NCBI GenBank assembly: GCA_030789695.1
Contig: CM061142.1
Location: forward strand, 41,711,375-41,775,374
From: Scilla litardierei
Lineage: Eukaryota; Streptophyta; Magnoliopsida; Asparagales; Asparagaceae
DNA: 64,000 bases
Reading direction: 5' to 3'
Shown: one piece after another, positions 1 through 64,000 of the stretch
Numbering within the stretch: position 1 is the first letter of the stretch
How the letters are laid out: each line of letters starts with the position of its first letter
Position numbers and translations under genes: made by a program
The notes under the pieces: generated by a model
Database searches by the model: none
Told to the model about the DNA's origin: nothing
The model's input: the letters and a program-made list of their open reading frames with translations, nothing else

Positions 1-516
1 TCTTCTGCTGTACTCCCAAAATTCCAGAGAGTCTGCTTCGATTTCTTTCAGAAGTTCTGACCTCATTGGGGCGAGTGGAGTTATCTACTCGGCCGAGTGG
101 GATTAACACTCAGGCGAGTACATTACAGCACAAGGTCTCTTCGTATCAGTCGTACTCAGCCTAGTACGCTTCTTCACTCAGCCGAGTGGGCTATGTTACT
201 TGACCGAGTGGCCTGTTTCTGGAGTTAACTCTTCTTCTCTACGCCTCTACATCGATTCTATCGATCTCCTTCTTCTCTCGCTCATCATCCAACGCTGTCA
301 GCTCCTTGATAGGGCCATGGGCGATGCTCCGGTACGCGTGCAAAGTCCATTATGCTCATTTTTGCTCCCGATTGCTCCATATTTCCTAAAATCCAATAAA
401 AACAAGAAATAGTGAAAAGTATCGCAATATCGTCAAATAATCATGTAAATCGCAATATGAGCAATCGAAATGACGTGATAACATGCATAAAAAAGGTGAA
501 AAATATGGACCGATCA
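1..516 (-). mobile_element. 5'-end fragment of a B-family LTR, reversed, inserted in Tekay pol
   Basis: Read on the minus strand from 516, the sequence starts TGATCGGTCC and follows the first part of the B-family LTR found complete at 31291-33473 and 37597-39757. It includes the stretch before the first palindromes and several CTCGGCCGAG-type palindromes between about 60 and 205. The other end lies outside the window, so it may be a solo LTR or the edge of a whole element. Its right border at 516/517 cuts straight into Ty3 protease coding sequence, so it is younger than the Tekay element. Open frames here (for example 200-412) are by-products of the LTR. Confidence 0.85.
60..205 (-). promoter_or_regulatory. 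U3 palindrome array (B-family LTR fragment)
   Basis: At least three full or degenerate ACTCGGCCGAGT-type palindromes lie at about 88-101, 174-190 and 203-211, with half-sites such as GGCGAGT between them. This corresponds to the U3 arrays at 31593-32225 and 37909-38506. Confidence 0.7.
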
Positions 517-3500
517 ATTTCATTGTCCACGACCTACCCAACTTCGATGCTAGTCTCGACATTGACTGGTTAGGAGCTATCTATGCCACGACCGACTGTC
601 ACAGGAAGAAAGTGGTATTCGAAATTCCTGACCACCCATTGTTTGTGTTTGTCAGTGGAGGTAGTTCGCTTGGAGCTGTCAAGTTTCGGACCCAGCCGAA
701 TAAACTGACTGTTGCATCTTTGATATCTGAACCGGAGAAGCCAGCGGTAGTGAGACGTCTTCCCTGAAGACATTTCTGGATTGCCTCCCGATCGAGCGTT
801 GGAGTTCGGCATTGATCTTATGCTAGGAGCTCAACCGATTTCGAAGGCGTCGTACTGTATGGCTCCTACAGAGCTGGAAGAGATGCGGAAGCAGTTGGAT
901 GAGCTACTGCAGAAGGGTTTCATTCATCCCAGCGTATCTCCATGGGGTGCACATGTCTTGCTGGTGAAGAAGAAGGATGGATCGAGGAGAATGTGCATTG
1001 ATTATCGGGAGCTGAATCGGATCACAGTGAAGAATAAGTATCCGCTGCCCCATATTGATGACATCTTCGACCAACTTGGTGGATCGAGGGTATTTTCGAA
1101 GCTGGACCTCCGGAGCGGATACCATCAAGTGAGAGTCAAGAAGGAAGATGTGCCCAAGACAGCTTTTCGGACCAAGTATGTGCATTATGAGTTCGTTGTC
1201 ATACTATTCGATGTGACCAACGCTCCTGCTGTGTTCATTAATCTCATGAACCTTATCTTCTATGACTTCCTAGACAAGTTCGTGGTAATCTTCATAGATG
1301 ATATACTGTGTACTCGAAGTGTGAGGAGTAGTATGACGGACATTTGAGGATGGTATTAGAGACGCTCCATCATCATAGACTATATGCCAAGTACAGCAAA
1401 TGTGAATTCTGGCTGGACAGAGTTGCATTTGTTGGGCATGTGGCATTAAGAGCTGGCATCTCAGTGGATCCGTAGAAGGTCAGAGCAGTCAGTGAATGGC
1501 CTACACCTCAATCTACATCACACATCAGGAGTTTCCTTGGATTGATTGGATACTACCGTAGGTTCATCAATGACTTCTCAAGGATAGCTGAGCCTATGAC
1601 GCGATTGACGAGGAAGGATGTTAAGTTTAGTTGGTCAGATTCTTACGAGCATGCCTTTTTTACTCTAAAGGAGAAACTGACTACTGCACCGGTCTTAGCT
1701 ATTCCAGACAGAAGCGGAGGCTTCGATATTTTCTGCGATGCATCAGGCAAGTGACTTGGATGTGTTCTGCACCAGCACAACCATGTGGTCGCATATGCTT
1801 TGCGACAGTTGAAGGTCCATGAGAAGAACTATCCTACCCACGATTTGGAGTTAGCCGTCATCGTCTTTGCATTGAATATCTGGCGACATTTCTTACTAAG
1901 TGAGAATGTGAAAATCTTCACTGATCACAAAAGTTTGAAATATATTTTCACTCAGAAGGAACTGAATATGAGACAGTGTAGATTGTTGGAGTTGATGGCT
2001 AACTATGACATCGACCTTCAGTATCATCCAGGGAAGGTGAATGTGTACCTGACGCCTTGAGCTGACTGCCCGAGGTGATGATTCTTACAGCTCAGTGGAG
2101 GTTGCAACAGGATTTGCGAGAGATTGATGTTGAAGCTGTTTTACCGGGAGTCACTTCATCGTTGATGAACATGCAGATTCAGTCGACGATTATAGATCGG
2201 ATCAAGACTGCTCAAGCTGGAGATGCTAAGTTGAAGAAGATCAGAGAGCAGGTTGAAGCAGGACTCCAGACAGATTTTCTGATTCATGAGGATGGATCTT
2301 TGAGATATGGCAGTAGGATCCGCGTTCCTGCAGAAAATATCAGAGAGGAGTTGATGAATGAGGCTCACAGTTCGCCTTATTCTATCCATCCTGGTGGTAC
2401 GAATATGTACAAGGATCTTCGTCAGAATTTCTGGTGGCACGGGATGAAGAGAAGTGTGGCACGGAGCATTGCCAAGTGCCTCGTGTGTCAGCAGGTGAAG
2501 GCTGAGCATCATTGCACTGCTGGACTACTACAGCCTCTGCCGATTCTGGAGTGGAAGTGATAGCACATCACGATGGACTTCGTGACTGGCTTACCTCGGA
2601 GCACCAGGCAAAATGACACAATCTGGGTCATTGTTGATCGATTGACCAAGTCTGCGCACTTTATACCGTTTCGAGTAGGACAATCCACGGAGATACTGGC
2701 AAGGAAGTATATGGAGGTAAAGACCTAACTCATCCCATCATAATTCCCTTCTAGTACCAATAGTGATGTGAATTATGTCGTGTAGGAGATCGTTCGCTTG
2801 CATGAAGTCCCCATGAGCATCGTATCAGATCAAGATACGAGGTTCACGTTCCAGTTCTGGAAGAGTTTACAGACCAATCTGGGTACCAGTCTGAAGTTCA
2901 GCACTGTGTATCACCCACAGATTGATGGCCAGTCAGAGTGGACCATTCAGATTTTGGAGGATATGCTGAGAGCTTGCATGTTAGATTTCAAGGGATAATG
3001 CAAGGATCATCTGCACCTGGTGGAGTTCTCCTACAATAACAGTTATCAGGCGAGCATTGGTATGGTGCCATTCGCCGCTCTCTACGGGAGGAAATGTCGA
3101 TCGCCACTGAACTGGGATGACATTGGAGATAGAGAGTTATTGGGACCAGAGATGATTGTTGAAGCGGTAGATGTTGTGCGAGATATCAGGGAGAAGCTTC
3201 GGATCGCTCAGGTCCGTTATAAGCATTGGATAGATGCTAAACGGCGTCCTCTAGAGTTTTACCTGGGAGACCATGTATTCGTGAAGATCTCCCCAAATCG
3301 AGGAGTGATTCCCTTTGGGAAGTGCGGCAAGCTTAGCCCGAGATATATTGGACACTTCGATGTTCTGGAGAGAGTTGGCGAGGTAGCTTACCGCTTAGCC
3401 TTGCCACCGTCTTTGCAGGGAGTTCATGATGTCTTCCATGTGTCTCAGCTCCGTCGGTATATCAACGACCCATCTCACGCTGTGGACTACTCTGAGATTA

Positions 3501-3685
3501 TCGTCCGTCCGGATCTGACGTATGACCAGTAGCCACTACAGATTCTTGATAGGCGTCAGAAGACACTCAGAAACAAGACTGTCAATCTTGTTAGAGTGAT
3601 GTGGCAGCATGGCTCGCCTGGAGAGTCCACCTGGGACAGGGAAGATGAGATGAGAGAGCGCTACCCACATTTCTTTCCTGATTAA
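517..3685 (+). pseudogene. pol: Tekay-type pol pseudogene (PR end-RT-RNase H-INT-chromodomain-like)
   Basis: Encoded the polyprotein that copies and integrates the element. In order: protease C-terminal part 517-770; RT about 781-1320 with the catalytic FIDDIL motif near 1290; connection and RNase H about 1340-2060 with motifs DLRSGYH (RT) and [11 protein letters not shown] (RNase H); integrase about 2300-3530 with the CLVC zinc-site half near 2480; and a tail ending DREDEMRERYPHFFPD that resembles the Tekay chromodomain. It is broken by frameshifts near 760 and 1308, by stops at about 1473, 1752, 2058, 2558, 2996 and 3532, and by a degraded stretch around 2058-2160. Several stops look like single transitions (CAG to TAG). 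It cannot make a functional protein. Conservation is good enough to place the clade but not the species lineage. Confidence 0.88.
2717..2785 (+). other. 69-bp GT...AG intron-like insert in integrase
   Basis: Integrase reading is continuous up to KYMEE-type sequence ending at 2716 and resumes at 2786 with EIVRLHEVP. The 69 bases between begin GTAAAG, end GTGTAG, are pyrimidine-rich near the middle, and contain an in-frame stop. Removing them restores frame and alignment to the family. An intron is the simplest reading; a chance insertion that happens to carry splice-like borders is the alternative. Confidence 0.55.
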
Positions 3686-3733
3686 TGATTGTTAGGAATT
3701 CTGAGGGCGGAATTGTTCTTAAGGCGGTTAGGG

Positions 3734-6572
3734 TGTAACGACCAGTTTTTAATGATAGGTTTTTCGTCTTCTCTCTTGTCGTATGTCTCTTCCATACCCG
3801 TAATTATTGTGTATTCGTGTTATGTATCATCGTTAGACGTAATTATACCGCATACCCGTATCAGCTATGAACCCTATTATGTATTAGCCAAAATTATTTT
3901 AAACCTACTATGATATATTCCATCTAATAATTATTTGAAATTTTCAAATTCAAACTTTTAAATTCAAATATTTTTGAAAAACTTCCCTAGTTAAATCCTA
4001 TTAAAGCTCATAACTAAATTGGTATTATTTTATATTAAACCCCATGATTTCTCCCCAATTATTATTTCAATGTCAACTTCCCTTATTTGCATTAGCATTA
4101 ACTCCCTTAATCAACTCTATTAAAAACAAATCAATTTTTATTAATAGAAAATTTAAAAACATTTTCCTAACTTAACAAAACCCTAACTCATTCAATATTT
4201 TTAAAACCCAAATAACCCAGGTTGATCTCACGCACCCTACAGATTTTTAAACCCTACAATCTTCTCCTGGGCCTCACCTGATTGAACTCAACCCTGCACA
4301 TAAACCTAAACAAATACAACCTAGGACCCATGCTACGTGCGCTCACTCCTATATTTAACCCAGCCCCCTATATTACAAAACCCTAGGGCTCTACTAATAA
4401 AAGCTAGGAACAAAAACCTCACCCTAACTCTATCATCTCTCAGCCGCCCCCTATTATAAACCCTAAGAACCTACAAATAGAAACCCTATGCTACCCTCTC
4501 TCTTCTCCTTCTACCCTCACTCGTCCATTCTTGTGCAAACCCGAAGAGCACCCTGGGCTCTCCTTCTTCAGCTGCAAAGAATACCATAGCTGCCCCTTGA
4601 AACCCGAAGCCACGGCCTCCCTCCTCCACGTCGCTGTGCAAGACCCCAGCCACCTTCTTCTCCAAGCCACGCAACCCAGTCTGACACCAGCAGACACTTC
4701 CTCCAGTCTCCTGCAGCCCCTCACGCCGACAGTCCGTCGCCAGGGCTGCCTCCGGCCATCCTCCCTTGTCCTCTCCATCCACTACAAACACCAACCCTCT
4801 AGGCCGCATCCCACCTCCACCTCCTCTCATAAACTACCACAGGCCATCTTCCCATCTCCAGCGCACGCACCCAACTCCCTGACCGTCAGCCAACCTCTCA
4901 GGCCGCCAACTACTGCCGCTCTGCCTCCCCTTTGGCCAATTGCAGACCCCGGTGATCTGTAGACACTGATGTCTGCTTCTCTCCTCGCTGTCGCAATGTG
5001 TTCCCATGCCGTAGCCGTCGTTAGATGCCGTACGTGTTGTTGCTACCCCTTACTGTGTTCCGATACATCACTGCGACAATGGTTAGTAGATCTATCCCCT
5101 ACTAACTCATGACCCACACCATAGGGTAGATAACTTAATAAAATTAGATTATTAGACGTCGTAGGAATTATTTTAACGTTTGTTATGTTGAAAAGAACCT
5201 GATCTAAATGTATGTTTAATCAAACCAGCGAATCGATCTCACCGTAGCATAGTGCTCGTCGAGACGAACCCAACGACACCAAGAACGCTGAAATCAGGCA
5301 AGTATACAAATTATTATGAATTATTGAAGTTGGATGCTTTTATACTCATGTTCATTAAAGCTGTATAACCCGAAATCTGCACGTGAAATGACGCATGATA
5401 GACTTAGAATGTGACACATCGACATATAACTTGGTATGTTTTAGTTTTAAACATTGGCAAAGAAAATCATTATCTATACATGTTCATTAAATCAACCTGT
5501 TCAACATTCTTTTTAATTATTGTAAATATTGTTCAACATTCTTTTTAATTATTGTAAATATTGTACAATAAGAAATATTGGCGATTTTAAATTGGTGCAT
5601 ATCTTGCTTGGTCATTTTTGGAATGTTTGGATAATGAGTGACATCGTGAAATCGTGCACCTCAAAGGTGAAATAGTGACTTCGTGATGTCGTGTGAGTCG
5701 ACTAGGCCGGCTTGTGTTTCAGCATAGGGGTTCGGGTTGAGCGGCCACTAAGCGTATGAATGGATCCTCTCTTCAAGAGCACGACCTGCATGCGGTGGGT
5801 AGCGTCAATCACGGTAGTACTCCAGTGAGAAGAACGATCCACTCATCACGTCTTAAAGGCGTGAACCCAATGAGAGATAGGAAACACTGACATGGAACTT
5901 GAATTTACTATTGATGTCTCAGCTAGAATTTCCATGTTAATAAATCCTAAAAATGCCATGCTCATTACTTTACTTCTTAAACTGCTTAGGACTGACATGT
6001 TAGAAAAGCTTTACTTTGCCTCACTTAAAAAATTTCCACGCTTAAAACGTGTTGCTGACATATTGTATAAGACTATTAATGTTTCATAATTCAATATTAT
6101 TTGTACACCTTACCTTGGATTTTTGACCTTTACTTGCAGACCCTTGCTGACATACATTCATGTTTTTGAATGTAGGTCAGATTCCGAGCCAGACTACCAG
6201 GAGGATCGTTTTGAGACGCCTGACTTAGAGAGCCAGGAGTTTGTCGTTGACACCGAGTCACTCCATGTGGAGGACTAGAGACCTGTGCCGTTGCCGTTTT
6301 CGTTAGTTTTGCTGTTAGTACCTTGCTTAGTGTACGTTTCCTTTGTAGTTACTTTGGCCCAGCTGTGGCTTTTCGCTTTATTTTGTGTATGGACATTTTT
6401 CTGGATGTTGCTTTAATTTTATGAATGTTTCTTATTGTTCTGAAATGCATGCAAGGACTTGCCTTGTTATTGTTATCACAGACATTCACTGAACTCGAGC
6501 TTCACCGCTCCAGTTCATGCGGATCTCGTAACGTTCTCGCTTCCGGTGTCTTTTGGGAAGCGGGGCGTTACA
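3734..6572 (+). repeat. 3' LTR of Tekay-like element
   Basis: 2,839 bp bounded by TGTAACG...CGTTACA and preceded by a G-rich tract (AAGGCGGTTAGGG) that probably served as polypurine tract. A TATA-like CTATATTTAACC lies near 4350. A C-rich stretch at 4500-4960 is open on both strands, and these frames look like composition effects. I see no palindrome array or stem-loop series. Confidence 0.88.
5498..5561 (+). repeat. 32-bp tandem duplication inside Tekay LTR
   Basis: Two adjacent near-identical 32-bp units beginning TGTTCAACATTC at 5498 and 5530, AT-rich. Confidence 0.85.
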
Positions 6573-7093
6573 TCTTAATAGCCTATCACGATGCTTATCC
6601 CTTTTGATGTGTTATATCGAATATTTCAGTCTTGCTATTATATGCTTGCATATTTTGTTGATTATCTTTCTAAATGAATGCCTGATATAAAATAAAACTG
6701 AATGTATGCAGTAGTATCTAGTATGTTCTTCGTTGGGTAACGCACCAAGATTCACGCATCATTAGAATATTTGAAGCACATGCTTTTTATCTTATCCACT
6801 TCTGATTGCATGCCTGATATGATTGTGCTTTTTACCGCATGACTTCAGTATTTATTAAGATGAATGAAAATATCCATGCTACCCATGAGTTTAGTTAGAG
6901 TATTATCCTATTGAACCATTGTGCACGTCTTATGAGTGAACCGAGCGATATTATATTCCTTCTCCACATATCTTATAAATTCTCTACATGTCATTTGGTT
7001 TCACCCCCCACAGCTACTTATACCGCATCTATCTCCCAAAAATCCCAAAAGAAAAATTTAGCTTCCAAAAATCCAAGAATACCAAAAAGGAGC
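6573..7093 (+). mobile_element. Element C (Athila-like), 3' internal spacer, left fragment
   Basis: Non-coding 3' spacer matching the equivalent stretch of element B (about 36300-36850) and D (30757-31290). Shared landmarks are CACCAAGATTCACGCATCA, a GTGAACCGAG box, then an A-rich AAAAATCC/AAAAAGGAGC run. The block continues at 19002 after element A. The first 5' bases abut the Tekay LTR, so the 5' part of C was displaced leftwards beyond the window. Small open frames (for example 6911-7248) are not supported as genes. Confidence 0.75.
7089..7093 (+). repeat. Target-site duplication of element A (left)
   Basis: GGAGC, identical to 19002-19006. Confidence 0.9.
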
Positions 7094-7389
7094 TGATCAC
7101 TCCTTATTTTACACCTTTTTCCTGCATGTTTGCATGCCATTTAGATCGCCCAAATCATGTTTTTCACGATATATCGACGATATTGCGATGCTTTTCACGA
7201 TTTGTTGTTTTTGTCGCATTTCAGGTGATTTGGCGCGATTTGGAGTGATCTCGAGATGCGCTTACTCCAGAGGGTCACCGACGACCTCCCCGAGGGGTAT
7301 TTTGCTGTTGGAGCGGAGCGGAAGAAGAACGGACGTCGCAGGAGCGACGAGGAGGCCAAAATAAGCAGATTGGGCATGTTTGTTGTCCC

Positions 7390-7860
7390 ACTCGGCCGAG
7401 TGGAGGAGCCACTCGGCCGACCAGCGAGACACCGCTCGGCCGACCAGATCAGACACGATTTACCTGTGCACTCGGCCGAGCGACGGAGACCACATCGGCC
7501 GAGTGAAGACATCACGTCCGCCCGAGTGGCGCCCAGACGAAGCCCTTCAAAAATCTCCAAGTTTCTGTTTTTCGGCTGCCTGAGCTTCAGAAGACCCACT
7601 CGGCCGAGTGGAGAATCCTGTCTGCCCGAGTACAATGAAGCCATCGGCCGAGTGACGACAACTCACTCGGCCGAGCCGCCCCCGAAGTATAGACCCCTGA
7701 AGGCCCCGACTTACTGGAAAATTACAGGGTTTCTCACTCGGCCGAGCGACCTTTGTCACTCGACCGAGTGCGACGCGCTGCCTGTAGCGAAAATTGCGGA
7801 AAACAGGCTACGCAGGGGTATTTTGGTCACAGTTTTTGGACGATTTTGGGTGCTATTTAA
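7390..7860 (+). promoter_or_regulatory. U3 palindrome array plus TATA box, element A 5' LTR
   Basis: About twelve sites of the form ACTCGGCCGAGT or one-base variants lie between 7390 and 7771, irregularly spaced by 20-80 bp. Examples begin near 7390, 7411, 7433, 7470, 7493, 7599, 7641, 7661, 7733 and 7757. The last ends about 85 bp before a TATA-like TATTTAA at 7854-7860. Position suggests a promoter-upstream element; no binding protein is known to me. Confidence 0.75.
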
Positions 7861-8251
7861 CCCCTGTTTTAACCCTAGTTTTGGAGAGCTTCTCCTTAGA
7901 TTTTTTGCAGCTTTTTAGATTAGCTTTTTAGTTTTATTCTTGAGACTGGAGAGGAGAAAAAGTTTGATTTTTGTTGGATTAATTGAAGAACTCCATTGGT
8001 TTGTCTTTCTCTTCTCTAAAAATTCTATTTTTATTTCATATCTCAATATTGTGATGAATTCTATTGCTTATTTCATTGATTATTTTTGTGATCTTGCTAT
8101 GGATTGTGAGTAGTCGCCACGTCTTGGGGCGTGGGGATGAACCCTACAAGCCCAACTTCATATTTGTGATGAATTAGTAGAAATCTTGCTAGAATTGATA
8201 TCTAGGGATTAGGTTGGGATCAATTTACTACGGTTAGCTAGGAGTTCATAC

Positions 8252-8556
8252 CGATCGGGATTTGCAAGAGATTGGATCCCGATTCGATAGGAAACCCTAG
8301 AAATCCGAATTGGGTTGGAATCGAATTTCCGTAGTATCGGTTTGCAAGAGATTGGACCGATACTAGGGTTTCCGGTTGCAATTCTGTGCCAATACCCGTT
8401 TGCAAGAGATTGGACGGGTAGGAACTATCCCAATCTAGATCGCGAGCCGAGTTTGCAAGAGATTGGGCTCGGTGCGCGATTGGACGATGATGTTGATCCT
8501 AATGCTAGCTTTCCTAGGCTAGGGTTTGCAAGGGATTGGACCCAAACCTAGGATAG
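8252..8556 (+). repeat. Five stem-loops with a common 16-nt loop (element A R/U5)
   Basis: Each unit is stem, loop TTTGCAAGAGATTGGA (one or two variants), complementary stem. Stems: ATCGGGA/TCCCGAT (8254-8260, 8277-8283); AGTATCGG/CCGATACT (8333-8340, 8357-8364); TACCCG/CGGGTA (8393-8398, 8415-8420); CCGAG/CTCGG (8447-8451, 8468-8472); and TCCTAGG...GGG/CCC...CCTAGGA (8512-8524, 8541-8553). The loop is constant and the stems all differ while staying complementary, which points to a selected structure, most likely RNA because the array lies downstream of the TATA-like box. Confidence 0.85.
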
Positions 8557-8910
8557 CTATAGACCGGCAACATCGCGAGAGCGTGAGCTTGGTTCTACAT
8601 TCAGTTGCAACGAGTCCATCCAAAATCTCAATCTAGCAATTTTGAAACCGACGAACCACATTTATGAGATACGGTGAGTAGCGGGGATTCCCCATTCCCT
8701 AGACATTCTTTATTTGATTTGATATTTCCGCGATTTGTCTGACGATTGTGACAGGATCGCCAAAGGAAAATCTTTCTTCTTGAATAGCCAGGGTGATTGG
8801 AACAAGCACGGTCATTCGTCCTCCCTGTGTTCGATATCCCGCTCGCTGCTACACCGTGCACTTGCGGTAAAACTACAACCGTTCTTTAGGGTTACGTCCC
8901 GGAGCGATCA

Positions 8911-8934
8911 AGTTTTTGTCGCCGTTGCCGGGGA
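8911..8934 (+). other. Primer binding site, tRNA-Asp type (element A)
   Basis: AGTTTTTGTCGCCGTTGCCGGGGA follows the LTR end with no gap beyond AGTTTT. It matches the 3' end of plant tRNA-Asp except for one base (T where B has G in TTGGCGCC). Confidence 0.85.
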
Positions 8935-9079
8935 GGCGATTGCGTTTGATCTTACCACCCCTAGCTACTTCTTTTTTTATTATTTTTCACTATTATCACC
9001 ATTATTTCCATTTTTTTTATTTTTTACCTAACCCTTCCACGGTACTAATCATCTCTTTGAAACTCTGTTTTCCCTGTGC

Positions 9080-10978
9080 ATGTACACGAGATCTACGGCG
9101 GACCCCGAAGCTATATTGTTTGATCCAGAGATCGAACGTACCGCGCGGAGACTTAGAGCGGAAAGGAGACAAAATCCGGAAGGGCGGTTTATGACCAACC
9201 CGGAAACTCCTGAACAATTGGCGGCAAGGATGGCGAGGCTAATTTCTATTCGAGATAGGCTTCGGCCTAAGACATCTTCTACTACCTCATCCATTGCCAT
9301 GCCGGGGTTGGCGGCTGACAAGAGCTTCGAGCTAAAGACTGGACTAGTGGTTCTGATGCAGCAGGATCCATTTCATGGGAATGCCCATGAAAATCCCCAC
9401 TACCACATCCAATCGTTCTTGTCGAAGTGCGCCACATTCCAAATGCCGGGGGTCTCCATCGATGCCATCAGACTGCGTCTCTTCCCTTTCATGCTAAAGG
9501 ACAAGGCACTATACTGGTTGAGGACGCAAGCTGAGGGTGTCTTCACCACTTGGGACGAGTTGGCAAGTGCATTTATTGACAAGTTCTATCTGCCATCCAA
9601 GACGGTGAAGATCCGGAGCGCTCTCATGTCCTTCAAGCAAGGACCACAGGAGACGTTCTATGAAGCTTGGGAGCGTTTTAAGGATTTGCAGCATCAATGC
9701 CCGCATCATAGCATTGAAGACTGGGAGTTAGTTCATAGCTTCTACAACGGTCTCCAACCGGGGACCAAACAAATTATTGATGCCGCGGCGAATGGTGCTA
9801 TCTTGTCAAAGACTCCCGAGGAAGCTACGGCCCTAATTGAGGAGATGGCCTCAAATAATCAACAATGGGGCGATGAGCGAGGACACTCTACGTCCTCCTT
9901 AAAGCCAACTAGCATCTACGAGGCGAAGGCCGTAGCGGAGCTTACGAGCAAGTTTGATTCTCTCCACAAGGTAGTGGAGAGATTGGAGAAGTTTATCACG
10001 GAGCCCCAAGGAGCCCCTTCTACCTCCGCTCCAACGAACCAAATGTGTGATTGGCAAGACCAATCTCAAGCCATGTACTCGGGAGGAGAGCAAGGAGAAG
10101 GATCCTTGGAGCAAGTACAATATGTTGCGGGGAACCAAGGATATTGGGCCAATCCGGCCGCAAGAAATCATCCCGGATTCTCATACGCCAACAATGAAGG
10201 AGCTTTGAACCCGCCACAACCGCCACCTCAACAAGCCCGACCACCACTACCACCCCAACAACAAAACTATCCACCGAGGGGGCCTACTCAACAAAATTTT
10301 CAACCAAAGCAACAAGTTCCACCATATAGGCCGCCCGGATACAATCAAGGGTGGAGGAATCAAAATCAAAACCCTCCACAAGCTCAACAACGATCCGACT
10401 TCGAAGCTAGAGTGGAGGCGTTTATGGTCGAGCAAAATAAGGTCAATGCTAGCTTGAAGGCGGGGCAAGACTCTCTTAATACCGTTGTGGCTCAAATATC
10501 GGAGCAATTAGCGTTGCTAAATCGGAACACTCAACGATTGCCGGCGCAACCCGAGCAAAACCCATGGAGCAACACCGGCCACATCAATGCCGTAGTTGCT
10601 GTTACCACTAGAGGCGGAAAGGATACCACCCCCGCCATGATTCCTACCGAGGAGCCCGTGGAGGAAAGCTTGGATCCAATTGAGCCGGTAGTTGAAGATG
10701 ATAAGGAGAAAGAGCCACAAGAAAAGGAGAAATCTAGAGCGGAACAATTGATCGAGGAGAGGCGCTTCATGCCACCGGTCCCATTCCCCCAAAGGCTCGC
10801 TAGAGCGAAAATGGAGAAAAGGCTAGCGAAGTTTCTCGAGTATCTAAGAGGAGTTAGCCTCAATATTCTCTTCCTCGACGCCATCGTGGAGATCCCCACA
10901 TATGCTAAATTCTTAAAGGACTTGATCTCGGGGAGAAAGAGGAAGGAGAAGATCATGCTAGCCGAGGAGGGCTCTTAG
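9080..10978 (+). CDS. gag: Athila-like Gag (element A)
   Basis: Structural capsid polyprotein expected to form virus-like particles in the cytoplasm. 632 codons from the ATG at 9080, the first long-frame ATG after the primer site. The retrotransposon Gag domain spans about residues 95-265, with signature FLSKCATFQMPGV and later DELASAFIDKFY. A Gln/Pro-rich segment follows (about 380-460), then an acidic Glu-rich stretch (about 530-575). I see no CCHC zinc knuckle, as is common in Athila Gag. The frame ends at TAG 10976-10978, but the same frame stays open for another 290 codons through the protease. So the TAG is either a recent mutation or a Gag/Pro readthrough signal. The rest is undamaged, consistent with the young LTRs. 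Confidence 0.9.
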   Translation: MYTRSTADPEAILFDPEIERTARRLRAERRQNPEGRFMTNPETPEQLAARMARLISIRDRLRPKTSSTTSSIAMPGLAADKSFELKTGLVVLMQQDPFHGNAHENPHYHIQSFLSKCATFQMPGVSIDAIRLRLFPFMLKDKALYWLRTQAEGVFTTWDELASAFIDKFYLPSKTVKIRSALMSFKQGPQETFYEAWERFKDLQHQCPHHSIEDWELVHSFYNGLQPGTKQIIDAAANGAILSKTPEEATALIEEMASNNQQWGDERGHSTSSLKPTSIYEAKAVAELTSKFDSLHKVVERLEKFITEPQGAPSTSAPTNQMCDWQDQSQAMYSGGEQGEGSLEQVQYVAGNQGYWANPAARNHPGFSYANNEGALNPPQPPPQQARPPLPPQQQNYPPRGPTQQNFQPKQQVPPYRPPGYNQGWRNQNQNPPQAQQRSDFEARVEAFMVEQNKVNASLKAGQDSLNTVVAQISEQLALLNRNTQRLPAQPEQNPWSNTGHINAVVAVTTRGGKDTTPAMIPTEEPVEESLDPIEPVVEDDKEKEPQEKEKSRAEQLIEERRFMPPVPFPQRLARAKMEKRLAKFLEYLRGVSLNILFLDAIVEIPTYAKFLKDLISGRKRKEKIMLAEEGS

Positions 10979-11851
10979 TTCACCAAGAGAGAGAAGGAGC
11001 CGGCAAAATTTAAAGATCCGGGGAGTTTTCGGATTCCTTGCACCTTGGGCGGAGTTCCTCTTCAAAAGGCGTTGGTTGATCTAGGGGCTAGTGTGAGCCT
11101 CATGCCTCTCTCCATGTTCTTAAGGCTAAACACCGGGACAAAGTTGAAACCCACCGACATGCGCATTCAATTAGCCGATGGACGGATAACAAGGCCGGTG
11201 GGGATCGCCGAAGACATCCCGCTACAAGTCCCGGGGGGAATATGCTTGCCATGTGACTTCGTGATCATGGACGTTAAGGATGAGGGAGATACTTCATTGA
11301 TACTTGGACGCCCGTTCCTCGCCACCGCCGGAGTGATTGTCGACGTGCGTGAAGGTACCCTAACTTTAAATGTCGGCAACATCGAGGTGGAGCTTCACAT
11401 TCCTAAGGCTATGAAGCACATGCCTTACCACGAGGAGCTTGATTACATGGACCTCCTTGATGAGGTAATTGAGGAGGCGATCCCCCACTCTATTGGCGCT
11501 CTATTCGATGAAAATTTCGAGAAAGGCCCGGATTTAGGCCAAAATGAGAAGAAAGATGATTCCCCCGACCTCTCCGCTGAAGATGATGAAGGCGACGTTG
11601 ATGTCGCAAGGATTCGAGAGCTCTGTAAGCTCTCGAAATTAAAGTCTCCAAAGAAAGCTCCTCCGGTACGGAAATCGACATCACCGGTGAAGCCGTTGAC
11701 CGGAGCAAATGCTAGCTTGGGGGAGCCTCCCCCCAACACTATTCGAGATGGGAGACCACCGAGGGAGAACACGCCGCCACGTCCAAATCCAAGCGCGCTC
11801 CCCGGAAAGTTTGATGGGTGCATCTCATATGCACCAATCATCCCGCATTGA
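10979..11851 (+). CDS. pro: Athila-like aspartic protease, in frame with Gag after a TAG
   Basis: Retroviral-type aspartic protease that would cut the Gag polyprotein. It has no ATG of its own in a suitable place; the frame continues from Gag across the TAG at 10976. The active-site motif ALVDLGASVSLMP is at about 11069-11107 (DLGAS replaces the more usual DSGAS, normal for this lineage), and the closing motif LILGRPFL is near 11298-11322. After residue 150 the protein becomes acidic and then Pro/Lys-rich, and ends at 11851. No RT follows, only the short spacer (GGGAGGCAACCCGACGG near 11900) that elsewhere sits after the end of pol. So the deletion of RT-RNase H-integrase appears precise and probably old in this subfamily. 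Confidence 0.88.
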   Translation, partial: FTKREKEPAKFKDPGSFRIPCTLGGVPLQKALVDLGASVSLMPLSMFLRLNTGTKLKPTDMRIQLADGRITRPVGIAEDIPLQVPGGICLPCDFVIMDVKDEGDTSLILGRPFLATAGVIVDVREGTLTLNVGNIEVELHIPKAMKHMPYHEELDYMDLLDEVIEEAIPHSIGALFDENFEKGPDLGQNEKKDDSPDLSAEDDEGDVDVARIRELCKLSKLKSPKKAPPVRKSTSPVKPLTGANASLGEPPPNTIRDGRPPRENTPPRPNPSALPGKFDGCISYAPIIPH

Positions 11852-12180
11852 TTGAAAATTATAGGGGGTCGAGCTCACGACCTTAAACGAGCGCTTGTCG
11901 GGAGGCAACCCGACGGTTTTCGCTTTATTTTCACTTTTTCTTTATTTTCGTTTTAGAAATTTTTAGTGTTTTGAGTCGTTCGCCCAAAAAATTTGTGATA
12001 ACGGTTCCTATTTTTCTTGACAGGAGAGGAGATAGGTAGATCCATCATGAGGAGGATGAACGCGACAATGAGGAGCGCCCCAAGAAGGCACTCGACGCTT
12101 AGGAGGAAGATGGAATCGACTGGAGGAAGAAAGACGGAGTTCAGAGCCCAAACGAAGACAAACAGCAGAACACAAGGCTC
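11852..12180 (+). other. Post-pol spacer of element A
   Basis: Holds the conserved 'GGGAGGCAACCC' box typical of the region after pol in Athila/Tat relatives, then T-rich and purine-rich DNA. I see no gene. Confidence 0.6.
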
Positions 12181-12526
12181 ACTCGGCTGAGTATACTAGT
12201 CACTCGGCCGAGTACATAAGTTCGTCCAGCTGAGCCGCTCACGAACGAGGAAAGTCTGCTGAACCCAACTCTCTGTTTATTTTCCTGATTTCAGTATAAC
12301 TGCTACTCGGCCGAGTATATATTCCCACTCGGCCGAGTAAAACGGATACGCTCCTAGGGCGAGTCTTGCCGAGTAGCTTGAGCCACTCGGCCGAATGGAC
12401 TTACTTCACTCGGCCGAGGCTGGCAAGGCCACTCGGCCGATGCGTAAGAGGGGAGGAATTTCCATTGATTCCACTCGGCCGAGTGACCTAGTCACTCGGC
12501 CGAGTCGTAACTTCTGCTATATAAGG
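12181..12526 (+). promoter_or_regulatory. Internal palindrome array plus TATA box upstream of the 3' ORF
   Basis: About ten CTCGGCCGAG palindromes or variants lie at 12182-12507 (for example 12199, 12305, 12331, 12384, 12407, 12431, 12472, 12492), followed at once by CTATATAAGGGG (TATA 12518-12526). The core closely matches the LTR promoter of element B (GGCTATATAAGGGGTTT at 32316 and 38599). It looks like a second, internal promoter able to make a subgenomic mRNA for the 13059-15245 ORF. That it is active is inference. Confidence 0.65.
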
Positions 12527-12719
12527 GGTCGAGGGGGGCACGTTTTTCGAAACGCTGAAACCGATCGTGCCCCCCGACATTTCAGCTTCCCTCGCCCGCT
12601 CGCACCCCTTACTCGCCCGACCGCCGTCGTCGCGCCGCCGCTCGGCCAGCCATCGCCGGCCGACCCCCGCCGTGACTCGACCGAGTCGCCGCCGGCGGCC
12701 GCCGCTCCGACCACCTCCG

Positions 12720-12881
12720 GTATCGCCTGATTTGCCTTTTTCTCCTCTTTTTGAGTATTTTTTGAGGATCCATGTGTTAAACGACCCCCAAACCCAAATC
12801 AATTTCTATATCTATCTGTTATACCCCTAATGCTCCATACGTTTTGGATATTACCCGCTGATATCTCCATTTCATGCGCAG
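12720..12881 (+). other. Possible leader intron (element A 3' ORF)
   Basis: A GT at 12720-12721 (CTCCGGTATCG) and an AG at 12880-12881 (CATGCGCAGG) flank T-rich sequence between a GC-rich leader and the ORF. The splice sites are plausible but unproven. Confidence 0.3.
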
Positions 12882-13058
12882 GTTGTTTTTGGGAGCTTAG
12901 GGGAGCCCAGGGGAGCTTCTCGGGACTGATTTGAGCTTCGTGGAGGCGCTGACTTCGCACGCTTCCATTGCTGAGCACTCGCGGCGTGTCTGGGTATACT
13001 CCTTCCACTCTTTTACACACACCGCACTTTTTACACTTTCGGCGCGCTCGGGGCCGAT

Positions 13059-15245
13059 ATGCCGCCCCGGACACGGCCGCGGTCGAAGAGAGCTTCCGCC
13101 AAGCGGAAGCGGTCGGATGATGCCGGCCCCTCCCACGAGTTGGAGGACTCTCCTCCACCGTCTCCCACACATGCCGTCCACCCAGCACAGCCTGCAGGCC
13201 CCGCACACCCCGCACAGCCTGCAGTGCACCCACAGCCCGCACAGCCTCTCCCTGCCGCTGCACAGCCACCACCTCCGGCTCCACTTGTCGGGCCGCTCGG
13301 GATTACGTTCTGAGACGACGCACACCGCGCCGTCTTCGACCGTATCTCCCAGCGCTCGATCGTACCCTCCAGGTTTGCACACCTCGCTGACCTAGGACGC
13401 CTGGGGGTACTAGAGGGGATGCTCACGTTGTACGACAACGTGGGCTGGCGAGATTTCTTCCAGGTGTCGGCGGACATGTTCACCCGCCCGACACTTGAGG
13501 TTCTGAGTTCGATCACCCGGACCGACGAGGGATGCTCGTTTCGGTTCATGGATCGAGAGTGCCAGGTCACTCTCGATATGATGAGAGCGTTTTTCTCGTG
13601 GCCCGCTGTCCCCGGTGCCGATCGCGGTTACGGCCCCACCCATATCCCCCCACCTTCCTTCGATGCCGGTGCCTTCTGGGCCCGGATTACGGGTCTTCAC
13701 GCTGCCTTTGACCCTAGTAGGGCCAAGGCCTCGGCCATTGTCCATCCCTGCCTCTGCATTGCTCAGCGCCTTATGGCGACGACCTTTTTGGCCAGATATG
13801 AGCCGGGCACGATGTCTACGCCAGAGCTCTACATGCTCTACGCGATGACACGTCCCAGAGCTCTATCTAGGGATGGCGATGAGCTTTTCCCCGCCGTCGT
13901 GATCGATATCGCGGCTTGGTTTTTGGACCGCATCATCGTATCGGTGGGCGCTCGCTTACCGATATGCTGCGGCGGCCTGATCACCTTGCTTGCTCTTATG
14001 ACCGGCGAGGACTTCCCCGACGACTTGCGACGCATCCCGGGCCCCACTTCTCTGTCGATAGATGTTATGGCCCGGATGAAGATGCTTCGTCCGCACGGTG
14101 AGCGTCACTGGGTCTGGTTGCACGGCCCTTACGGGGCCGATTACATGATTCTCCCGAGCCCTGCTCAGACTCAGATTGCACCAGCCCACGTTGACTGGCT
14201 CCCTGCGATGGATGTTCTCATCCCCGCTGCTTACGTGCTCGAGGCCGAGGAGGCCGAGCAGGCCCACGCTGCCCCTGTAGACCCTGTTGCACACCCTGCC
14301 GAGCCTGCTGCCCCTGCTGACCCTGTGGCCCCTCAGCCCATACCTGACGTTTCCGCTGCTCCTGACACCTCTGTCGGTGTCGAGAGCACCTCAGCTGAGC
14401 CCACTTCCACCACCTCCACCACTTCCGAGGTTGTCACCACCACTCCCACCACCACCACTCCCACCACCACCACTAGCCCTCTGTCCGTCGAGCCTCTTTG
14501 CTCCGCACTCCCCGAGCGCCCATCGACCTTTGTTGAGAGTGGAGAGCCCTCGTTTGCCGCGGTCGTGGAGACCATGGCTAGCATGATCTCCGCTGGGGTT
14601 GCGCCTTTTGGTCCACACACTTCCACCCCAGCGGTAGTCACCTCTGTCTCCACCCCTGCTGTATTTTCCGAGAGCGTCGTGGCGTCTGTCCACACTTCTG
14701 TGCCACCGACCTCTCTGGCCGCCTCGCTGCCATTTTTGCACTCTTCTTTCGCTGCTGCTGCCTCCACTTCTCACCAGTCTGTGCCCCGGCCTCACACTGA
14801 GGCCAGGCCCACATTTGCTGGCGCAGCACCTTTCGTACCCTTCCCCGCTGAGCCCGTCACATACGCGACCCGAGTACGCCAGCCACGCCCTGCACAGCCC
14901 CGTCCGGTGCGTCCCTCTGCACCACCTCCCCCTGACACTGTACTTCAGAGCATTCGTGCTCTAGAGGGGGCGGTGAGTGGCCTCAGAGGCGACCTTAGGA
15001 CCCTGTCCTCCACCGTCTCTGCGATGGCTGGCCGCTTCGAGCTGCTACCGCAGATTCATTACTGTCTCACCCAGGTTCTGGAGCGTCTCCCGCGCGTACC
15101 CCCACCCACCCAGCAGGTTCCCGCCCACACTTCCACACACACCCGACCTGCCACCACTTCCATACCCACACCCGCTCAGCGGCCTGTCCAGCCACCACCA
15201 CCACCTCCGCCTCAGGACGGAGACGGTGCAGCACCACCTTCCTAG
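13059..15245 (+). pseudogene. ATHILA-type 3' ORF with one premature TGA (element A)
   Basis: Resembles the ATHILA ORF-1 family, a plant retrotransposon protein of unsettled role encoded downstream of pol (sometimes called env-like). 729 codons in one frame from ATG 13059, interrupted only by TGA at 13311-13313 (codon 85; probably CGA to TGA). Residues 1-25 are very basic (MPPRTRPRSKRASAKRKR), like a nuclear localisation signal. Residues 30-83 are Pro/Ala/His-rich. The conserved globular domain is about residues 110-390, with signatures RFMDRECQVTLDMMRAF and LARYEPGTMSTPELYMLYA. A long Pro/Ser/Thr-rich low-complexity region follows (400-620), then a predicted coiled segment near 625-665 and a Pro-rich tail. 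I see no signal peptide or clear membrane segment, so a true envelope role is doubtful. Frames on the opposite strand are shadows. Confidence 0.82.
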
Positions 15246-17184
15246 GCACCCTTGATGCCATCGATTCCTTTTGCCGTTGTGCTGCCCATTTCTGCTGGGT
15301 CCTGATGCCTTTTTGTCCACCCCCCCTCCCCTCACTTATTTTGGGATTCTCTTTTTGGTCATATCTTTATATATCTTTTTTGGGAGAGAGGGAGAGTTTT
15401 TGGTGCCACTTATATATCTGTATCACTCATATCTTTGCATGCATCATGTCCGCATCTTATTTTCATTTCTTTATTTTTCCTTTTATTTTCATTTTTCATG
15501 CATGCATCCTCACACTCCCCTTACACTTCTTGTCTCTCGGTGTGCCACACTTTGCACATTGAGGACACTGTGCCATTTAGCTTGGGGGAGTGAGTTCTCA
15601 CGTTCTTTTTCAATTTGCCACCTTTATTTTTAGTTTTTCACACCATTCTTCGCTTTTGCACTTATCTTTTATCATTTTTCTTTTGTTTTGCCATGCATCA
15701 CGTTTTTCTTATTTTTTCTGTGTGCCGCATTATAAATAGTTCTTTTTTCCCTTTACCTTTATTTCTTTTTCATCTCATGCTAGAGATGACTTTTCTGTGA
15801 TGATGATGACGTTGGATTTAGCTTACTCTATATGCATGCTATATTTGTCATGTCTTAGACTATATTTCTGATATCATATGCTATGAATTGCCTTGCATCT
15901 AGAGATAGTAACCCACACTTTTGCCACATGAGAATGGATGAAGTTCTATTATTAGTTGAATCTGAATATTCATATGTATGCTATCACAGAAAACACACCA
16001 AGATTCACGCATTGAATGCTTATATCTGGAGTACTGATTTCTTTTTCCTATATCACTTCTATATGCATGAATTGTACACTTCACTTCAGGATGATTGAAT
16101 GATGTTAGCTATGATAAATCTGGATTAGTTAGCTTTTTTGTGATCGAAACTGAGTAGATTAGATTACCCTGCTGAAGTTGTCGTGCATGTCTTATAGAGT
16201 GAACCGAGAGTTATATCTATTTCTTTCTCCACAAATCTTGAACATCATTTCTCTACTTTTATAATCATTGGTGAATCTCCCTTTAGCGATTCTATTTTAT
16301 GGCATTTCCCCCGCTATTAATTCCTAGCTCCAATTTTCTTATTCAAAAAATAATAATAATAATAAAAGAGAGAAGAATATTCTTGTATATCATTATCTCT
16401 CTTTGAGTTGGGATCGTTGTGTATATATGCTATAAAAACGAAAAAAAGAGAAAAGATGAAAAATCCTCAATAAAAGATCCCATCTCACTTTCTTCCTTTC
16501 TTCTTTCTTCTTATTACATTTGGAGCTATATAAAAATGGGGATGTGAATATTTTTTATGCCACCACGCTTATAGATAAGCTTGGGGGAGGGGATCCATTG
16601 ATGTGTGAGAGAGTGACTACTTGACATTGCACGACAACCTAGGCTAAGTAATATTCTATACTCGGTGAGATTATTTCTAGCTTTACGAAATCCAGAAATC
16701 TAAGCCTAGCGTTCATTTCATGAAATCCATACTTTTCTATTCTCTCTATTCTATTGTGTGATACTCTTATACTCCTGATAGAAAGCATTCAATTGAAAAG
16801 TGTGTGATCTGTGATTTGTATACCGCTTTAAATGATTCAGACGATGTTAATTTTAGAATTATTCCGTTTTTCATGATTATATCGTTGTTCGTGGGTTTTC
16901 CATTTCTGTTTGCACTATTATACTATGATATCAAAATAAAATCTTTTGACATGAGTTTTTCATTCGGTGCATGCTATATAAGTAAGTGAAACCCCCGTCC
17001 TGAGAAAATGATCTAGTAGCTTACCTCTTCGCTTCTTTCTCTCTTCTCTATTTTCATTTCGTTTTCCATTCTTCTCCGTTTTTCATTTTTTCATTTTTTC
17101 GCCATTTTCGTTTTCCAAATTCCACCGGGTTCGCCATTTACTTATCTTCCTCGAGGACGAGTAAGAGGCAAGCTTGGGGGATTT
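15246..17184 (+). other. 3' spacer of element A with repeated purine tracts
   Basis: AT-rich, non-coding. TAGCTTGGGGGAG or AAGCTTGGGGG-type tracts occur at about 15578, 16570 and 17169, the last being the polypurine tract next to the 3' LTR. The box CACCAAGATTCACGCA (15999) and GTGAACCGAG (16200) are shared with elements B, C and D. Short open frames are not supported. Confidence 0.75.
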
Positions 17185-17480
17185 TGATCACTCCTTATTT
17201 TACACCTTTTTCCCGCATGTTTGCATGCCATTTAGATCGCCCAAATCATGATTTTCACGATATATCGACGATATTGCGATGCTTTTCACGATTTGTTGTT
17301 TTTGTCGCATTTCAGGTGATTTGGCGCGATTTGGAGTGATCTCGAGATGCGCTTACTCCAGAGGGTCACCAACGACCTCCCCGAGGGGTATTTTGCTGTT
17401 GGAGCAGAGCGGAAGAAGAACGGACGTCGCAGGAGCGACGAGGAGGCCAAAATAAGCAGATTGGGCATGTTTGTTGTCCC

Positions 17481-17951
17481 ACTCGGCCGAGTGGAGGAGC
17501 CACTCGGCCGACCAGCGAGACACCGCTCGGCCGACCAGATCAGACACGATTTACCTATGCACTCGGCCGAGCGACGGAGACCACATCGGCCGAGTGAAGA
17601 CATCACGTCCGCCCGAGTGGCGCCCAGACGAAGCCCTTCAAAAATCTCCAAGTTTCTGTTTTTCGGCTGCCTGAGCTTCAGAAGACCCACTCGGCCGAGT
17701 GGAGAATCCTGTCCGCCCGAGTACAATGAAGCCATCGGCCGAGTGACGACAACTCACTCGGCTGAGCCGCCCCCGAAGTAGAGACCCCTGAAGGCCCCGA
17801 CTTACTGGAAAATTACAGGGTTTCTCACTCGGCCGAGCGACCTTTGTCACTCGGCCGAGTGCGACGCGCTGCCTGTAGCGAAAATTGCGGAAAACAGGCT
17901 ACGCAGGGGTATTTTGGTCACAGTTTTTGGACGATTTTGGGGGCTATTTAA
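17481..17951 (+). promoter_or_regulatory. U3 palindrome array plus TATA box, element A 3' LTR
   Basis: Same organisation as 7390-7860. One site that is CTCGACCGAG in the 5' LTR (7757) is CTCGGCCGAG here (17848), and one GGCCG site of the 5' copy is GGCTG here (17760). Confidence 0.75.
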
Positions 17952-18342
17952 CCCCTGTTTTAACCCTAGTTTTGGAGAGATTCTCCTTAGATTTTTTGCA
18001 GCTTTTTAGATTAGCTTTTTAGTTTTATTCTTGAGATTGGAGAGGAGAAAAAGTTTGATTTTTGTTGGATTAATTGAAGAACTCCATTGGTTTGTCTTTC
18101 TCTTCTCTAAAAATTCTATTTTTATTGCATATCTCAATATTGTGATGAATTCTATTGCTTATTTCATTGATTATTTTTGTGATCTTGCTATGGATTGTGA
18201 GTAGTCGCCACGTCTTGGGGCGTGGGGATGAACCCTACAAGCCCAACTTCATATTTGTGATGAATTAGTAGAAATCTTGCTAGAATTGATATCTAGGGAT
18301 TAGGTTGGGATCAATTTACTACGGTTAGCTAGGAGTTCATAC

Positions 18343-18647
18343 CGATCGGGATTTGCAAGAGATTGGATCCCGATTCGATAGGAAACCCTAGAAATCCGAA
18401 TTGGGTTGGAATCGAATTTCCGTAGTATCGGTTTGCAAGAGATTGGACCGATACTAGGGTTTCCGGTTGCAATTCCGTGCCAATACCCGTTTGCAAGAGA
18501 TTGGACGGGTAGGAACTATCCCAATCTAGATCGCGAGCCGAGTTTGCAAGAGATTGGGCTCGGTGCGCGATTGGACGATGATGTTGATCCTAATGCTAGC
18601 TTTCCTAGGCTAGGGTTTGCAAGAGATTGGACCCAAACCTAGGATAG
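18343..18647 (+). repeat. Five stem-loops with a common loop, element A 3' LTR
   Basis: Copy of the array at 8252-8556 shifted by 10,091 bp. The fifth loop is TTTGCAAGAGATTGGA here, showing that the AAGGG form in the 5' LTR is the variant. Confidence 0.85.
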
Positions 18648-19001
18648 CTATAGACCGGCAACAGCGCGAGAGCGTGAGCTTGGTTCTACATTCAGTTGCA
18701 ACTAGTCCATCCAAAATCTCAATCTAGCAATTTTGAAACCGACGAACCACATTTATGAGATACGGTGAGTAGCGGGGATTCCCCATTCCCTAGACGTTCT
18801 TTATTTGATTTGATATTTCCGCGCTTTGTCTGACGATTGTGACAGGATCGCCAAAGGCAAATCTTTCTTCTTGAATAGCCAGGGTGATTGGAACAAGCAC
18901 GGTCATTCGTCCTCCCTGTGTTCGATATCCCGCTCGCTGCTACACCGTGCACTTGCGGTAAAACTACAACCGTTCTTTAGGGTTACGTCCCGGAGCGATC
19001 A

Positions 19002-19006
19002 GGAGC
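19002..19006 (+). repeat. Target-site duplication of element A (right)
   Basis: GGAGC, identical to 7089-7093. Confidence 0.9.
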
Positions 19007-19717
19007 CAAAAATCAGTTGTATAACCTTTGCTCCCATTCAAAAAAGAGAGAAAGAAAAAGAAAAAGAAAAGAAAAGAATATCTCTCTGTATCCTAGTATT
19101 AGAAGCTACAAAATTACTTGGAAAAAGCAAAATTTCCATATCCCATTCTTAGATGCGACGCCTCAAGCTAAGCTTGGGGGGTGAACCCATTTGATTATAC
19201 GAGTGAGTATGACATTAGAGTGGAGATTGTGCACAGATGGGGAGACTTGATAATGCTTAAAGTTTACAAAATATTTTAGCTTTGGAGATTTTTCAGGATT
19301 CGAAATGAATATTTGAATGCCATGATACACTTTCTTTTCTCTATTTGCATGCTTGGTGTGATCTCTATGTGCTTCATTTATATCTCTTGATTGAAAAGTG
19401 CGTTGTCAACTCTCTTTATACTAGACTCTATGAATTGCACGATGTTGATATGAGTTGACGGCATGATTTTAGGAGATCCATATCTTTGTCTTTAATGCTT
19501 GCAAGCCATATGATTAGCTAAGACTTGAAATTCCTTTTAGCATGTGGTTTATTATTGCAAGTATCTTAATATGTTGCTTGGGCTTGAGATCTGACTGAAT
19601 ATTCTAGCGCTCCCCTCCATCTCCTATCTCTTCCATTTTTCTTTATTATTTTTATCTCCCTGCGAGCCTAGTATTCGTCTTCCTCGAGGACGAGTAAGAG
19701 GTAAGCTTGGGGGATTT
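19002..19717 (+). mobile_element. Element C 3' internal spacer, right fragment
   Basis: Continues 6573-7093. Shares landmarks with B (36950-37596) and D (39758-40260): ATGCGACGCCTCAAGCTAAG, a GGGGGGTGAA tract, CGAGGACGAGTAAGAGG, and the terminal purine tract AAGCTTGGGGGATTTT at 19703-19717 just before the LTR. Non-coding. Confidence 0.8.
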
Positions 19718-21495
19718 TGATGTATCCATATTTTCCATCTTTTTATAGAATCATTTCATCTCATTCCATGTCATATTCGCATCCAAATCCCATATTTTCA
19801 TACATATACGCGCTTCTAACGACATATTCGAGTCTCGTATAGCTTTTTGTACTTGCTGGGATTTTGGAGCGATTTGGAGCTGATTTGGGTTGCAGACACA
19901 TCCAAAACGTCCAGGACATCATAGGCAAGGCTCCGTAGGAGTTCTTCGAAGTTTGGAAGCAGGTAGGAGGAAAGGAGGAGGAGCGAGCGAGAGAAAGGGC
20001 AACAGCCAAGGCCCAAGCCACTTTCCCAGGCGTCTCGACCCAAGCAGCATTCTGCTGCTCGGTCGAGCTGATACACAGATTCAGCCAGGAGATGTGCATG
20101 AGCCACTCGATCGAACAGAGAGGTGACTCGACTCGAGTCAACCCAACTTCGAGCTTCCACCATTAGACATCTGACTCAATCGAGCAGGACCTACTCGACC
20201 CGGGCAGGCAGAGCAAGGTTTTGGACGAAGAATCCAGACTTCCTGACGATTCGACCGAGCAGGACCTACTCGACCCAAGCAGGCATAACGACAATTTGAG
20301 AAGAAGCTCAGATCCACTGACGACTCGATCGAGCATGCGGGCTACTCGACCGAGTAGCCCGTAACCGTTTAAAGCAGCGCAGCAGCAAAGTACATGCCAA
20401 GGTGTCTGCTCGACCGAGCAGCCGCCTACTCGGTCGAACAGCCGACGCGGCCAGTGACAAGTGGGCCCCAAACTTTCAGATTTTGAGTTTTTCTTGTGGT
20501 GTCCATCCCCTATGTATTTAAGACGTTTTTCCAGACTTTTTCCACACATTGAGTTTTAGGTAAAGTTTTAGTTTTAGTTTAATTGAGAGTTTTAGTTCTA
20601 GCTTTTGGAGATATTGTGCCGACGAAGTAAAGACGATATTTTTATTGCTTGTTATTGCGTGGAATCTTTGGATCTTGACTTTCTTATTATTGTCTATTAC
20701 GCTACTTGCTTTCGATACGTAAAAATCTCAACTTTCTTACTTTCTCTATTACTATTATGAATTCCCATCTAAAAATCGCATCTTTCTTTGTTCTATTTGC
20801 AATGTCTGAGTAGTCTTATTTAGGGCTACTGGGTTAGCCCTAGGATCTTAGGAAAAAGACGTAAAGCTAGGATTTTTAGGTTGTGTTGGGAATAAAAGAG
20901 GAGTACTTTGGTTGATCCAGCCAAATCCCTAGGAGAACTCGTACTGAGATCATGCCCACGGTTCGTGGAATTGATTAGCTTAAGGATTATCCTAAGGATT
21001 TAATTAGGGAGTTAGTGGATCCAACCAAGGCTCGTGACAATGCCTGACTCATGCCTTGAGAGAATACACCGACGAACTATATCACTAAATTGACGGCTAC
21101 CGCCATTGCGTCAATGAGAGCCACCAAAGTACCTCAAAGCTCTAATCCACGAGAGTGGTATGAGATGAGAGACCAACCCCATAAAACCAATGCATAGGAA
21201 CCCTAGCCTAACATCGACCTCTGACGGTCCTAGCGGTGATCCATAAGGCCATAGTTTCCTTATATTGAACCAACATCAACCAACAATTTTCCAACCGACT
21301 GCTAATTATTTCTGAGATTTAGAAATATTCTGAGGCCCAATACACCATCAATGTCTCTGTGGGACAATATTTTATACTATAATTTGACATCGTCCGCTTG
21401 CGGATAGAACCCAGAATCGACACTTAGGAACCATACGACGCCTGACGACCATGACACAGCCAGGTGGCTTTTAGGTGTAAGTCCTGGGCACGTCA
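19718..21495 (+). repeat. 3' LTR of element C (Athila-like)
   Basis: Starts TGATGTATCC right after the purine tract and ends GGGCACGTCA at 21495, where the truncated copia gag of element H begins. About 1,778 bp. It contains CTCGACCGAG/CTCGGTCGAG palindromes (20040-20450) and a TATA-like TGTATTTAAG near 20513. Local inverted repeats follow, such as AGGGCT/AGCCCT at about 20821-20845. The right border is inferred from the partly complementary ends and the abrupt change of sequence. Confidence 0.7.
20040..20525 (+). promoter_or_regulatory. U3 palindrome array plus TATA, element C LTR
   Basis: About ten CTCGACCGAG, CTCGGTCGAG or CTCGATCGAG sites or half-sites lie between about 20053 and 20443 (for example 20060, 20104, 20171, 20250, 20325, 20346, 20408, 20428), ending about 65 bp before TGTATTTAAG. 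Confidence 0.65.
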
Positions 21496-22422
21496 ATGCT
21501 CTCCCATAAAATTTATTTGGGTGCTTCTAAGAGAAGAGCTTGGTTTGTTCACCTTCAATGAAGAGGATCCCAAAATCTTGTCCTTTCTCAATTTGAAAAT
21601 TTCAATTTGAGTAGACACTAGCTCACATTTCTTCAAAAGTGAAGAAATGTTGTCATCCCTCTTGGATAGACATGAGCTAAGCTCACAACATTTTGACTTG
21701 AGAGCCAATGTCTCATCTCTCAAAATGTTGTAATCACTCTCCGAGTGCATCTTCTCCATTTGGAGTTTGAGAGAAGCATTCTCATCCCTCAAGACACTCA
21801 ATTGAGAAAGAAGAGTATCTTTTTCGGTATGCAAAGAATTAAGTTCAACATTATACGATGCATACAGACTCTCTTTCACAGATTTGTGAAAATCATGATC
21901 ATATTCAATACGATCATTAAGAGAGTCATTCGCTTTGCTCAACATGCACACATGAGAATCAAGAGCAATCTTTTCTTGATTCAATGCAATGATTTGTGTA
22001 TCAGCACGATGTTTGGATGATAAAGAAGTGTGTGTGCTAGCATCTCTCTCAAGCTTGTTATTTTTTGCATTGAGAGAGTCCATAAACAACGCATTCTCAT
22101 TTTCAATAAAATTACCGCGTTGAACGAGAGAGTTAAGAGATACCTCATTACCAACAATGCTCTCATCATCGCAAGATTCCTCTCCACCATACTTTTCATC
22201 AAGATATTCCCATATCTCATTGGCCGTATCGAACTCCTTCACTTTCTTAGCAATTTTCGGAGAGAGAGCATGGAGCAAAGCATTCCACTCTTCGGCATCC
22301 GAAGTAATTAAGGACTCCTCATGCACATCAAGCCAATGGAACATATTCTTCCTCCATATTGAGAAGTATTTGCCTTTGAAGATGGGAGGAAGGGAGATGG
22401 GTTGTTGAGACTTAGAAATCAT
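21496..22422 (-). pseudogene. gag: Copia-type Gag (UBN2/DUF4219-like), 3'-truncated
   Basis: N-terminal part of a Ty1/copia Gag, the capsid protein. I start it at the ATG 22422-22420, 25 bp after the primer site. The opening SLPPIFKGKYFSIWRKNMFHW and the later LHALSPKIAKKVKEFDTANEIWEYL match the DUF4219/UBN2 type. Residues from about 130 to 290 are Leu/Lys/Glu/Asp-rich and probably a coiled coil. The frame runs into LTR C, where the stop is artificial, so the zinc knuckle and all of pol are missing. Confidence 0.78.
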
Positions 22423-22446
22423 GCTTGCAAAAGCCACCAAACAAAG

Positions 22447-22458
22447 GCTCTGATACCA
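22447..22458 (-). other. Primer binding site, initiator tRNA-Met type (element H)
   Basis: TGGTATCAGAGC on the minus strand, the standard copia primer site. Confidence 0.88.
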
Positions 22459-22481
22459 ATTGTAAGGGACCCTACGGGTCT

Positions 22482-22484
22482 GCG

Positions 22485-22518
<34 letters not shown>
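22482..22518 (+). repeat. (GC)n(CA)n microsatellite in LTR H
   Basis: Alternating GC units then CA units, potentially Z-DNA forming. Confidence 0.95.
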
Positions 22519-22684
22519 AGAGAGGGGGTGAATAGTGTAATGGCAAGCAAAGTGCTTAATTAAAAGTTACCGAAATTAATGCACATTAAGCAGCAGAAAT
22601 TAAACAGAGTGCTCAACAACAACAATCACAAACATAAGGATTTTACACTACTTTTCCAAAACTTGGGTACGCCCTGCCACACCA

Positions 22685-22900
22685 ATATTCACTATAATTT
22701 CCACACAGAGAAGTGAATACAATCTCACACAAAGATACCTCACACAGAGGATTTGGATTCTCACACAGAGAAATCCTTACTCTCACACCCGAGAGACATC
22801 ACATAGAGGATTTGTTCTTTCACACAGAAAGAACCAAACTCTTACAAAGAGAGTAACTCCCACAAGGAGAGTGTCTAATTCCCACAAAGAGAATTAGAGG
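22685..22900 (-). repeat. Stem-loop series with CACACA-type loops in LTR H
   Basis: Consecutive short hairpins: ATTCACT/AGTGAAT (22687-22693, 22712-22718); GGATT/AATCC around TCTCACACAGAGA (22755-22776); GTTCTTT-CACACAG-AAAGAAC (22814-22834); CTAATTC/GAATTAG around CCACAAAGA (22875-22897). CCTC/GAGG and ACTCC/GGAG units lie between. Loops resemble each other while stems differ. Confidence 0.75.
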
Positions 22901-23263
22901 TAACACAAAGGTAAAACAAAATAACACTTACCTATACCTTGACATGATCTTACCAATACAATGAAGAAGGCATGCAAGTGAATGACCAAGTGCTTGGGAT
23001 GTGGCTTTGATTGCATTTGATGATCTTTCTCTCTTCTAGGAATGAATCCTAACACTTCTCACTTGAGTGCATGAAATGAAGAGAAGATGATCTCCAAGAA
23101 AGGAATGAGAATTAGATCCCTTGGAGAATTTCCCTATGAGCTTGCTTCAATGCATGAAGAGGAATGTGCTCATGAGAGGGAAATGGGAGAGATTAGGAGT
23201 GGCTATTGATTCTCAAAGATATTCAATATTAACCAAGAGTTCTAAATGAACTAAGCCATCTAC

Positions 23264-23860
23264 TATATATAGGAAGCCAAGAAGAGCCCATAAAACCAGC
23301 CAAAAACCAAAGGGAAGAAATCTGCAATGGCTAGATTTTGGCAGTTTACTGCATAGATAGTCGACTGATGAACAAGTGACAGTCGACTGTTCAATGGCTA
23401 GAAAAAACACAATGGCTATAATATGAGCCAGGACAGTCGACTGTAGAAGACAACACAGTCGACTGTATACAGGACAGGCGCCTGTAAATCATTTAGCAGG
23501 CGACTGCTGTAGGGGATTGAAATAAAACAGAGAGATGCAACTTTCGCACTTACGCCTTTCAGACGACTGATGACCTTTTCACATGCGACTGTAAATACTT
23601 CATCAGTCGACTGACTTGCAAATTAGGATTAAGCCCAGAAAATGCAAGTTATGCACAGACAACTGTAGATCAATTTCCAGGCGACTGTAGAGACACATGC
23701 GACTGTAAATTGAACATCAGTCGATCGAGGTGAAAAGCTCAAGAAAAGTCAATAAAAATGTTGACTTGAGCAGTGCACTACAGTCGACTATAGAAGGCTT
23801 GGCAGGCGCCTGGAATCACCTAGTCGACTATAAAACTTTCATCAGACGACTGTTGGAGAA
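23264..23860 (-). promoter_or_regulatory. TATA box and CAGTCGACTG palindrome array, LTR H
   Basis: On the minus strand the array precedes the TATA (CTATATATAGTA, 23264-23272 on plus). Sites CAGTCGACTG, AGTCGACTG, GGCGACTG, GGCGCCTG and variants recur about fifteen times between 23355 and 23860, starting about 83 bp from the TATA. Confidence 0.72.
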
Positions 23861-24396
23861 CCAGACACTCCAATTGAGTCTTTGGGCAAGATGAACCTAT
23901 TGTGTTGGATTCTATGATAATCCTAAGGCTCACTGAGATGGTTAAATGCATATGCATGAGAGTATGACCATCTATCAAGGCATTACAATAATCCTAGACT
24001 CAAAAAGAGAAATGCAAGTAATAGAAATTCATGGATTACATATTGCATATCCTAGAGTCTAAGTCTACAAGCTCACCGATACCTTGATGCTCCCCTACAT
24101 CATCCAAGCTATGGCACCCCTTGATGAGCTTCCCTTCATCAAGCTCCAAGCTTTGGCATTGCTCCTCTAGATGTCCATCCATCATCATGCTCCAAATTTT
24201 GGCTTCATTAGATGATCTTCACGACTACATCCAAGCTTGGGCACACCATCACTCTTGGAGGTCTTTAATATATCCATTGCATCATCCTCCAAGCATTATG
24301 CTTTGTCTCATCAACATATAATAATTAAGATAAACTGAGACTAAAACATAAGATTGATTAGCACACTAACATAATGTATTGATCATCATCAAAACA

Positions 24397-24705
24397 ACGT
24401 TAGTCTTGAACCCAAGAACTAACTATTGATTTGCCTTAGTTGATTATTTCCTCGTAGATGTAAAATAATATCTCACATCTTAGAAAGTCGATGTCCATCT
24501 CCAGGTAAAATAATTGCAATTTCATTTACGGTTCGCAGGTTATATCATCGTCGATCCTTGTTTGAATTATAATGCAGATATACGGGAGATCATGACCATA
24601 TGAATCCTCTTGAGTTAAAACAGTATAATTAAGCTTGATGGTACAGATGGATGAATGTATTTATGCTTGATAAACAATCTTGAATAATTTTTAATACATC
24701 CCTTC
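24397..24705. other. No gene recognised
   Basis: AT-rich stretch between LTR H and the Helitron fragment. Nothing identifiable seen. Confidence 0.5.
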
Positions 24706-25922
24706 TCAAATGAGGATTTCTATTACTTCGTAACTCTGTAGCGCATCCAGATCATATATGTAAAGTTGACAATAACTTGTTGTTTGATCCTGTTGTGGAA
24801 AAAGTGAGCCTGTTCGATGACGTAATTCTCCATGAATTGCAAATGTTGTCGGGTCTCTGCCAGTAATCAATCTTCGATGCAATGAAGTGCCAATACAGGT
24901 AAATGCTTTAACTGCATTATACTCCCGAGTATATTGTCGAAATGATTTTGATTGGTCACTGTCACCATCATATAAATCTCGAAGTGGTGGAGGGGGTTCA
25001 ATAAGTGTATCTAATTTTACTTTTCCTTGTAAACAACAGGTTCCAAAACGATGTGTTGTCAAAGTTGAATTCGATAACTGTTCATCCAACCAATGTAAGG
25101 CTGAGCAATGAGGGCATGAAATGTTCATTAATCCAAGATAATACCGAACAAAATCCACCTGCATTGGCAGACCTACCCTATGTTGAGTTGGCAAGCATAG
25201 TAATAGTGAGGCTGAGCCCTCATCTTCCTGAACAACTGGAGAAGCTATCAATACAGGCTGTATTCGAGGCATATTAAGTATGTTGGTAAGAGTCATATAT
25301 CGAGATATGTTCCGTTGCTCTTGTTCTAGTTCTCTCCTTCTGCGATGAGCTAAAGACCTATACAAATTAAACCTAAAAACTAAATACAATTAAACCATTT
25401 AGGCATCTTGTGTGGATAATTAAGTGGATAATAACCTGTAAACGGGTTCAATATTTTGTTCAAAAATTGCATCATTGCGTGGGCACGAACCCATAGCTTT
25501 TTGTTCAGTGGGAGAAGTTGTTAATGCAAATGTTACTTGAGGTATATCAAGTATACTATTAGGAGTCATATGATGCGGTATGTTTCTTTGTTCTTTTTCT
25601 CATTCTCTTCTTTTGCGTTGAGCTAAGGACCTATACAAAATTAAATCAAAAACTAAATACAATTAAATTACATTACTTAGATAAGATACTATGTACAGTC
25701 ATATAGATAATAACATGTTATGTATGGTCATATAGATAATAACCTGGCAGATGGTTCAGCTTCTTGTTCAGAAATCATATCAGTGTGAGTCCTTTCATTT
25801 TGCCGTCATCACAATGCTGCAAGGTGACGATGATTCGGTGGTGAAGAGCCAAATGTAGGTTCAGTAAGAGTTCTATGTTGGGCTTGTCTCTTCCGTGATG
25901 CTGATATTCTTGATGATAAGTC
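24706..25922 (-). pseudogene. Helitron Rep/helicase N-terminal fragment with three related exons
   Basis: The main exon (about 25357 to 24706) contains the plant Helitron pattern CPHCSALHWLDEQL, then CCLQGKVKLDTL, the motif PPPPLRDLYDG, YTREYNAVKAF and finally CQLYIYD. This is the zinc-finger-like N-terminal part of Helitron Rep/helicase proteins. It stops after YIYD with no Rep catalytic or helicase domain. Upstream, two shorter exon-like blocks (about 25630-25437 and 25922-25745) have splice-like borders, and the nearer one repeats the R-rich start of the main exon (LAQRKRRE...EQRN...MTPNSIL beside LAHRRRRELEQEQRN...MTLTNIL). The middle block has an in-frame TGA. It is a decayed gene fragment, possibly carried by a non-autonomous Helitron. 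Confidence 0.75.
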
Positions 25923-27790
25923 ACTATAAACAGATTTCTATATTGAGTGTATAGTATAAGTTTGATTGATAATGATAAATCAAGTATATATTCTAAATTT
26001 GTTCTAGTAACAAATTCCATATCGGTTACATGTTGATGTGTAGTAAATGTGAGTGCTATAATATGTAGGCTGGTCAAATAATTCCAACCTAAAACTAAAT
26101 CATTTAAAATAAATGTTAAAAATAATGATAACCAATAATACTAAACAAATAAGTATGCAAGATGACCATTTCAACAATTATGTACCAGACAAAGTTGGAA
26201 AAAAAATCAGAAGAACCTTGTGCATATATTGAATGGAGAACCAAAATCTCCACACACATGATGCAAGGACTGCTTGTAGTGCTAAAGGAGAGAGATGTGT
26301 GTGTGTAAAAAGGGGAAAATATTTGGATCGAGATCTCGACCTACTTCGGCTTGCATGGCGTCACAGTTGTTTTCATGTGTAGTCGTCGCCAGGTGGTAGA
26401 TGACCTCGTCACCGCCAGGTGGTAAATGACGTCGTCACCGAAATTCGGTCAAAAGGGGTTCAAGTCAAAGGTTGGGTATTTTTAAAGGTGTATCGATCGA
26501 TTAATATTATGGGTAAATGTGTAAAATTCTGAGGAACTATATAATATGTTGTGGTTGTTCGTGACAAGTGCTAAAATTAAAAACGTTTACTCTAAAATCA
26601 AGAGGTTAACGATTATGTTTTGCATCAAGAGGTTAAAGTGTAGTTTTTGAATGATTTTCTTTCATGCTTATGCAATTGTTTTCTGTAACCATTTTGAAAT
26701 CTGTGGAAGTTAAAAATATTTTGTTTGGCTTATAATCACAATCAGAATAATCCAAGTTAAATTTTTGTTGCCCCACAGAGGACCAACAGTTAAACATTAT
26801 GATTTATTTACTAATTGTATATTGCAAACTAATGTTTCAACAGAGGACCAACAGTTATTGGTTCTAGCAACTAATAACATTCTGTTTCAATATGGCTGAT
26901 AAATTATTTACTAGTTTCATGTTGGGCTAGAACCAAAATTGAAACATATATGTCTCATGATCAAATAAATTAGCAAATAAACACATACACATGTCTCATA
27001 TATGTTACAATTATCAAATAAAACATATACACACATACAATATGGCAGATAATTTATTTGCTAGTTTATTTAGGCACAATATTCTAAAACATTCACACTT
27101 CTAGGGATGTCTTTGAAATTTGGTTAAAATTTGGAAAGAATCGAATAATTTGCTTAGTAAGAAAAGGATTTTAAGAAAGTTGTTTGTCAAACTATCACAT
27201 GTCAATTATGGGATATGATATAACAGTTAATTGATAGAACAAACTAGATTATGTCATTTCGCAGTTGATGTGCTCAATAAATATGGATAAAGGCCTTGTG
27301 TTAAGATGGTAGAATAATTCTTTTCTGCTATTGTTGATGTGACCATAATTCGTACGAAGGAAACTGCATGAAGGTCTAAATTTTTTATAAGGCATATACT
27401 GTTTCAAAGATTGTGTATTAAGTAACTTATCGGCATACATGTTCAAGTAATTCCACAAAATGTAAAGAATAGTTAATTTGAGAAATTATTAGTTTCTGGT
27501 CATGTTAGTTGCATGGACCACATAGAAGAAACTACAAAATGTGGTCTTATGACTTGGATGGATATGCAATTCAATTTACAATTCAGTATTCTTTGGTAGT
27601 TGTTGTTACTGAAGTTGGATAGGCAATTTGCAAGAGTTGTGACCCTCCTTCCAAAAAAAAGCTTCCTTTTAATGAAGGCAAGGGATAGGCTTAATGTGTG
27701 TCTTACGTACATGCAACACATATCCAACATGATATGGCTTTAAAACAGGAGTGTCATGTTATAAGTGTTGAAAATGTGATGTTGGTGATG
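25923..27790. other. AT-rich non-coding DNA, possibly Helitron 5' flank
   Basis: No gene recognised. A GC-richer island at 26330-26450 may be the promoter/leader of the Helitron gene on the minus strand. A 26-bp tandem repeat around CGCCAGGTGGTA starts at 26387 and 26413. The rest is AT-rich with scattered CAATAG/ATTTATTTACTAG repeats. Confidence 0.45.
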
Positions 27791-27809
27791 GTTCAAGTCA
27801 TAGGAAATC

Positions 27810-28020
27810 TAAATATTTATTCAAATTTGTCAAACATATGGAAAGAAGCATGTATGCACTATATATTCCTCATTCCAAATATTTATTCAAATCTGTCAAA
27901 CATATGCTTGCTAAAAGTTGGAATATTATTCAAATCTATCAAACATATGGAAAGAAGCATGTATGTACTATATATTCTTCATTCCAAATAGTTATTCAAA
28001 ATTGTCAAACATATGTTTGC
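27810..28020 (+). repeat. Imperfect tandem repeat, ATTCAAATCTGTCAAACATATG unit family
   Basis: Four copies of a unit containing TTCAAATTTGTCAAACATATG-like sequence. Two of them are separated by GAAAGAAGCATGTATG and TATATTCCTCATTCCAAATA. The 97- and 103-codon open frames here result from the repeat. Confidence 0.75.
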
Positions 28021-28289
28021 AAGGTGCTGCCAGGTTCTATTATCAAGGACATGCAGATTTTGTTTAGTAAAATAAAATTTAGGGCTTGGACTAAATTACA
28101 TGCAGAATGGTTTAACATCATTCAGAACATAATTCAGAACAAAATATAGGGCTTGAACTACCATTATTTCAATGGTATGGTTTAACATCATTCAGCACAG
28201 AATTGAAGTAAAAAATGATCTTGCTAAATTACATTCACATGACAGATTACGTAAGTTAAAAAATGCTAAAAACAAATTCCGCACCTTCA

Positions 28290-28720
28290 GATAAGTAAGA
28301 TTCCAGAAATAGGCGAGAAGAGTTGATCTTGCTGCCAGTTAACTACTTCAGACCTTGCAAAAAAAATGATCTTGCTGCCAGATATGCGAGAAATCCTAGG
28401 GCTATAAAAAATGATGTTAAACACCATTGTGCGAGAAAACAACTTCAGACCTTGCTGCCAGTAAACACCTTCAGACCTTCCAGAAATAGGTGAGAAATCC
28501 TATTGCTGCCAGTAATTTGATAACGCCTTCAGGCCTTTGGATTTTGCTGCAAGAAATAGGCGAGAAATCCACACCTTCAGATGATTCCAGAAAGCCAAAC
28601 CTTTAAAAACCATCAACACCTTCAGATCTTATATGAAACAAACCTTCAGTTCTTGCGAGAAATCAGTAAGACTATGTACCTTCAGAGATTACACCTTCGG
28701 ATCTTCACCTTACGAGAAAT
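28290..28720 (+). repeat. Degenerate repeat array: CCTTCAGA / TTGCTGCCAG / GCGAGAAATCC modules
   Basis: Modules ACCTTCAGAYCTT, TTGCTGCCAG, and AATAGGCGAGAAATCC recur in shuffled order about eight times. Origin unknown. Confidence 0.65.
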
Positions 28721-28739
28721 CGGCAAGCAAGAACACATG

Positions 28740-29000
28740 ATCTCGGGGAAATGATGTTGATGCTTTGGGGAAGAGCAAGAGATTCTTCACCTTGCTGCTT
28801 TGGGAAAGAGATGCTTTTGGCGAGAAGACAAAGGGGACAAATCTTCACCTTGCTTCTTTGGGGAAATGATTTTGGGGGAAGAGGCGCCTTGCGAGAAGAA
28901 TTGATGCTTTGGGGAAATGATTTTGGGGAAAGAGGCGCCTTGCGAGAAGAATTGATGTGGGATATGATTTTGGGGAAAAGCAAGAGCCGAGTTTTGGGAA
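28740..29000 (+). repeat. Imperfect repeats of TTGCGAGAAGAATTGATG / GGGGAAATGATTTTGGGG
   Basis: Three to four copies of a roughly 55-bp unit rich in G and A, with open frames on both strands that mirror the repetition. Not credible as a gene. Confidence 0.65.
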
Positions 29001-29273
29001 GCTCTCCCCCAAAAATACATATTGCTCTCCCCAAAAAGTATGTTGCTATACCCGAGTTAAAATGATTGAAGGATGTTATTCTCTCCAAAAAAATCTTGTT
29101 GCTATCAAATGGGACACACAAATATCAAAAGTATGTGTTAAAATACAAACTCTTCATCTCAAATCTTCATCTAAACCGTTAATCCACCAAGAATTAACCC
29201 CGGCCCTCTTTCTATCAACCTATTTGTCCTACTCAGCTTGTCCTAGTCAACCCTAGAATTCCAAACAGTTGTC

Positions 29274-29514
29274 ATCATCAAGGCTTTTACATTCTAAGTA
29301 TAAGGAAGAAGAAAAATGAAAATTACATCATGTATCACAAGTTAGAAAAATTTTGTCGATATACTTCAACTTGATCTTGATGCTTCTTGCAAAATGTAGT
29401 CCGATGATTATCTTATCTGAGAGGGTCTATAAAATCCGCATAGATAAAGTTAGTATACAAATATATAAATGTTTGTATCATTAAAAACTTATGAGGAGTT
29501 ATGAGTTTTCAACA
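29274..29514 (-). repeat. 3' LTR start of element E, truncated
   Basis: Minus strand TGTTGAAAACTC from 29514, matching 51296-51050. It is preceded on the minus strand by purine tract AAAAATGGGGAGAA (29515-29530). Confidence 0.8.
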
Positions 29515-30208
29515 TTCTCCCCATTTTTGATGATTTTACAAACATTTAAAAAATATTTATAATATGAAAAGAAAGAAGCTCCCCCTAAATTTTTTTCATA
29601 TGCCATATATACATATATGTCAAAAAATACTGACATGAGTAACTTAGAGAATCTTTGTGAAAGGTAGCATAAGTTAATGATAAGTATCATTTTAAACATT
29701 TAAAAACATTTTATTTTTTAAAAAATATAACTTAATCATTTTGTATAAATTAATGATAATGATAATCATTAATGATAGTGCAATGATATTGTAACATTTT
29801 TACTGTGATTTGCATTATTTTCTCCCCCTGTCAAATCAGTAAAATGGGGTTTCTGAGATTATTGGTCGGCTAACTGAGGGGATTGGTCGACCAAAAGTAC
29901 AGTAAGTGAAAAAATTTGCAGAAATTTGAAAAGCAAATTGCATTAATGAAAAGCTAGTATCAAATACATCATACGAACACTGCAGAAAGCAAATACAATA
30001 TAACAATCAATCAATTAAACAACTACATCATAGCACTACACTAAACAACATTAAAACTTAAATCAAACTAGGCTGTAGATTATTGGTCGACCAACTGAAG
30101 GTCTTGGTCAGCTAATGTGCGGAAATTTCGTCCAGAATCGCCTCAAAATTCTAGAGGAGGAGGAGGAGGAGGATCATCGCGCAAACTGGAGGTTAAGCAG
30201 GTGGCCCA
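29515..30208 (-). other. Element E 3' spacer with purine tracts and TTGGTCGACCAA sites
   Basis: Non-coding. Minus-strand purine tracts are at 29515-29530, 29578-29588 and 29820-29830. TTGGTCGACCAA or its variants lie at 29863-29893 and 30081-30120, the same motif as in the E LTR promoter (50578-51006). Confidence 0.65.
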
Positions 30209-30756
30209 TTATTCAAAGTAATTGACAATTTTGGCTTGGTTTGTTTGCATGTTCTCCATGGAATTGCCCATTCGATCAAGACGGTTTTCAAAACCACTAA
30301 GGTGGGTTTGAATACACCGAAACACGACATTCATCTCAGCATGAAGGTGATCAATTTGCCCTTGAAGTGAAGTACGAGGAGGAGTAACGGTGACCTTGCG
30401 ACGACGAGGAGTACATTCGCATGTTCTTCTTCTTCTTCTTCTTCAGTACGAGGAGGAGGTGGTGGTGGAAGTTCCATTTTATTGACAACATTATGATCAA
30501 AGTGTCGGGGATTGAAAACTAAAAACTCACAATCAAGGGGAACACGAAAGTGTTGGATGATCATAGTGATGGTGCTAGGGAGATAAATGCGAGTTTTGAC
30601 GGGTTTGGTCAAGGTTAACATGAGATGAATGGCCCAATTTATCTTATGGCCACTCATTATGGCATAGAGAGCTCTAGTGCGGTTCTCGTTAATGTAGTTA
30701 AACAAACTGGCCTTTGGAATAAGATTATACATAATCTCTCTAGTGTAGTGCATGAA
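30209..30756 (-). pseudogene. Post-pol ORF of element E, C-terminal part
   Basis: Similar to the plant 'putative plant transposon protein' family found in SIRE-like elements. The conserved part contains LIPKASLFNYINENRTRALYA, then SGHKINWAIHLML, then YLPSTITMIIQHFRVPL. A poly-Pro/poly-Glu linker (PPPPPP, EEEEEEE) follows near 30430-30460, where the frame shifts. The tail resembling LSGFENRLDRMGNSMEN ends at the stop 30209-30211. The N-terminal part lies at 42325-42799. The sequence between the two (roughly 150 residues expected) was lost or replaced when element D inserted. Confidence 0.65.
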
Positions 30757-31290
30757 GCCTATTGAAACTGAATGTGTAGAGTAGTATTTAGTATGCTTTC
30801 ATTAGATGCACACCAAGATTTACGCATCACTAGTATATTTGAAGCCTTGCTTTTATGTCTTATTCGCATTCTTATTGCATGCTTGTTTGAAAAACTTTAC
30901 CGCTTGACTACACCGCTTGTTGATATGATTAGGAATACATATGCTTATAAATGAGCGTAGTTGATGTATTATCCCTCTGAACTGTTTGTGCACACTTATG
31001 AGTGAACCGAGCATTACATTATTTCTTTCTCCATATATATTTTTTTATTCTCTACTTGTCACTCGAGTTCACCTCCTATAGCTACGTATATCACATCCAT
31101 TCCCAAAAATCACGTACAAAAGAAAAGCTAGCTCCAAAAAAGTACAAAAAGCCAAAGAGGAGCCAAAAATCAAAAATACAGATCCTATTGCTCCTACAAA
31201 AGTCCAAAAGGAAAAATGAGAAACAAAGTTTCATACGCAAAAAAGAGAAAAATTCTCCGTTTCATTATTTGGAGCCACAAATATACTTGG
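30757..31290 (+). mobile_element. Element D (Athila-like) 3' spacer, left fragment
   Basis: Matches the 3' spacers of B and C (CACCAAGATTTACGCATCA near 30810, GTGAACCGAG near 31002, then an A-rich run). Continues at 39758. The left end is truncated inside element E. Its small open frames are not genes. Confidence 0.75.
31286..31290 (+). repeat. Target-site duplication of element B (left)
   Basis: CTTGG, identical to 39758-39762. Confidence 0.9.
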
Positions 31291-31592
31291 TGATCGGTCC
31301 ATATTTTACACCTTTTTTCTGCATATTTTCATGCCATTTTGATTGCTCATATTGCGATTTTCACGAGTATTCGACGATATTGCGTTACTTTTCACTATTT
31401 CTTGTTTTTGTCGGATTTCAGGAAATATAGAGCAATCGGAAGCAAAAGTGAGCTTAAAGGACTTGCACATGTACCGGAGTGTCGCCCACGACTCATTTGC
31501 AGACTTATCGGCGATGGAGGATGAGTGGAAGAAGAAGGAACTTCATAGGAGCGACGAGGAGGAGAAACAGAGAAGATTGGGCATTTACAGCA

Positions 31593-32326
31593 TGCCACTC
31601 GGCCGAGTGAAGCACTCACTTGGCCGAGCAAGAAGACCACTCGGCCGACCAGACCGGACACGCACCACAGAAGGAAATCAGCGTGCACTCGGTCGAGTGA
31701 CGATAGTCCACTCGATCGAGTATGGAGATCCCCTCGTCCGAGTGGCACGGAAAAATCCACCCATCGAAGGATCCGACTTACTGGAATCCGTCAGGCAATT
31801 GAGGGTGTCTACTCGGCCGAGTACAAACGCCCACTTGGCCGAATGATGAAAGCCACTCGGCCGAGCCGCCCCCCGAAGACAGACCCTGAAACATCCGAAG
31901 TTACTGTATTTTTACAGGGTTTTTCAATCGGCCGAGTAGAGAAGCCCACTCGACCGAGTGGAGAAGTCCACTCGGCCGAGTGACGCCGATGACACACACG
32001 CCCAGATTTTCAGACAACCTTCCACTATTTTGAAATCTTCTATAATTCCAGCAATCAAAGTATTTTTCTCATATTTTTTATGGATAGTAGACTTCATGAA
32101 GGTTCCAATGCCACCAAGAACGTGCCAATCGGAGGTCGGATGAAATCTGGAGAATTTCTGCAAGTTGACACTGCAGTGCTGGAATTTCCACTCGGCCGAG
32201 TCAGATTGCCACTCGGCCCGAGTGGCGACGGGCCCAGATTTTAAGTTACGGTTAGGGCTGTTTTTGGGCACGATTTTGGGGGGTTTTCTAGGGTTATTTG
32301 CTAGGGTTTTGGGTGGCTATATAAGG
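31593..32326 (+). promoter_or_regulatory. U3 palindrome array plus TATA, element B 5' LTR
   Basis: About fifteen CTCGGCCGAG-type sites, some changed to CTCGGTCGAG, CTCGATCGAG or CTTGGCCGAG, from 31596 to 32225; then GGCTATATAAGGGG with TATA at 32318-32326. Confidence 0.75.
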
Positions 32327-32689
32327 GGTTTATAGCCACCATTAGAGGGGAGTTCCCATGATGTTTTCTTAGACTCTATTTTAGAGGTTAGGCCATGCCC
32401 TAGGCCCCCTCTTATATCTAAAAGCTTGTATTTGGATTGAAGATCTTCATCAAACCTAAGTATTTTGTTCTTGTTATTTGATTCTTTGTTTTCTATCTTT
32501 TTGTATGCAAGCAATGATTTTTATTGATTCCTATATCGTTGTTGCTATGCTTGAGTAGATTTGATGTTCTAGGGCATGTGGATGAACCCTATGGATCTAA
32601 TTTCATATTTGTGATGAATGAATTTCTAAATTGCTAGAATTGCTAGAAGGTTAGGCTGTGATTGATTTATTACGGATAGCTAGGAATTT

Positions 32690-32990
32690 CCATCGATTTG
32701 GGGTTTGCAAGAGATTGGATTCTACTCGATGGGAAGGCCTAGATTTCGATTTAGGTTTATAATCGAGATTTTCTAGACTTGGTTTGCAAGAGATTGGACC
32801 AAAGCTAGGATTTTTATTATAAATCTATACTAATATTCGTTTGCAAGAGATTGGATGAATACGAACTATCACAACCTAGATCGTGACTCGAGTTTGCACG
32901 AGAGTGGGCTCGAAGAGCGATTGAACGATGACGTCGATCCTAATTCTAGCGGCGTAGATTAGGGTTTGCAAGAGATTGAGCCCTAACCTA
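32690..32990 (+). repeat. Five stem-loops with the common loop, element B 5' LTR
   Basis: Loop TTTGCAAGAGATTGGA or close variants, each closed by a different stem: CCATCGA/TCGATGG (32690-32696, 32726-32732); TTGG/CCAA (about 32780, 32803); TATTCG/TGAATA (about 32834, 32856); CTCGAG/CTCGA (about 32887, 32909); TTAGGG/CCCTAA (32959-32964, 32981-32986). Stem sequences differ from those of element A at every position in the series, yet remain complementary. Confidence 0.82.
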
Positions 32991-33393
32991 GGTTGCTATT
33001 GATCGGCAATAGCACAAGAGCGTGAGCTTGGTTCTCTATTCAGTCACGACTAGTTCACCTCAACACAAGTCTAGTAATATTGAGATTCACTATTTACAAT
33101 GATGTATGACGATCAGTAGTGGGAATTCCCTAGCCCTAGACACTTTTATTATCTTATATTTGAATCGATACTTATCCGACTTTTCTATCTCCGACACCGA
33201 CATCCATTATCATTGCCATTACATCATACCATACCCATCTCCACCAATAAAACATTCGTAGTCAAACCAACCTAGGATAGATTGGAGCCAACACTACCTC
33301 CTCGTGTTCGATACCCGCTCCCCCCTTGACCATGCGCTTACGGTAAAACTACAATCGTTCTTCAGGTGTATATCCCGGGGCCGACCAAGTTTT

Positions 33394-33583
33394 TGGCGCC
33401 GTTGCCGGGGATTTATCTCCGTGTAATTTGCGCCATAGCTAGGTCTTTCTTGGGTTACATTTTAGAGCGATCAAGTTTTTGGCGTTGTTGCCGAGGATTT
33501 ATCTCCGTGTAATTTGCGCCATAGCTCGGTCTTTCTTGGGTTACATTTTGGAGAGATCAAGTTTTTGGCACCGTTGCCGGGGA
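33394..33583 (+). repeat. Three primer-site units in an 86-bp tandem repeat
   Basis: TGGCGCCGTTGCCGGGGA (33394-33411), a degenerate copy (33480-33497) and TGGCACCGTTGCCGGGGA (33566-33583) are exactly 86 bp apart, each followed by TTTATCTCCGTG- or GGTG-type sequence. The first is inside the LTR (it also occurs in the 3' LTR at 39678-39695), the second directly follows the LTR end, and the third is the best preserved outside the LTR. Confidence 0.9.
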
Positions 33584-33771
33584 GGTGTTTTCTCGTTGGG
33601 TGCCAATTTGTCACAATTAGGTTGATTAGATTACATTAAAAAACAAAAAAAACATTGAGATAGATTTTTTTCCCCACCACCTGCTACTATTATTATCTTT
33701 ATCTCTCTTTGTACCACTGACGTCTTTTCCAGGTTGTTTACTTTGCTTGATCAGGTACAATTGTTGCAGCG

Positions 33772-34625
33772 ATGGTGCTTCCAAAGAAAATGCGAGCGGG
33801 CTTTATACAATCCTACATGTATCTCGCTACATTCTATCAGGCTGATGGAGAATCCTTCGGGGAAGCCTTGTCTAGGTTTGAAAGAATTTTAGGAATGTTC
33901 CAGACGGAGTCAGACCATGAGTGGAATGACTCCACACTATTTGATATCTTCACTAGAAGGCTAAGGGGACCCTCACGTGAGTTTCTGAAGAGGATGCAAG
34001 TGGGAAAGTTCAGTGATTTGCAGTTGGCAGCAGCCTTGGAGAAAATGATAGATGATGCTCGATCTATCGGTTCACTAACCGTTACGGTAAGTAAACCATA
34101 CGACCAAGTATTCATCGATTTTGTTATGGCTAATGTCTCTAGTGCAGGTACTATCATAGATGGAGTGTATGCTTCACTTGAAGGTGATCATATCCACCTT
34201 TATACCATCAACACTCCACAAATAGAGACATCTGAGTTGCCAAAGGAGGACACGTACACGGACCTATTGAGAAACATTGTCGACTTAGTTCGAAATTTCG
34301 GTCCATTGACAATAACGACAGGTGATCCTTTTGAGCTTGAATTTCAAAACATTATTACTCATTGTATCTCTTCTACAGGCACAATTGATGATGGAATCTA
34401 CGCTCTAATTGAGGGGCACAAGACCCATTTTTACACCATGGTCGAGATACATGAACCTATAGAGCCACCATATGCCTTCGTCGCCTCCCCCTGCCATCCA
34501 CCTGAGTCAGAGCAGCCTATACCATCAGAGGATATTATTGTGGAGGTCATGCATACAGTAGTGGAGCAGACCATCGAGGAGGACGTGACTTTGGACGATG
34601 ACATCTGCACACAGATGGAGCCCGA
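33772..34625 (+). pseudogene. Truncated Gag-like ORF with duplicated 50-residue module (element B)
   Basis: ATG at 33772. Residues about 15-105 match the second half of the Athila Gag domain (compare ESFGEALSRFERIL with the ETFYEAWERFKDL region of element A). Residues about 105-155 and 170-225 are two related copies of one module: [S/P]LT[V/I]T...P[Y/F]..., then S[A/T]GTI.DG[V/I]YA..EG and H[L/F]YT. I do not recognise this module. From about codon 285 (34625) the frame shifts and the reading continues at 34629 in another frame. No protease follows. It might help non-autonomous particles form, but that is speculation. Confidence 0.6.
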
Positions 34626-34628
34626 ATT

Positions 34629-35375
34629 GTGCCCCCTCCTTTCGAGCTACCGCAGCCATCCCCACCTTCTACAGAGGCTGAGCATCCCTCAGAGGGCCAC
34701 GCTTCCACTGATGCTGAGGACAATCCCACAGAGCTTATGGCTCCCCTTCAGGGAGATCTCTTTACTCCCTCATCTCCTACATTTGATTATCCTCCCGTGT
34801 ATGATGTTTTTTATGATTCAGATTTTGACGACTCATCGTGCCTTTTGCAGGATTCATGTACATACGATCAAGAGGTACGATGGGACGTATACGAGGAGGA
34901 GAGCGAGGAGTTAGCACCGATGGACGCTATTGAATATGATCAGGAGGTGCGATGGGATAAGTCTGACGATGATGAGGAACTGCCTGATGAGACCTACGTT
35001 TATATGCCCAAGCTACCTGAACAACCTGAGGCGAACAATGAGGAGTTGATCGACGTGATATACGAGAGTGGAGATTTATTTCCAGGGAAGTGTTATCACC
35101 CGTATTTAATTTTAAATACTTATGTTGATGACCCTCTTTAGAATACATTTATTTTGGGGAAGAATTATCCACATCAGATTGATGCGGCTTATCTCTTGCA
35201 GGGTATAGGTGGAGTCCTTGGAGAGGTACTGGGAGCTGCATTGCTGGAGTCTGATGGAGTCCATGGACATACGCGTCTAGCGGAGCCACGGAAGGAGCAG
35301 TTGGAGCAATTGCCTGCACCGGCAAAGATACTGGATCCGCCTTTTGCTATAGGTGATATCAATCCAGTAGTGTAG
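34629..35375 (+). pseudogene. Acidic ORF continuing the element B protein, interrupted by TAG
   Basis: The frame is open from about 34629 with a TAG at 35139-35141, then open again to 35375. It probably continues the 33772 ORF after a frameshift. It is Pro/Glu/Asp-rich, contains two copies of YDQEVRWD (about 34865-34890 and 34935-34960), and ends in a less biased stretch with LLQGIGGVLGEVLGAALLES and PAPAKILDPPF. I recognise no family. Confidence 0.45.
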
Positions 35376-37596
35376 AAATTTTTATACTTTAAATAAACAC
35401 GAATTCTCTCGACAACGAGAGGACCGTATAGATTTGCTTGAATAAATATCACCTCATATGACGGAAACAAAAATTTTTACACCCCAAACCCATTATATAT
35501 ATTAATTGCCCTCTTCATATTTTGATGTGTCATATATTTTTGCTCACCACCATCGAGCATTTCTTTCAAGTGATACCTTACTTTCTTATTTGTTTGACTT
35601 GATCACGCTTTACAAAGCCATGACATTTTTGGTCAAGTCATTTGAATAGGATTGTTTGGTATAAGCTTGGGGGAAGTCGCTCTCATGCATCATTGCATGT
35701 GCATGTAGTTGCATTAGGATTTCATGTCATTCATTTCATAATTTTTCATTCACATCCCTCATATTTATCGTTGTCTCTTATATTCTTTCATGATGATCAC
35801 ATTGAGTACAATATGAAGTTTAAGCTTGGGGAGTGCATTTCCATGCCATCTAGTTGCACTTTTACTTCATTTTTAGGGTTTTTAAGAATTTTTCAAAATT
35901 TTGCATCATCTTTTTGATTTTTCCATCTTATTTTCCTTTTATGTGTGTTCATGCATCATGTTGTGTGCTTGTTTTTCTTTTCTTTCCTCTCTTTTATTTT
36001 TTTTATTTCTTTATTTTCCTTTCTCTTCTTCCGCTAGATGAGTTTTGTATGATGATATCTCTTATTGCTTAGTGCATTTCCATGCCATCTAGTTGCACTT
36101 TTACTTCATTTTTAGGGGTTTTAAGAATTTTTCAAAATTTTGCATCATCTTTTTGATTTTTCCATCCTATTTTCCTTTTATGTGTGTTCATGCATCATGT
36201 TGTGTGCTTGTTTTTCTTTTCTTTCCTCTCTTTTATTTTTTTATTTCTTTATTTTCCTTTCTCTTCTTCCGCTAGATGAGTTTTGTATGATGATATCTCT
36301 TATTGCTTTACCAACCATCATGATGCTTATTATTCCTTGCCATGCTACTTTGAGTATTCCATAGTCTTGCTATCCATGTGCTTGCTTATATATTCTTTTG
36401 ATGATTCCTCTATATGAATGCATGATATTAATTGAAACTAAATGTATGGATTATTGTTTAGTATGCTTTTGTTGGAAATGCACCAAGATTCACGCATCAT
36501 TAGTATATCTGAAGCATCAGTTTTATTGTCTTATTCACCTTCTGTTGCATGCTTGATATGAAAGAAAGTACTCTTTATCGCTTGACTTCGCTTTTTATTG
36601 AGATGATTGAGAATATCCATGCTTACATATGAGTTTTAGTTGAAGTATTATTTTATTGAACCATTCGCGCACATCTTAGAGTGAACCGAGTGTTACATTA
36701 TTTCCTTCTCCACATATATCTTTTTATTCTCTACATGTCACTTGAGTTCACCTCCTAAAGCTACTTATATCGCATCTATTTCCTAAAAAAATCCCTACAA
36801 AAGAAAAGTTAGCTCCAAAAAGTCCAAAAAGCCAAAAAGGAGCCAAAAACCCAAAAAATACAAATCATATAGCTCCTACAAAAATCTAAAAAGAAAAAAA
36901 ATGAGAAACAAAAAGGTCAAAAAGAAAAAGAAATATATTTCTCTATCTCATTATTGGAGCCACAAAATACTTGGGAAACCCAAGGCAAAAATCCCATTTT
37001 CCACTATCATATTCCTTTAGATGCGATGCCTCAAGCTAAGCTTGGGGGGGTTGAATTCATTTGACCAAATGAGTGAGTATGGCCTTAAAGTGGAGACGTG
37101 CATGAATGAGAATATTCGATAATGCTCAGACTTTGCAAAATATATTAGATATGGAGATTTTTCATGATTTGAAATAAATATGTGAATGTCATGACTCTTA
37201 TTCTATTCTCTATTGCATGCTTGGTGTGTATCTTATATGCTTCATTTATAACTTTTGATTGAAAAGTGCATCGCTGATGAATTGTATATTATATGCTATG
37301 AAATTCATGATGTGAATATGAGTTGATTGCATGAATTTAGGGAGTCCCTTCCTTTGTTCTTAAAAGCTTGCAAGTACCATGTTTAAATAAGATATGAAAT
37401 CTTTATAGCATGAGATTCGTATTTTCTGAGTTATCATGATGTGTAGCTTATGGCTTGAGATCTGAGAGAATAATCTAGCGACCCCTTCCACCTCATTTTC
37501 TTTCTTTTTCATTTCATTTTCTTTATTTTCATCTTCCGAGTTCGTCTCTCTACTTATCTTCATCGAGGACGAGTAAGAGGTAAGCTTGGGGGATTT
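35376..37596 (+). other. 3' spacer of element B
   Basis: Non-coding, T-rich. It has AAGCTTGGGG tracts at about 35663, 35822, 37036 and 37582 (the last next to the LTR), and the shared boxes CACCAAGATTCACGCATCA (36482) and GTGAACCGAG (36681). Confidence 0.75.
35833..36309 (+). repeat. 239-bp tandem duplication in element B spacer
   Basis: Two near-identical copies starting GTGCATTTCCATGCCATC at 35833 and 36072, differing by a few bases and one indel. Confidence 0.92.
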
Positions 37597-37908
37597 TGAT
37601 CGGTCCATATTTTACACCTTTTTTCTACATATTTTCTTGCCATTTCGATTACTCATATTGCGATTTTCACGAGTATTCGACGATATTGCGTTACTTTTCA
37701 CTATTTCTTGTTTTTGTCGGATTTCAGGAAATATAGAGCAATCAGAAGCAAAAATGAGCTTAAAGGACTTGCACATGTACCGGAGTGTCGCCCACGGCTC
37801 ATTTGCAGACTTATCGGCGATGGAGGATGAGTAGAAGAAGAAGGAACTTCATAGGAGCGACGAGGAGGAGAAATGGAGAAGATTGGGCATTTACAGCATG
37901 ACACTCGA

Positions 37909-38609
37909 CCAAGTGAAGCACTCACTCGGCCGAGCAAGAAGACCACTCGGCCGACCAGACCGGACACGCACCACAGAAGGAAATCAGCGTGCACTCGGTC
38001 GAGTGACGATAGTCCACTCGACCGAGTATGGAGATCCCCTCGTTCGAGTGGCACGGGAAAATCCACCCATCGAAGGAGCCGACTTACTGGAATCCGTCAG
38101 GCAATTGAGGGCGTCTACTCGGCCGAGTACAAACGCCCACTCGGCCGAATGATGAAAGCCACTCGGCCGAGCCGCCCCCCGAAGATAGACCCTGAAACAT
38201 CCAAAGTTATTGTATTTTTACAGGGTTTGTCACTCGGCCGAGTAGAAAAGCCCACTCGATCGAGTGGAGAGTCCACTCGGCCGAGTGACGCCGATGACAC
38301 ACACGCCCAGATTTTCAGACAACCTTCCACTATTTTGAAATATGCTATCATTCCAGAAATCAAAGTATTTTTCTCATATTTTTTATGGATAGTAGACTTC
38401 ATGAAGGTTTCAACACCGCCAAGAACGCGCCAATCGGAGGTCGGATGAATTCTGGAGAATTTCTGCAAGTTGACATTGCAGTGCTGGAATTTCCACTCGG
38501 CCGAGTGGCGGCGGGCCCAGATTTTAAGTTGCGGCTAGGGCTATTTTTGGGCACGATTTTGGGGGGTTTTCTAGGGTTATTTGCTAGGGTTTTGGGTGGC
38601 TATATAAGG
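37909..38609 (+). promoter_or_regulatory. U3 palindrome array plus TATA, element B 3' LTR
   Basis: Same organisation as 31593-32326, with one palindrome fewer next to the TATA. Confidence 0.75.
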
Positions 38610-38973
38610 GGTTTGTAGCCACCATTAGAGGGGAGTTCCCATGATGTTTTCTTAGACTCTATTTTAGAGGTTAGGCCATGCCATAGGCCCCCTCTTAGAT
38701 CTAAAAGCTTGTATTTGGATTGAAGATCTTCATCAAAGCTAAGTATTTTGTTCTTGTTATTTGAATCTTTTTTTTTCTATCTTTTTGTATGCAAGCAATG
38801 ATTTTTATTGATTCCTATATTGTTGTTGCTATGCTTGAGTAGATTTGATGTTCTAGGGCATGGGGATGAACCCTATGGATCTAATTTCATATTTGTGATG
38901 AATGAATTTCTAAATTGCTAGAATTGCTAGGAGGTTAGGTTGTGATTGATTTATTACGGATAGCTAGGAATTT

Positions 38974-39274
38974 CCATCGATTTGGGGTTTGCAAGAGATT
39001 GGATTCTACTCGATGGGAAGGCCTAGATATTCGATTTAGGTTTATAATCAAGATTCTCTAGACTTGGTTTGCAAGAGATTGGAACAAAGCTAGTATTTTT
39101 ATTATAAATCTATACTAATATTCATTTGCAAGAGATTGGACGAATACGAACTATCACAACCTAGATCGTGACTCGAGTTTGCACGAGAGTGGGCTCGAAG
39201 AGCAATTGAACGATGACGTCGATCCTAATGCTAGCGGCGTAGGTTAGGGTTTGCAAGAGATTGGGCCCTAACCT
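38974..39274 (+). repeat. Five stem-loops, element B 3' LTR
   Basis: As at 32690-32990. The fifth stem is a perfect 9-bp AGGTTAGGG/CCCTAACCT here (39241-39249, 39266-39274). The third is TATTCA/CGAATA, so its inner pair is lost on the opposite side from the 5' LTR, which has TATTCG/TGAATA. Confidence 0.82.
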
Positions 39275-39757
39275 AGGTTGCTATAGACCGACAATAGCGC
39301 GAGAGCGTGAGCTTGGTTCTCTATTCAGTCACGACTAGTTCACCTCAACACAAGTCTAGTAATATTGAGATTCACTATTTACAATGATGTATGACGATCT
39401 GTAGTGGGAATTCCCTAGCCCTAGACACTTTTATTATCTTATATTTGAATAGATACTTATCCGACTTTTCTATCTCCGACACCGACATCCATTACCATTG
39501 CCATTACATCATACCATACCCATCTCCACCAATATACATTCGTAGTCAAACCAACCTAGGATAGATTGGAGCCAATACCACCTCCTCGTGTTCAATACCC
39601 GCTCGCCACTTGACCGTGCGTTTGCGGTAAAACTACAATCGTTCTTCGGGTGTATATCCCGAGGCCGACCAAGTTTTTGGCGCCGTTGCCGGGGATTTAT
39701 CTCCGTGTAATTTGCGCCATAGCTAGGTCTTTCTTGGGTTACATTTTGGAGCGATCA

Positions 39758-39762
39758 CTTGG
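39758..39762 (+). repeat. Target-site duplication of element B (right)
   Basis: CTTGG, identical to 31286-31290. Confidence 0.9.
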
Positions 39763-40527
39763 GAAGCCCAAAACAAAATTCCACAATTATTTTCTTTGGA
39801 TGCGACGCCTCAAGTTAAGCTTGGGGGTGAATTCTTTTGACCAAATGAGTTAGCATGACATTAGAGTGGAGTTGTGCGCGAACGGAAAAGTTTGATAATG
39901 CTGAAACTTGGTGAAACAATTTAGTTATGAGAATTTCCCATGATTTGATAAGAACATGTATATGTATTGATTTCTATTCTATTTTTTATTCTATGCCTTG
40001 TGTGAATTTCCATACTTCAGTTATAGCTTTTGATTGAAAAGTGTGTAGCCAATGTTGTGTATATTTGATGCTATGAAACGTATGATGTGGATATAGGCCG
40101 AATGTTTGAACTCTAGAGGGATCCCTTTTATTCATCCTTAAACTCCATTTATATAAGATATGAAATTTCTATGGAGCATGTGAGTTAATTCCTGAGTCGT
40201 TGTGTTATGTGGTGAACGATGTGAGATCTGAGAGAATAATCTAGCGACCCCCTCCTCTTTGCATTCTTTTTCGTTTCCTTAATTTTTATTGTTTATCGTA
40301 TTATATCACTTTCGATTGTTTATCCTATTATATCACTTTCGAAGCTTTATTCTCATTTTCAGGAGTTTTGAGGTGATTTGGAGCAAATTGGAGTAATGGA
40401 CACATCCGAGGCCGCCAGAGCATCCATGGTGTCATCTCCTAGGTGCTTCACTTGGTGGAAGAAAAGAATTGAGGAGGAGAAGGAGAGAAAGAAACTCAAT
40501 GGGCAATTTTCCCAGGCTGCTTGGTCG

Positions 40528-41172
40528 AGTGCATCAGCACTTGACCGAGCTGACACTCAGATCAAAAGAAGTGCTTCAGAATGGACACGCACTACTCGAC
40601 CGAGTGGAGAAGCTACTCGGTCGGACCAACTCGGCCAGCGCTAATATTTCCAACACTTAGCCAAGATTTGAGAGCCTAAGGCCACTCGACCGAGTTGATC
40701 AGTTGCTCGACCGAGCAGATCTCCTACTCGATCGAGCTCGAACCAAACATAACGATCATTTTGAAGACTTTTCTAACCTACTGTAGCTCGACCGAGCACG
40801 AAAGCTACTCGTCCAAGCGTAACCGCCTTGGTCGAGTAAGGCAAGCGCCCTGATTTTCAGACAGCCTCTCACTCTTTTGAGATATTCTATCATTCCAGTT
40901 GGCAAAGTATTTTTCTCATATATTTCATGGATAGTAGACTTCATGATGGTTCCACCGCCGCCAACATGTCAATCGGAGGTCAGATGAATTCTACAGAAAT
41001 TCTGCAAGATGGCATTGCAGAGTTGAAATCTGCACTTGACCGAGTGTAGTTTCTACTCGGTCTGAGTCAACTGGGGCCCAGAACTTAAGTTGTGGCCAGA
41101 AACAGATTTGGGCCGAATTTCAGAGGGTTTTGTTGGGTTATTTGCTTGGGTTTTGAGGAGACTATATATATG
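40528..41172 (+). promoter_or_regulatory. U3 palindrome array plus TATA, element D LTR
   Basis: About ten sites such as CTCGACCGAG, CTCGGTCGG and CTCGATCGAG lie from 40528 to 41065, then CTATATATATG at 41162-41172. Confidence 0.7.
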
Positions 41173-41448
41173 TATTAGCCGTCATTAAGAAAAAACCAAC
41201 CCCCATTTGGGGATCCATCTTATTTTCCTTGGAGCTTTATGGATACTCTTTCAGGAGTTATGACATGCCATAGACCCCTCCTCTTGTATCAAGCTAAGTA
41301 TTTTTATTCCTTTCAATTCTATTTTTAGTTCTTATTGTTTTCTTATATGCATGCAATGTTGATCTCTCTTGATTTCTCTTTTATTATCATGATTGAGTAG
41401 AATTGTTGCTAGGGCTAGGTTGAATCCTATTGCTAGGGTAGCATAATT

Positions 41449-41955
41449 GATGGGGTAGTGATCCAAGATATTGGCACCAAACCCATCTCAATGTGGGATT
41501 CTTTGATTGTTGGATCTTAGTCTAGGGAAGGAATTTGATCACAATTGGTTCTACGAATTGACAACCCTAGAATTCTTGAATTGACAACTCTTGGTGGTCG
41601 ATGAACTCACCCTAGGATAAACCCAATAATCAAGGGTATTCTATAGCGAGATGATCCCCAACGTTGGCATCGATGCGATCCAAGACATTGGCGCTGCTAC
41701 AACATAGCCAGGAATCGAGGGTGCCGTAGAGTTATGTTGCGGTTTGCTATCATCGGGGGTGATAGGAATTCGATAGATGTGGTGATCCATGACAGTGGCA
41801 CTCGTCTTGAGAAGTCCCCTCATGTTGGAATAGGGTTGTAACTTGGCACCAACCCTAGTCACGATGATCCATGACAGTGGCACGAACCCTAGTCATTTGT
41901 TACATCTCTATATCGCTTACTAGGTGATCCACGACAGTGGCACCAAAGTATAGAG
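41449..41955 (+). repeat. Stem-loop series with loop ATCCAWGACAKTGG, element D LTR
   Basis: Six copies of a loop near ATCCAAGACATTGG are bordered by complementary ends: GATGGGGTAGTG/CACCAAACCCATC (41449-41487); GATG/CATC (41650-41671); GCG/CGC (41675-41694); GGTG/CACT (41781-41802); a weak one near 41864-41885; GGTG/CACC (about 41923-41944). Same design as in A and B with a different loop. Confidence 0.65.
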
Positions 41956-42324
41956 CCCCCACAACATATTTCGACTCGTCGGTCGATTCGATCCCTAGAT
42001 ACGTATAAGCTTCATTCCGTGCCCGAATCAGTAGTGAGGATACCGAACACATAATGACATTTCTCTCATCTGTTTTCTCTTTGTTTTATTTATTTCTTTC
42101 TTCATGGAGTCATTTGTTTGCGACATCGAGTGACATAACCGTCGCATCCATCACCATCACGACACTCCATAATCCATATCCACCAATAAAACTCGCAGTC
42201 TAACCAACCTAGGAGTAGATAGGTAGTATAGCACTGTCTCCCCGTGTTTGATACCTGCTCACCGCTATACCGTGCGCTTGCGGTAAAACGACCTCGTTTC
42301 CGGAGTTTAATTCCGGGCCGATTA

Positions 42325-42799
42325 GGTCACTCCAAAGATGGAAAAGATGAGCACTCTTGCGAAGAGGAAGAATAGGATAGTTACTAATGTCTTCATCGTT
42401 GAAGTCAATGAACCTTTTGGCATGGAAGGAAATGTTAGCCATTGCATCGAATTTGATTCGAGCCTCATAGGTGTTGAAAGCAACGGGACGTCGATCAGCC
42501 AGATTTCGTCGTTGTTGATGGCTAGGGAAGGATGAAGAGGCCATTAAAGAAGGATGTCTTCGAAGCCTTTCTCTGAAGATAGATGATTTGTGGGAGTATT
42601 GGCAAATGGGTCTTCGCATGGTGAAAGAGTTAAAGAACCCATGTAGTTTAAAAAGAAAGTTTGAGAGGGAAATTACAAAATTTGAATCATCAAACCCGAT
42701 TAAAAACCATTTAATTCCGTTTATGAACTTCCTTAAGTAGTTGGAAAATGAATCAATGAAAGAAACCAGGAAAGAACGGTCAAAATCGTCAGGTTTCAT
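42325..42799 (-). pseudogene. Post-pol ORF of element E, N-terminal part
   Basis: Upstream half of the ORF that continues at 30756-30209. The recognisable part runs from about 42618 with RRPICQYSHK, then a Ser/Arg-rich stretch, then FNTYEARIKFDAMANISFHAK and FIDFNDEDISNYPIL. This start is typical of the plant ORF seen after pol in SIRE-like copia elements. The frame reads into the end of LTR D below 42325. The upstream portion to the ATG at 42799 is hydrophobic and may be leader rather than protein. Confidence 0.6.
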
Positions 42800-42968
42800 A
42801 AAACTTCCGGTTATTGTCGACCAGTCGTGTCAATTGGTCAGCCAATTTTGTTCTGGGTTTGTTTTGGCTGCGATGGGAAGATAGATGAACAATGTAATTT
42901 GAAAATTTAATTAGGTCAAAATAGGCTGATGTGGATAAGTCATTGGAAGTAGGTGTACTAGATGTGTA

Positions 42969-42973
42969 CTAGT
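42969..42973 (+). repeat. Target-site duplication of element F (left)
   Basis: CTAGT, identical to 49082-49086. Confidence 0.9.
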
Positions 42974-43923
42974 TGTTATTTTTTGTGATTCAAATCCCAT
43001 GGAGCCATTTTCCCATATGACTCGGTCGAGTAGGAGGCTACTCGGTCGAGCAGCAAGCTCTCGATCGAGCAGCATGAAGACTCTGACAGACCGAGCAGGC
43101 AAAGAGTTTGGGGAAGTTTTTCCTTTGGCTCGGGTGACTCTTACTCGGTCGAGTAGGAGGCTCGACCGAGCAGCTGGAAGGCTTTGTTTGCCCGAGCAAC
43201 CCGAGGGCATTCCGTTTGAGGAGGGATACTGACACTCAGGCAGAGTAGCCAGGCTACTCGACCGAGTCGACTCGACTCCACCTAGCGACATTTTTAGGGC
43301 ATGTCAGCTCGACCGAGCAGGCCGAGCTGACAGCCGACTCGGGCCGAGCAACGCGCAGGGTCAAGCAGGGAACTGACGGCCTGTATGTGTTTTCTCCTAT
43401 TTTTTTGGGTTTCTACTTAAACCTAACTATTGTTTTAGATTAGGTTAAGCCTCCTTTTGGATTGAGAGAGTTTTGGAGAGCCTCTTGCTACCCCCATTAG
43501 AGATTGGAGAGAGTTTTAGGGTTTGTGTTCTTGAGAGAAAGGTTTGGTTTTTTCCTTCTCTTATTCTTCCATTGATTTCTTCCTCTTGAATGGATTCATG
43601 AGGGCTTGTTCCGTGTGACAAGTTATTACTCATGCGTGAGGAAGGAGTTTGTAATCCTAATTGTTTGGATCTCTCTACTAGTGGAATCGTCTCGGATCGG
43701 ATTGCTGGATGTAGGTTGTTTACAACCGAACCAGGGTAAATTATCTTGTGTCTGCGATTGATTTATTTGTTACTGTGATTCGTTTGCTACTTTCTATTGG
43801 AAGGTCATTTGGAAATTTTGTTGGGTCATTGGGAATTGATTTTTGCTAGCTTTATATCCCTGATCAGTTTATTAGGATTGGTTTCCGCATTGATCCCAAG
43901 GTGATTTGGATTTCACCCCAACA
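42974..43923 (+). repeat. 5' LTR of element F
   Basis: Palindromic part 43020-43340, a weak TATA-like CTACTTAAA at 43412-43420, and inverted repeat AACCTAA/TTAGGTT straddling 43418-43446. The 3' LTR additionally contains a palindrome (near 48295-48320) that the 5' LTR lacks. Confidence 0.9.
43020..43420 (+). promoter_or_regulatory. U3 palindrome array, element F 5' LTR
   Basis: Eight to ten sites of type ACTCGGTCGAGTA, CTCGATCGAG, CTCGACCGAG or CGGGCCGAG lie between 43020 and 43350, followed by a TATA-like CTACTTAAA. Confidence 0.7.
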
Positions 43924-43925
43924 AG

Positions 43926-43937
43926 TGGTATCAGAGC
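43926..43937 (+). other. Primer binding site, initiator tRNA-Met type (element F)
   Basis: TGGTATCAGAGC two bases after the LTR end. Confidence 0.95.
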
Positions 43938-43978
43938 TTGTGGTTTTTATTGCAAAGGAAGTTAGTGGCAAAGGAAAG

Positions 43979-44638
43979 ATGGTGCCTTTGGCAACTTTAA
44001 ACATTGAGAAGTTCACCGGTCGTAATGATTTTCAGATTTGGCAGACGAAGGTGAAGAATGTTCTTATGCAGACAGGGTGTTACCAGATCGTATTCAATGT
44101 CTCGAATATCGATAAGGAGGTAACTGCATCAGCTAGGGCAGAGATGGAGAGGAAGGCGTACAACGCGATTCAGTTGTCGTTATCAGATAATGTTCTGAGG
44201 GAAGTCATGGATGAGGCGACGGCATCTGATATGTGGAAAAAACTTGAGGGACTATATATGAAGAAATCCTTCACGAGTTGTCTAAATTTGCTTCAGCAGC
44301 TGTATACTCTCAAGATGAAGTCTGGATCAGCGGTGAAGGACCACATGGATGAATTGAACAAGATTGTGCTGGAGTTGGGTGGTATGGATGTGAAGATTGA
44401 AGATGAGCAGCAAGCGGTTATCTTGTTGTGCTCATTGCCTGAAGAGTACAATCAGTTTGTTCAGTCGATGATTTACGACCGGACTACTCTCACCGTGGAA
44501 GAGGTGAAGGCGGCGCTTCACACGGAGCAACTATGTGGTAAGGTTCAAGATAGAGATCATATGAGTAACTGCGAGGAGGCATTGCATGTGAGGGGTCGAC
44601 AGGAAAGGAGAGGAGGCTTCAGGAAGAATAATGACTGA
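43979..44638 (+). pseudogene. gag: Copia Gag, N-terminal open part (element F)
   Basis: Starts at ATG 43979, shortly after the primer site. 219 codons with the UBN2-type Gag signatures NIEKFTGRNDFQIWQTKVKN, then MWKKLEGLYMKKS and LPEEYNQFVQSMIY. It ends at TGA 44636-44638 inside the basic linker. The frame continues with a zinc knuckle CYNCHKKGYYSNHC, in which the usual His is Tyr. Original Gag-Pol was one polyprotein. Confidence 0.85.
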
Positions 44639-47600
44639 TCCAAGTCGAGACACTCGCAGGATAGGTTTGCGAACATCATATGCTACAATTGCCACAAGAA
44701 GGGTTATTATTCGAATCATTGTCCTATCAAGAATAGGAAGAAAGGAAAGAAAACCGAGAAGGATTCCGATTTTGCATCTTTAGAGATTGATGGTGAGCAG
44801 GTCCATAATGAAGGTAGAGATACCGAGATTTTTGCTACAGGGATTGCAGGTGATGCCAACATGGCATGGCTCATGGACAGTGGATGCTCGTATCATATGA
44901 CTCCTCATAGGAGTTGGTTCGTGACATACCGTTCCAAGCAAGATGGAGGCTCAATCCTCATGGGGAACAATGCAGTGTGTAGAACTGCGGGTATTGGAAC
45001 CGTTCGGATAAAGATGCATGACGACATAGTGCATACACTTGCCGATGTGAGGCATGTCCCAGATTTACAGAAGAGCCTAATCTCCCTAGCGTGTTGGACA
45101 ATGTCGGATGTAAGTCGGTCTTTGAAAAAGACCGACTTCGAGTTTTGAAATGAGCCATGTTTGTGATTAAGGGAAAGAATGTTGGAAACTTATATGCCCT
45201 TCAAGGTACCACAGTTGAAGGTGAAGCAGACGTAACCATTACGAGCGTAGTCTCCAGAGATTCGGCCAAGTTATGACATTATCGTTTGGGTCATCCATGT
45301 AACAAAATGCTTGATGTACTTCGAAGAAGAAAACTAATTGAAGCCTCGAATGAGAGTGTAGAATTCTGTGAATCCTGTGTGTACGGTAAGAAGACAAAGC
45401 TGCAGTTTAACATGGGGAAGCATACTAGCAAAGGACCACTTGACTATGTACACACAAATGTGTGTGGACCGTGTCTAGAGCCGTCAAGAGGGGGAGCTAA
45501 GTATTTTTGTCTTGTTTATTGATGACTACTCTTGCAAAGTCTGGATGTACTTAATGAAGTCAAAGGACCAGACTTTTGATATGTTTCGAGAGTGGAAGAC
45601 CATGGTGGAGAAGCAAACTGGAAGGCACGTGAAGGTGCTTAGATCTGACAATGGAGGTGAGTTTACCTCGAGTGAGTTCAGAAATTTCTGCAAACTCCAT
45701 GTGATCCGTAGACACTTTAGCGCACCCGGTGATCCGTAGTCGAGTGGTGTGGTGGAGCGGATGAATCGGACATTATTGGAGAGAGTGCGGTGTTTGAGGC
45801 ACTCAGCCGGTTTGGGGAAGGAATTCTGGGGAGAGATACTCTCGACTGTTGTGCACATTATGAACAGAGTTCCTTCAGTAGTGATTGGCTACAAGATCCC
45901 TGAGGAGATGTGGAGTGATAAAGTTGGAGATTACTCATACTTGCGCATTGTGGGTTGCCCGACATACGTGCACGAGAGGGGTGACAAGTTGGATCCAAGA
46001 GCAAAGAAGTGTGTCTTTCTTGGATATGGCCATGGCGTCAAGGGATATCGTTTTTGGGATCCAGAGGATCAGAAAGCGATAGTGAGCTGACATGTCACTT
46101 TTGATGAGGTTGCAATGCTCAGGACGAAGCATTCTCACTCAAAAGATGACACGTCTGCAGAGGAGATTTCACCGGAGAGGGTTAATCTTCTGGTCCAGCC
46201 CACTCAGCGACCAGGCAAAGAGTTGATGGTCGATGCTCTAGAGGGAGATGATGAGGTACATGCTGAGGACCATGTGCAGACACCCGGTACATCTCAGGTA
46301 TGCGTTGACACTTATGCAGGTGATGATGGCACGCGGAGATAGAAGAGGGTGAAGAAAGCGCCAGAAAGATTTGGAGCATGGAATTATGCGGGATATTCTT
46401 TCGATGATATGGCGGCCTATGCACTCAACCTAGAGCACAAGGAGCCAGCGACATATGGTGAAGCCGTTGTCTCTGAAGATGCGGCACAATGGCAAGGAGC
46501 TATGGAGGAGGATATGGATTCTCTTCACCGGAACGACACTTGGGACTTGGTGCCGTTACCTAGCGAGAAGCGTGCTATTGGTTGTCAGTGGATATACAAG
46601 GTCAAAGAAAGTTCAACTCAAGATGGAAACAATGTCAGGTACAAGACAAGGTTGGTTGCCAAGGGATTTGCACAACGGAAGGGTGAAGACTTCAACGAGA
46701 TATTCTCACCGGTTGTGCGACACACATCCATGCGTGTGTTATTGGCGCTAGTTGCAAGCATGTACATGGAGTTGGAGCAACTCGATGTGAAGACCGCCTT
46801 TCTGCATGGAGACCTTGATGAGGAAATCTATATGCAGCAACCCGAAGGGTTCAGAGTTGTAGGGAAACATACTTTGGTGTGAAGGTTGAAGAAATCGTTG
46901 TATAGGTTGAAGCAGTCACCCAGGCAGTCGTACAAACAATTCGATAGCTTCATGATGGGAGTAGGCTTTGAGAGTAGCATCAAGGATCAATGTGTGTATG
47001 TTTGCACACGTGAGAATGGCTTGAAGATTTATTGTTGCTCTATGTGGATGACATGCTAATCACTTCTAATAGCATGTCAGAGGTGAAGAAGCTGAAGGAG
47101 AAGCTAGGGCAAGAATTCGACATGAAGGATTTGGGGCCCGCAAAGAAGATTCTCGGAATGGAGATTATTCGAGATCGAAAGAAGCATGAGCTTAGATTGT
47201 CACAGAAGGGGTATATTCAGAAGGTACTAGCCCGGTTTGGGATGGATAGTGCGAAGCCCGTGACAACACCTTTGGGAGCTCATTTTCAGCTGTCGGCGAG
47301 TCAGTCGCCAAGCACCGATGAGAAGACTTACATGTCTCAGGTGCTATATGCAAGTGCAGTGGGAAGTTTGATGTATGTGATGGTTTGCACGCGTCCAGAT
47401 ATTACACAGGCCGTCGTAGTGGTTAGCAGATACATGGCTACTCCTGGCAAGGAGCATTGGCATGCCGTCAAGTGGAGTTTGAGATATCTACAAGGCACAG
47501 CGAGTGTCGGGATCCTCTATGGGAGAGGAGGCAGAAAGGTGCTGACAGGTTACCGTGATAGCCAGTACGCAGGTGATAGAGACATGTGGTGATCTACCAC

Positions 47601-47997
47601 AGGGTATGTGTTCAGTTTGGGCACTATCGCGGTATTGTGGAGGTCGGACTTACAGTCTGTGGTTGCGCTATCGACCACAGAGGCCGAGTTAATTGCAGCG
47701 GTGGAAGCTGTGAAGGAGGCCAAGTATTTGAGGAGCCTGCTGAGATATTTGGGGGTGCCGCAGAGTTCGTCACATGTTCATTGTGATAGCCAGAGTGACA
47801 TTCATCTGGCGAAGCACCAGGCATACAATTCGAGGACGAAGCATATTGAGGTGCGTGATTCCTTCCTTGAGTTACAGAAGAAGGAGATAGAGCTTCAGAA
47901 GATCCCAACTGATTTGAACCCTGCAGACATGTTTACCAAGCCTGTTCCTGCCGTCAAGCTCCTGGTTTGTATGGAGCTGATTTCTTTGTTGGCTTAG
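44639..47997 (+). pseudogene. pol: Copia pol pseudogene (PR-INT-RT-RNase H), element F
   Basis: In order: zinc knuckle (about 44680); aspartic protease MDSGCSYHMTP (44870); GAG-pre-integrase RLGHP...CESCVYGK (45280-45400); integrase core (45510-46080, DNGGEF near 45645); RT with KARLVAKGF-like and AFLHGDLDEEIYM (46560-46860) and YVDDMLI (47040); RNase H with ALSTTEAELIA and HCDSQSDIHLAK (47670-47820), ending near 47997. Breaks: TGA or TAG at about 44637, 45146, 45276, 45737, 46088, 46340, 46880 and 47590, plus frameshifts near 45505 and 47020. Most stops are one transition from a sense codon (CGA, TGG or CAG), consistent with decay of methylated DNA. Confidence 0.9.
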
Positions 47998-48109
47998 GTG
48001 GTGCCGGAGGGCGCGATTTTCGAGACGATGATGGTTCTAGAGAGAGGGTCATGACGCGCAGTATGGAGGTGCATGTGTCATTGGTGATGAGATTTTAATC
48101 AAGGTAGAT

Positions 48110-49081
48110 TGTTGTTTTTTGTGATTCAAATCCCATTGAGCTATTTTCCCAGGTGACTCGGTTGAGTAGGAGGCTACTCGGTCGAGCAGCAAGCCCTCGA
48201 CCGAGCAGCATGAAGACTCTGACAGACCGAGCAGGCAGAGAGTTTGGGGAAGTTTTCCCTTTGGCTCGGGTGACTCCTACTCGGTCGAGTAGGAGGCCAC
48301 TCGGTCGAGCAGCAAGCTGCTCGACCGAGCAGCTGGAAGGCTTTGTTTGCCCGATCAGCCTGAGGGCATTCTGTTTGAAGAGGGATACTGACACTCAGAC
48401 CGAGTAGCTAGGCTACTCGACCGAGTCGACTCGACTCCACCCATCGACATTTTTAGGGCATGTCAGCTCGACCGAGCAGGCCGAGTTGACAACCGACTCA
48501 GGCCGAGAGCGCGCGGGGCCAAGCAGGGAACCGACGACCTGGATGTGTTTTCTCCTATTGTTTTGGGTTTCTAACTTAAACCTAACTATTGTTTTAGATT
48601 AGGTTAAGCCTCCTTTTGGATTGAGAGAGTTTTGGAGAGCCTCTTGCTACCCCATTGGAGATTGGAGAGAGTTTTAGGGTTTGTGTTCTTGAGAGAAAGG
48701 TTTGGTTTTTCCTTCTCTTCTTCTTCCATTGATTTCCTCCTCTTGAGTGGATTCGTGAGGGCTTGTTCCGTTTGACAAGTTATTACTCACGCGTGAGAAA
48801 GCGAATTTGTAACCCTAATTGTTTGGATCTCTCTACTAGTGAAATCTTCTCGGATCGGATTGCTGGATGTAGGTTTTTTACAACCGAACAAGGGTAAATT
48901 CTCTTGTGCCTGCGATTGATTTATTTGTTGCTGTAATTCGTTTGCTACTTTCTATTGCAACGTCATTTGGGAATTTTGTTGGGTCATTGGGAATAGATTT
49001 TTGCTAGCTCTATATTCCTGATCAGTTTATTAGGTTTGATTTCTGCATTGATCCCAATGGGATTTGGATTTCACCCCAATA
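48110..49081 (+). repeat. 3' LTR of element F
   Basis: 972 bp, closely similar to the 5' LTR. Palindromes at 48155-48480, including one duplicated ACTCGGTCGAGCAGCAAGC unit not in the 5' copy. The end CAATA shows a CA to TA change. Confidence 0.9.
48155..48480 (+). promoter_or_regulatory. U3 palindrome array, element F 3' LTR
   Basis: Same motif type as 43020-43350 with about ten sites. Confidence 0.7.
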
Positions 49082-49086
49082 CTAGT
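49082..49086 (+). repeat. Target-site duplication of element F (right)
   Basis: CTAGT, identical to 42969-42973. Confidence 0.9.
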
Positions 49087-49439
49087 GTGTAAGAAGATAG
49101 GACTTTACACTTACACAAGTACTTTGACTTGGTGATTTCCAAAGCATGTAGTCCTTTTAAGAGGGAAGTTTAAAAATAGTTTGTCTTCATGTGATTTGAA
49201 ATTGGAATGAAGACAAAATATAATTTTTAAAATTAATAATAAGTATATTTTATAAAAAGAATAGCACATATAAGTATCTGGGAACATATTTTCTAAAACT
49301 ACGGATTGGTCGGCTAGTTTGATTGGCTGATTGACCAAAAATAAATAAAATAATTCAAAAAAATCCAGAAAAATTATATAATGAAAATAATATAATACGA
49401 ACTTATAATATAGTATTAAAATTCAGATTCACTTAATAT
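49087..49439 (-). other. Element E spacer between pol and post-pol ORF
   Basis: AT-rich. Contains TTGGTCGGCTA and TTGGCTGATTGACC (49302-49336), the same motif type as the E promoter array. No gene. Confidence 0.55.
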
Positions 49440-49911
49440 TCCTAACTCTCTTCTAAGTTTGAGAAAAGTCTCTTCTTTAATAGGTTTGGTAAGGATATCA
49501 GCAATCTGATTTTTAGTATCTATATATTTTAAAATAATATCATCCTTTTAGACATGATCATCCAAAAAAGATGGCTAATATCTATATGCTTAGTACGAGC
49601 ATGATATACAGGATTTTGGAAAAATTATTAGCACTAGTGTTGTCACACATGGATGGACATGTGTTACATTTGATAACATAATCCAAAATAGTTTGTTTCA
49701 TCCATAAAATCAGTGCACATGCTAAACCTGTGACTATATATTCTTCTTCTGTGGTTGATAAGAAAACATAATTTTGTTTCTTACTAAACCAAGAAACTAA
49801 TGCTTGACCTAAAAAGTGACAAGTAAAACTTGTACTTTTACGATCAGATTTGCCACTAGCAAAACCTGCATCACTATATGATACTAAATCAAAATCTGGA
49901 TCTCCTGGCAC
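49440..49911 (-). pseudogene. pol: Copia RNase H fragment (element E)
   Basis: C-terminal end of a copia pol: DFDLVSYSDAGFASGKSDRKS, CHFLGQALVSWFSKKQN, LSTTEEEYI and CDNTSANNFSK, then, after a frameshift near 49600, a degraded tail to about 49440. It begins abruptly at 49911 next to the LTR. RT and the earlier domains are missing. Confidence 0.85.
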
Positions 49912-49917
49912 ACCAAA

Positions 49918-51296
49918 TACACTAGAGGGTGTGAATAGTGTATATAACGATGAAATTACAAAATTAAAAGTAACTAAAAAATTGCAATAAGAGTGCGGAA
50001 GTAAATAAACACAATCTAAAAAATAGCAAGCTCAAACACAGTGATTTATCCTGGTTCGGATCCTTGTGATCCTACGTCCAGTCCCTTACTGTCCGTAGAG
50101 ATTTTCAATTCACTATAACACTTGCTCCCCGTAAGAAATGAACATACAAAGATGCCAACACTCCCCGTATTGCAAACTTGTACAATCTCTTGAACAAGAG
50201 ATTCACCAAATAAAAGAGAAAAAGAGTATAAAAAATATCATCTATAGCCTTGATAAAGTGAGAATTATAATGCAAGGAAGGTGATGGAATCGTCAAGGTT
50301 CTGGATGAGAATTTGTAGTATAACACACTTGAAGATCGAACTTGCTGTTGAGGAAAAGTTTCCGAAGAGGTTCCCTAATACATCTGAAATTTACTCTCTT
50401 TCTAGTGAGAGAACGAACTCTTAAGATTTGGGGGGAGAGGGGGGAGAGAGAGAGAGAGAGAATTAATTCGGATATTTAGACAGAGGTCTTGGGGTTTATT
50501 TATAGGCCAAAAGGGTAGTTTTCGAACATTTGACAACTGCGTAAAATTTCAAAAAATTCTGAACCATTTTTGTCTAAATTGGCCGACTAATCTTGGTCAT
50601 TGGTCGACCAATTTTTTTGCCAGTTGAGCGGTTTGACTGCTGAGACAACCTTTCATAAAATGACAAAAAGAACTGACAAAAACTACCATAAACTGATAAA
50701 AACATGCATATATCTGTCCGTTTGAGGTGGTTAAAAACTAACTTTGATCAGTTATAAAAACTGATTAATTAGTAAAAATTAATCAGAAATTAAAAGGTCA
50801 AATAAATGTCAATGATCTGGGATAAATAATCTAATATCTGTTTGGTCGACTAGTATAGTCTATTGGTCGACCAAAAATTTGGAACTTTGAATTTTATTGG
50901 AAAATGATAGAAATGACTTAAAATTAGGCCTGAGAAAAATTTGGAATTTTCTGAATTATTGGAATTTGTTTTTAGTCAGCCAAAAAGGGGTATTGGTCGA
51001 CCATTGGCTTTGACTTGATTTTTTGAAGACGAACCCTAAAGAGCTAAGATGGATCTTCATCAAGGCTTTTACATTCTAAGTATAAGCAAGAAGAAAAATG
51101 AAAATTACATCATGTATCACAAGTTATAAAAATTTTGTCGATATGCTTCAACTTGATCTTGATGCTTCTTGCAAAATGTAGTCCGATGATTATCTTATCT
51201 GAGAGCGTCTATAAAATCTACATATATAAAGTTAGTGTACACATGTGTAAATGTTTGTATCATCAAAACCTTATGAGAAGATGTGAGGTTCCAACA
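49918..51296 (-). repeat. LTR of element E
   Basis: Minus strand starts TGTTGGAACCTC at 51296 and ends near 49918 (left border uncertain), in the CTAGAGGGTGTGAATAGTG region that also closes LTRs G and H. TATA at 50496-50504 and TTGGTCGACC sites at 50578-51006. A perfect hairpin AATCTCTT-GAAC-AAGAGATT lies at 50184-50203, and a (GA)n run at 50443-50461. Confidence 0.68.
50496..51006 (-). promoter_or_regulatory. TATA box and TTGGTCGACCAA array, LTR E
   Basis: On the minus strand, TTGGTCGACCAA or half-sites at about 50993-51004, 50863-50874, 50846-50858, 50601-50613 and 50577-50590 precede the TATA (CTATAAATAAAC, 50496-50504 on plus). Confidence 0.65.
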
Positions 51297-52252
51297 AGAC
51301 GAACCCGTTGGACCTACTAGCTCAAACCAAGTATAATCCTTATTTATATGCACTCCCCCATGCTAAAGCGTTTGGTGTGAGGCCATTTTTCTTTCTGAGG
51401 CATGTAGATCCGACTACTTAGCGTCGCTGGGAGAATGATGCATATTTTATTCCCCTTTTCATATACACATTTTTTCTCTCTCCTTTTTTTGAAGCATGAA
51501 TGTGTTTAGCAAAGTCATTCCTCAGTACTAGGTGATATGTCGTTATCAAAGTCTCGAAGGATTATAAACCATTATTCTCAACTATCATTTCTACGGTCCA
51601 TGCATAAGATGGATTCCTAGGAAAAATTCAACCTAAGTCGGTTTCGAGTACTACTATCATAGGGGCCATTACCATGGACGTAACAGGCATCTAAATTGGA
51701 TCTTAGACTAAAAGCATATCCTAGTCATATATTCTAATCGATATTGAGAGGTCGAGTATAAAAAGATAGAGCCTGAAAATTCATTCAGTGAAGTGAACCA
51801 TGCATATAAAATCTCGATCTTGGGAAATTCTTAACGCATGTATATACAAATGAATGCGTGAAATGCAAGATGAAAGATGCAAATGCAAGGTTTATTTTGA
51901 ATGCATATAAAGAAAGGAAACACGATGCATAAAAGAAAAGGAAAAGAAGAAAAGAAAAAGGGGATGTGATATAAACATATGGGCCAAAATCTGAAAATGA
52001 AGGTGGAAAAATAAAAAGAAAAGCATGGAATGCTCTCCTGTAAGCTAGAAGGGAGCAATGTCCTTAAAGCGATATACTTAATGAAGTGATGAGGAAATAT
52101 GTGACAGGGAAGAGATCGTGTCGAATCTCCCCTAAGCTTCGTCAAGAATGTGCCCTGAGTATGATGGGAAAGTGATAGTGAGGGCATGTGTATATGGGGG
52201 AGAATGAGTGTAGTGATCAGGAGATGTTACCATCAGGGGGTGGTGGTTAGGT
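51297..52252 (-). other. Probable Ty3 (Athila-like) 3' tail, element K, left part
   Basis: On the minus strand a Pro/Ser-rich open stretch (52252 to about 52130) is followed by GGACATTGCTCCC...TAGCTT, resembling the GAGGACACTGTGCCATTTAGCTT box after the 3' ORF of element A (15561). Then comes AT-rich spacer. A short open frame on the plus strand at 51302-51420 (LAQTKYNPYLYALPHAKAFG) looks protein-like, but I do not recognise it. Confidence 0.35.
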
Positions 52253-52257
52253 TGGTG
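52253..52257 (+). repeat. Target-site duplication of element G (left)
   Basis: TGGTG, identical to 59295-59299. Confidence 0.9.
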
Positions 52258-53972
52258 TGTAATGCCCTACGAAAGTACTAGAGGGAGGGTGAATAGTACT
52301 TTAAAATAATTAAGAAGATAATTCCTAATTATCTTGCAAACTCAACCAACAATGTGGAAATGTAAATAAGGACCATAAAGAAAACCAATCGCAAACACAC
52401 GATATAACGGGTTCGGATCCACCTAAGTCTCCCCAACTTGTTCCCGGTGATCCTACGTTCCAAACACCCGGATCCCCTCCAGATACTTGAGTTAGAAAAC
52501 CCTAACTCAAGATTTAGAACTATGAAATTCTTGTGAAAAACCTTCACAAGACCAAATCATACAAATGACATGTGACTCCCACAAACCGGGATCACACTCT
52601 CTCTCACAACCGAGAGACACAGTTCAAATATCGATTGAAATGAAACAATGAAACAACTTACCACAAAATCCTATGCCTTGAGTATAACTTACCAAATTAG
52701 GGCAAAGATGGATATTGAGGAGGAAGGTGTCACCAAACCCTAGCTCCAAGAAGATGACCAGCAATGGAGGCCTAGGGTGGAGTTGATGACCTTGATTCAA
52801 GCTCTTTGGCTTGGAAGGCTCACAATCAATGAATCTCTCTTGAGGAATAAGAGTGAGAAAGAGATTCTATTGAGAAGAGATAGCTTTTAGAATGGAGTTG
52901 ATTTGCTTCTCTTTGATTTCTCTAAACCTCTAAAATGGCAGCCTTGAATACTAGGAAAGAACCCCTCCAAGTATATATAGGATAGAGGAAAGAGAGAGAG
53001 AAAAACGTTTCAATAAAAGCTCCAACGGCTCTATTCTGAACCAGACTAGTCGGTCAAAGAAGGATCACTGACCGACTAGTTCATTAACTAGTCGGTCGGT
53101 GATACAACGTAGACCGACTGACGGTTGAACAGGCAAAAGACGAAGTACAGGAGATAGACAACTAGTCGGTCTAAGAAGACTTGCCGACCGACTAGTTTCA
53201 CAACTAGTCGGTCGGTGAGTGTTCTTTGACCGACTAATAGTCGAAATAGAATATGCTGACTTCAAGTTGATTTAGTCGGTCAAAGAACAAATGCTGACCG
53301 ACTAGTTTCTCAACTAGTCGGTCGACAAACGTTCTTTGACCGACTAACGATAAACAGTAACTATGGTTGTACAGGGAAAGCTCAACTAGTCGGTCTAAGA
53401 AGGATTCCTAACTGACTAGATCGTCATCTAGTCGGTCGGTGACTATTCTTTGACCGACTAATTGATCAACAAAGCTAGGCTGAAACGAGTAAGGCATTCT
53501 AGTCGGTTCAAGAGGAATTGCCGACCGACTAGATCGTCATCTAGTCGGTTGGTTCTTCTACTTGAACCAACTAACATGCACTAGAAGCCGAGGGAAGAAG
53601 CGATAGGCTTCGGGAAAGTTTCTATTGGCTTCTATGATAATCCTAGCTCTAAGATATTAGCGAAATGAAGATAATAATGTAAGTCCTACTCAAGTCTTAA
53701 CATTCTAATCTATGAAGCTAGAAGACAATAAATAATACATGACGAACCGTCTTCAAAGCTTCAATCTTCACTCTTGAATTCAATAAAAACTCATTGAGCT
53801 TCAACGAAGCATCAGGCACACGATCACGCGTATTGAGAAGTCTTGAGACGTCGCTTTTGATGTACGTGTTCTTTTGGCGACGATCTCCATAACTGCACTC
53901 ACAAACAGTTAGTACACGTTATTTATGTTTGCTCATCATCCAAAACCAAATCCGGAGAATCAATACTCAACA
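52258..53972 (-). repeat. 3' LTR of element G
   Basis: Minus strand TGTTGAGTATTG (53972) to CATTACA (52258). CCGACTAG palindromes 53042-53580, TATA near 52971-52979, hairpins such as CTTGAGTTAG/CTAACTCAAG (52486-52511). Confidence 0.92.
52971..53580 (-). promoter_or_regulatory. TATA box and CTAGTCGGTCGG array, 3' LTR of G
   Basis: About fourteen alternating ACTAGTCGGTC and GACCGACTAG half-palindromes form pairs (53047-53580). In the minus orientation they end about 70 bp before TATATATAC (52971-52979). Confidence 0.7.
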
Positions 53973-55317
53973 TTCTCCCCCTTTTTGGTGATGACAAACC
54001 AACATAAATAATAATCAATAATAATGATTCAATTGAAATTTACTTACTCCCTCTGCATTGATGACACATTAGTCTCGTATTAAATATTAATCATACGCAT
54101 CAAGCAGATGAGGAAGATATGAGATATAAACCAATTATCGACATATAGGATCTAAATCCATTTTTATATCTTCACTCCCCCTGAATCTAACATATCAAAT
54201 TAGATTCATGGTAAATTGCTTTGAATTATCAATTAGCACATTGTCATTATTAATTCTCTCCCCCTTTGGCATTAGCAAAAAGAGCGGGAGGAGATCAACG
54301 ACAAAACCAATGGCTAAAACATAAAGCACGGGAGTCGAAGAATACGACCACGGTCCAAATGACACCAATGTGAAATACCGAATAAAAGCAAAGCGTGCTA
54401 ATGAGACTATAGTCGAAAAAATAAAAACGAAATCCTCAAGCCATATGCGAAAATCGAAAAACGAAATCATCAAACCATAGGCAAAAATTGAAAAACGAAA
54501 TCATCAAACCATAGGCGAAAATCGAAAATCGAAATCATCAAGCCATAGGCAAAAATCGAAAATCGAAATCATCATAACTCAAATCAATTTAACTTATTGA
54601 GTTATGGAACATACTCTCCAATATCAACATTCTTAGTTAAATAGAGTGCATGGAAAACAATTCTATGTTTCCATAGAAAGAATTCTATTTAACCAAGTTA
54701 ATCGTCGAGCGACGAAATCAACATCAGAGACAAAAACAATCCGATGTGAAAACCACATGTAGCAAATTGATACCAAAAGTAATATGCAAAAGTGTTATGC
54801 CAAAAATAGATAGAACATCATAGACCAATGGCATAATCAATTCTAGCATACTAATTGAAAATGATACCAATGTGAATATTCTAACAATGCATGCAATCAA
54901 CACACATGGATACCAAATGTATATCAAATGTAAGAAGATACTTACAACATTAAGCTCCCCCTACTTTGGTGCATCTTCTAAGCACCATCAACACCATTTG
55001 AATGAAAAATCCTTTGCAAATCAATGAGTTGGTAGGGTTGGTATCCCATGGTGGATTTAACCTTGAAAACATCATTTTGGTATCCAAAAATCCTTTTGGA
55101 TCCTATGGGTTAGGCAACAAATTCAACATATTTAATTCAAATAATTGTAACCCAAATCCTAACTAAATTCAAATTCAATATGAATTTAAGTTTCAAACAA
55201 TCATGCGCATTCAAGATCAATATGCAAATAAAATATACCAATTCTTACCACAATTGCTTTGGTACCCATAAAATGAAATTAAACTTATGGTACCAAGCAA
55301 TGAAGGGTCAAAGGAAA
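53973..55317 (-). other. Spacer of element G between gag and 3' LTR
   Basis: AT-rich, non-coding. Minus-strand purine tracts are at about 54950-54962, 54173-54183, 54258-54268 and 53973-53987, as is usual for SIRE relatives. No pol remnants seen. Confidence 0.7.
54428..54570 (+). repeat. 34-bp tandem repeat, four copies, in element G spacer
   Basis: Units starting CGAAATCATCAAACCATAGG at 54428, 54462, 54496 and 54530, with a partial fifth at 54564. Confidence 0.92.
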
Positions 55318-57528
55318 CTAACCCTTCGGAAACCAAGTCCACGAGGACCGTGATTTCCCAACATAATCATCATTCAAATTAATATCATTAATATACGATT
55401 GCACATACATATCCTTATTATACATGCTTGTGTTCTTCGGACCCCAAATGGTGTATGTCTTGGGAGTCCTAATCCTATTGGGAACATGCATACGTTGTTG
55501 ATTTCTATGTGATGCATGTCGTGGGTAAGCATATGGCATATGATGCAATGGTGCATGATGATAATGATTCATATGAGAATGTGAATGAACATATGCATGT
55601 GGTGGAACACGTGCATGAGTGTGTCTCACATGGTGTGCACGTGCTCGTGGATGCGGAGCATAAAAATCATCAAACGTGCTAACATGTGGAGTAGGATGTG
55701 TATTCTTACGTGGCATGGTATACATGAAAGCATGACCCTTCTTTGGAGGTCCACCCAAAGTGGGTTTCTTTCCAAATGGGGGTGTGTACCTAGCGGAAGC
55801 ACCATTGGTAGAAGAACTACCCATGAAGTGTTTACTCCCACTAGTAGAGGCATCGGAAGTTGGCCTAACAAAAGTGGCGGACGATTTGGACGAGTCTCCC
55901 AACTTATACCCCAAGCCAATGTGATGATTGGCCGGAAGTAAGTCATTTAGGATATTGTCCAAATGGCCCTTACCCTTATTGAATTCATGAATTCGGCCTA
56001 ATGTGCATTCATACTTCTCGGTGAGAGAATGCAAAGAAGCATCCAATGTGGACACTTGCGATGCAAGTGCACAAACACGTGACTTGAGATTTTTATTCTC
56101 AATACTCAAAGTTGAGTTTTGAGACGTCAAATCCGCTATCACATGTTCATCCGAATCCTCGATATGAACATGCTCAAGTTGAGATTTGAGATTTACAATA
56201 TCATTTCTCAACCCTTCAACAACGGTGTCGTTGTTGACGATGATAGGCGTAGGCGAGTTTTTAAGACTATCTAGCTCATTTTTAGTCTTCATAAATCTAG
56301 TAGCCAAATTAAAAAACTTATTCCAAAGTTGTTCGTTGGCTAATCTAAGTTCATCTATAGTTACCTCTTCGCCTTCATCCTCGCTTCCATCCTCGCTTTC
56401 ATCTTCGCTTTCATCGGAGGAGGTCTCTTGAACACGTTCCTCTTTTCCCATGAAGCACATGTGTACTTTCTCCACTCGTTCATCATCCGACTCTCCACTT
56501 GAGGAGTCCTCTTCGGAGTCGGTGAATGTGCCGACAAGTCCTTTCTTGTGCTTTCTCGACTTGTCGTACTTGGACGCCTTCCACTTCTCTTTGTGTTTGT
56601 TGAGAGGACAATCCGGCTTGATGTGTCCTGGCTTGTTGCATTTATAACACACGGGAGTAGAAGCATTAATCGAACTAACTTTAGATTTATTTCTAAAGTT
56701 ACCTTTTCGGAAGAATCGATCGAACTCCTTTGCCATACTGGCAATGGATTCTATGTCCAACTCGTCTTCCGATTCTTCATCATCGGTAGATGGAGCGGCC
56801 TTGTACGCAATCGCCTTTTTATTTGGCTCGTCTTGCTTCAAGTACGCTTTCATCTTCTCCTTCATCTTGATCTTACTTTCCTCGCGTACCTCGTAAGACA
56901 ACAAGGTACCCATTAGTTGTACAACCGTGTACTTATTCATATCGTTACCTTCCTCGATGGCAAAGGTACGCTTTTCCCAACAAGAGGGAAGTCCGTCAAT
57001 AATCTTCGAGACTTTCTCCTTTTGGGTGTAGATCTTCCCAAGAGCTTCCAATTCATTGGATATGTCCACGAAGCGAGCATAGTAGTCCTTCATAGTTTCA
57101 CCATGTTCCATGTGAAACAACTCAAATTCTTTGTTTGCGTCAACGAGTTTAGAATCTTTTACCGTACTCATTCCTTCGTGCAAGATGAGGAGTTGGTTCC
57201 ATACTTGATATACACTCTTACATGTGCATATCTTGTTGAAGTCTTCGGGCTCCAACGCACATTGCAAGGCATTCATGGCCTTGGCATTGCTTACCTCCGC
57301 GGAGACCTCCGCGGTAGTCCACTTCGCAAAATCTTCTTCGGCGGGCTCGACATACTCTGTCATTGTGGCTCTCCAAAGTGAAGCGCTCCGGAGGAAGGTT
57401 TCCATCCGGCATTTCCAATACACATAGTTGGTACCGTTGAAGTGAGGAGGCCTGACAGAGGATTGCCCTTCCATAACTGAAGAAGATCTATGACGATCCT
57501 TGAAGACGTTGTAGTCGTTGTTTGTCAT
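55318..57528 (-). CDS. gag: SIRE-like copia Gag, intact 736 codons (element G)
   Basis: Capsid/nucleocapsid protein of a copia element. ATG at 57528, 28 bp after the primer site. The UBN2-type Gag core is residues about 25-220 (HFNGTNYVYWKCRMETFL; ALEPEDFNKICTCKSVYQVW; DYYARFVDISNELEALG). A perfect CCHC knuckle CYKCNKPGHIKPDC lies near residues 293-306. Asp/Glu/Ser-rich acidic region 335-400; coiled-coil-like region about 400-540; a Gly/Ser-rich linker follows; then a strikingly His-rich tail (about residues 640-715, many HH and HxH). It ends at the place where SIRE Gag normally continues into protease, which is absent. No internal stop, so purifying constraint or youth is likely. RNA binding through the knuckle is family knowledge; the His-rich tail is of unknown use. 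Confidence 0.92.
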   Translation of the reverse strand: MTNNDYNVFKDRHRSSSVMEGQSSVRPPHFNGTNYVYWKCRMETFLRSASLWRATMTEYVEPAEEDFAKWTTAEVSAEVSNAKAMNALQCALEPEDFNKICTCKSVYQVWNQLLILHEGMSTVKDSKLVDANKEFELFHMEHGETMKDYYARFVDISNELEALGKIYTQKEKVSKIIDGLPSCWEKRTFAIEEGNDMNKYTVVQLMGTLLSYEVREESKIKMKEKMKAYLKQDEPNKKAIAYKAAPSTDDEESEDELDIESIASMAKEFDRFFRKGNFRNKSKVSSINASTPVCYKCNKPGHIKPDCPLNKHKEKWKASKYDKSRKHKKGLVGTFTDSEEDSSSGESDDERVEKVHMCFMGKEERVQETSSDESEDESEDGSEDEGEEVTIDELRLANEQLWNKFFNLATRFMKTKNELDSLKNSPTPIIVNNDTVVEGLRNDIVNLKSQLEHVHIEDSDEHVIADLTSQNSTLSIENKNLKSRVCALASQVSTLDASLHSLTEKYECTLGRIHEFNKGKGHLDNILNDLLPANHHIGLGYKLGDSSKSSATFVRPTSDASTSGSKHFMGSSSTNGASARYTPPFGKKPTLGGPPKKGHAFMYTMPRKNTHPTPHVSTFDDFYAPHPRARAHHVRHTHARVPPHAYVHSHSHMNHYHHAPLHHMPYAYPRHASHRNQQRMHVPNRIRTPKTYTIWGPKNTSMYNKDMYVQSYINDINLNDDYVGKSRSSWTWFPKG

Positions 57529-57555
57529 AGCTTTGACCTTATAGCTTTAACCTTG

Positions 57556-57567
57556 GCTCTGATACCA
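57556..57567 (-). other. Primer binding site, initiator tRNA-Met type (element G)
   Basis: TGGTATCAGAGC on the minus strand, adjoining the LTR end. Confidence 0.95.
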
Positions 57568-57746
57568 AAGGTAATGCCCTACGAAGCTACTGCACAAGTA
57601 CTAGAGGGGGGGTGAATAGTACTTTAAAATAATTAAGAAGATAATTCCTAATTATCTTGCAAACTCAACCAACAATGCGGAAATGTAAATATGGACAACA
57701 AAGAAAACCAATCGTAAACACACGATATAACGGGTTCGGATCCACC

Positions 57747-57874
57747 CAAGTCTCCCCGACTTGTTCCCGGTGATCCTACGTCCCAAACACCCGGATCCCC
57801 TCCGGATACTTGAGTTAGAAAACCCTAACTCAAGATTTAGCACTATGAAATTCTTGTGAAAAACCTTCACAAGA
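57747..57874 (-). repeat. Cluster of perfect short hairpins in LTR G (R/U5 side)
   Basis: Stems of 6, 10 and 9 bp with loops TCCCC, AAAACC and AAACC. Two of them persist in the 3' LTR (for example 52486-52511). Confidence 0.8.
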
Positions 57875-58294
57875 CCAAATCATACAAATGACATGTGACT
57901 CCCACAAACCGGGATCACACTCTCTCTCACAACCGAGAGACACAATTCAAATATCGATTGAAATGAAACAATGAAACAACTTACCACAAAATCATATTCC
58001 TTGAGTATAACTTACCAAATTAGGGCAAAGATGGATTTTGAGGAGAAAGGTGTCACCAAACCCTAGCTCCTAGAAGATGACCAGCAATGGAGGCCTAGGG
58101 TGGAGTTGATGACCTTGATTCAAGCTCTTTGGCTTGGAAGGCTCACAATCAATGAATCTCTCTTGAGGAATAAGAGTGAGGGAGAGATTCTATTGAGAAG
58201 AGATAGCTTTTAGAATGGAGTTGATTTGCTTCTCTTTGATTTCTCTAAACCTCTAAAATGGCAGCCTTGAATACTAGGAAAGAACCCCTCCAAG

Positions 58295-58895
58295 TATATA
58301 TAGGATAGAGGAAAGAGAGAGAGAAAAACGTTTCAATAAAAGCTCCAACGGCTCTATTCTGAACCAGACTAGTCGGTCAAAGAAGGATCACTGACCGACT
58401 AGTTCATCAACTAGTCGGTTGGTGATACAACGTAGACCGACTGACGGTTGAACAGCCAAAAGATGAAGTACAGGAGATAGACAACTAGTCGGTCTAAGAA
58501 GACTTGCCGACCGACTAGTTTCACACCTAGTCGGTCGGTGAGTGTTCTTTGACCGACTAATAGTCGAAATAGAATAGGCTGACTTCAAGTTGATTTAGTC
58601 GGTCAAAGAACAAATGTTGACCGACTAGTTTCTCAACTAGTCGATCGACAAACGTTCTTTGACCGACTAACGATAAACAGTAACTATGGCTGTATAGGGA
58701 AAGCTCAACTAGTCGGTCTAAGAAGGATTCCTAACCGACTAGATCGTCATCTAGTCGGTCGGTGACTCTTCTTTGACCGACTAATTGATCAACAAAGCTA
58801 GGCTGAAACGAGTAAGGCATTCTAGTCGGTTCAAGAGGAATTGCCGACCGACTAGATTGTCATCTAGTCGGTTGGTTCTTCTACTTGAACCAACT
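58295..58895 (-). promoter_or_regulatory. TATA box and CTAGTCGGTCGG array, 5' LTR of G
   Basis: Same arrangement as 52971-53580. Confidence 0.7.
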
Positions 58896-59294
58896 AACAT
58901 GCACTAGAAGCCGAGGGAAGAAGCGATAGGCTTCAGGAAAGTTTCTATTGGCTTCTATGATAATCCTAGCTCTAAGATATGAGCGAAATGAAGATAATAA
59001 TGTAAGTCCTACTCAAGGCTTAACATTCTAATCTATGAAGCTAGAAGACAATAAATAATACATGAAGAACGTATTCAAAGCTTCAATCTTCACTCTTGAC
59101 TTTAATAAAAACTCCTTGAGCTTCAACGAAGCATTAGGCACACGATCACGCGTATTGAGAAGTCTTGAGACGTCGCTTTTGATGTATGTGTTCTTTTTGC
59201 GACGATCTCCATAACTGCGCTCACAAACCGTTAGTACACGTTATTTATGTTTGATCATCATCCAAAACCAAATCCGAAGAATCAATACTCAACA

Positions 59295-59299
59295 TGGTG
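59295..59299 (+). repeat. Target-site duplication of element G (right)
   Basis: TGGTG, identical to 52253-52257. Confidence 0.9.
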
Positions 59300-59423
59300 G
59301 AGATAGGGCAGAAGTGGATGGTGGTGCTGAAGATGATGGTGGTGGCATTTGTGGGAGTGGGCGGGGACTGGTGTCAGGGATGAAGTGAACGTCGACGAGC
59401 CTATCCTATATGTCATAGACCAT
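59300..59423 (-). other. Element K, Pro/Ser-rich coding-like remnant
   Basis: On the minus strand this is an open Pro/Ser/Ala-rich stretch (PRPLPQMPPPSSSAPPSTSA), joining 52252 across element G, like the Pro-rich end of an Athila-type 3' ORF. Weak evidence because of the composition. Confidence 0.3.
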
Positions 59424-60095
59424 TGAATGTAGGAAGAAACAATAATAATGAAATGAAAATTTTAGAAAAAAATTTAACATAAACATCGCTTGTTTGGGAC
59501 AGAACAAGCGCAGTCTAGAAAAATAAGGTCTTTAACAGCACTTCTGCGTGTTGTATATCTCGCCGATGCTTGGGGGCTGGTTTAATAGCGTTTTACAAGC
59601 ATTGTCAAAGGTCCTAATAGACAATGTTTCTTTAGTAAAAGCACTGTTAAAGGTCTACCATAGACAACGCTTGTACTAAAGAAGCGATATCTATCTGGGA
59701 CCTTAGACAGTGCTTGTTTAGTACAAGCACTGTTTAAGGTCCCAATAGACAGCGCTTCTTTAGTACAAAGCGCTGTTAAAGGTCCACCATAGACAGCACT
59801 TGTACTAAAAAAGCGCTTTCTATCTGGGACCTTAGACAGTGCTTCTTTAGTACAAGCACTATTAATGGTCCACCATAGACATCGCTTGATAAAATAAGCC
59901 TTGTCTATCTGGGACTTTAGACAGTGCTTGTTTAGTACAAGCGTTGTCTGTGGTGGACCTTACACAACGCTTCTACTAAAGAAGCGCTGTCTATCTGAGA
60001 CCTTAGACTGCGCTCATTCTGTCCCAAACAAGCGATGTCTATGTTAAATTTTTTTCTAAAATTTTCAATTCATTTTATTGTTTCTCCCTACATTT
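59424..60095. mobile_element. Fold-back repeat with long inverted ends and internal hairpin array (CACTA-like subterminal type)
   Basis: The ends (59424-59515 and 60010-60095) are inverted copies of about 90 bp, sharing GAAACAATA, TTTAGAAAAAAATTTAACAT and ATCGCTTGTTTGGGACAGAA. Between them, units of about 60 bp alternate GACCTTTAACAGCGCTTG with its complement, for example CAGTGCTTG-TTTAGTA-CAAGCACTG (around 59712). Such arrays occur in plant CACTA and MITE ends; a TAGTG/CACTA terminus was not found, so the class is open. Confidence 0.6.
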
Positions 60096-60401
60096 CATAT
60101 TTAAATAGATCCATTTAATGTTCAAAATGCTTCAATAAACCACCAATAACATTAAATTACAAGAAACAATAAAATTAAATTGCTTTTATTCAACAATCAC
60201 ATAAATTAGACCATGTGCATTGATACAAAAGATACAAGTACAAGTCAACCCCTCTGGACAACCCCCCCAAAAATAGAAACATATGACAAAATTTTAATTC
60301 TGTTAGCTACTAAGGAGTCGAACTTCATTCTTCGCCTCTTGTTACATTTCTTATCACTAGAGACAGACTGACTGAATAAGCACTCAACGTCAATTTGTGT
60401 C

Positions 60402-60616
60402 CTAAGAGACATCTTCAGCCTCCTCAGATATTTCAATGCGCTGATGTTGCTCTAACAAATTGTTGTCGTCGCCGTCGCGGTTAGCTTCATCCCCCTCTGG
60501 GTCACATTTCCTCTCATATGGGGAATGCCACTTTGACTGAAGATAATGCAAGTATCTCCATGGACGCGGAGGCATAGAATTCTGCTTGAGTGGCCATCGA
60601 GTAGCTTCAACCATGA
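60402..60616 (-). pseudogene. Unrecognised terminal exon of chimeric block
   Basis: Preceded on the minus strand by TATTTGCAG (acceptor-like, 60617). It encodes about 70 residues including ATRWPLKQNSMPPRPWRYLHY and an acidic stretch DPEGDEANRDGDDNN, then stops. It looks coding by composition, but I do not recognise the family. Confidence 0.4.
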
Positions 60617-60714
60617 TCTGCAAATACAATAAAAAATTTACATATCATTTTACATATTACCCTGGCACTTTTAACAATGTAAAATATATAAATAAACCAT
60701 AAGGCAAAATTCAT

Positions 60715-60765
60715 ACCTGTGATATGAACAACTGTTTCCCTTCCAGACAAATCAGTAACCATGTA
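60715..60765 (-). pseudogene. uS11 (cytosolic RPS14)-like patch
   Basis: The residues VTDLSGRETVVHITG resemble the near-universal uS11 segment around TDLSGRET. It is about 15 residues only, followed by GT (possible donor). In frame with the DNA upstream but preceded by non-homologous sequence. A real captured exon edge is likely given the length of the match; chance cannot be excluded. Confidence 0.5.
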
Positions 60766-60869
60766 ACTGAGGTACTGTATTGAGAGCTTGCATAACTTTG
60801 AGAGATTGTAGCTTATCGTGTATGAAAATACAACTATTCCAGGCAAAATTTATAGGGCTACCTGACTTG

Positions 60870-61080
60870 ATCCCAGCAGCTTTCTTCAGGTACCAAGTGA
60901 CTGAGGGAGACTTCACCGTAAACTCGATTGTATTGTCCTTGTATGATGTTATTGTGACATCCATTGGCGTATCAGGTTTGTATTTCTGTGTTCTTGCATT
61001 GAAATCCTTACAAAATGCCATCAAGTTGAAACGATATTGACCAAGTGGTGGTTCAACTCGTGGGGCTTGCCAAGCTTGTA
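60870..61080 (-). pseudogene. Mitochondrial ribosomal protein uL11 fragment
   Basis: The reading contains LGQYRFNLMAFCKDFNARTQ, then YKPDTPMDVTITSYKDNTIEF and TVKSPSVTWYLKKAAGIKSGS, the conserved N-terminal domain of plant mitochondrial uL11 (large subunit, binds 23S-type rRNA at the GTPase centre). The preceding Pro/Gly-rich start of uL11 is degraded (PRVEPPLGQY). The frame is open from 61198 to 60752, but both flanks are unrelated, so it is a captured and partial exon rather than a working gene. Confidence 0.8.
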
Positions 61081-61599
61081 GCTTATCTTTCTTGCAATGT
61101 CCCAGAAGTGTAGGCTTTTGCTGAGGTGCCATGTAACCAATGATTTTTGTGTCGTACAAAATATGAAACTGGCAATAGATTGACTCTGGAGGTGCCAATG
61201 CCCATACTATGTTTTCTGCTCATATTAACATAGTAAATTAAACATGAATTATGTTTTTTATGCAGCTCACAAGTCAGTGTTGGCTTATTTATCAAGGATA
61301 AGATATTGTTTGGTTTACTCAATTTCTTACCTATTGAATCCAAAAAAAGGCCAATAATGCTCAATATAAATGCTTCCATATTATTGTTCTAACTGTACAT
61401 AGCAATACCTAGGTCAGAATGACATGATTAAAATACAATGACAAGTTACTGTGTACTTACATGGCAAATAATTTTCTAACTTTAAAATAACTTAATCATT
61501 TCACCAAAACCCTGCAAATTAAATAAAGGGTTGTAGACTCTAATATAACTTGGCTGTAAAAATTCCAAAAGATATAGAAAAATTGTTTATAAAACAAAG

Positions 61600-62060
61600 C
61601 GTTGCCACAAACCCTCCACATATGAAAGAATATGATCCAATGCGGCAAAACTGAAGAACAACAGCAGACCCACCAGTATGAGTGTAGTCATATGTTCAGA
61701 ATACCCATTTTGCATCTACCATGAAACTAAAAAGCAAATTAATATTGAATGATGAAAAATAAAACAAACTTACTCCCACTACAAAATATGTCCTGCAAAC
61801 AAAGTGTTATTTGCAAAAATATTGTAGTTACCAACTTTGCAATCATGGGCAATATGACATGAGACTAAGATCAGATTGTTCTCACTAAAAACCTAGGGAA
61901 TTATCACAAGTTAGTAATGAGTGATACATAAGAATGTCACCATGATCCAATTGTTTGCATACCGTCCGATCACTTGATTTTGAAGATTGATGAATAGAAA
62001 CATACTCTCTAATTTCATTATTGTCACCAACGTGTATGAAACTCTCATCATCTTGCTGAA
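61600..62060 (-). pseudogene. lpxA: LpxA (UDP-GlcNAc acyltransferase) fragment, three exons with introns
   Basis: In plants LpxA-like proteins act in a mitochondrial lipid-A-type pathway. Exon 1 (about 62055-61967): acceptor CTTTCAG, then VGDNNEIREYVSIHQSSKSSD. After an intron of about 80 bp, exon 2 (about 61895-61778): NNLILVSCHIAHDCKVGNYN followed by IFANNT, with a frameshift before GTAAGT. Exon 3 (about 61690-61610): HTGGSAVVLQFCRIGS...FICGGFV. These are successive coils of the left-handed beta-helix, including the HIAHDC segment. Introns are retained, so the source was genomic DNA and not a cDNA. N-terminal and C-terminal parts are missing. Confidence 0.75.
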
Positions 62061-62591
62061 AGAACAAACTGTTGAGAACTCTAGTCCCACCCCAAGTGGT
62101 ACTGATGATGATCACACCAAACGTTGTTGTGTATTAATTACTTCTTAAATGTGTATGTTGTGCAATAAGCTAATTGAAGCTCAAAGCATATTCTGAGAAG
62201 AAGAACTATAACTACACACATAGAAGATGAAGAAGGATTGAGCTCATATTCCACGTCTACATTCTGAAGCTTTAACTAAGCACAAGAGGAGCTCGAAGAT
62301 GAAACTCAAAGACTGTGCTCAAGCTAAAGCTAAAGAGGAGCTCAAATTTAGTGAAGCATATGCAACAAGCTCAAGTGCATCCATGGCTTCAAGTTCTTCA
62401 TAGTGATTAGTGTGTGAGTTGTTTTTCATTTTTCTTAGGATTATGTCAAAGCCAAGAAAGAATATGCGCACACACACAAACACACACACACAAAAATTTT
62501 GAAAATAGTTTAAAATTAATGTTAATATTATATGAACTTATTTTCAATGATATGAGAGCAAAACTTCTTAAGAAAATCACTTTTCAAGAAG

Positions 62592-62861
62592 GAGTCAACT
62601 ACCAAATACACAGGAGTTGATTACCTTTCAGTAGCAGATTTACTCAGAAAACTGCACTAGGAGTCGACTACCAAAGTTGGGAGTCGACTACCAGCTATAG
62701 CAGATTTTCTCAGAAATTGCTCTAGGAGTCGACTACCAAAGTTGGGAGTCGACTACCAGCTGTCGACGGCCAAATTCATTGAATCTGTTTTGTAGCTCTT
62801 TTGGGGGGCAACAGTCAAATGTTTTTGAAATGATTTGAATTCATTTTAGCCCTATAAATAG
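62592..62861 (+). promoter_or_regulatory. GGAGTCGACTACC array plus TATA, LTR I
   Basis: Five copies of GAGTCGACTACC (62593, 62661, 62681, 62725, 62745, approximate) and a GCTGTCGACGG end about 85 bp before the TATA (62853-62860). Confidence 0.65.
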
Positions 62862-63307
62862 AGAGCCATTGAGACCCTTTTCTATATCAATTATTCTTGA
62901 GCAAAATTCAAAATTCTCTCAAAGCATTCAAGCTATCAATTTCTCATCTCTCTCAAGTTTTTATAGCCAAACTGTTTTTATATTCTGATCTTATTCTTGT
63001 GCGTAATTTTTTTTTATCTTCTTTTAAGATCATTTTATTTGGCTATTACAAGTTGTTTTCCAAATCATTTCTACTTCATTTTTGAATATACTTAAAATGA
63101 TTTTAAAACAACAAAGTTTCTTGATCACATTGAATCAACTAATATTCTTTGTGTGATCAAAGAAAAGATTAATTCTTTAGCCACATAGAGCACAATTGCA
63201 CATTCTTCCTGGCTATAGAATTATTGGGTGTAAAACGAATCTCCACTAACTTATTGTGGTTAATTTGATTTGATCTTACTTTGATTCCCTTGGAGATAAG
63301 GGTGTTG

Positions 63308-63440
63308 GAAATCCTAGCTAAAGCTAGGTGGTATTGTTGCAAATCCTATTTGAGACTAGGTGGTTGGAAATCCTAGTGAATGAGCTAGGTCATTGGAAAT
63401 CTTAGCCAGTGAAGCTAGGTAATTGTATTGCTAAGGCAAT
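63308..63440 (+). repeat. Hairpin series with CCTAGC/GCTAGG stems, LTR I
   Basis: CCTAGC-TAAA-GCTAGG (63313-63328); CCTA/TAGG (63345-63360); CCTAG/CTAGG (63372-63389); CTTAGC/GCTAGG (63401-63418). Each unit is preceded by TTGGAAAT or GCAAAT. Confidence 0.75.
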
Positions 63441-63499
63441 AGTGGATTTAATCTCGATCTGTGACGGTCGGGGACTGGATGTACCCAGGTGGGGTGTGA

Positions 63500-64000
63500 A
63501 ATGGGTGAAGATGAATGCACGCCAACAACAAGAAATCGTGCACAACGAGCTATAACCGAAAATTTTGAGGTAAGGGGAGAGATCACCCAAGAAGTTTCTC
63601 CATAGTCGCATTGACTCCATGCAATCGGGCTTCGATCGACCCTTCTTAGCTACAAATCCTCAGTCCCAACCATAGCCTCCAATTTGGGCCAATCGAGCTC
63701 GTCGAGTACCTTCGCGAGGGGATTTAGGGTTTCTGGGGGTAGGGCGTGGCCGTCGATGATGGATGAGGAAGGCCGAGGAGGAGGAAATGGTGGGGTGACG
63801 TTTGTAGGGTGAGGGATCACCGAAGGAGGGGGGTAGCCGAGAGAGAGGGGCGCTAATTTTAAACAGGTCGAAAATAAACAAAGTGATTCGACCATATGAA
63901 GAGAGGGGGGTTATTTATAGGGGAAAGGGGGGAAAATGATACGGCCGTATGAAAAATTTCATACGGCCGTGGCGTTGTCGAATTGAAGAGGTCGTGGGAA
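63500..64000 (-). promoter_or_regulatory. Segment J: reversed promoter-like region with CGGCCG palindromes
   Basis: On the minus strand a perfect fold ACGGCCGTATGAAA/TTTCATACGGCCGT (63941-63971) is followed by TATA CTATAAATAA (63911-63920) and a C-rich leader. An 81-codon frame then runs 63895-63650, ending LDELDWPKLEAMVGTEDL, which I do not recognise. It is most likely the U3/R of another LTR facing left, by analogy with the others; a host gene 5' end is the alternative. Confidence 0.4.

Follow-up and report, generated by a model that had tools for sequence, protein, structure and literature searches.

Tandem hairpins with a near-constant core in the LTRs of Athila-related retrotransposons of Scilla litardierei: a candidate Gag packaging signal

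Results

Two array-bearing LTR elements

We analyzed a stretch of 64,000 nucleotides from Scilla litardierei (assembly GCA_030789695.1, contig CM061142.1, positions 41,711,375 to 41,775,374 of the forward strand), hereafter called the window and numbered from its first letter. It contains two LTR elements, A and B, and a degraded LTR-like stretch, with the following features.

7094 to 8910, plus strand: LTR of element A, 5′ copy (TGATCA...GATCA), found by self-blastn; TATA-like TATTTAA at 7854 (motif scan)
8917 to 8934, plus strand: PBS-like TGTCGCCGTTGCCGGGGA directly 3′ of LTR A (motif scan)
9032 to 10978, plus strand: Gag ORF of element A (Retrotrans_gag domain)
10979 to 11851, plus strand: protease ORF of element A (domain scan)
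13314 to 15245, plus strand: ORF of element A with the Pfam ATHILA domain (PF03078, 40.6 bits, cut-off 20.2)
17185 to 19001, plus strand: LTR of element A, 3′ copy (self-alignment), 98.9% identical to 7094-8910
31291 to 33473, plus strand: LTR of element B, 5′ copy (self-alignment); TATA-like motif at 32318
37597 to 39757, plus strand: LTR of element B, 3′ copy, 95.1% identical to 31291-33473; TATA-like motif at 38601
40846 to 42321, plus strand: degraded LTR-like stretch resembling parts of LTR B; TATA-like motif at 41163

By its ATHILA ORF-1 domain, element A is assigned to the Athila lineage of Ty3/Gypsy retrotransposons. The same domain was also detected, at 22.4 bits, in L207, a stretch flanked by two array-bearing LTRs. 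Element B is tied to the lineage by LTR similarity only, and no ATHILA domain was found in it. The motif scan also gave a PBS-like site, TGGCGCCGTTGCCGGGGA, in element B at position 33394, and we take both TGTCGCCGTTGCCGGGGA and TGGCGCCGTTGCCGGGGA to be of the tRNA-Asp type. At 33382-33583 the end of LTR B and the adjoining PBS-like sequence are tandemly repeated (90.5%; one PBS-like site at 33394, another at 33566), so that the boundary of LTR B appears to have shifted, taking in an old PBS.

The gap between the protease and ATHILA ORFs of element A is only about 1.5 kb, too little for a reverse transcriptase and an integrase, and no domain of either enzyme was found in its 23 plus-strand ORFs of at least 60 aa between 11700 and 17184, where, beyond the protease and ATHILA domains, one sub-threshold match (E 0.1) was obtained. 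In element B no domain whatever was found in 15 plus-strand ORFs of at least 60 aa. Since these scans covered ORFs of at least 60 aa, a reverse transcriptase split by stops into smaller pieces could be missed. The domain scan found no zinc knuckle in the Gag ORF of element A (P0001), whereas the same scan detected zf-CCHC in a Copia ORF (P0004).

Several other features were recorded in these elements. In the leader of element A, just 3′ of the hairpin array described below, a possible intron (GTGAGT ... GTGACAG, 8675-8755) was noticed by eye; by eye it is absent from element B. The Rfam family snoR71 (RF00097) matches the Gag ORF in antisense orientation (9608-9714, minus strand; 49.9 bits, gathering score 40). 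Palindromic ACTCGGCCGAG(T) sites gave 109 matches in the window with at most one change and both strands counted (shuffle mean 0.4), and they form dense blocks 5′ of the TATA-like motifs of element A (7390-7769 and 17481-17860) and of element B (31597-32201 and 37924-38506). Element A has a further ACTCGGCCGAG cluster at 12181-12686, in the interval that separates its protease ORF from its ATHILA ORF, which gives the impression of captured U3 sequence at the place where pol is expected. One-change ACTCGGCCGAG(T) sites also occur at 43020-43267 and 48176-48426, within a repeat pair (42973-43921/48109-49079) that brackets a Copia-type gag ORF, and the motif is thus common to unrelated superfamilies.

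Five core units in each LTR

An initial sequence-only reading of the window had described, at 8252-8556, five tandem stem-loops with an almost constant 16-nt loop and covarying stems. The array at that location is real, but it is one of four in the window, to which a fifth, related array at about 41460-41943 is to be added. The units are as follows.

8253 to 8284, plus strand: hairpin 1 of the 5′ LTR of A (A1), core 8261-8276 (core search, arm energies, array fold)
8333 to 8364, plus strand: A1 hairpin 2, core 8341-8356 (core search, arm energies, array fold)
8391 to 8422, plus strand: A1 hairpin 3, core 8399-8414 (core search, arm energies, array fold)
8444 to 8475, plus strand: A1 hairpin 4, core 8452-8467 (bulged form under whole-array folding)
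8517 to 8548, plus strand: A1 hairpin 5, core 8525-8540, with one loop change and longer arms
18352, 18432, 18490, 18543, 18616, plus strand: cores of the 3′ LTR of A (A2)
32704, 32783, 32840, 32893 (CAC/GUG), 32965, plus strand: cores of the 5′ LTR of B (B1)
38988, 39068, 39125, 39178 (CAC/GUG), 39250, plus strand: cores of the 3′ LTR of B (B2)
41460, 41653, 41677, 41784, 41866, 41926, plus strand: six cores of the GATCCANGACANTGGCAC type in the degraded stretch

When the window was searched for TTTGCAAGAGATTGGA with at most two mismatches, 18 matches were obtained (13 exact, four with one change and one with two), compared with a mean of 0.12 and a maximum of 2 in shuffled sequence. The two units missed by this search are unit 4 of the two B LTRs (cores 32893 and 39178), each with three changes. 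All 20 expected units were thus located in the four LTRs, five in each as had been proposed, with the exact 16-mer in 13 of 20. The core-to-core spacing is 80, 58, 53 and 73 nt in A and 79-80, 57, 53 and 72 nt in B, and a comparison of A2 with B2 gives identities of 96% for the cores, 68% for the arms and 72% for the linkers. The arrays lie between the TATA-like motifs and the LTR end, and hence are predicted to belong to R/U5 RNA. The first core starts 407 nt (A1), 386 nt (B1), 387 nt (B2) and 297 nt (the stretch at 40846) after the TATA-like motif, which would place the array some 300-400 nt downstream of that motif in the transcript.

Arms pair with their own partners

The pairing of the arms was assessed at arm positions 1-6 of the five units, giving 30 positions per array. 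Own partners pair at 28 (A1), 28 (A2), 26 (B1) and 24 (B2) of these, whereas reassigning every 3′ arm to another unit gave at most 19, 19, 22 and 21, respectively. Among the 119 other arm orders, the own value was reached by none in A1 or A2 and by one each in B1 and B2. Duplex energies gave the same picture for element A, where the best partner of each 5′ arm is its own 3′ arm (-9.7 to -17.7 kcal/mol, compared with -10.3 for the best swapped pair); averages of these energies were taken over 13 chosen arrays. The unit-specific pairing claimed earlier is therefore borne out, most clearly in A (28/30 own, 19 or fewer swapped), and it is these five independent arm pairs within a single array that establish the pairing best.

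The core is predicted to fold rather than to stay open

The 16-nt core had been taken for a constant open loop. Folding predicts another form: an inner stem of positions 5-7 with 12-14 (CAA/UUG) under a GAGA cap, a bulge at positions 3-4, and below it pairing of positions 1-2 with 15-16. This bulged form, with its 3-bp inner stem, 2-nt bulge and tetraloop (mostly GANA), appeared in 15 of the 20 window units under whole-array folding (5/5 in A1, 5/5 in A2, 3/5 in B1 and 2/5 in B2). Two-sided changes in the inner stem likewise speak for that stem and against the open loop. The predicted hairpin consists of an outer stem, a 5′-side bulge of 2 nt, an inner stem of 3-4 bp and, mostly, a GANA tetraloop. 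The loop positions read GAGA in 143 of the 150 type-1 units (cores of the TTTGCAAGAGATTGGA kind) and GATA or GACA in 16/20 and 31/42 units of types 2a and 2b (below).

The inner pair 7-12 varies, being C/G in unit 4 of B. However, the predicted fold of this unit is a hexaloop, with the new G12 paired with C5, and when single copies of unit 4 with arms of 8 nt were folded, only 1 of 29 took the bulged form or part of it, compared with 94 of 145 for all units (29 of the 30 type-1 arrays, L115 being left out). The C/G change by itself is therefore no proof of the bulged fold.

In the 3.68-Gb genome the exact 16-mer core has 139,488 copies. Counted as 15-mers, the C/G form of the inner pair has 31,788 copies and the half-changed C/T form 242, while backward-read control sequences gave 0 or 1 match; these genome counts are lower bounds and the copies are related. 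The G/C form was dropped as a signal, as its 9 copies compare with about 7 estimated by chance. Two other candidates were also set aside. A CCAAT-type DNA site in the core is missing from the type-2 cores and from the C/G unit 4. A search for relatives in IMG/VR gave 94 stretches with one 15-mer match each (best 80 of 94, three examined), which we took as chance.

A second core type in the same register

The GATCCANGACANTGGCAC-type units led to further families, through 18 exact copies of one such core. From 82 stretches (78 loci and the four of the window), with duplicates and incomplete chains left out, we assembled 41 complete distinct arrays, namely 30 of type 1, four of type 2a and seven of type 2b. 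The spacing in type 2a (L157, L158, L161 and L171) is about 80-82, 61, 52 and 71 nt, the same register as in A and B. In a further 20 stretches, picked for holding such a core, 1 to 4 units each passed the pairing filter. One array with type-2 cores (L165, 1226-1516) is spaced 40, 40, 116 and 78 nt, so that unit number and spacing can change between families.

The cores of types 1 and 2 align base by base, and both have the 2-nt bulge. Their closing pair is U-A or U.G in type 1 and mostly G-C in type 2, with C-G in 2 of 20 type-2a units. The correspondence breaks at position 4-15, where type 2 has C-G but type 1 has two Gs. An inner C-G gives way to U-A in unit 3 of type 2a, which reads CUAC/GUAG against CCAC/GUGG in its neighbours; genome-wide, GATCTACGATAGTAGCA has 279 exact copies and GATCCACGATAGTGGCA has 1,042 copies. 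The arms of type 2a are less specific than those of A and B, in that 5 to 19 of the 119 arm orders reach the own value in the four arrays and swapped arms are nearly as good.

Covariation between families is limited to type 1

The arms had also been described as a case of classic covariation, and this description survives in part. Pairing-preserving double changes exceeded permutations at p < 0.003 in four of eight comparisons (A2 to L098, L098 to A2, A2 to L115 and A2 to L109); for example, A2 and the B copy L098 differ by 7 such changes where 4.2 are expected. The excess had a p of 0.047 from B2 to A2, and it was not significant from A2 to B2 (p 0.14), A2 to L103 (0.12) or L149 to L098 (0.30). 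On a tree of 29 type-1 arrays, 5 compensatory double changes were counted where 1.3 were expected (p 0.0035), pair-breaking changes numbered 18 against 26.4 expected (p 0.0015), and controls with slid partners gave 0 or 1 double changes.

Type 2a behaved differently, with no compensatory double change (0.43 expected) and no fewer breaks than expected (12 against 10.5). With both types pooled, double changes reached p 0.09, the 28 breaks exceeded the expected 21.6, and controls with slid partners gave 1 to 3 double changes against 3 real ones. A check with R-scape had been proposed; our own R-scape-like script, run as a per-pair test on the tree of 45 arrays, found none of 15,753 pairs at E ≤ 0.05, so individual pairs are not proven by that criterion (the tree tests used 45 of 47 rows, identical rows being dropped). 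Judged from these alignments, covariation between families is moderate and confined to type 1.

The sense strand folds better in B

The 331-nt A2 array has a predicted folding energy of -129.2 kcal/mol in the sense direction (z -5.83) and -121.2 in the antisense direction (z -8.00), whereas for B2 the values are -103.6 (z -4.83) and -71.7 (z -2.03). By folding models, B thus favours the sense strand, and A does so by energy only. Over 29 of the 30 type-1 arrays, the sense hairpins were more stable than the antisense ones in 14 of 15 clade-unit means, the core itself contributing part of the difference. G.U pairs outnumber A.C mismatches among the distinct arm pairs of type 1 (26 vs 8 at positions 1-5; 44 vs 32 at all eight positions) and of type 2a (12 vs 5 at positions 1-3), but type 2b shows the reverse (7 vs 9 at positions 1-3; 12 vs 38 at eight); these counts were compared by a binomial test, and the rows are related copies.

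Discussion

RNA selection by Gag is the best-known need for a cis signal that is served in trans. The arrays are kept in A, which gave no domain of a reverse transcriptase or an integrase, and in B, which gave no Pfam domain (ORFs of at least 60 aa in both cases), and this retention in elements without recognizable replication genes favours a cis-acting RNA signal with the proteins supplied in trans. We tentatively propose, as the leading candidate yet with less than even confidence, that the array is a multi-site packaging signal for Gag. The five hairpins would fold in the predicted R/U5 leader RNA and would be bound together by the element's Gag. A constant core joined to variable but paired arms suggests a reader of the core, with the arms as presenters: a protein would read the core, any paired sequence would serve to hold it up, and five copies would give avidity. 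Because a zinc knuckle was not found in Gag, its basic region is proposed as the binder; Ty1 Gag and the NC-like proteins of foamy viruses are likewise described as lacking zinc fingers (PMC4974528, in part). As for parasitic use of such a signal, BARE2 makes no Gag but, according to the available part of PMC3735527, has kept its dimerization and packaging signals.

A wider reading, possible but held with somewhat less confidence, is a periodic RNA operator array. Here five or six near-identical hairpins at fixed spacing would serve as docking sites for a protein, the core (UUUG...GAGA or GAUC...GAUA) being swapped as a set while the geometry is kept; core and reader would coevolve, and elements without replication genes would parasitize the system. 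Little is known of the way in which plant LTR retrotransposons choose their own RNA, or of how this choice is hijacked by elements lacking a reverse transcriptase, and the literature that we found on RNA selection concerns yeast Ty1/Ty3 and the BARE elements of barley. The repeated hairpin, with its near-fixed core, offers a defined candidate site, making RNA selection testable as binding of Gag to a 40-nt RNA, and the array may in addition serve as a diagnostic mark of related element families.

After the Gag packaging signal, we rank next a regulatory element like TAR or RRE, which we consider unlikely. An accessory protein of the element (such as the ATHILA ORF product) or a factor of the host would bind the bulged hairpins and so boost the RNA's transcription, stability or nuclear export. 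A 5′-side bulge, 3-4 bp and an apical loop come close to the geometry of HIV TAR (as given in PMC7599994, in part), the array lies 3′ of a TATA-like motif, and element A encodes a large ATHILA ORF. On the other side, the array begins about 300-400 nt past that motif, away from the 5′ end of the RNA, and B, whose 15 plus-strand ORFs gave no domain, keeps it, which would require a protein acting in trans. Hairpins predicted to be stable could instead impede scanning of the leader, so that ribosomes would have to shunt or enter internally and RNA for translation would be kept apart from RNA for packaging; between the assumed start at 7885 and the first in-frame Gag ATG, at 9080, the A leader has eight ATGs. 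We regard such translation control as rather improbable, since a block to scanning has no need of a constant core, and B keeps the paired arms and constant cores without a recognizable Gag.

A feature acting at the DNA level, such as a protein site or a cruciform, or a mere by-product of inverted repeats, would need no RNA role. The palindromic arms are present in DNA, many palindromic ACTCGGCCGAG sites lie 5′ of the TATA-like motif in these LTRs, and the A array has a better z in antisense (-8.00) than in sense (-5.83); we nevertheless find this explanation improbable in view of the type-1 bias for G.U over A.C, the more stable sense strand in 14 of 15 means, and unit 1 of B, where pairing persists with the help of several G.U pairs whose counterparts on the opposite strand would not pair. 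Dimerization or a long-range RNA contact through the loops appears very unlikely. The core does contain the palindrome TTGCAA, but this sits in the predicted lower stem, bulge and inner stem, outside the loop, and is absent from type-2 cores; the predicted GANA tetraloops are not self-complementary; and, against simple base shuffles, the core complement in A was no longer than in shuffles, and in B a single match of 10 nt equalled the longest one in the shuffles. With a mostly GANA loop and no core complement in A beyond shuffle length, we abandoned loop-loop dimerization. Least credible of all is a decoy or trigger of small-RNA silencing, with the hairpins as precursors or siRNA sites. Regulatory siRNA854 is made from Arabidopsis Athila RNAs, but it is RDR6-dependent (both from the accessible part of PMC3276544), the short, varied arms are presumably unlike long Dicer precursors, and the constant part of the array is the core.

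The hairpins had been said to resemble no known element, and this holds for Rfam and for the literature searched by title and abstract start. No Rfam family reached its gathering score over the array, with weak matches far below gathering in 18200-18800. Among the matches listed (for two of the queries the best 12 of 20 and the best 15 of 370), nothing described a tandem array of hairpins in LTRs of Athila or of other plant elements, in a search of titles and abstract beginnings that included few subscription papers or preprints. One listed paper concerns quadruplexes in plant LTR elements (PMC3902901).

Among known systems, HIV TAR resembles the predicted array RNA in lying in the transcribed part of the LTR, with a 5′-side bulge a few bp below the apical loop (PMC7599994, in part). 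However, TAR has a 3-nt bulge and a 6-nt loop where the array has a 2-nt bulge, a 4-nt loop and five copies; TAR lies within the first tens of nucleotides of the transcript, whereas the cores start 297-407 nt past the TATA-like motifs; and TAR works with Tat, while no Tat-like protein was identified for the array. A dimer initiation site has a self-complementary apical loop, unlike the array, whose predicted loops are mostly GAGA, GATA or GACA. Athila siRNA854 of Arabidopsis is likewise a regulatory RNA from an Athila element (PMC3276544, in part), but it is a small RNA and the array is a tandem hairpin structure of the leader. The Conserved Hairpin Site of the fungal GalEa Copia elements is also a conserved hairpin near the LTR and is thought necessary for transposition; by the available text of PMC5445492 it is a single hairpin directly 3′ of the 5′ LTR, with no PBS and with conserved arms, while the array combines variable arms with a nearly fixed core. 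In the barley pair BARE1/BARE2, too, a partner making no Gag keeps its cis signals, but these are Copia elements, and a tandem hairpin array is not described in the accessible part of PMC3735527.

A parallel for the proposed packaging function is retroviral psi, in the leaders of HIV-1, MMTV and FIV, which consists of cis-acting 5′-leader hairpins with several sites and tetraloops (PMC7599994, in part), features predicted for the array as well. Binding by Gag or NC is known there for the retroviruses and is putative for the array, and psi is composed of a few different hairpins (same source), whereas in the array a single design, its core near-constant and its arms specific to each unit, recurs five or six times. 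Leader hairpins of retroelements are thus a known kind, and what is new, within the reach of our searches, is the repetition of a near-constant-core design in a fixed register.
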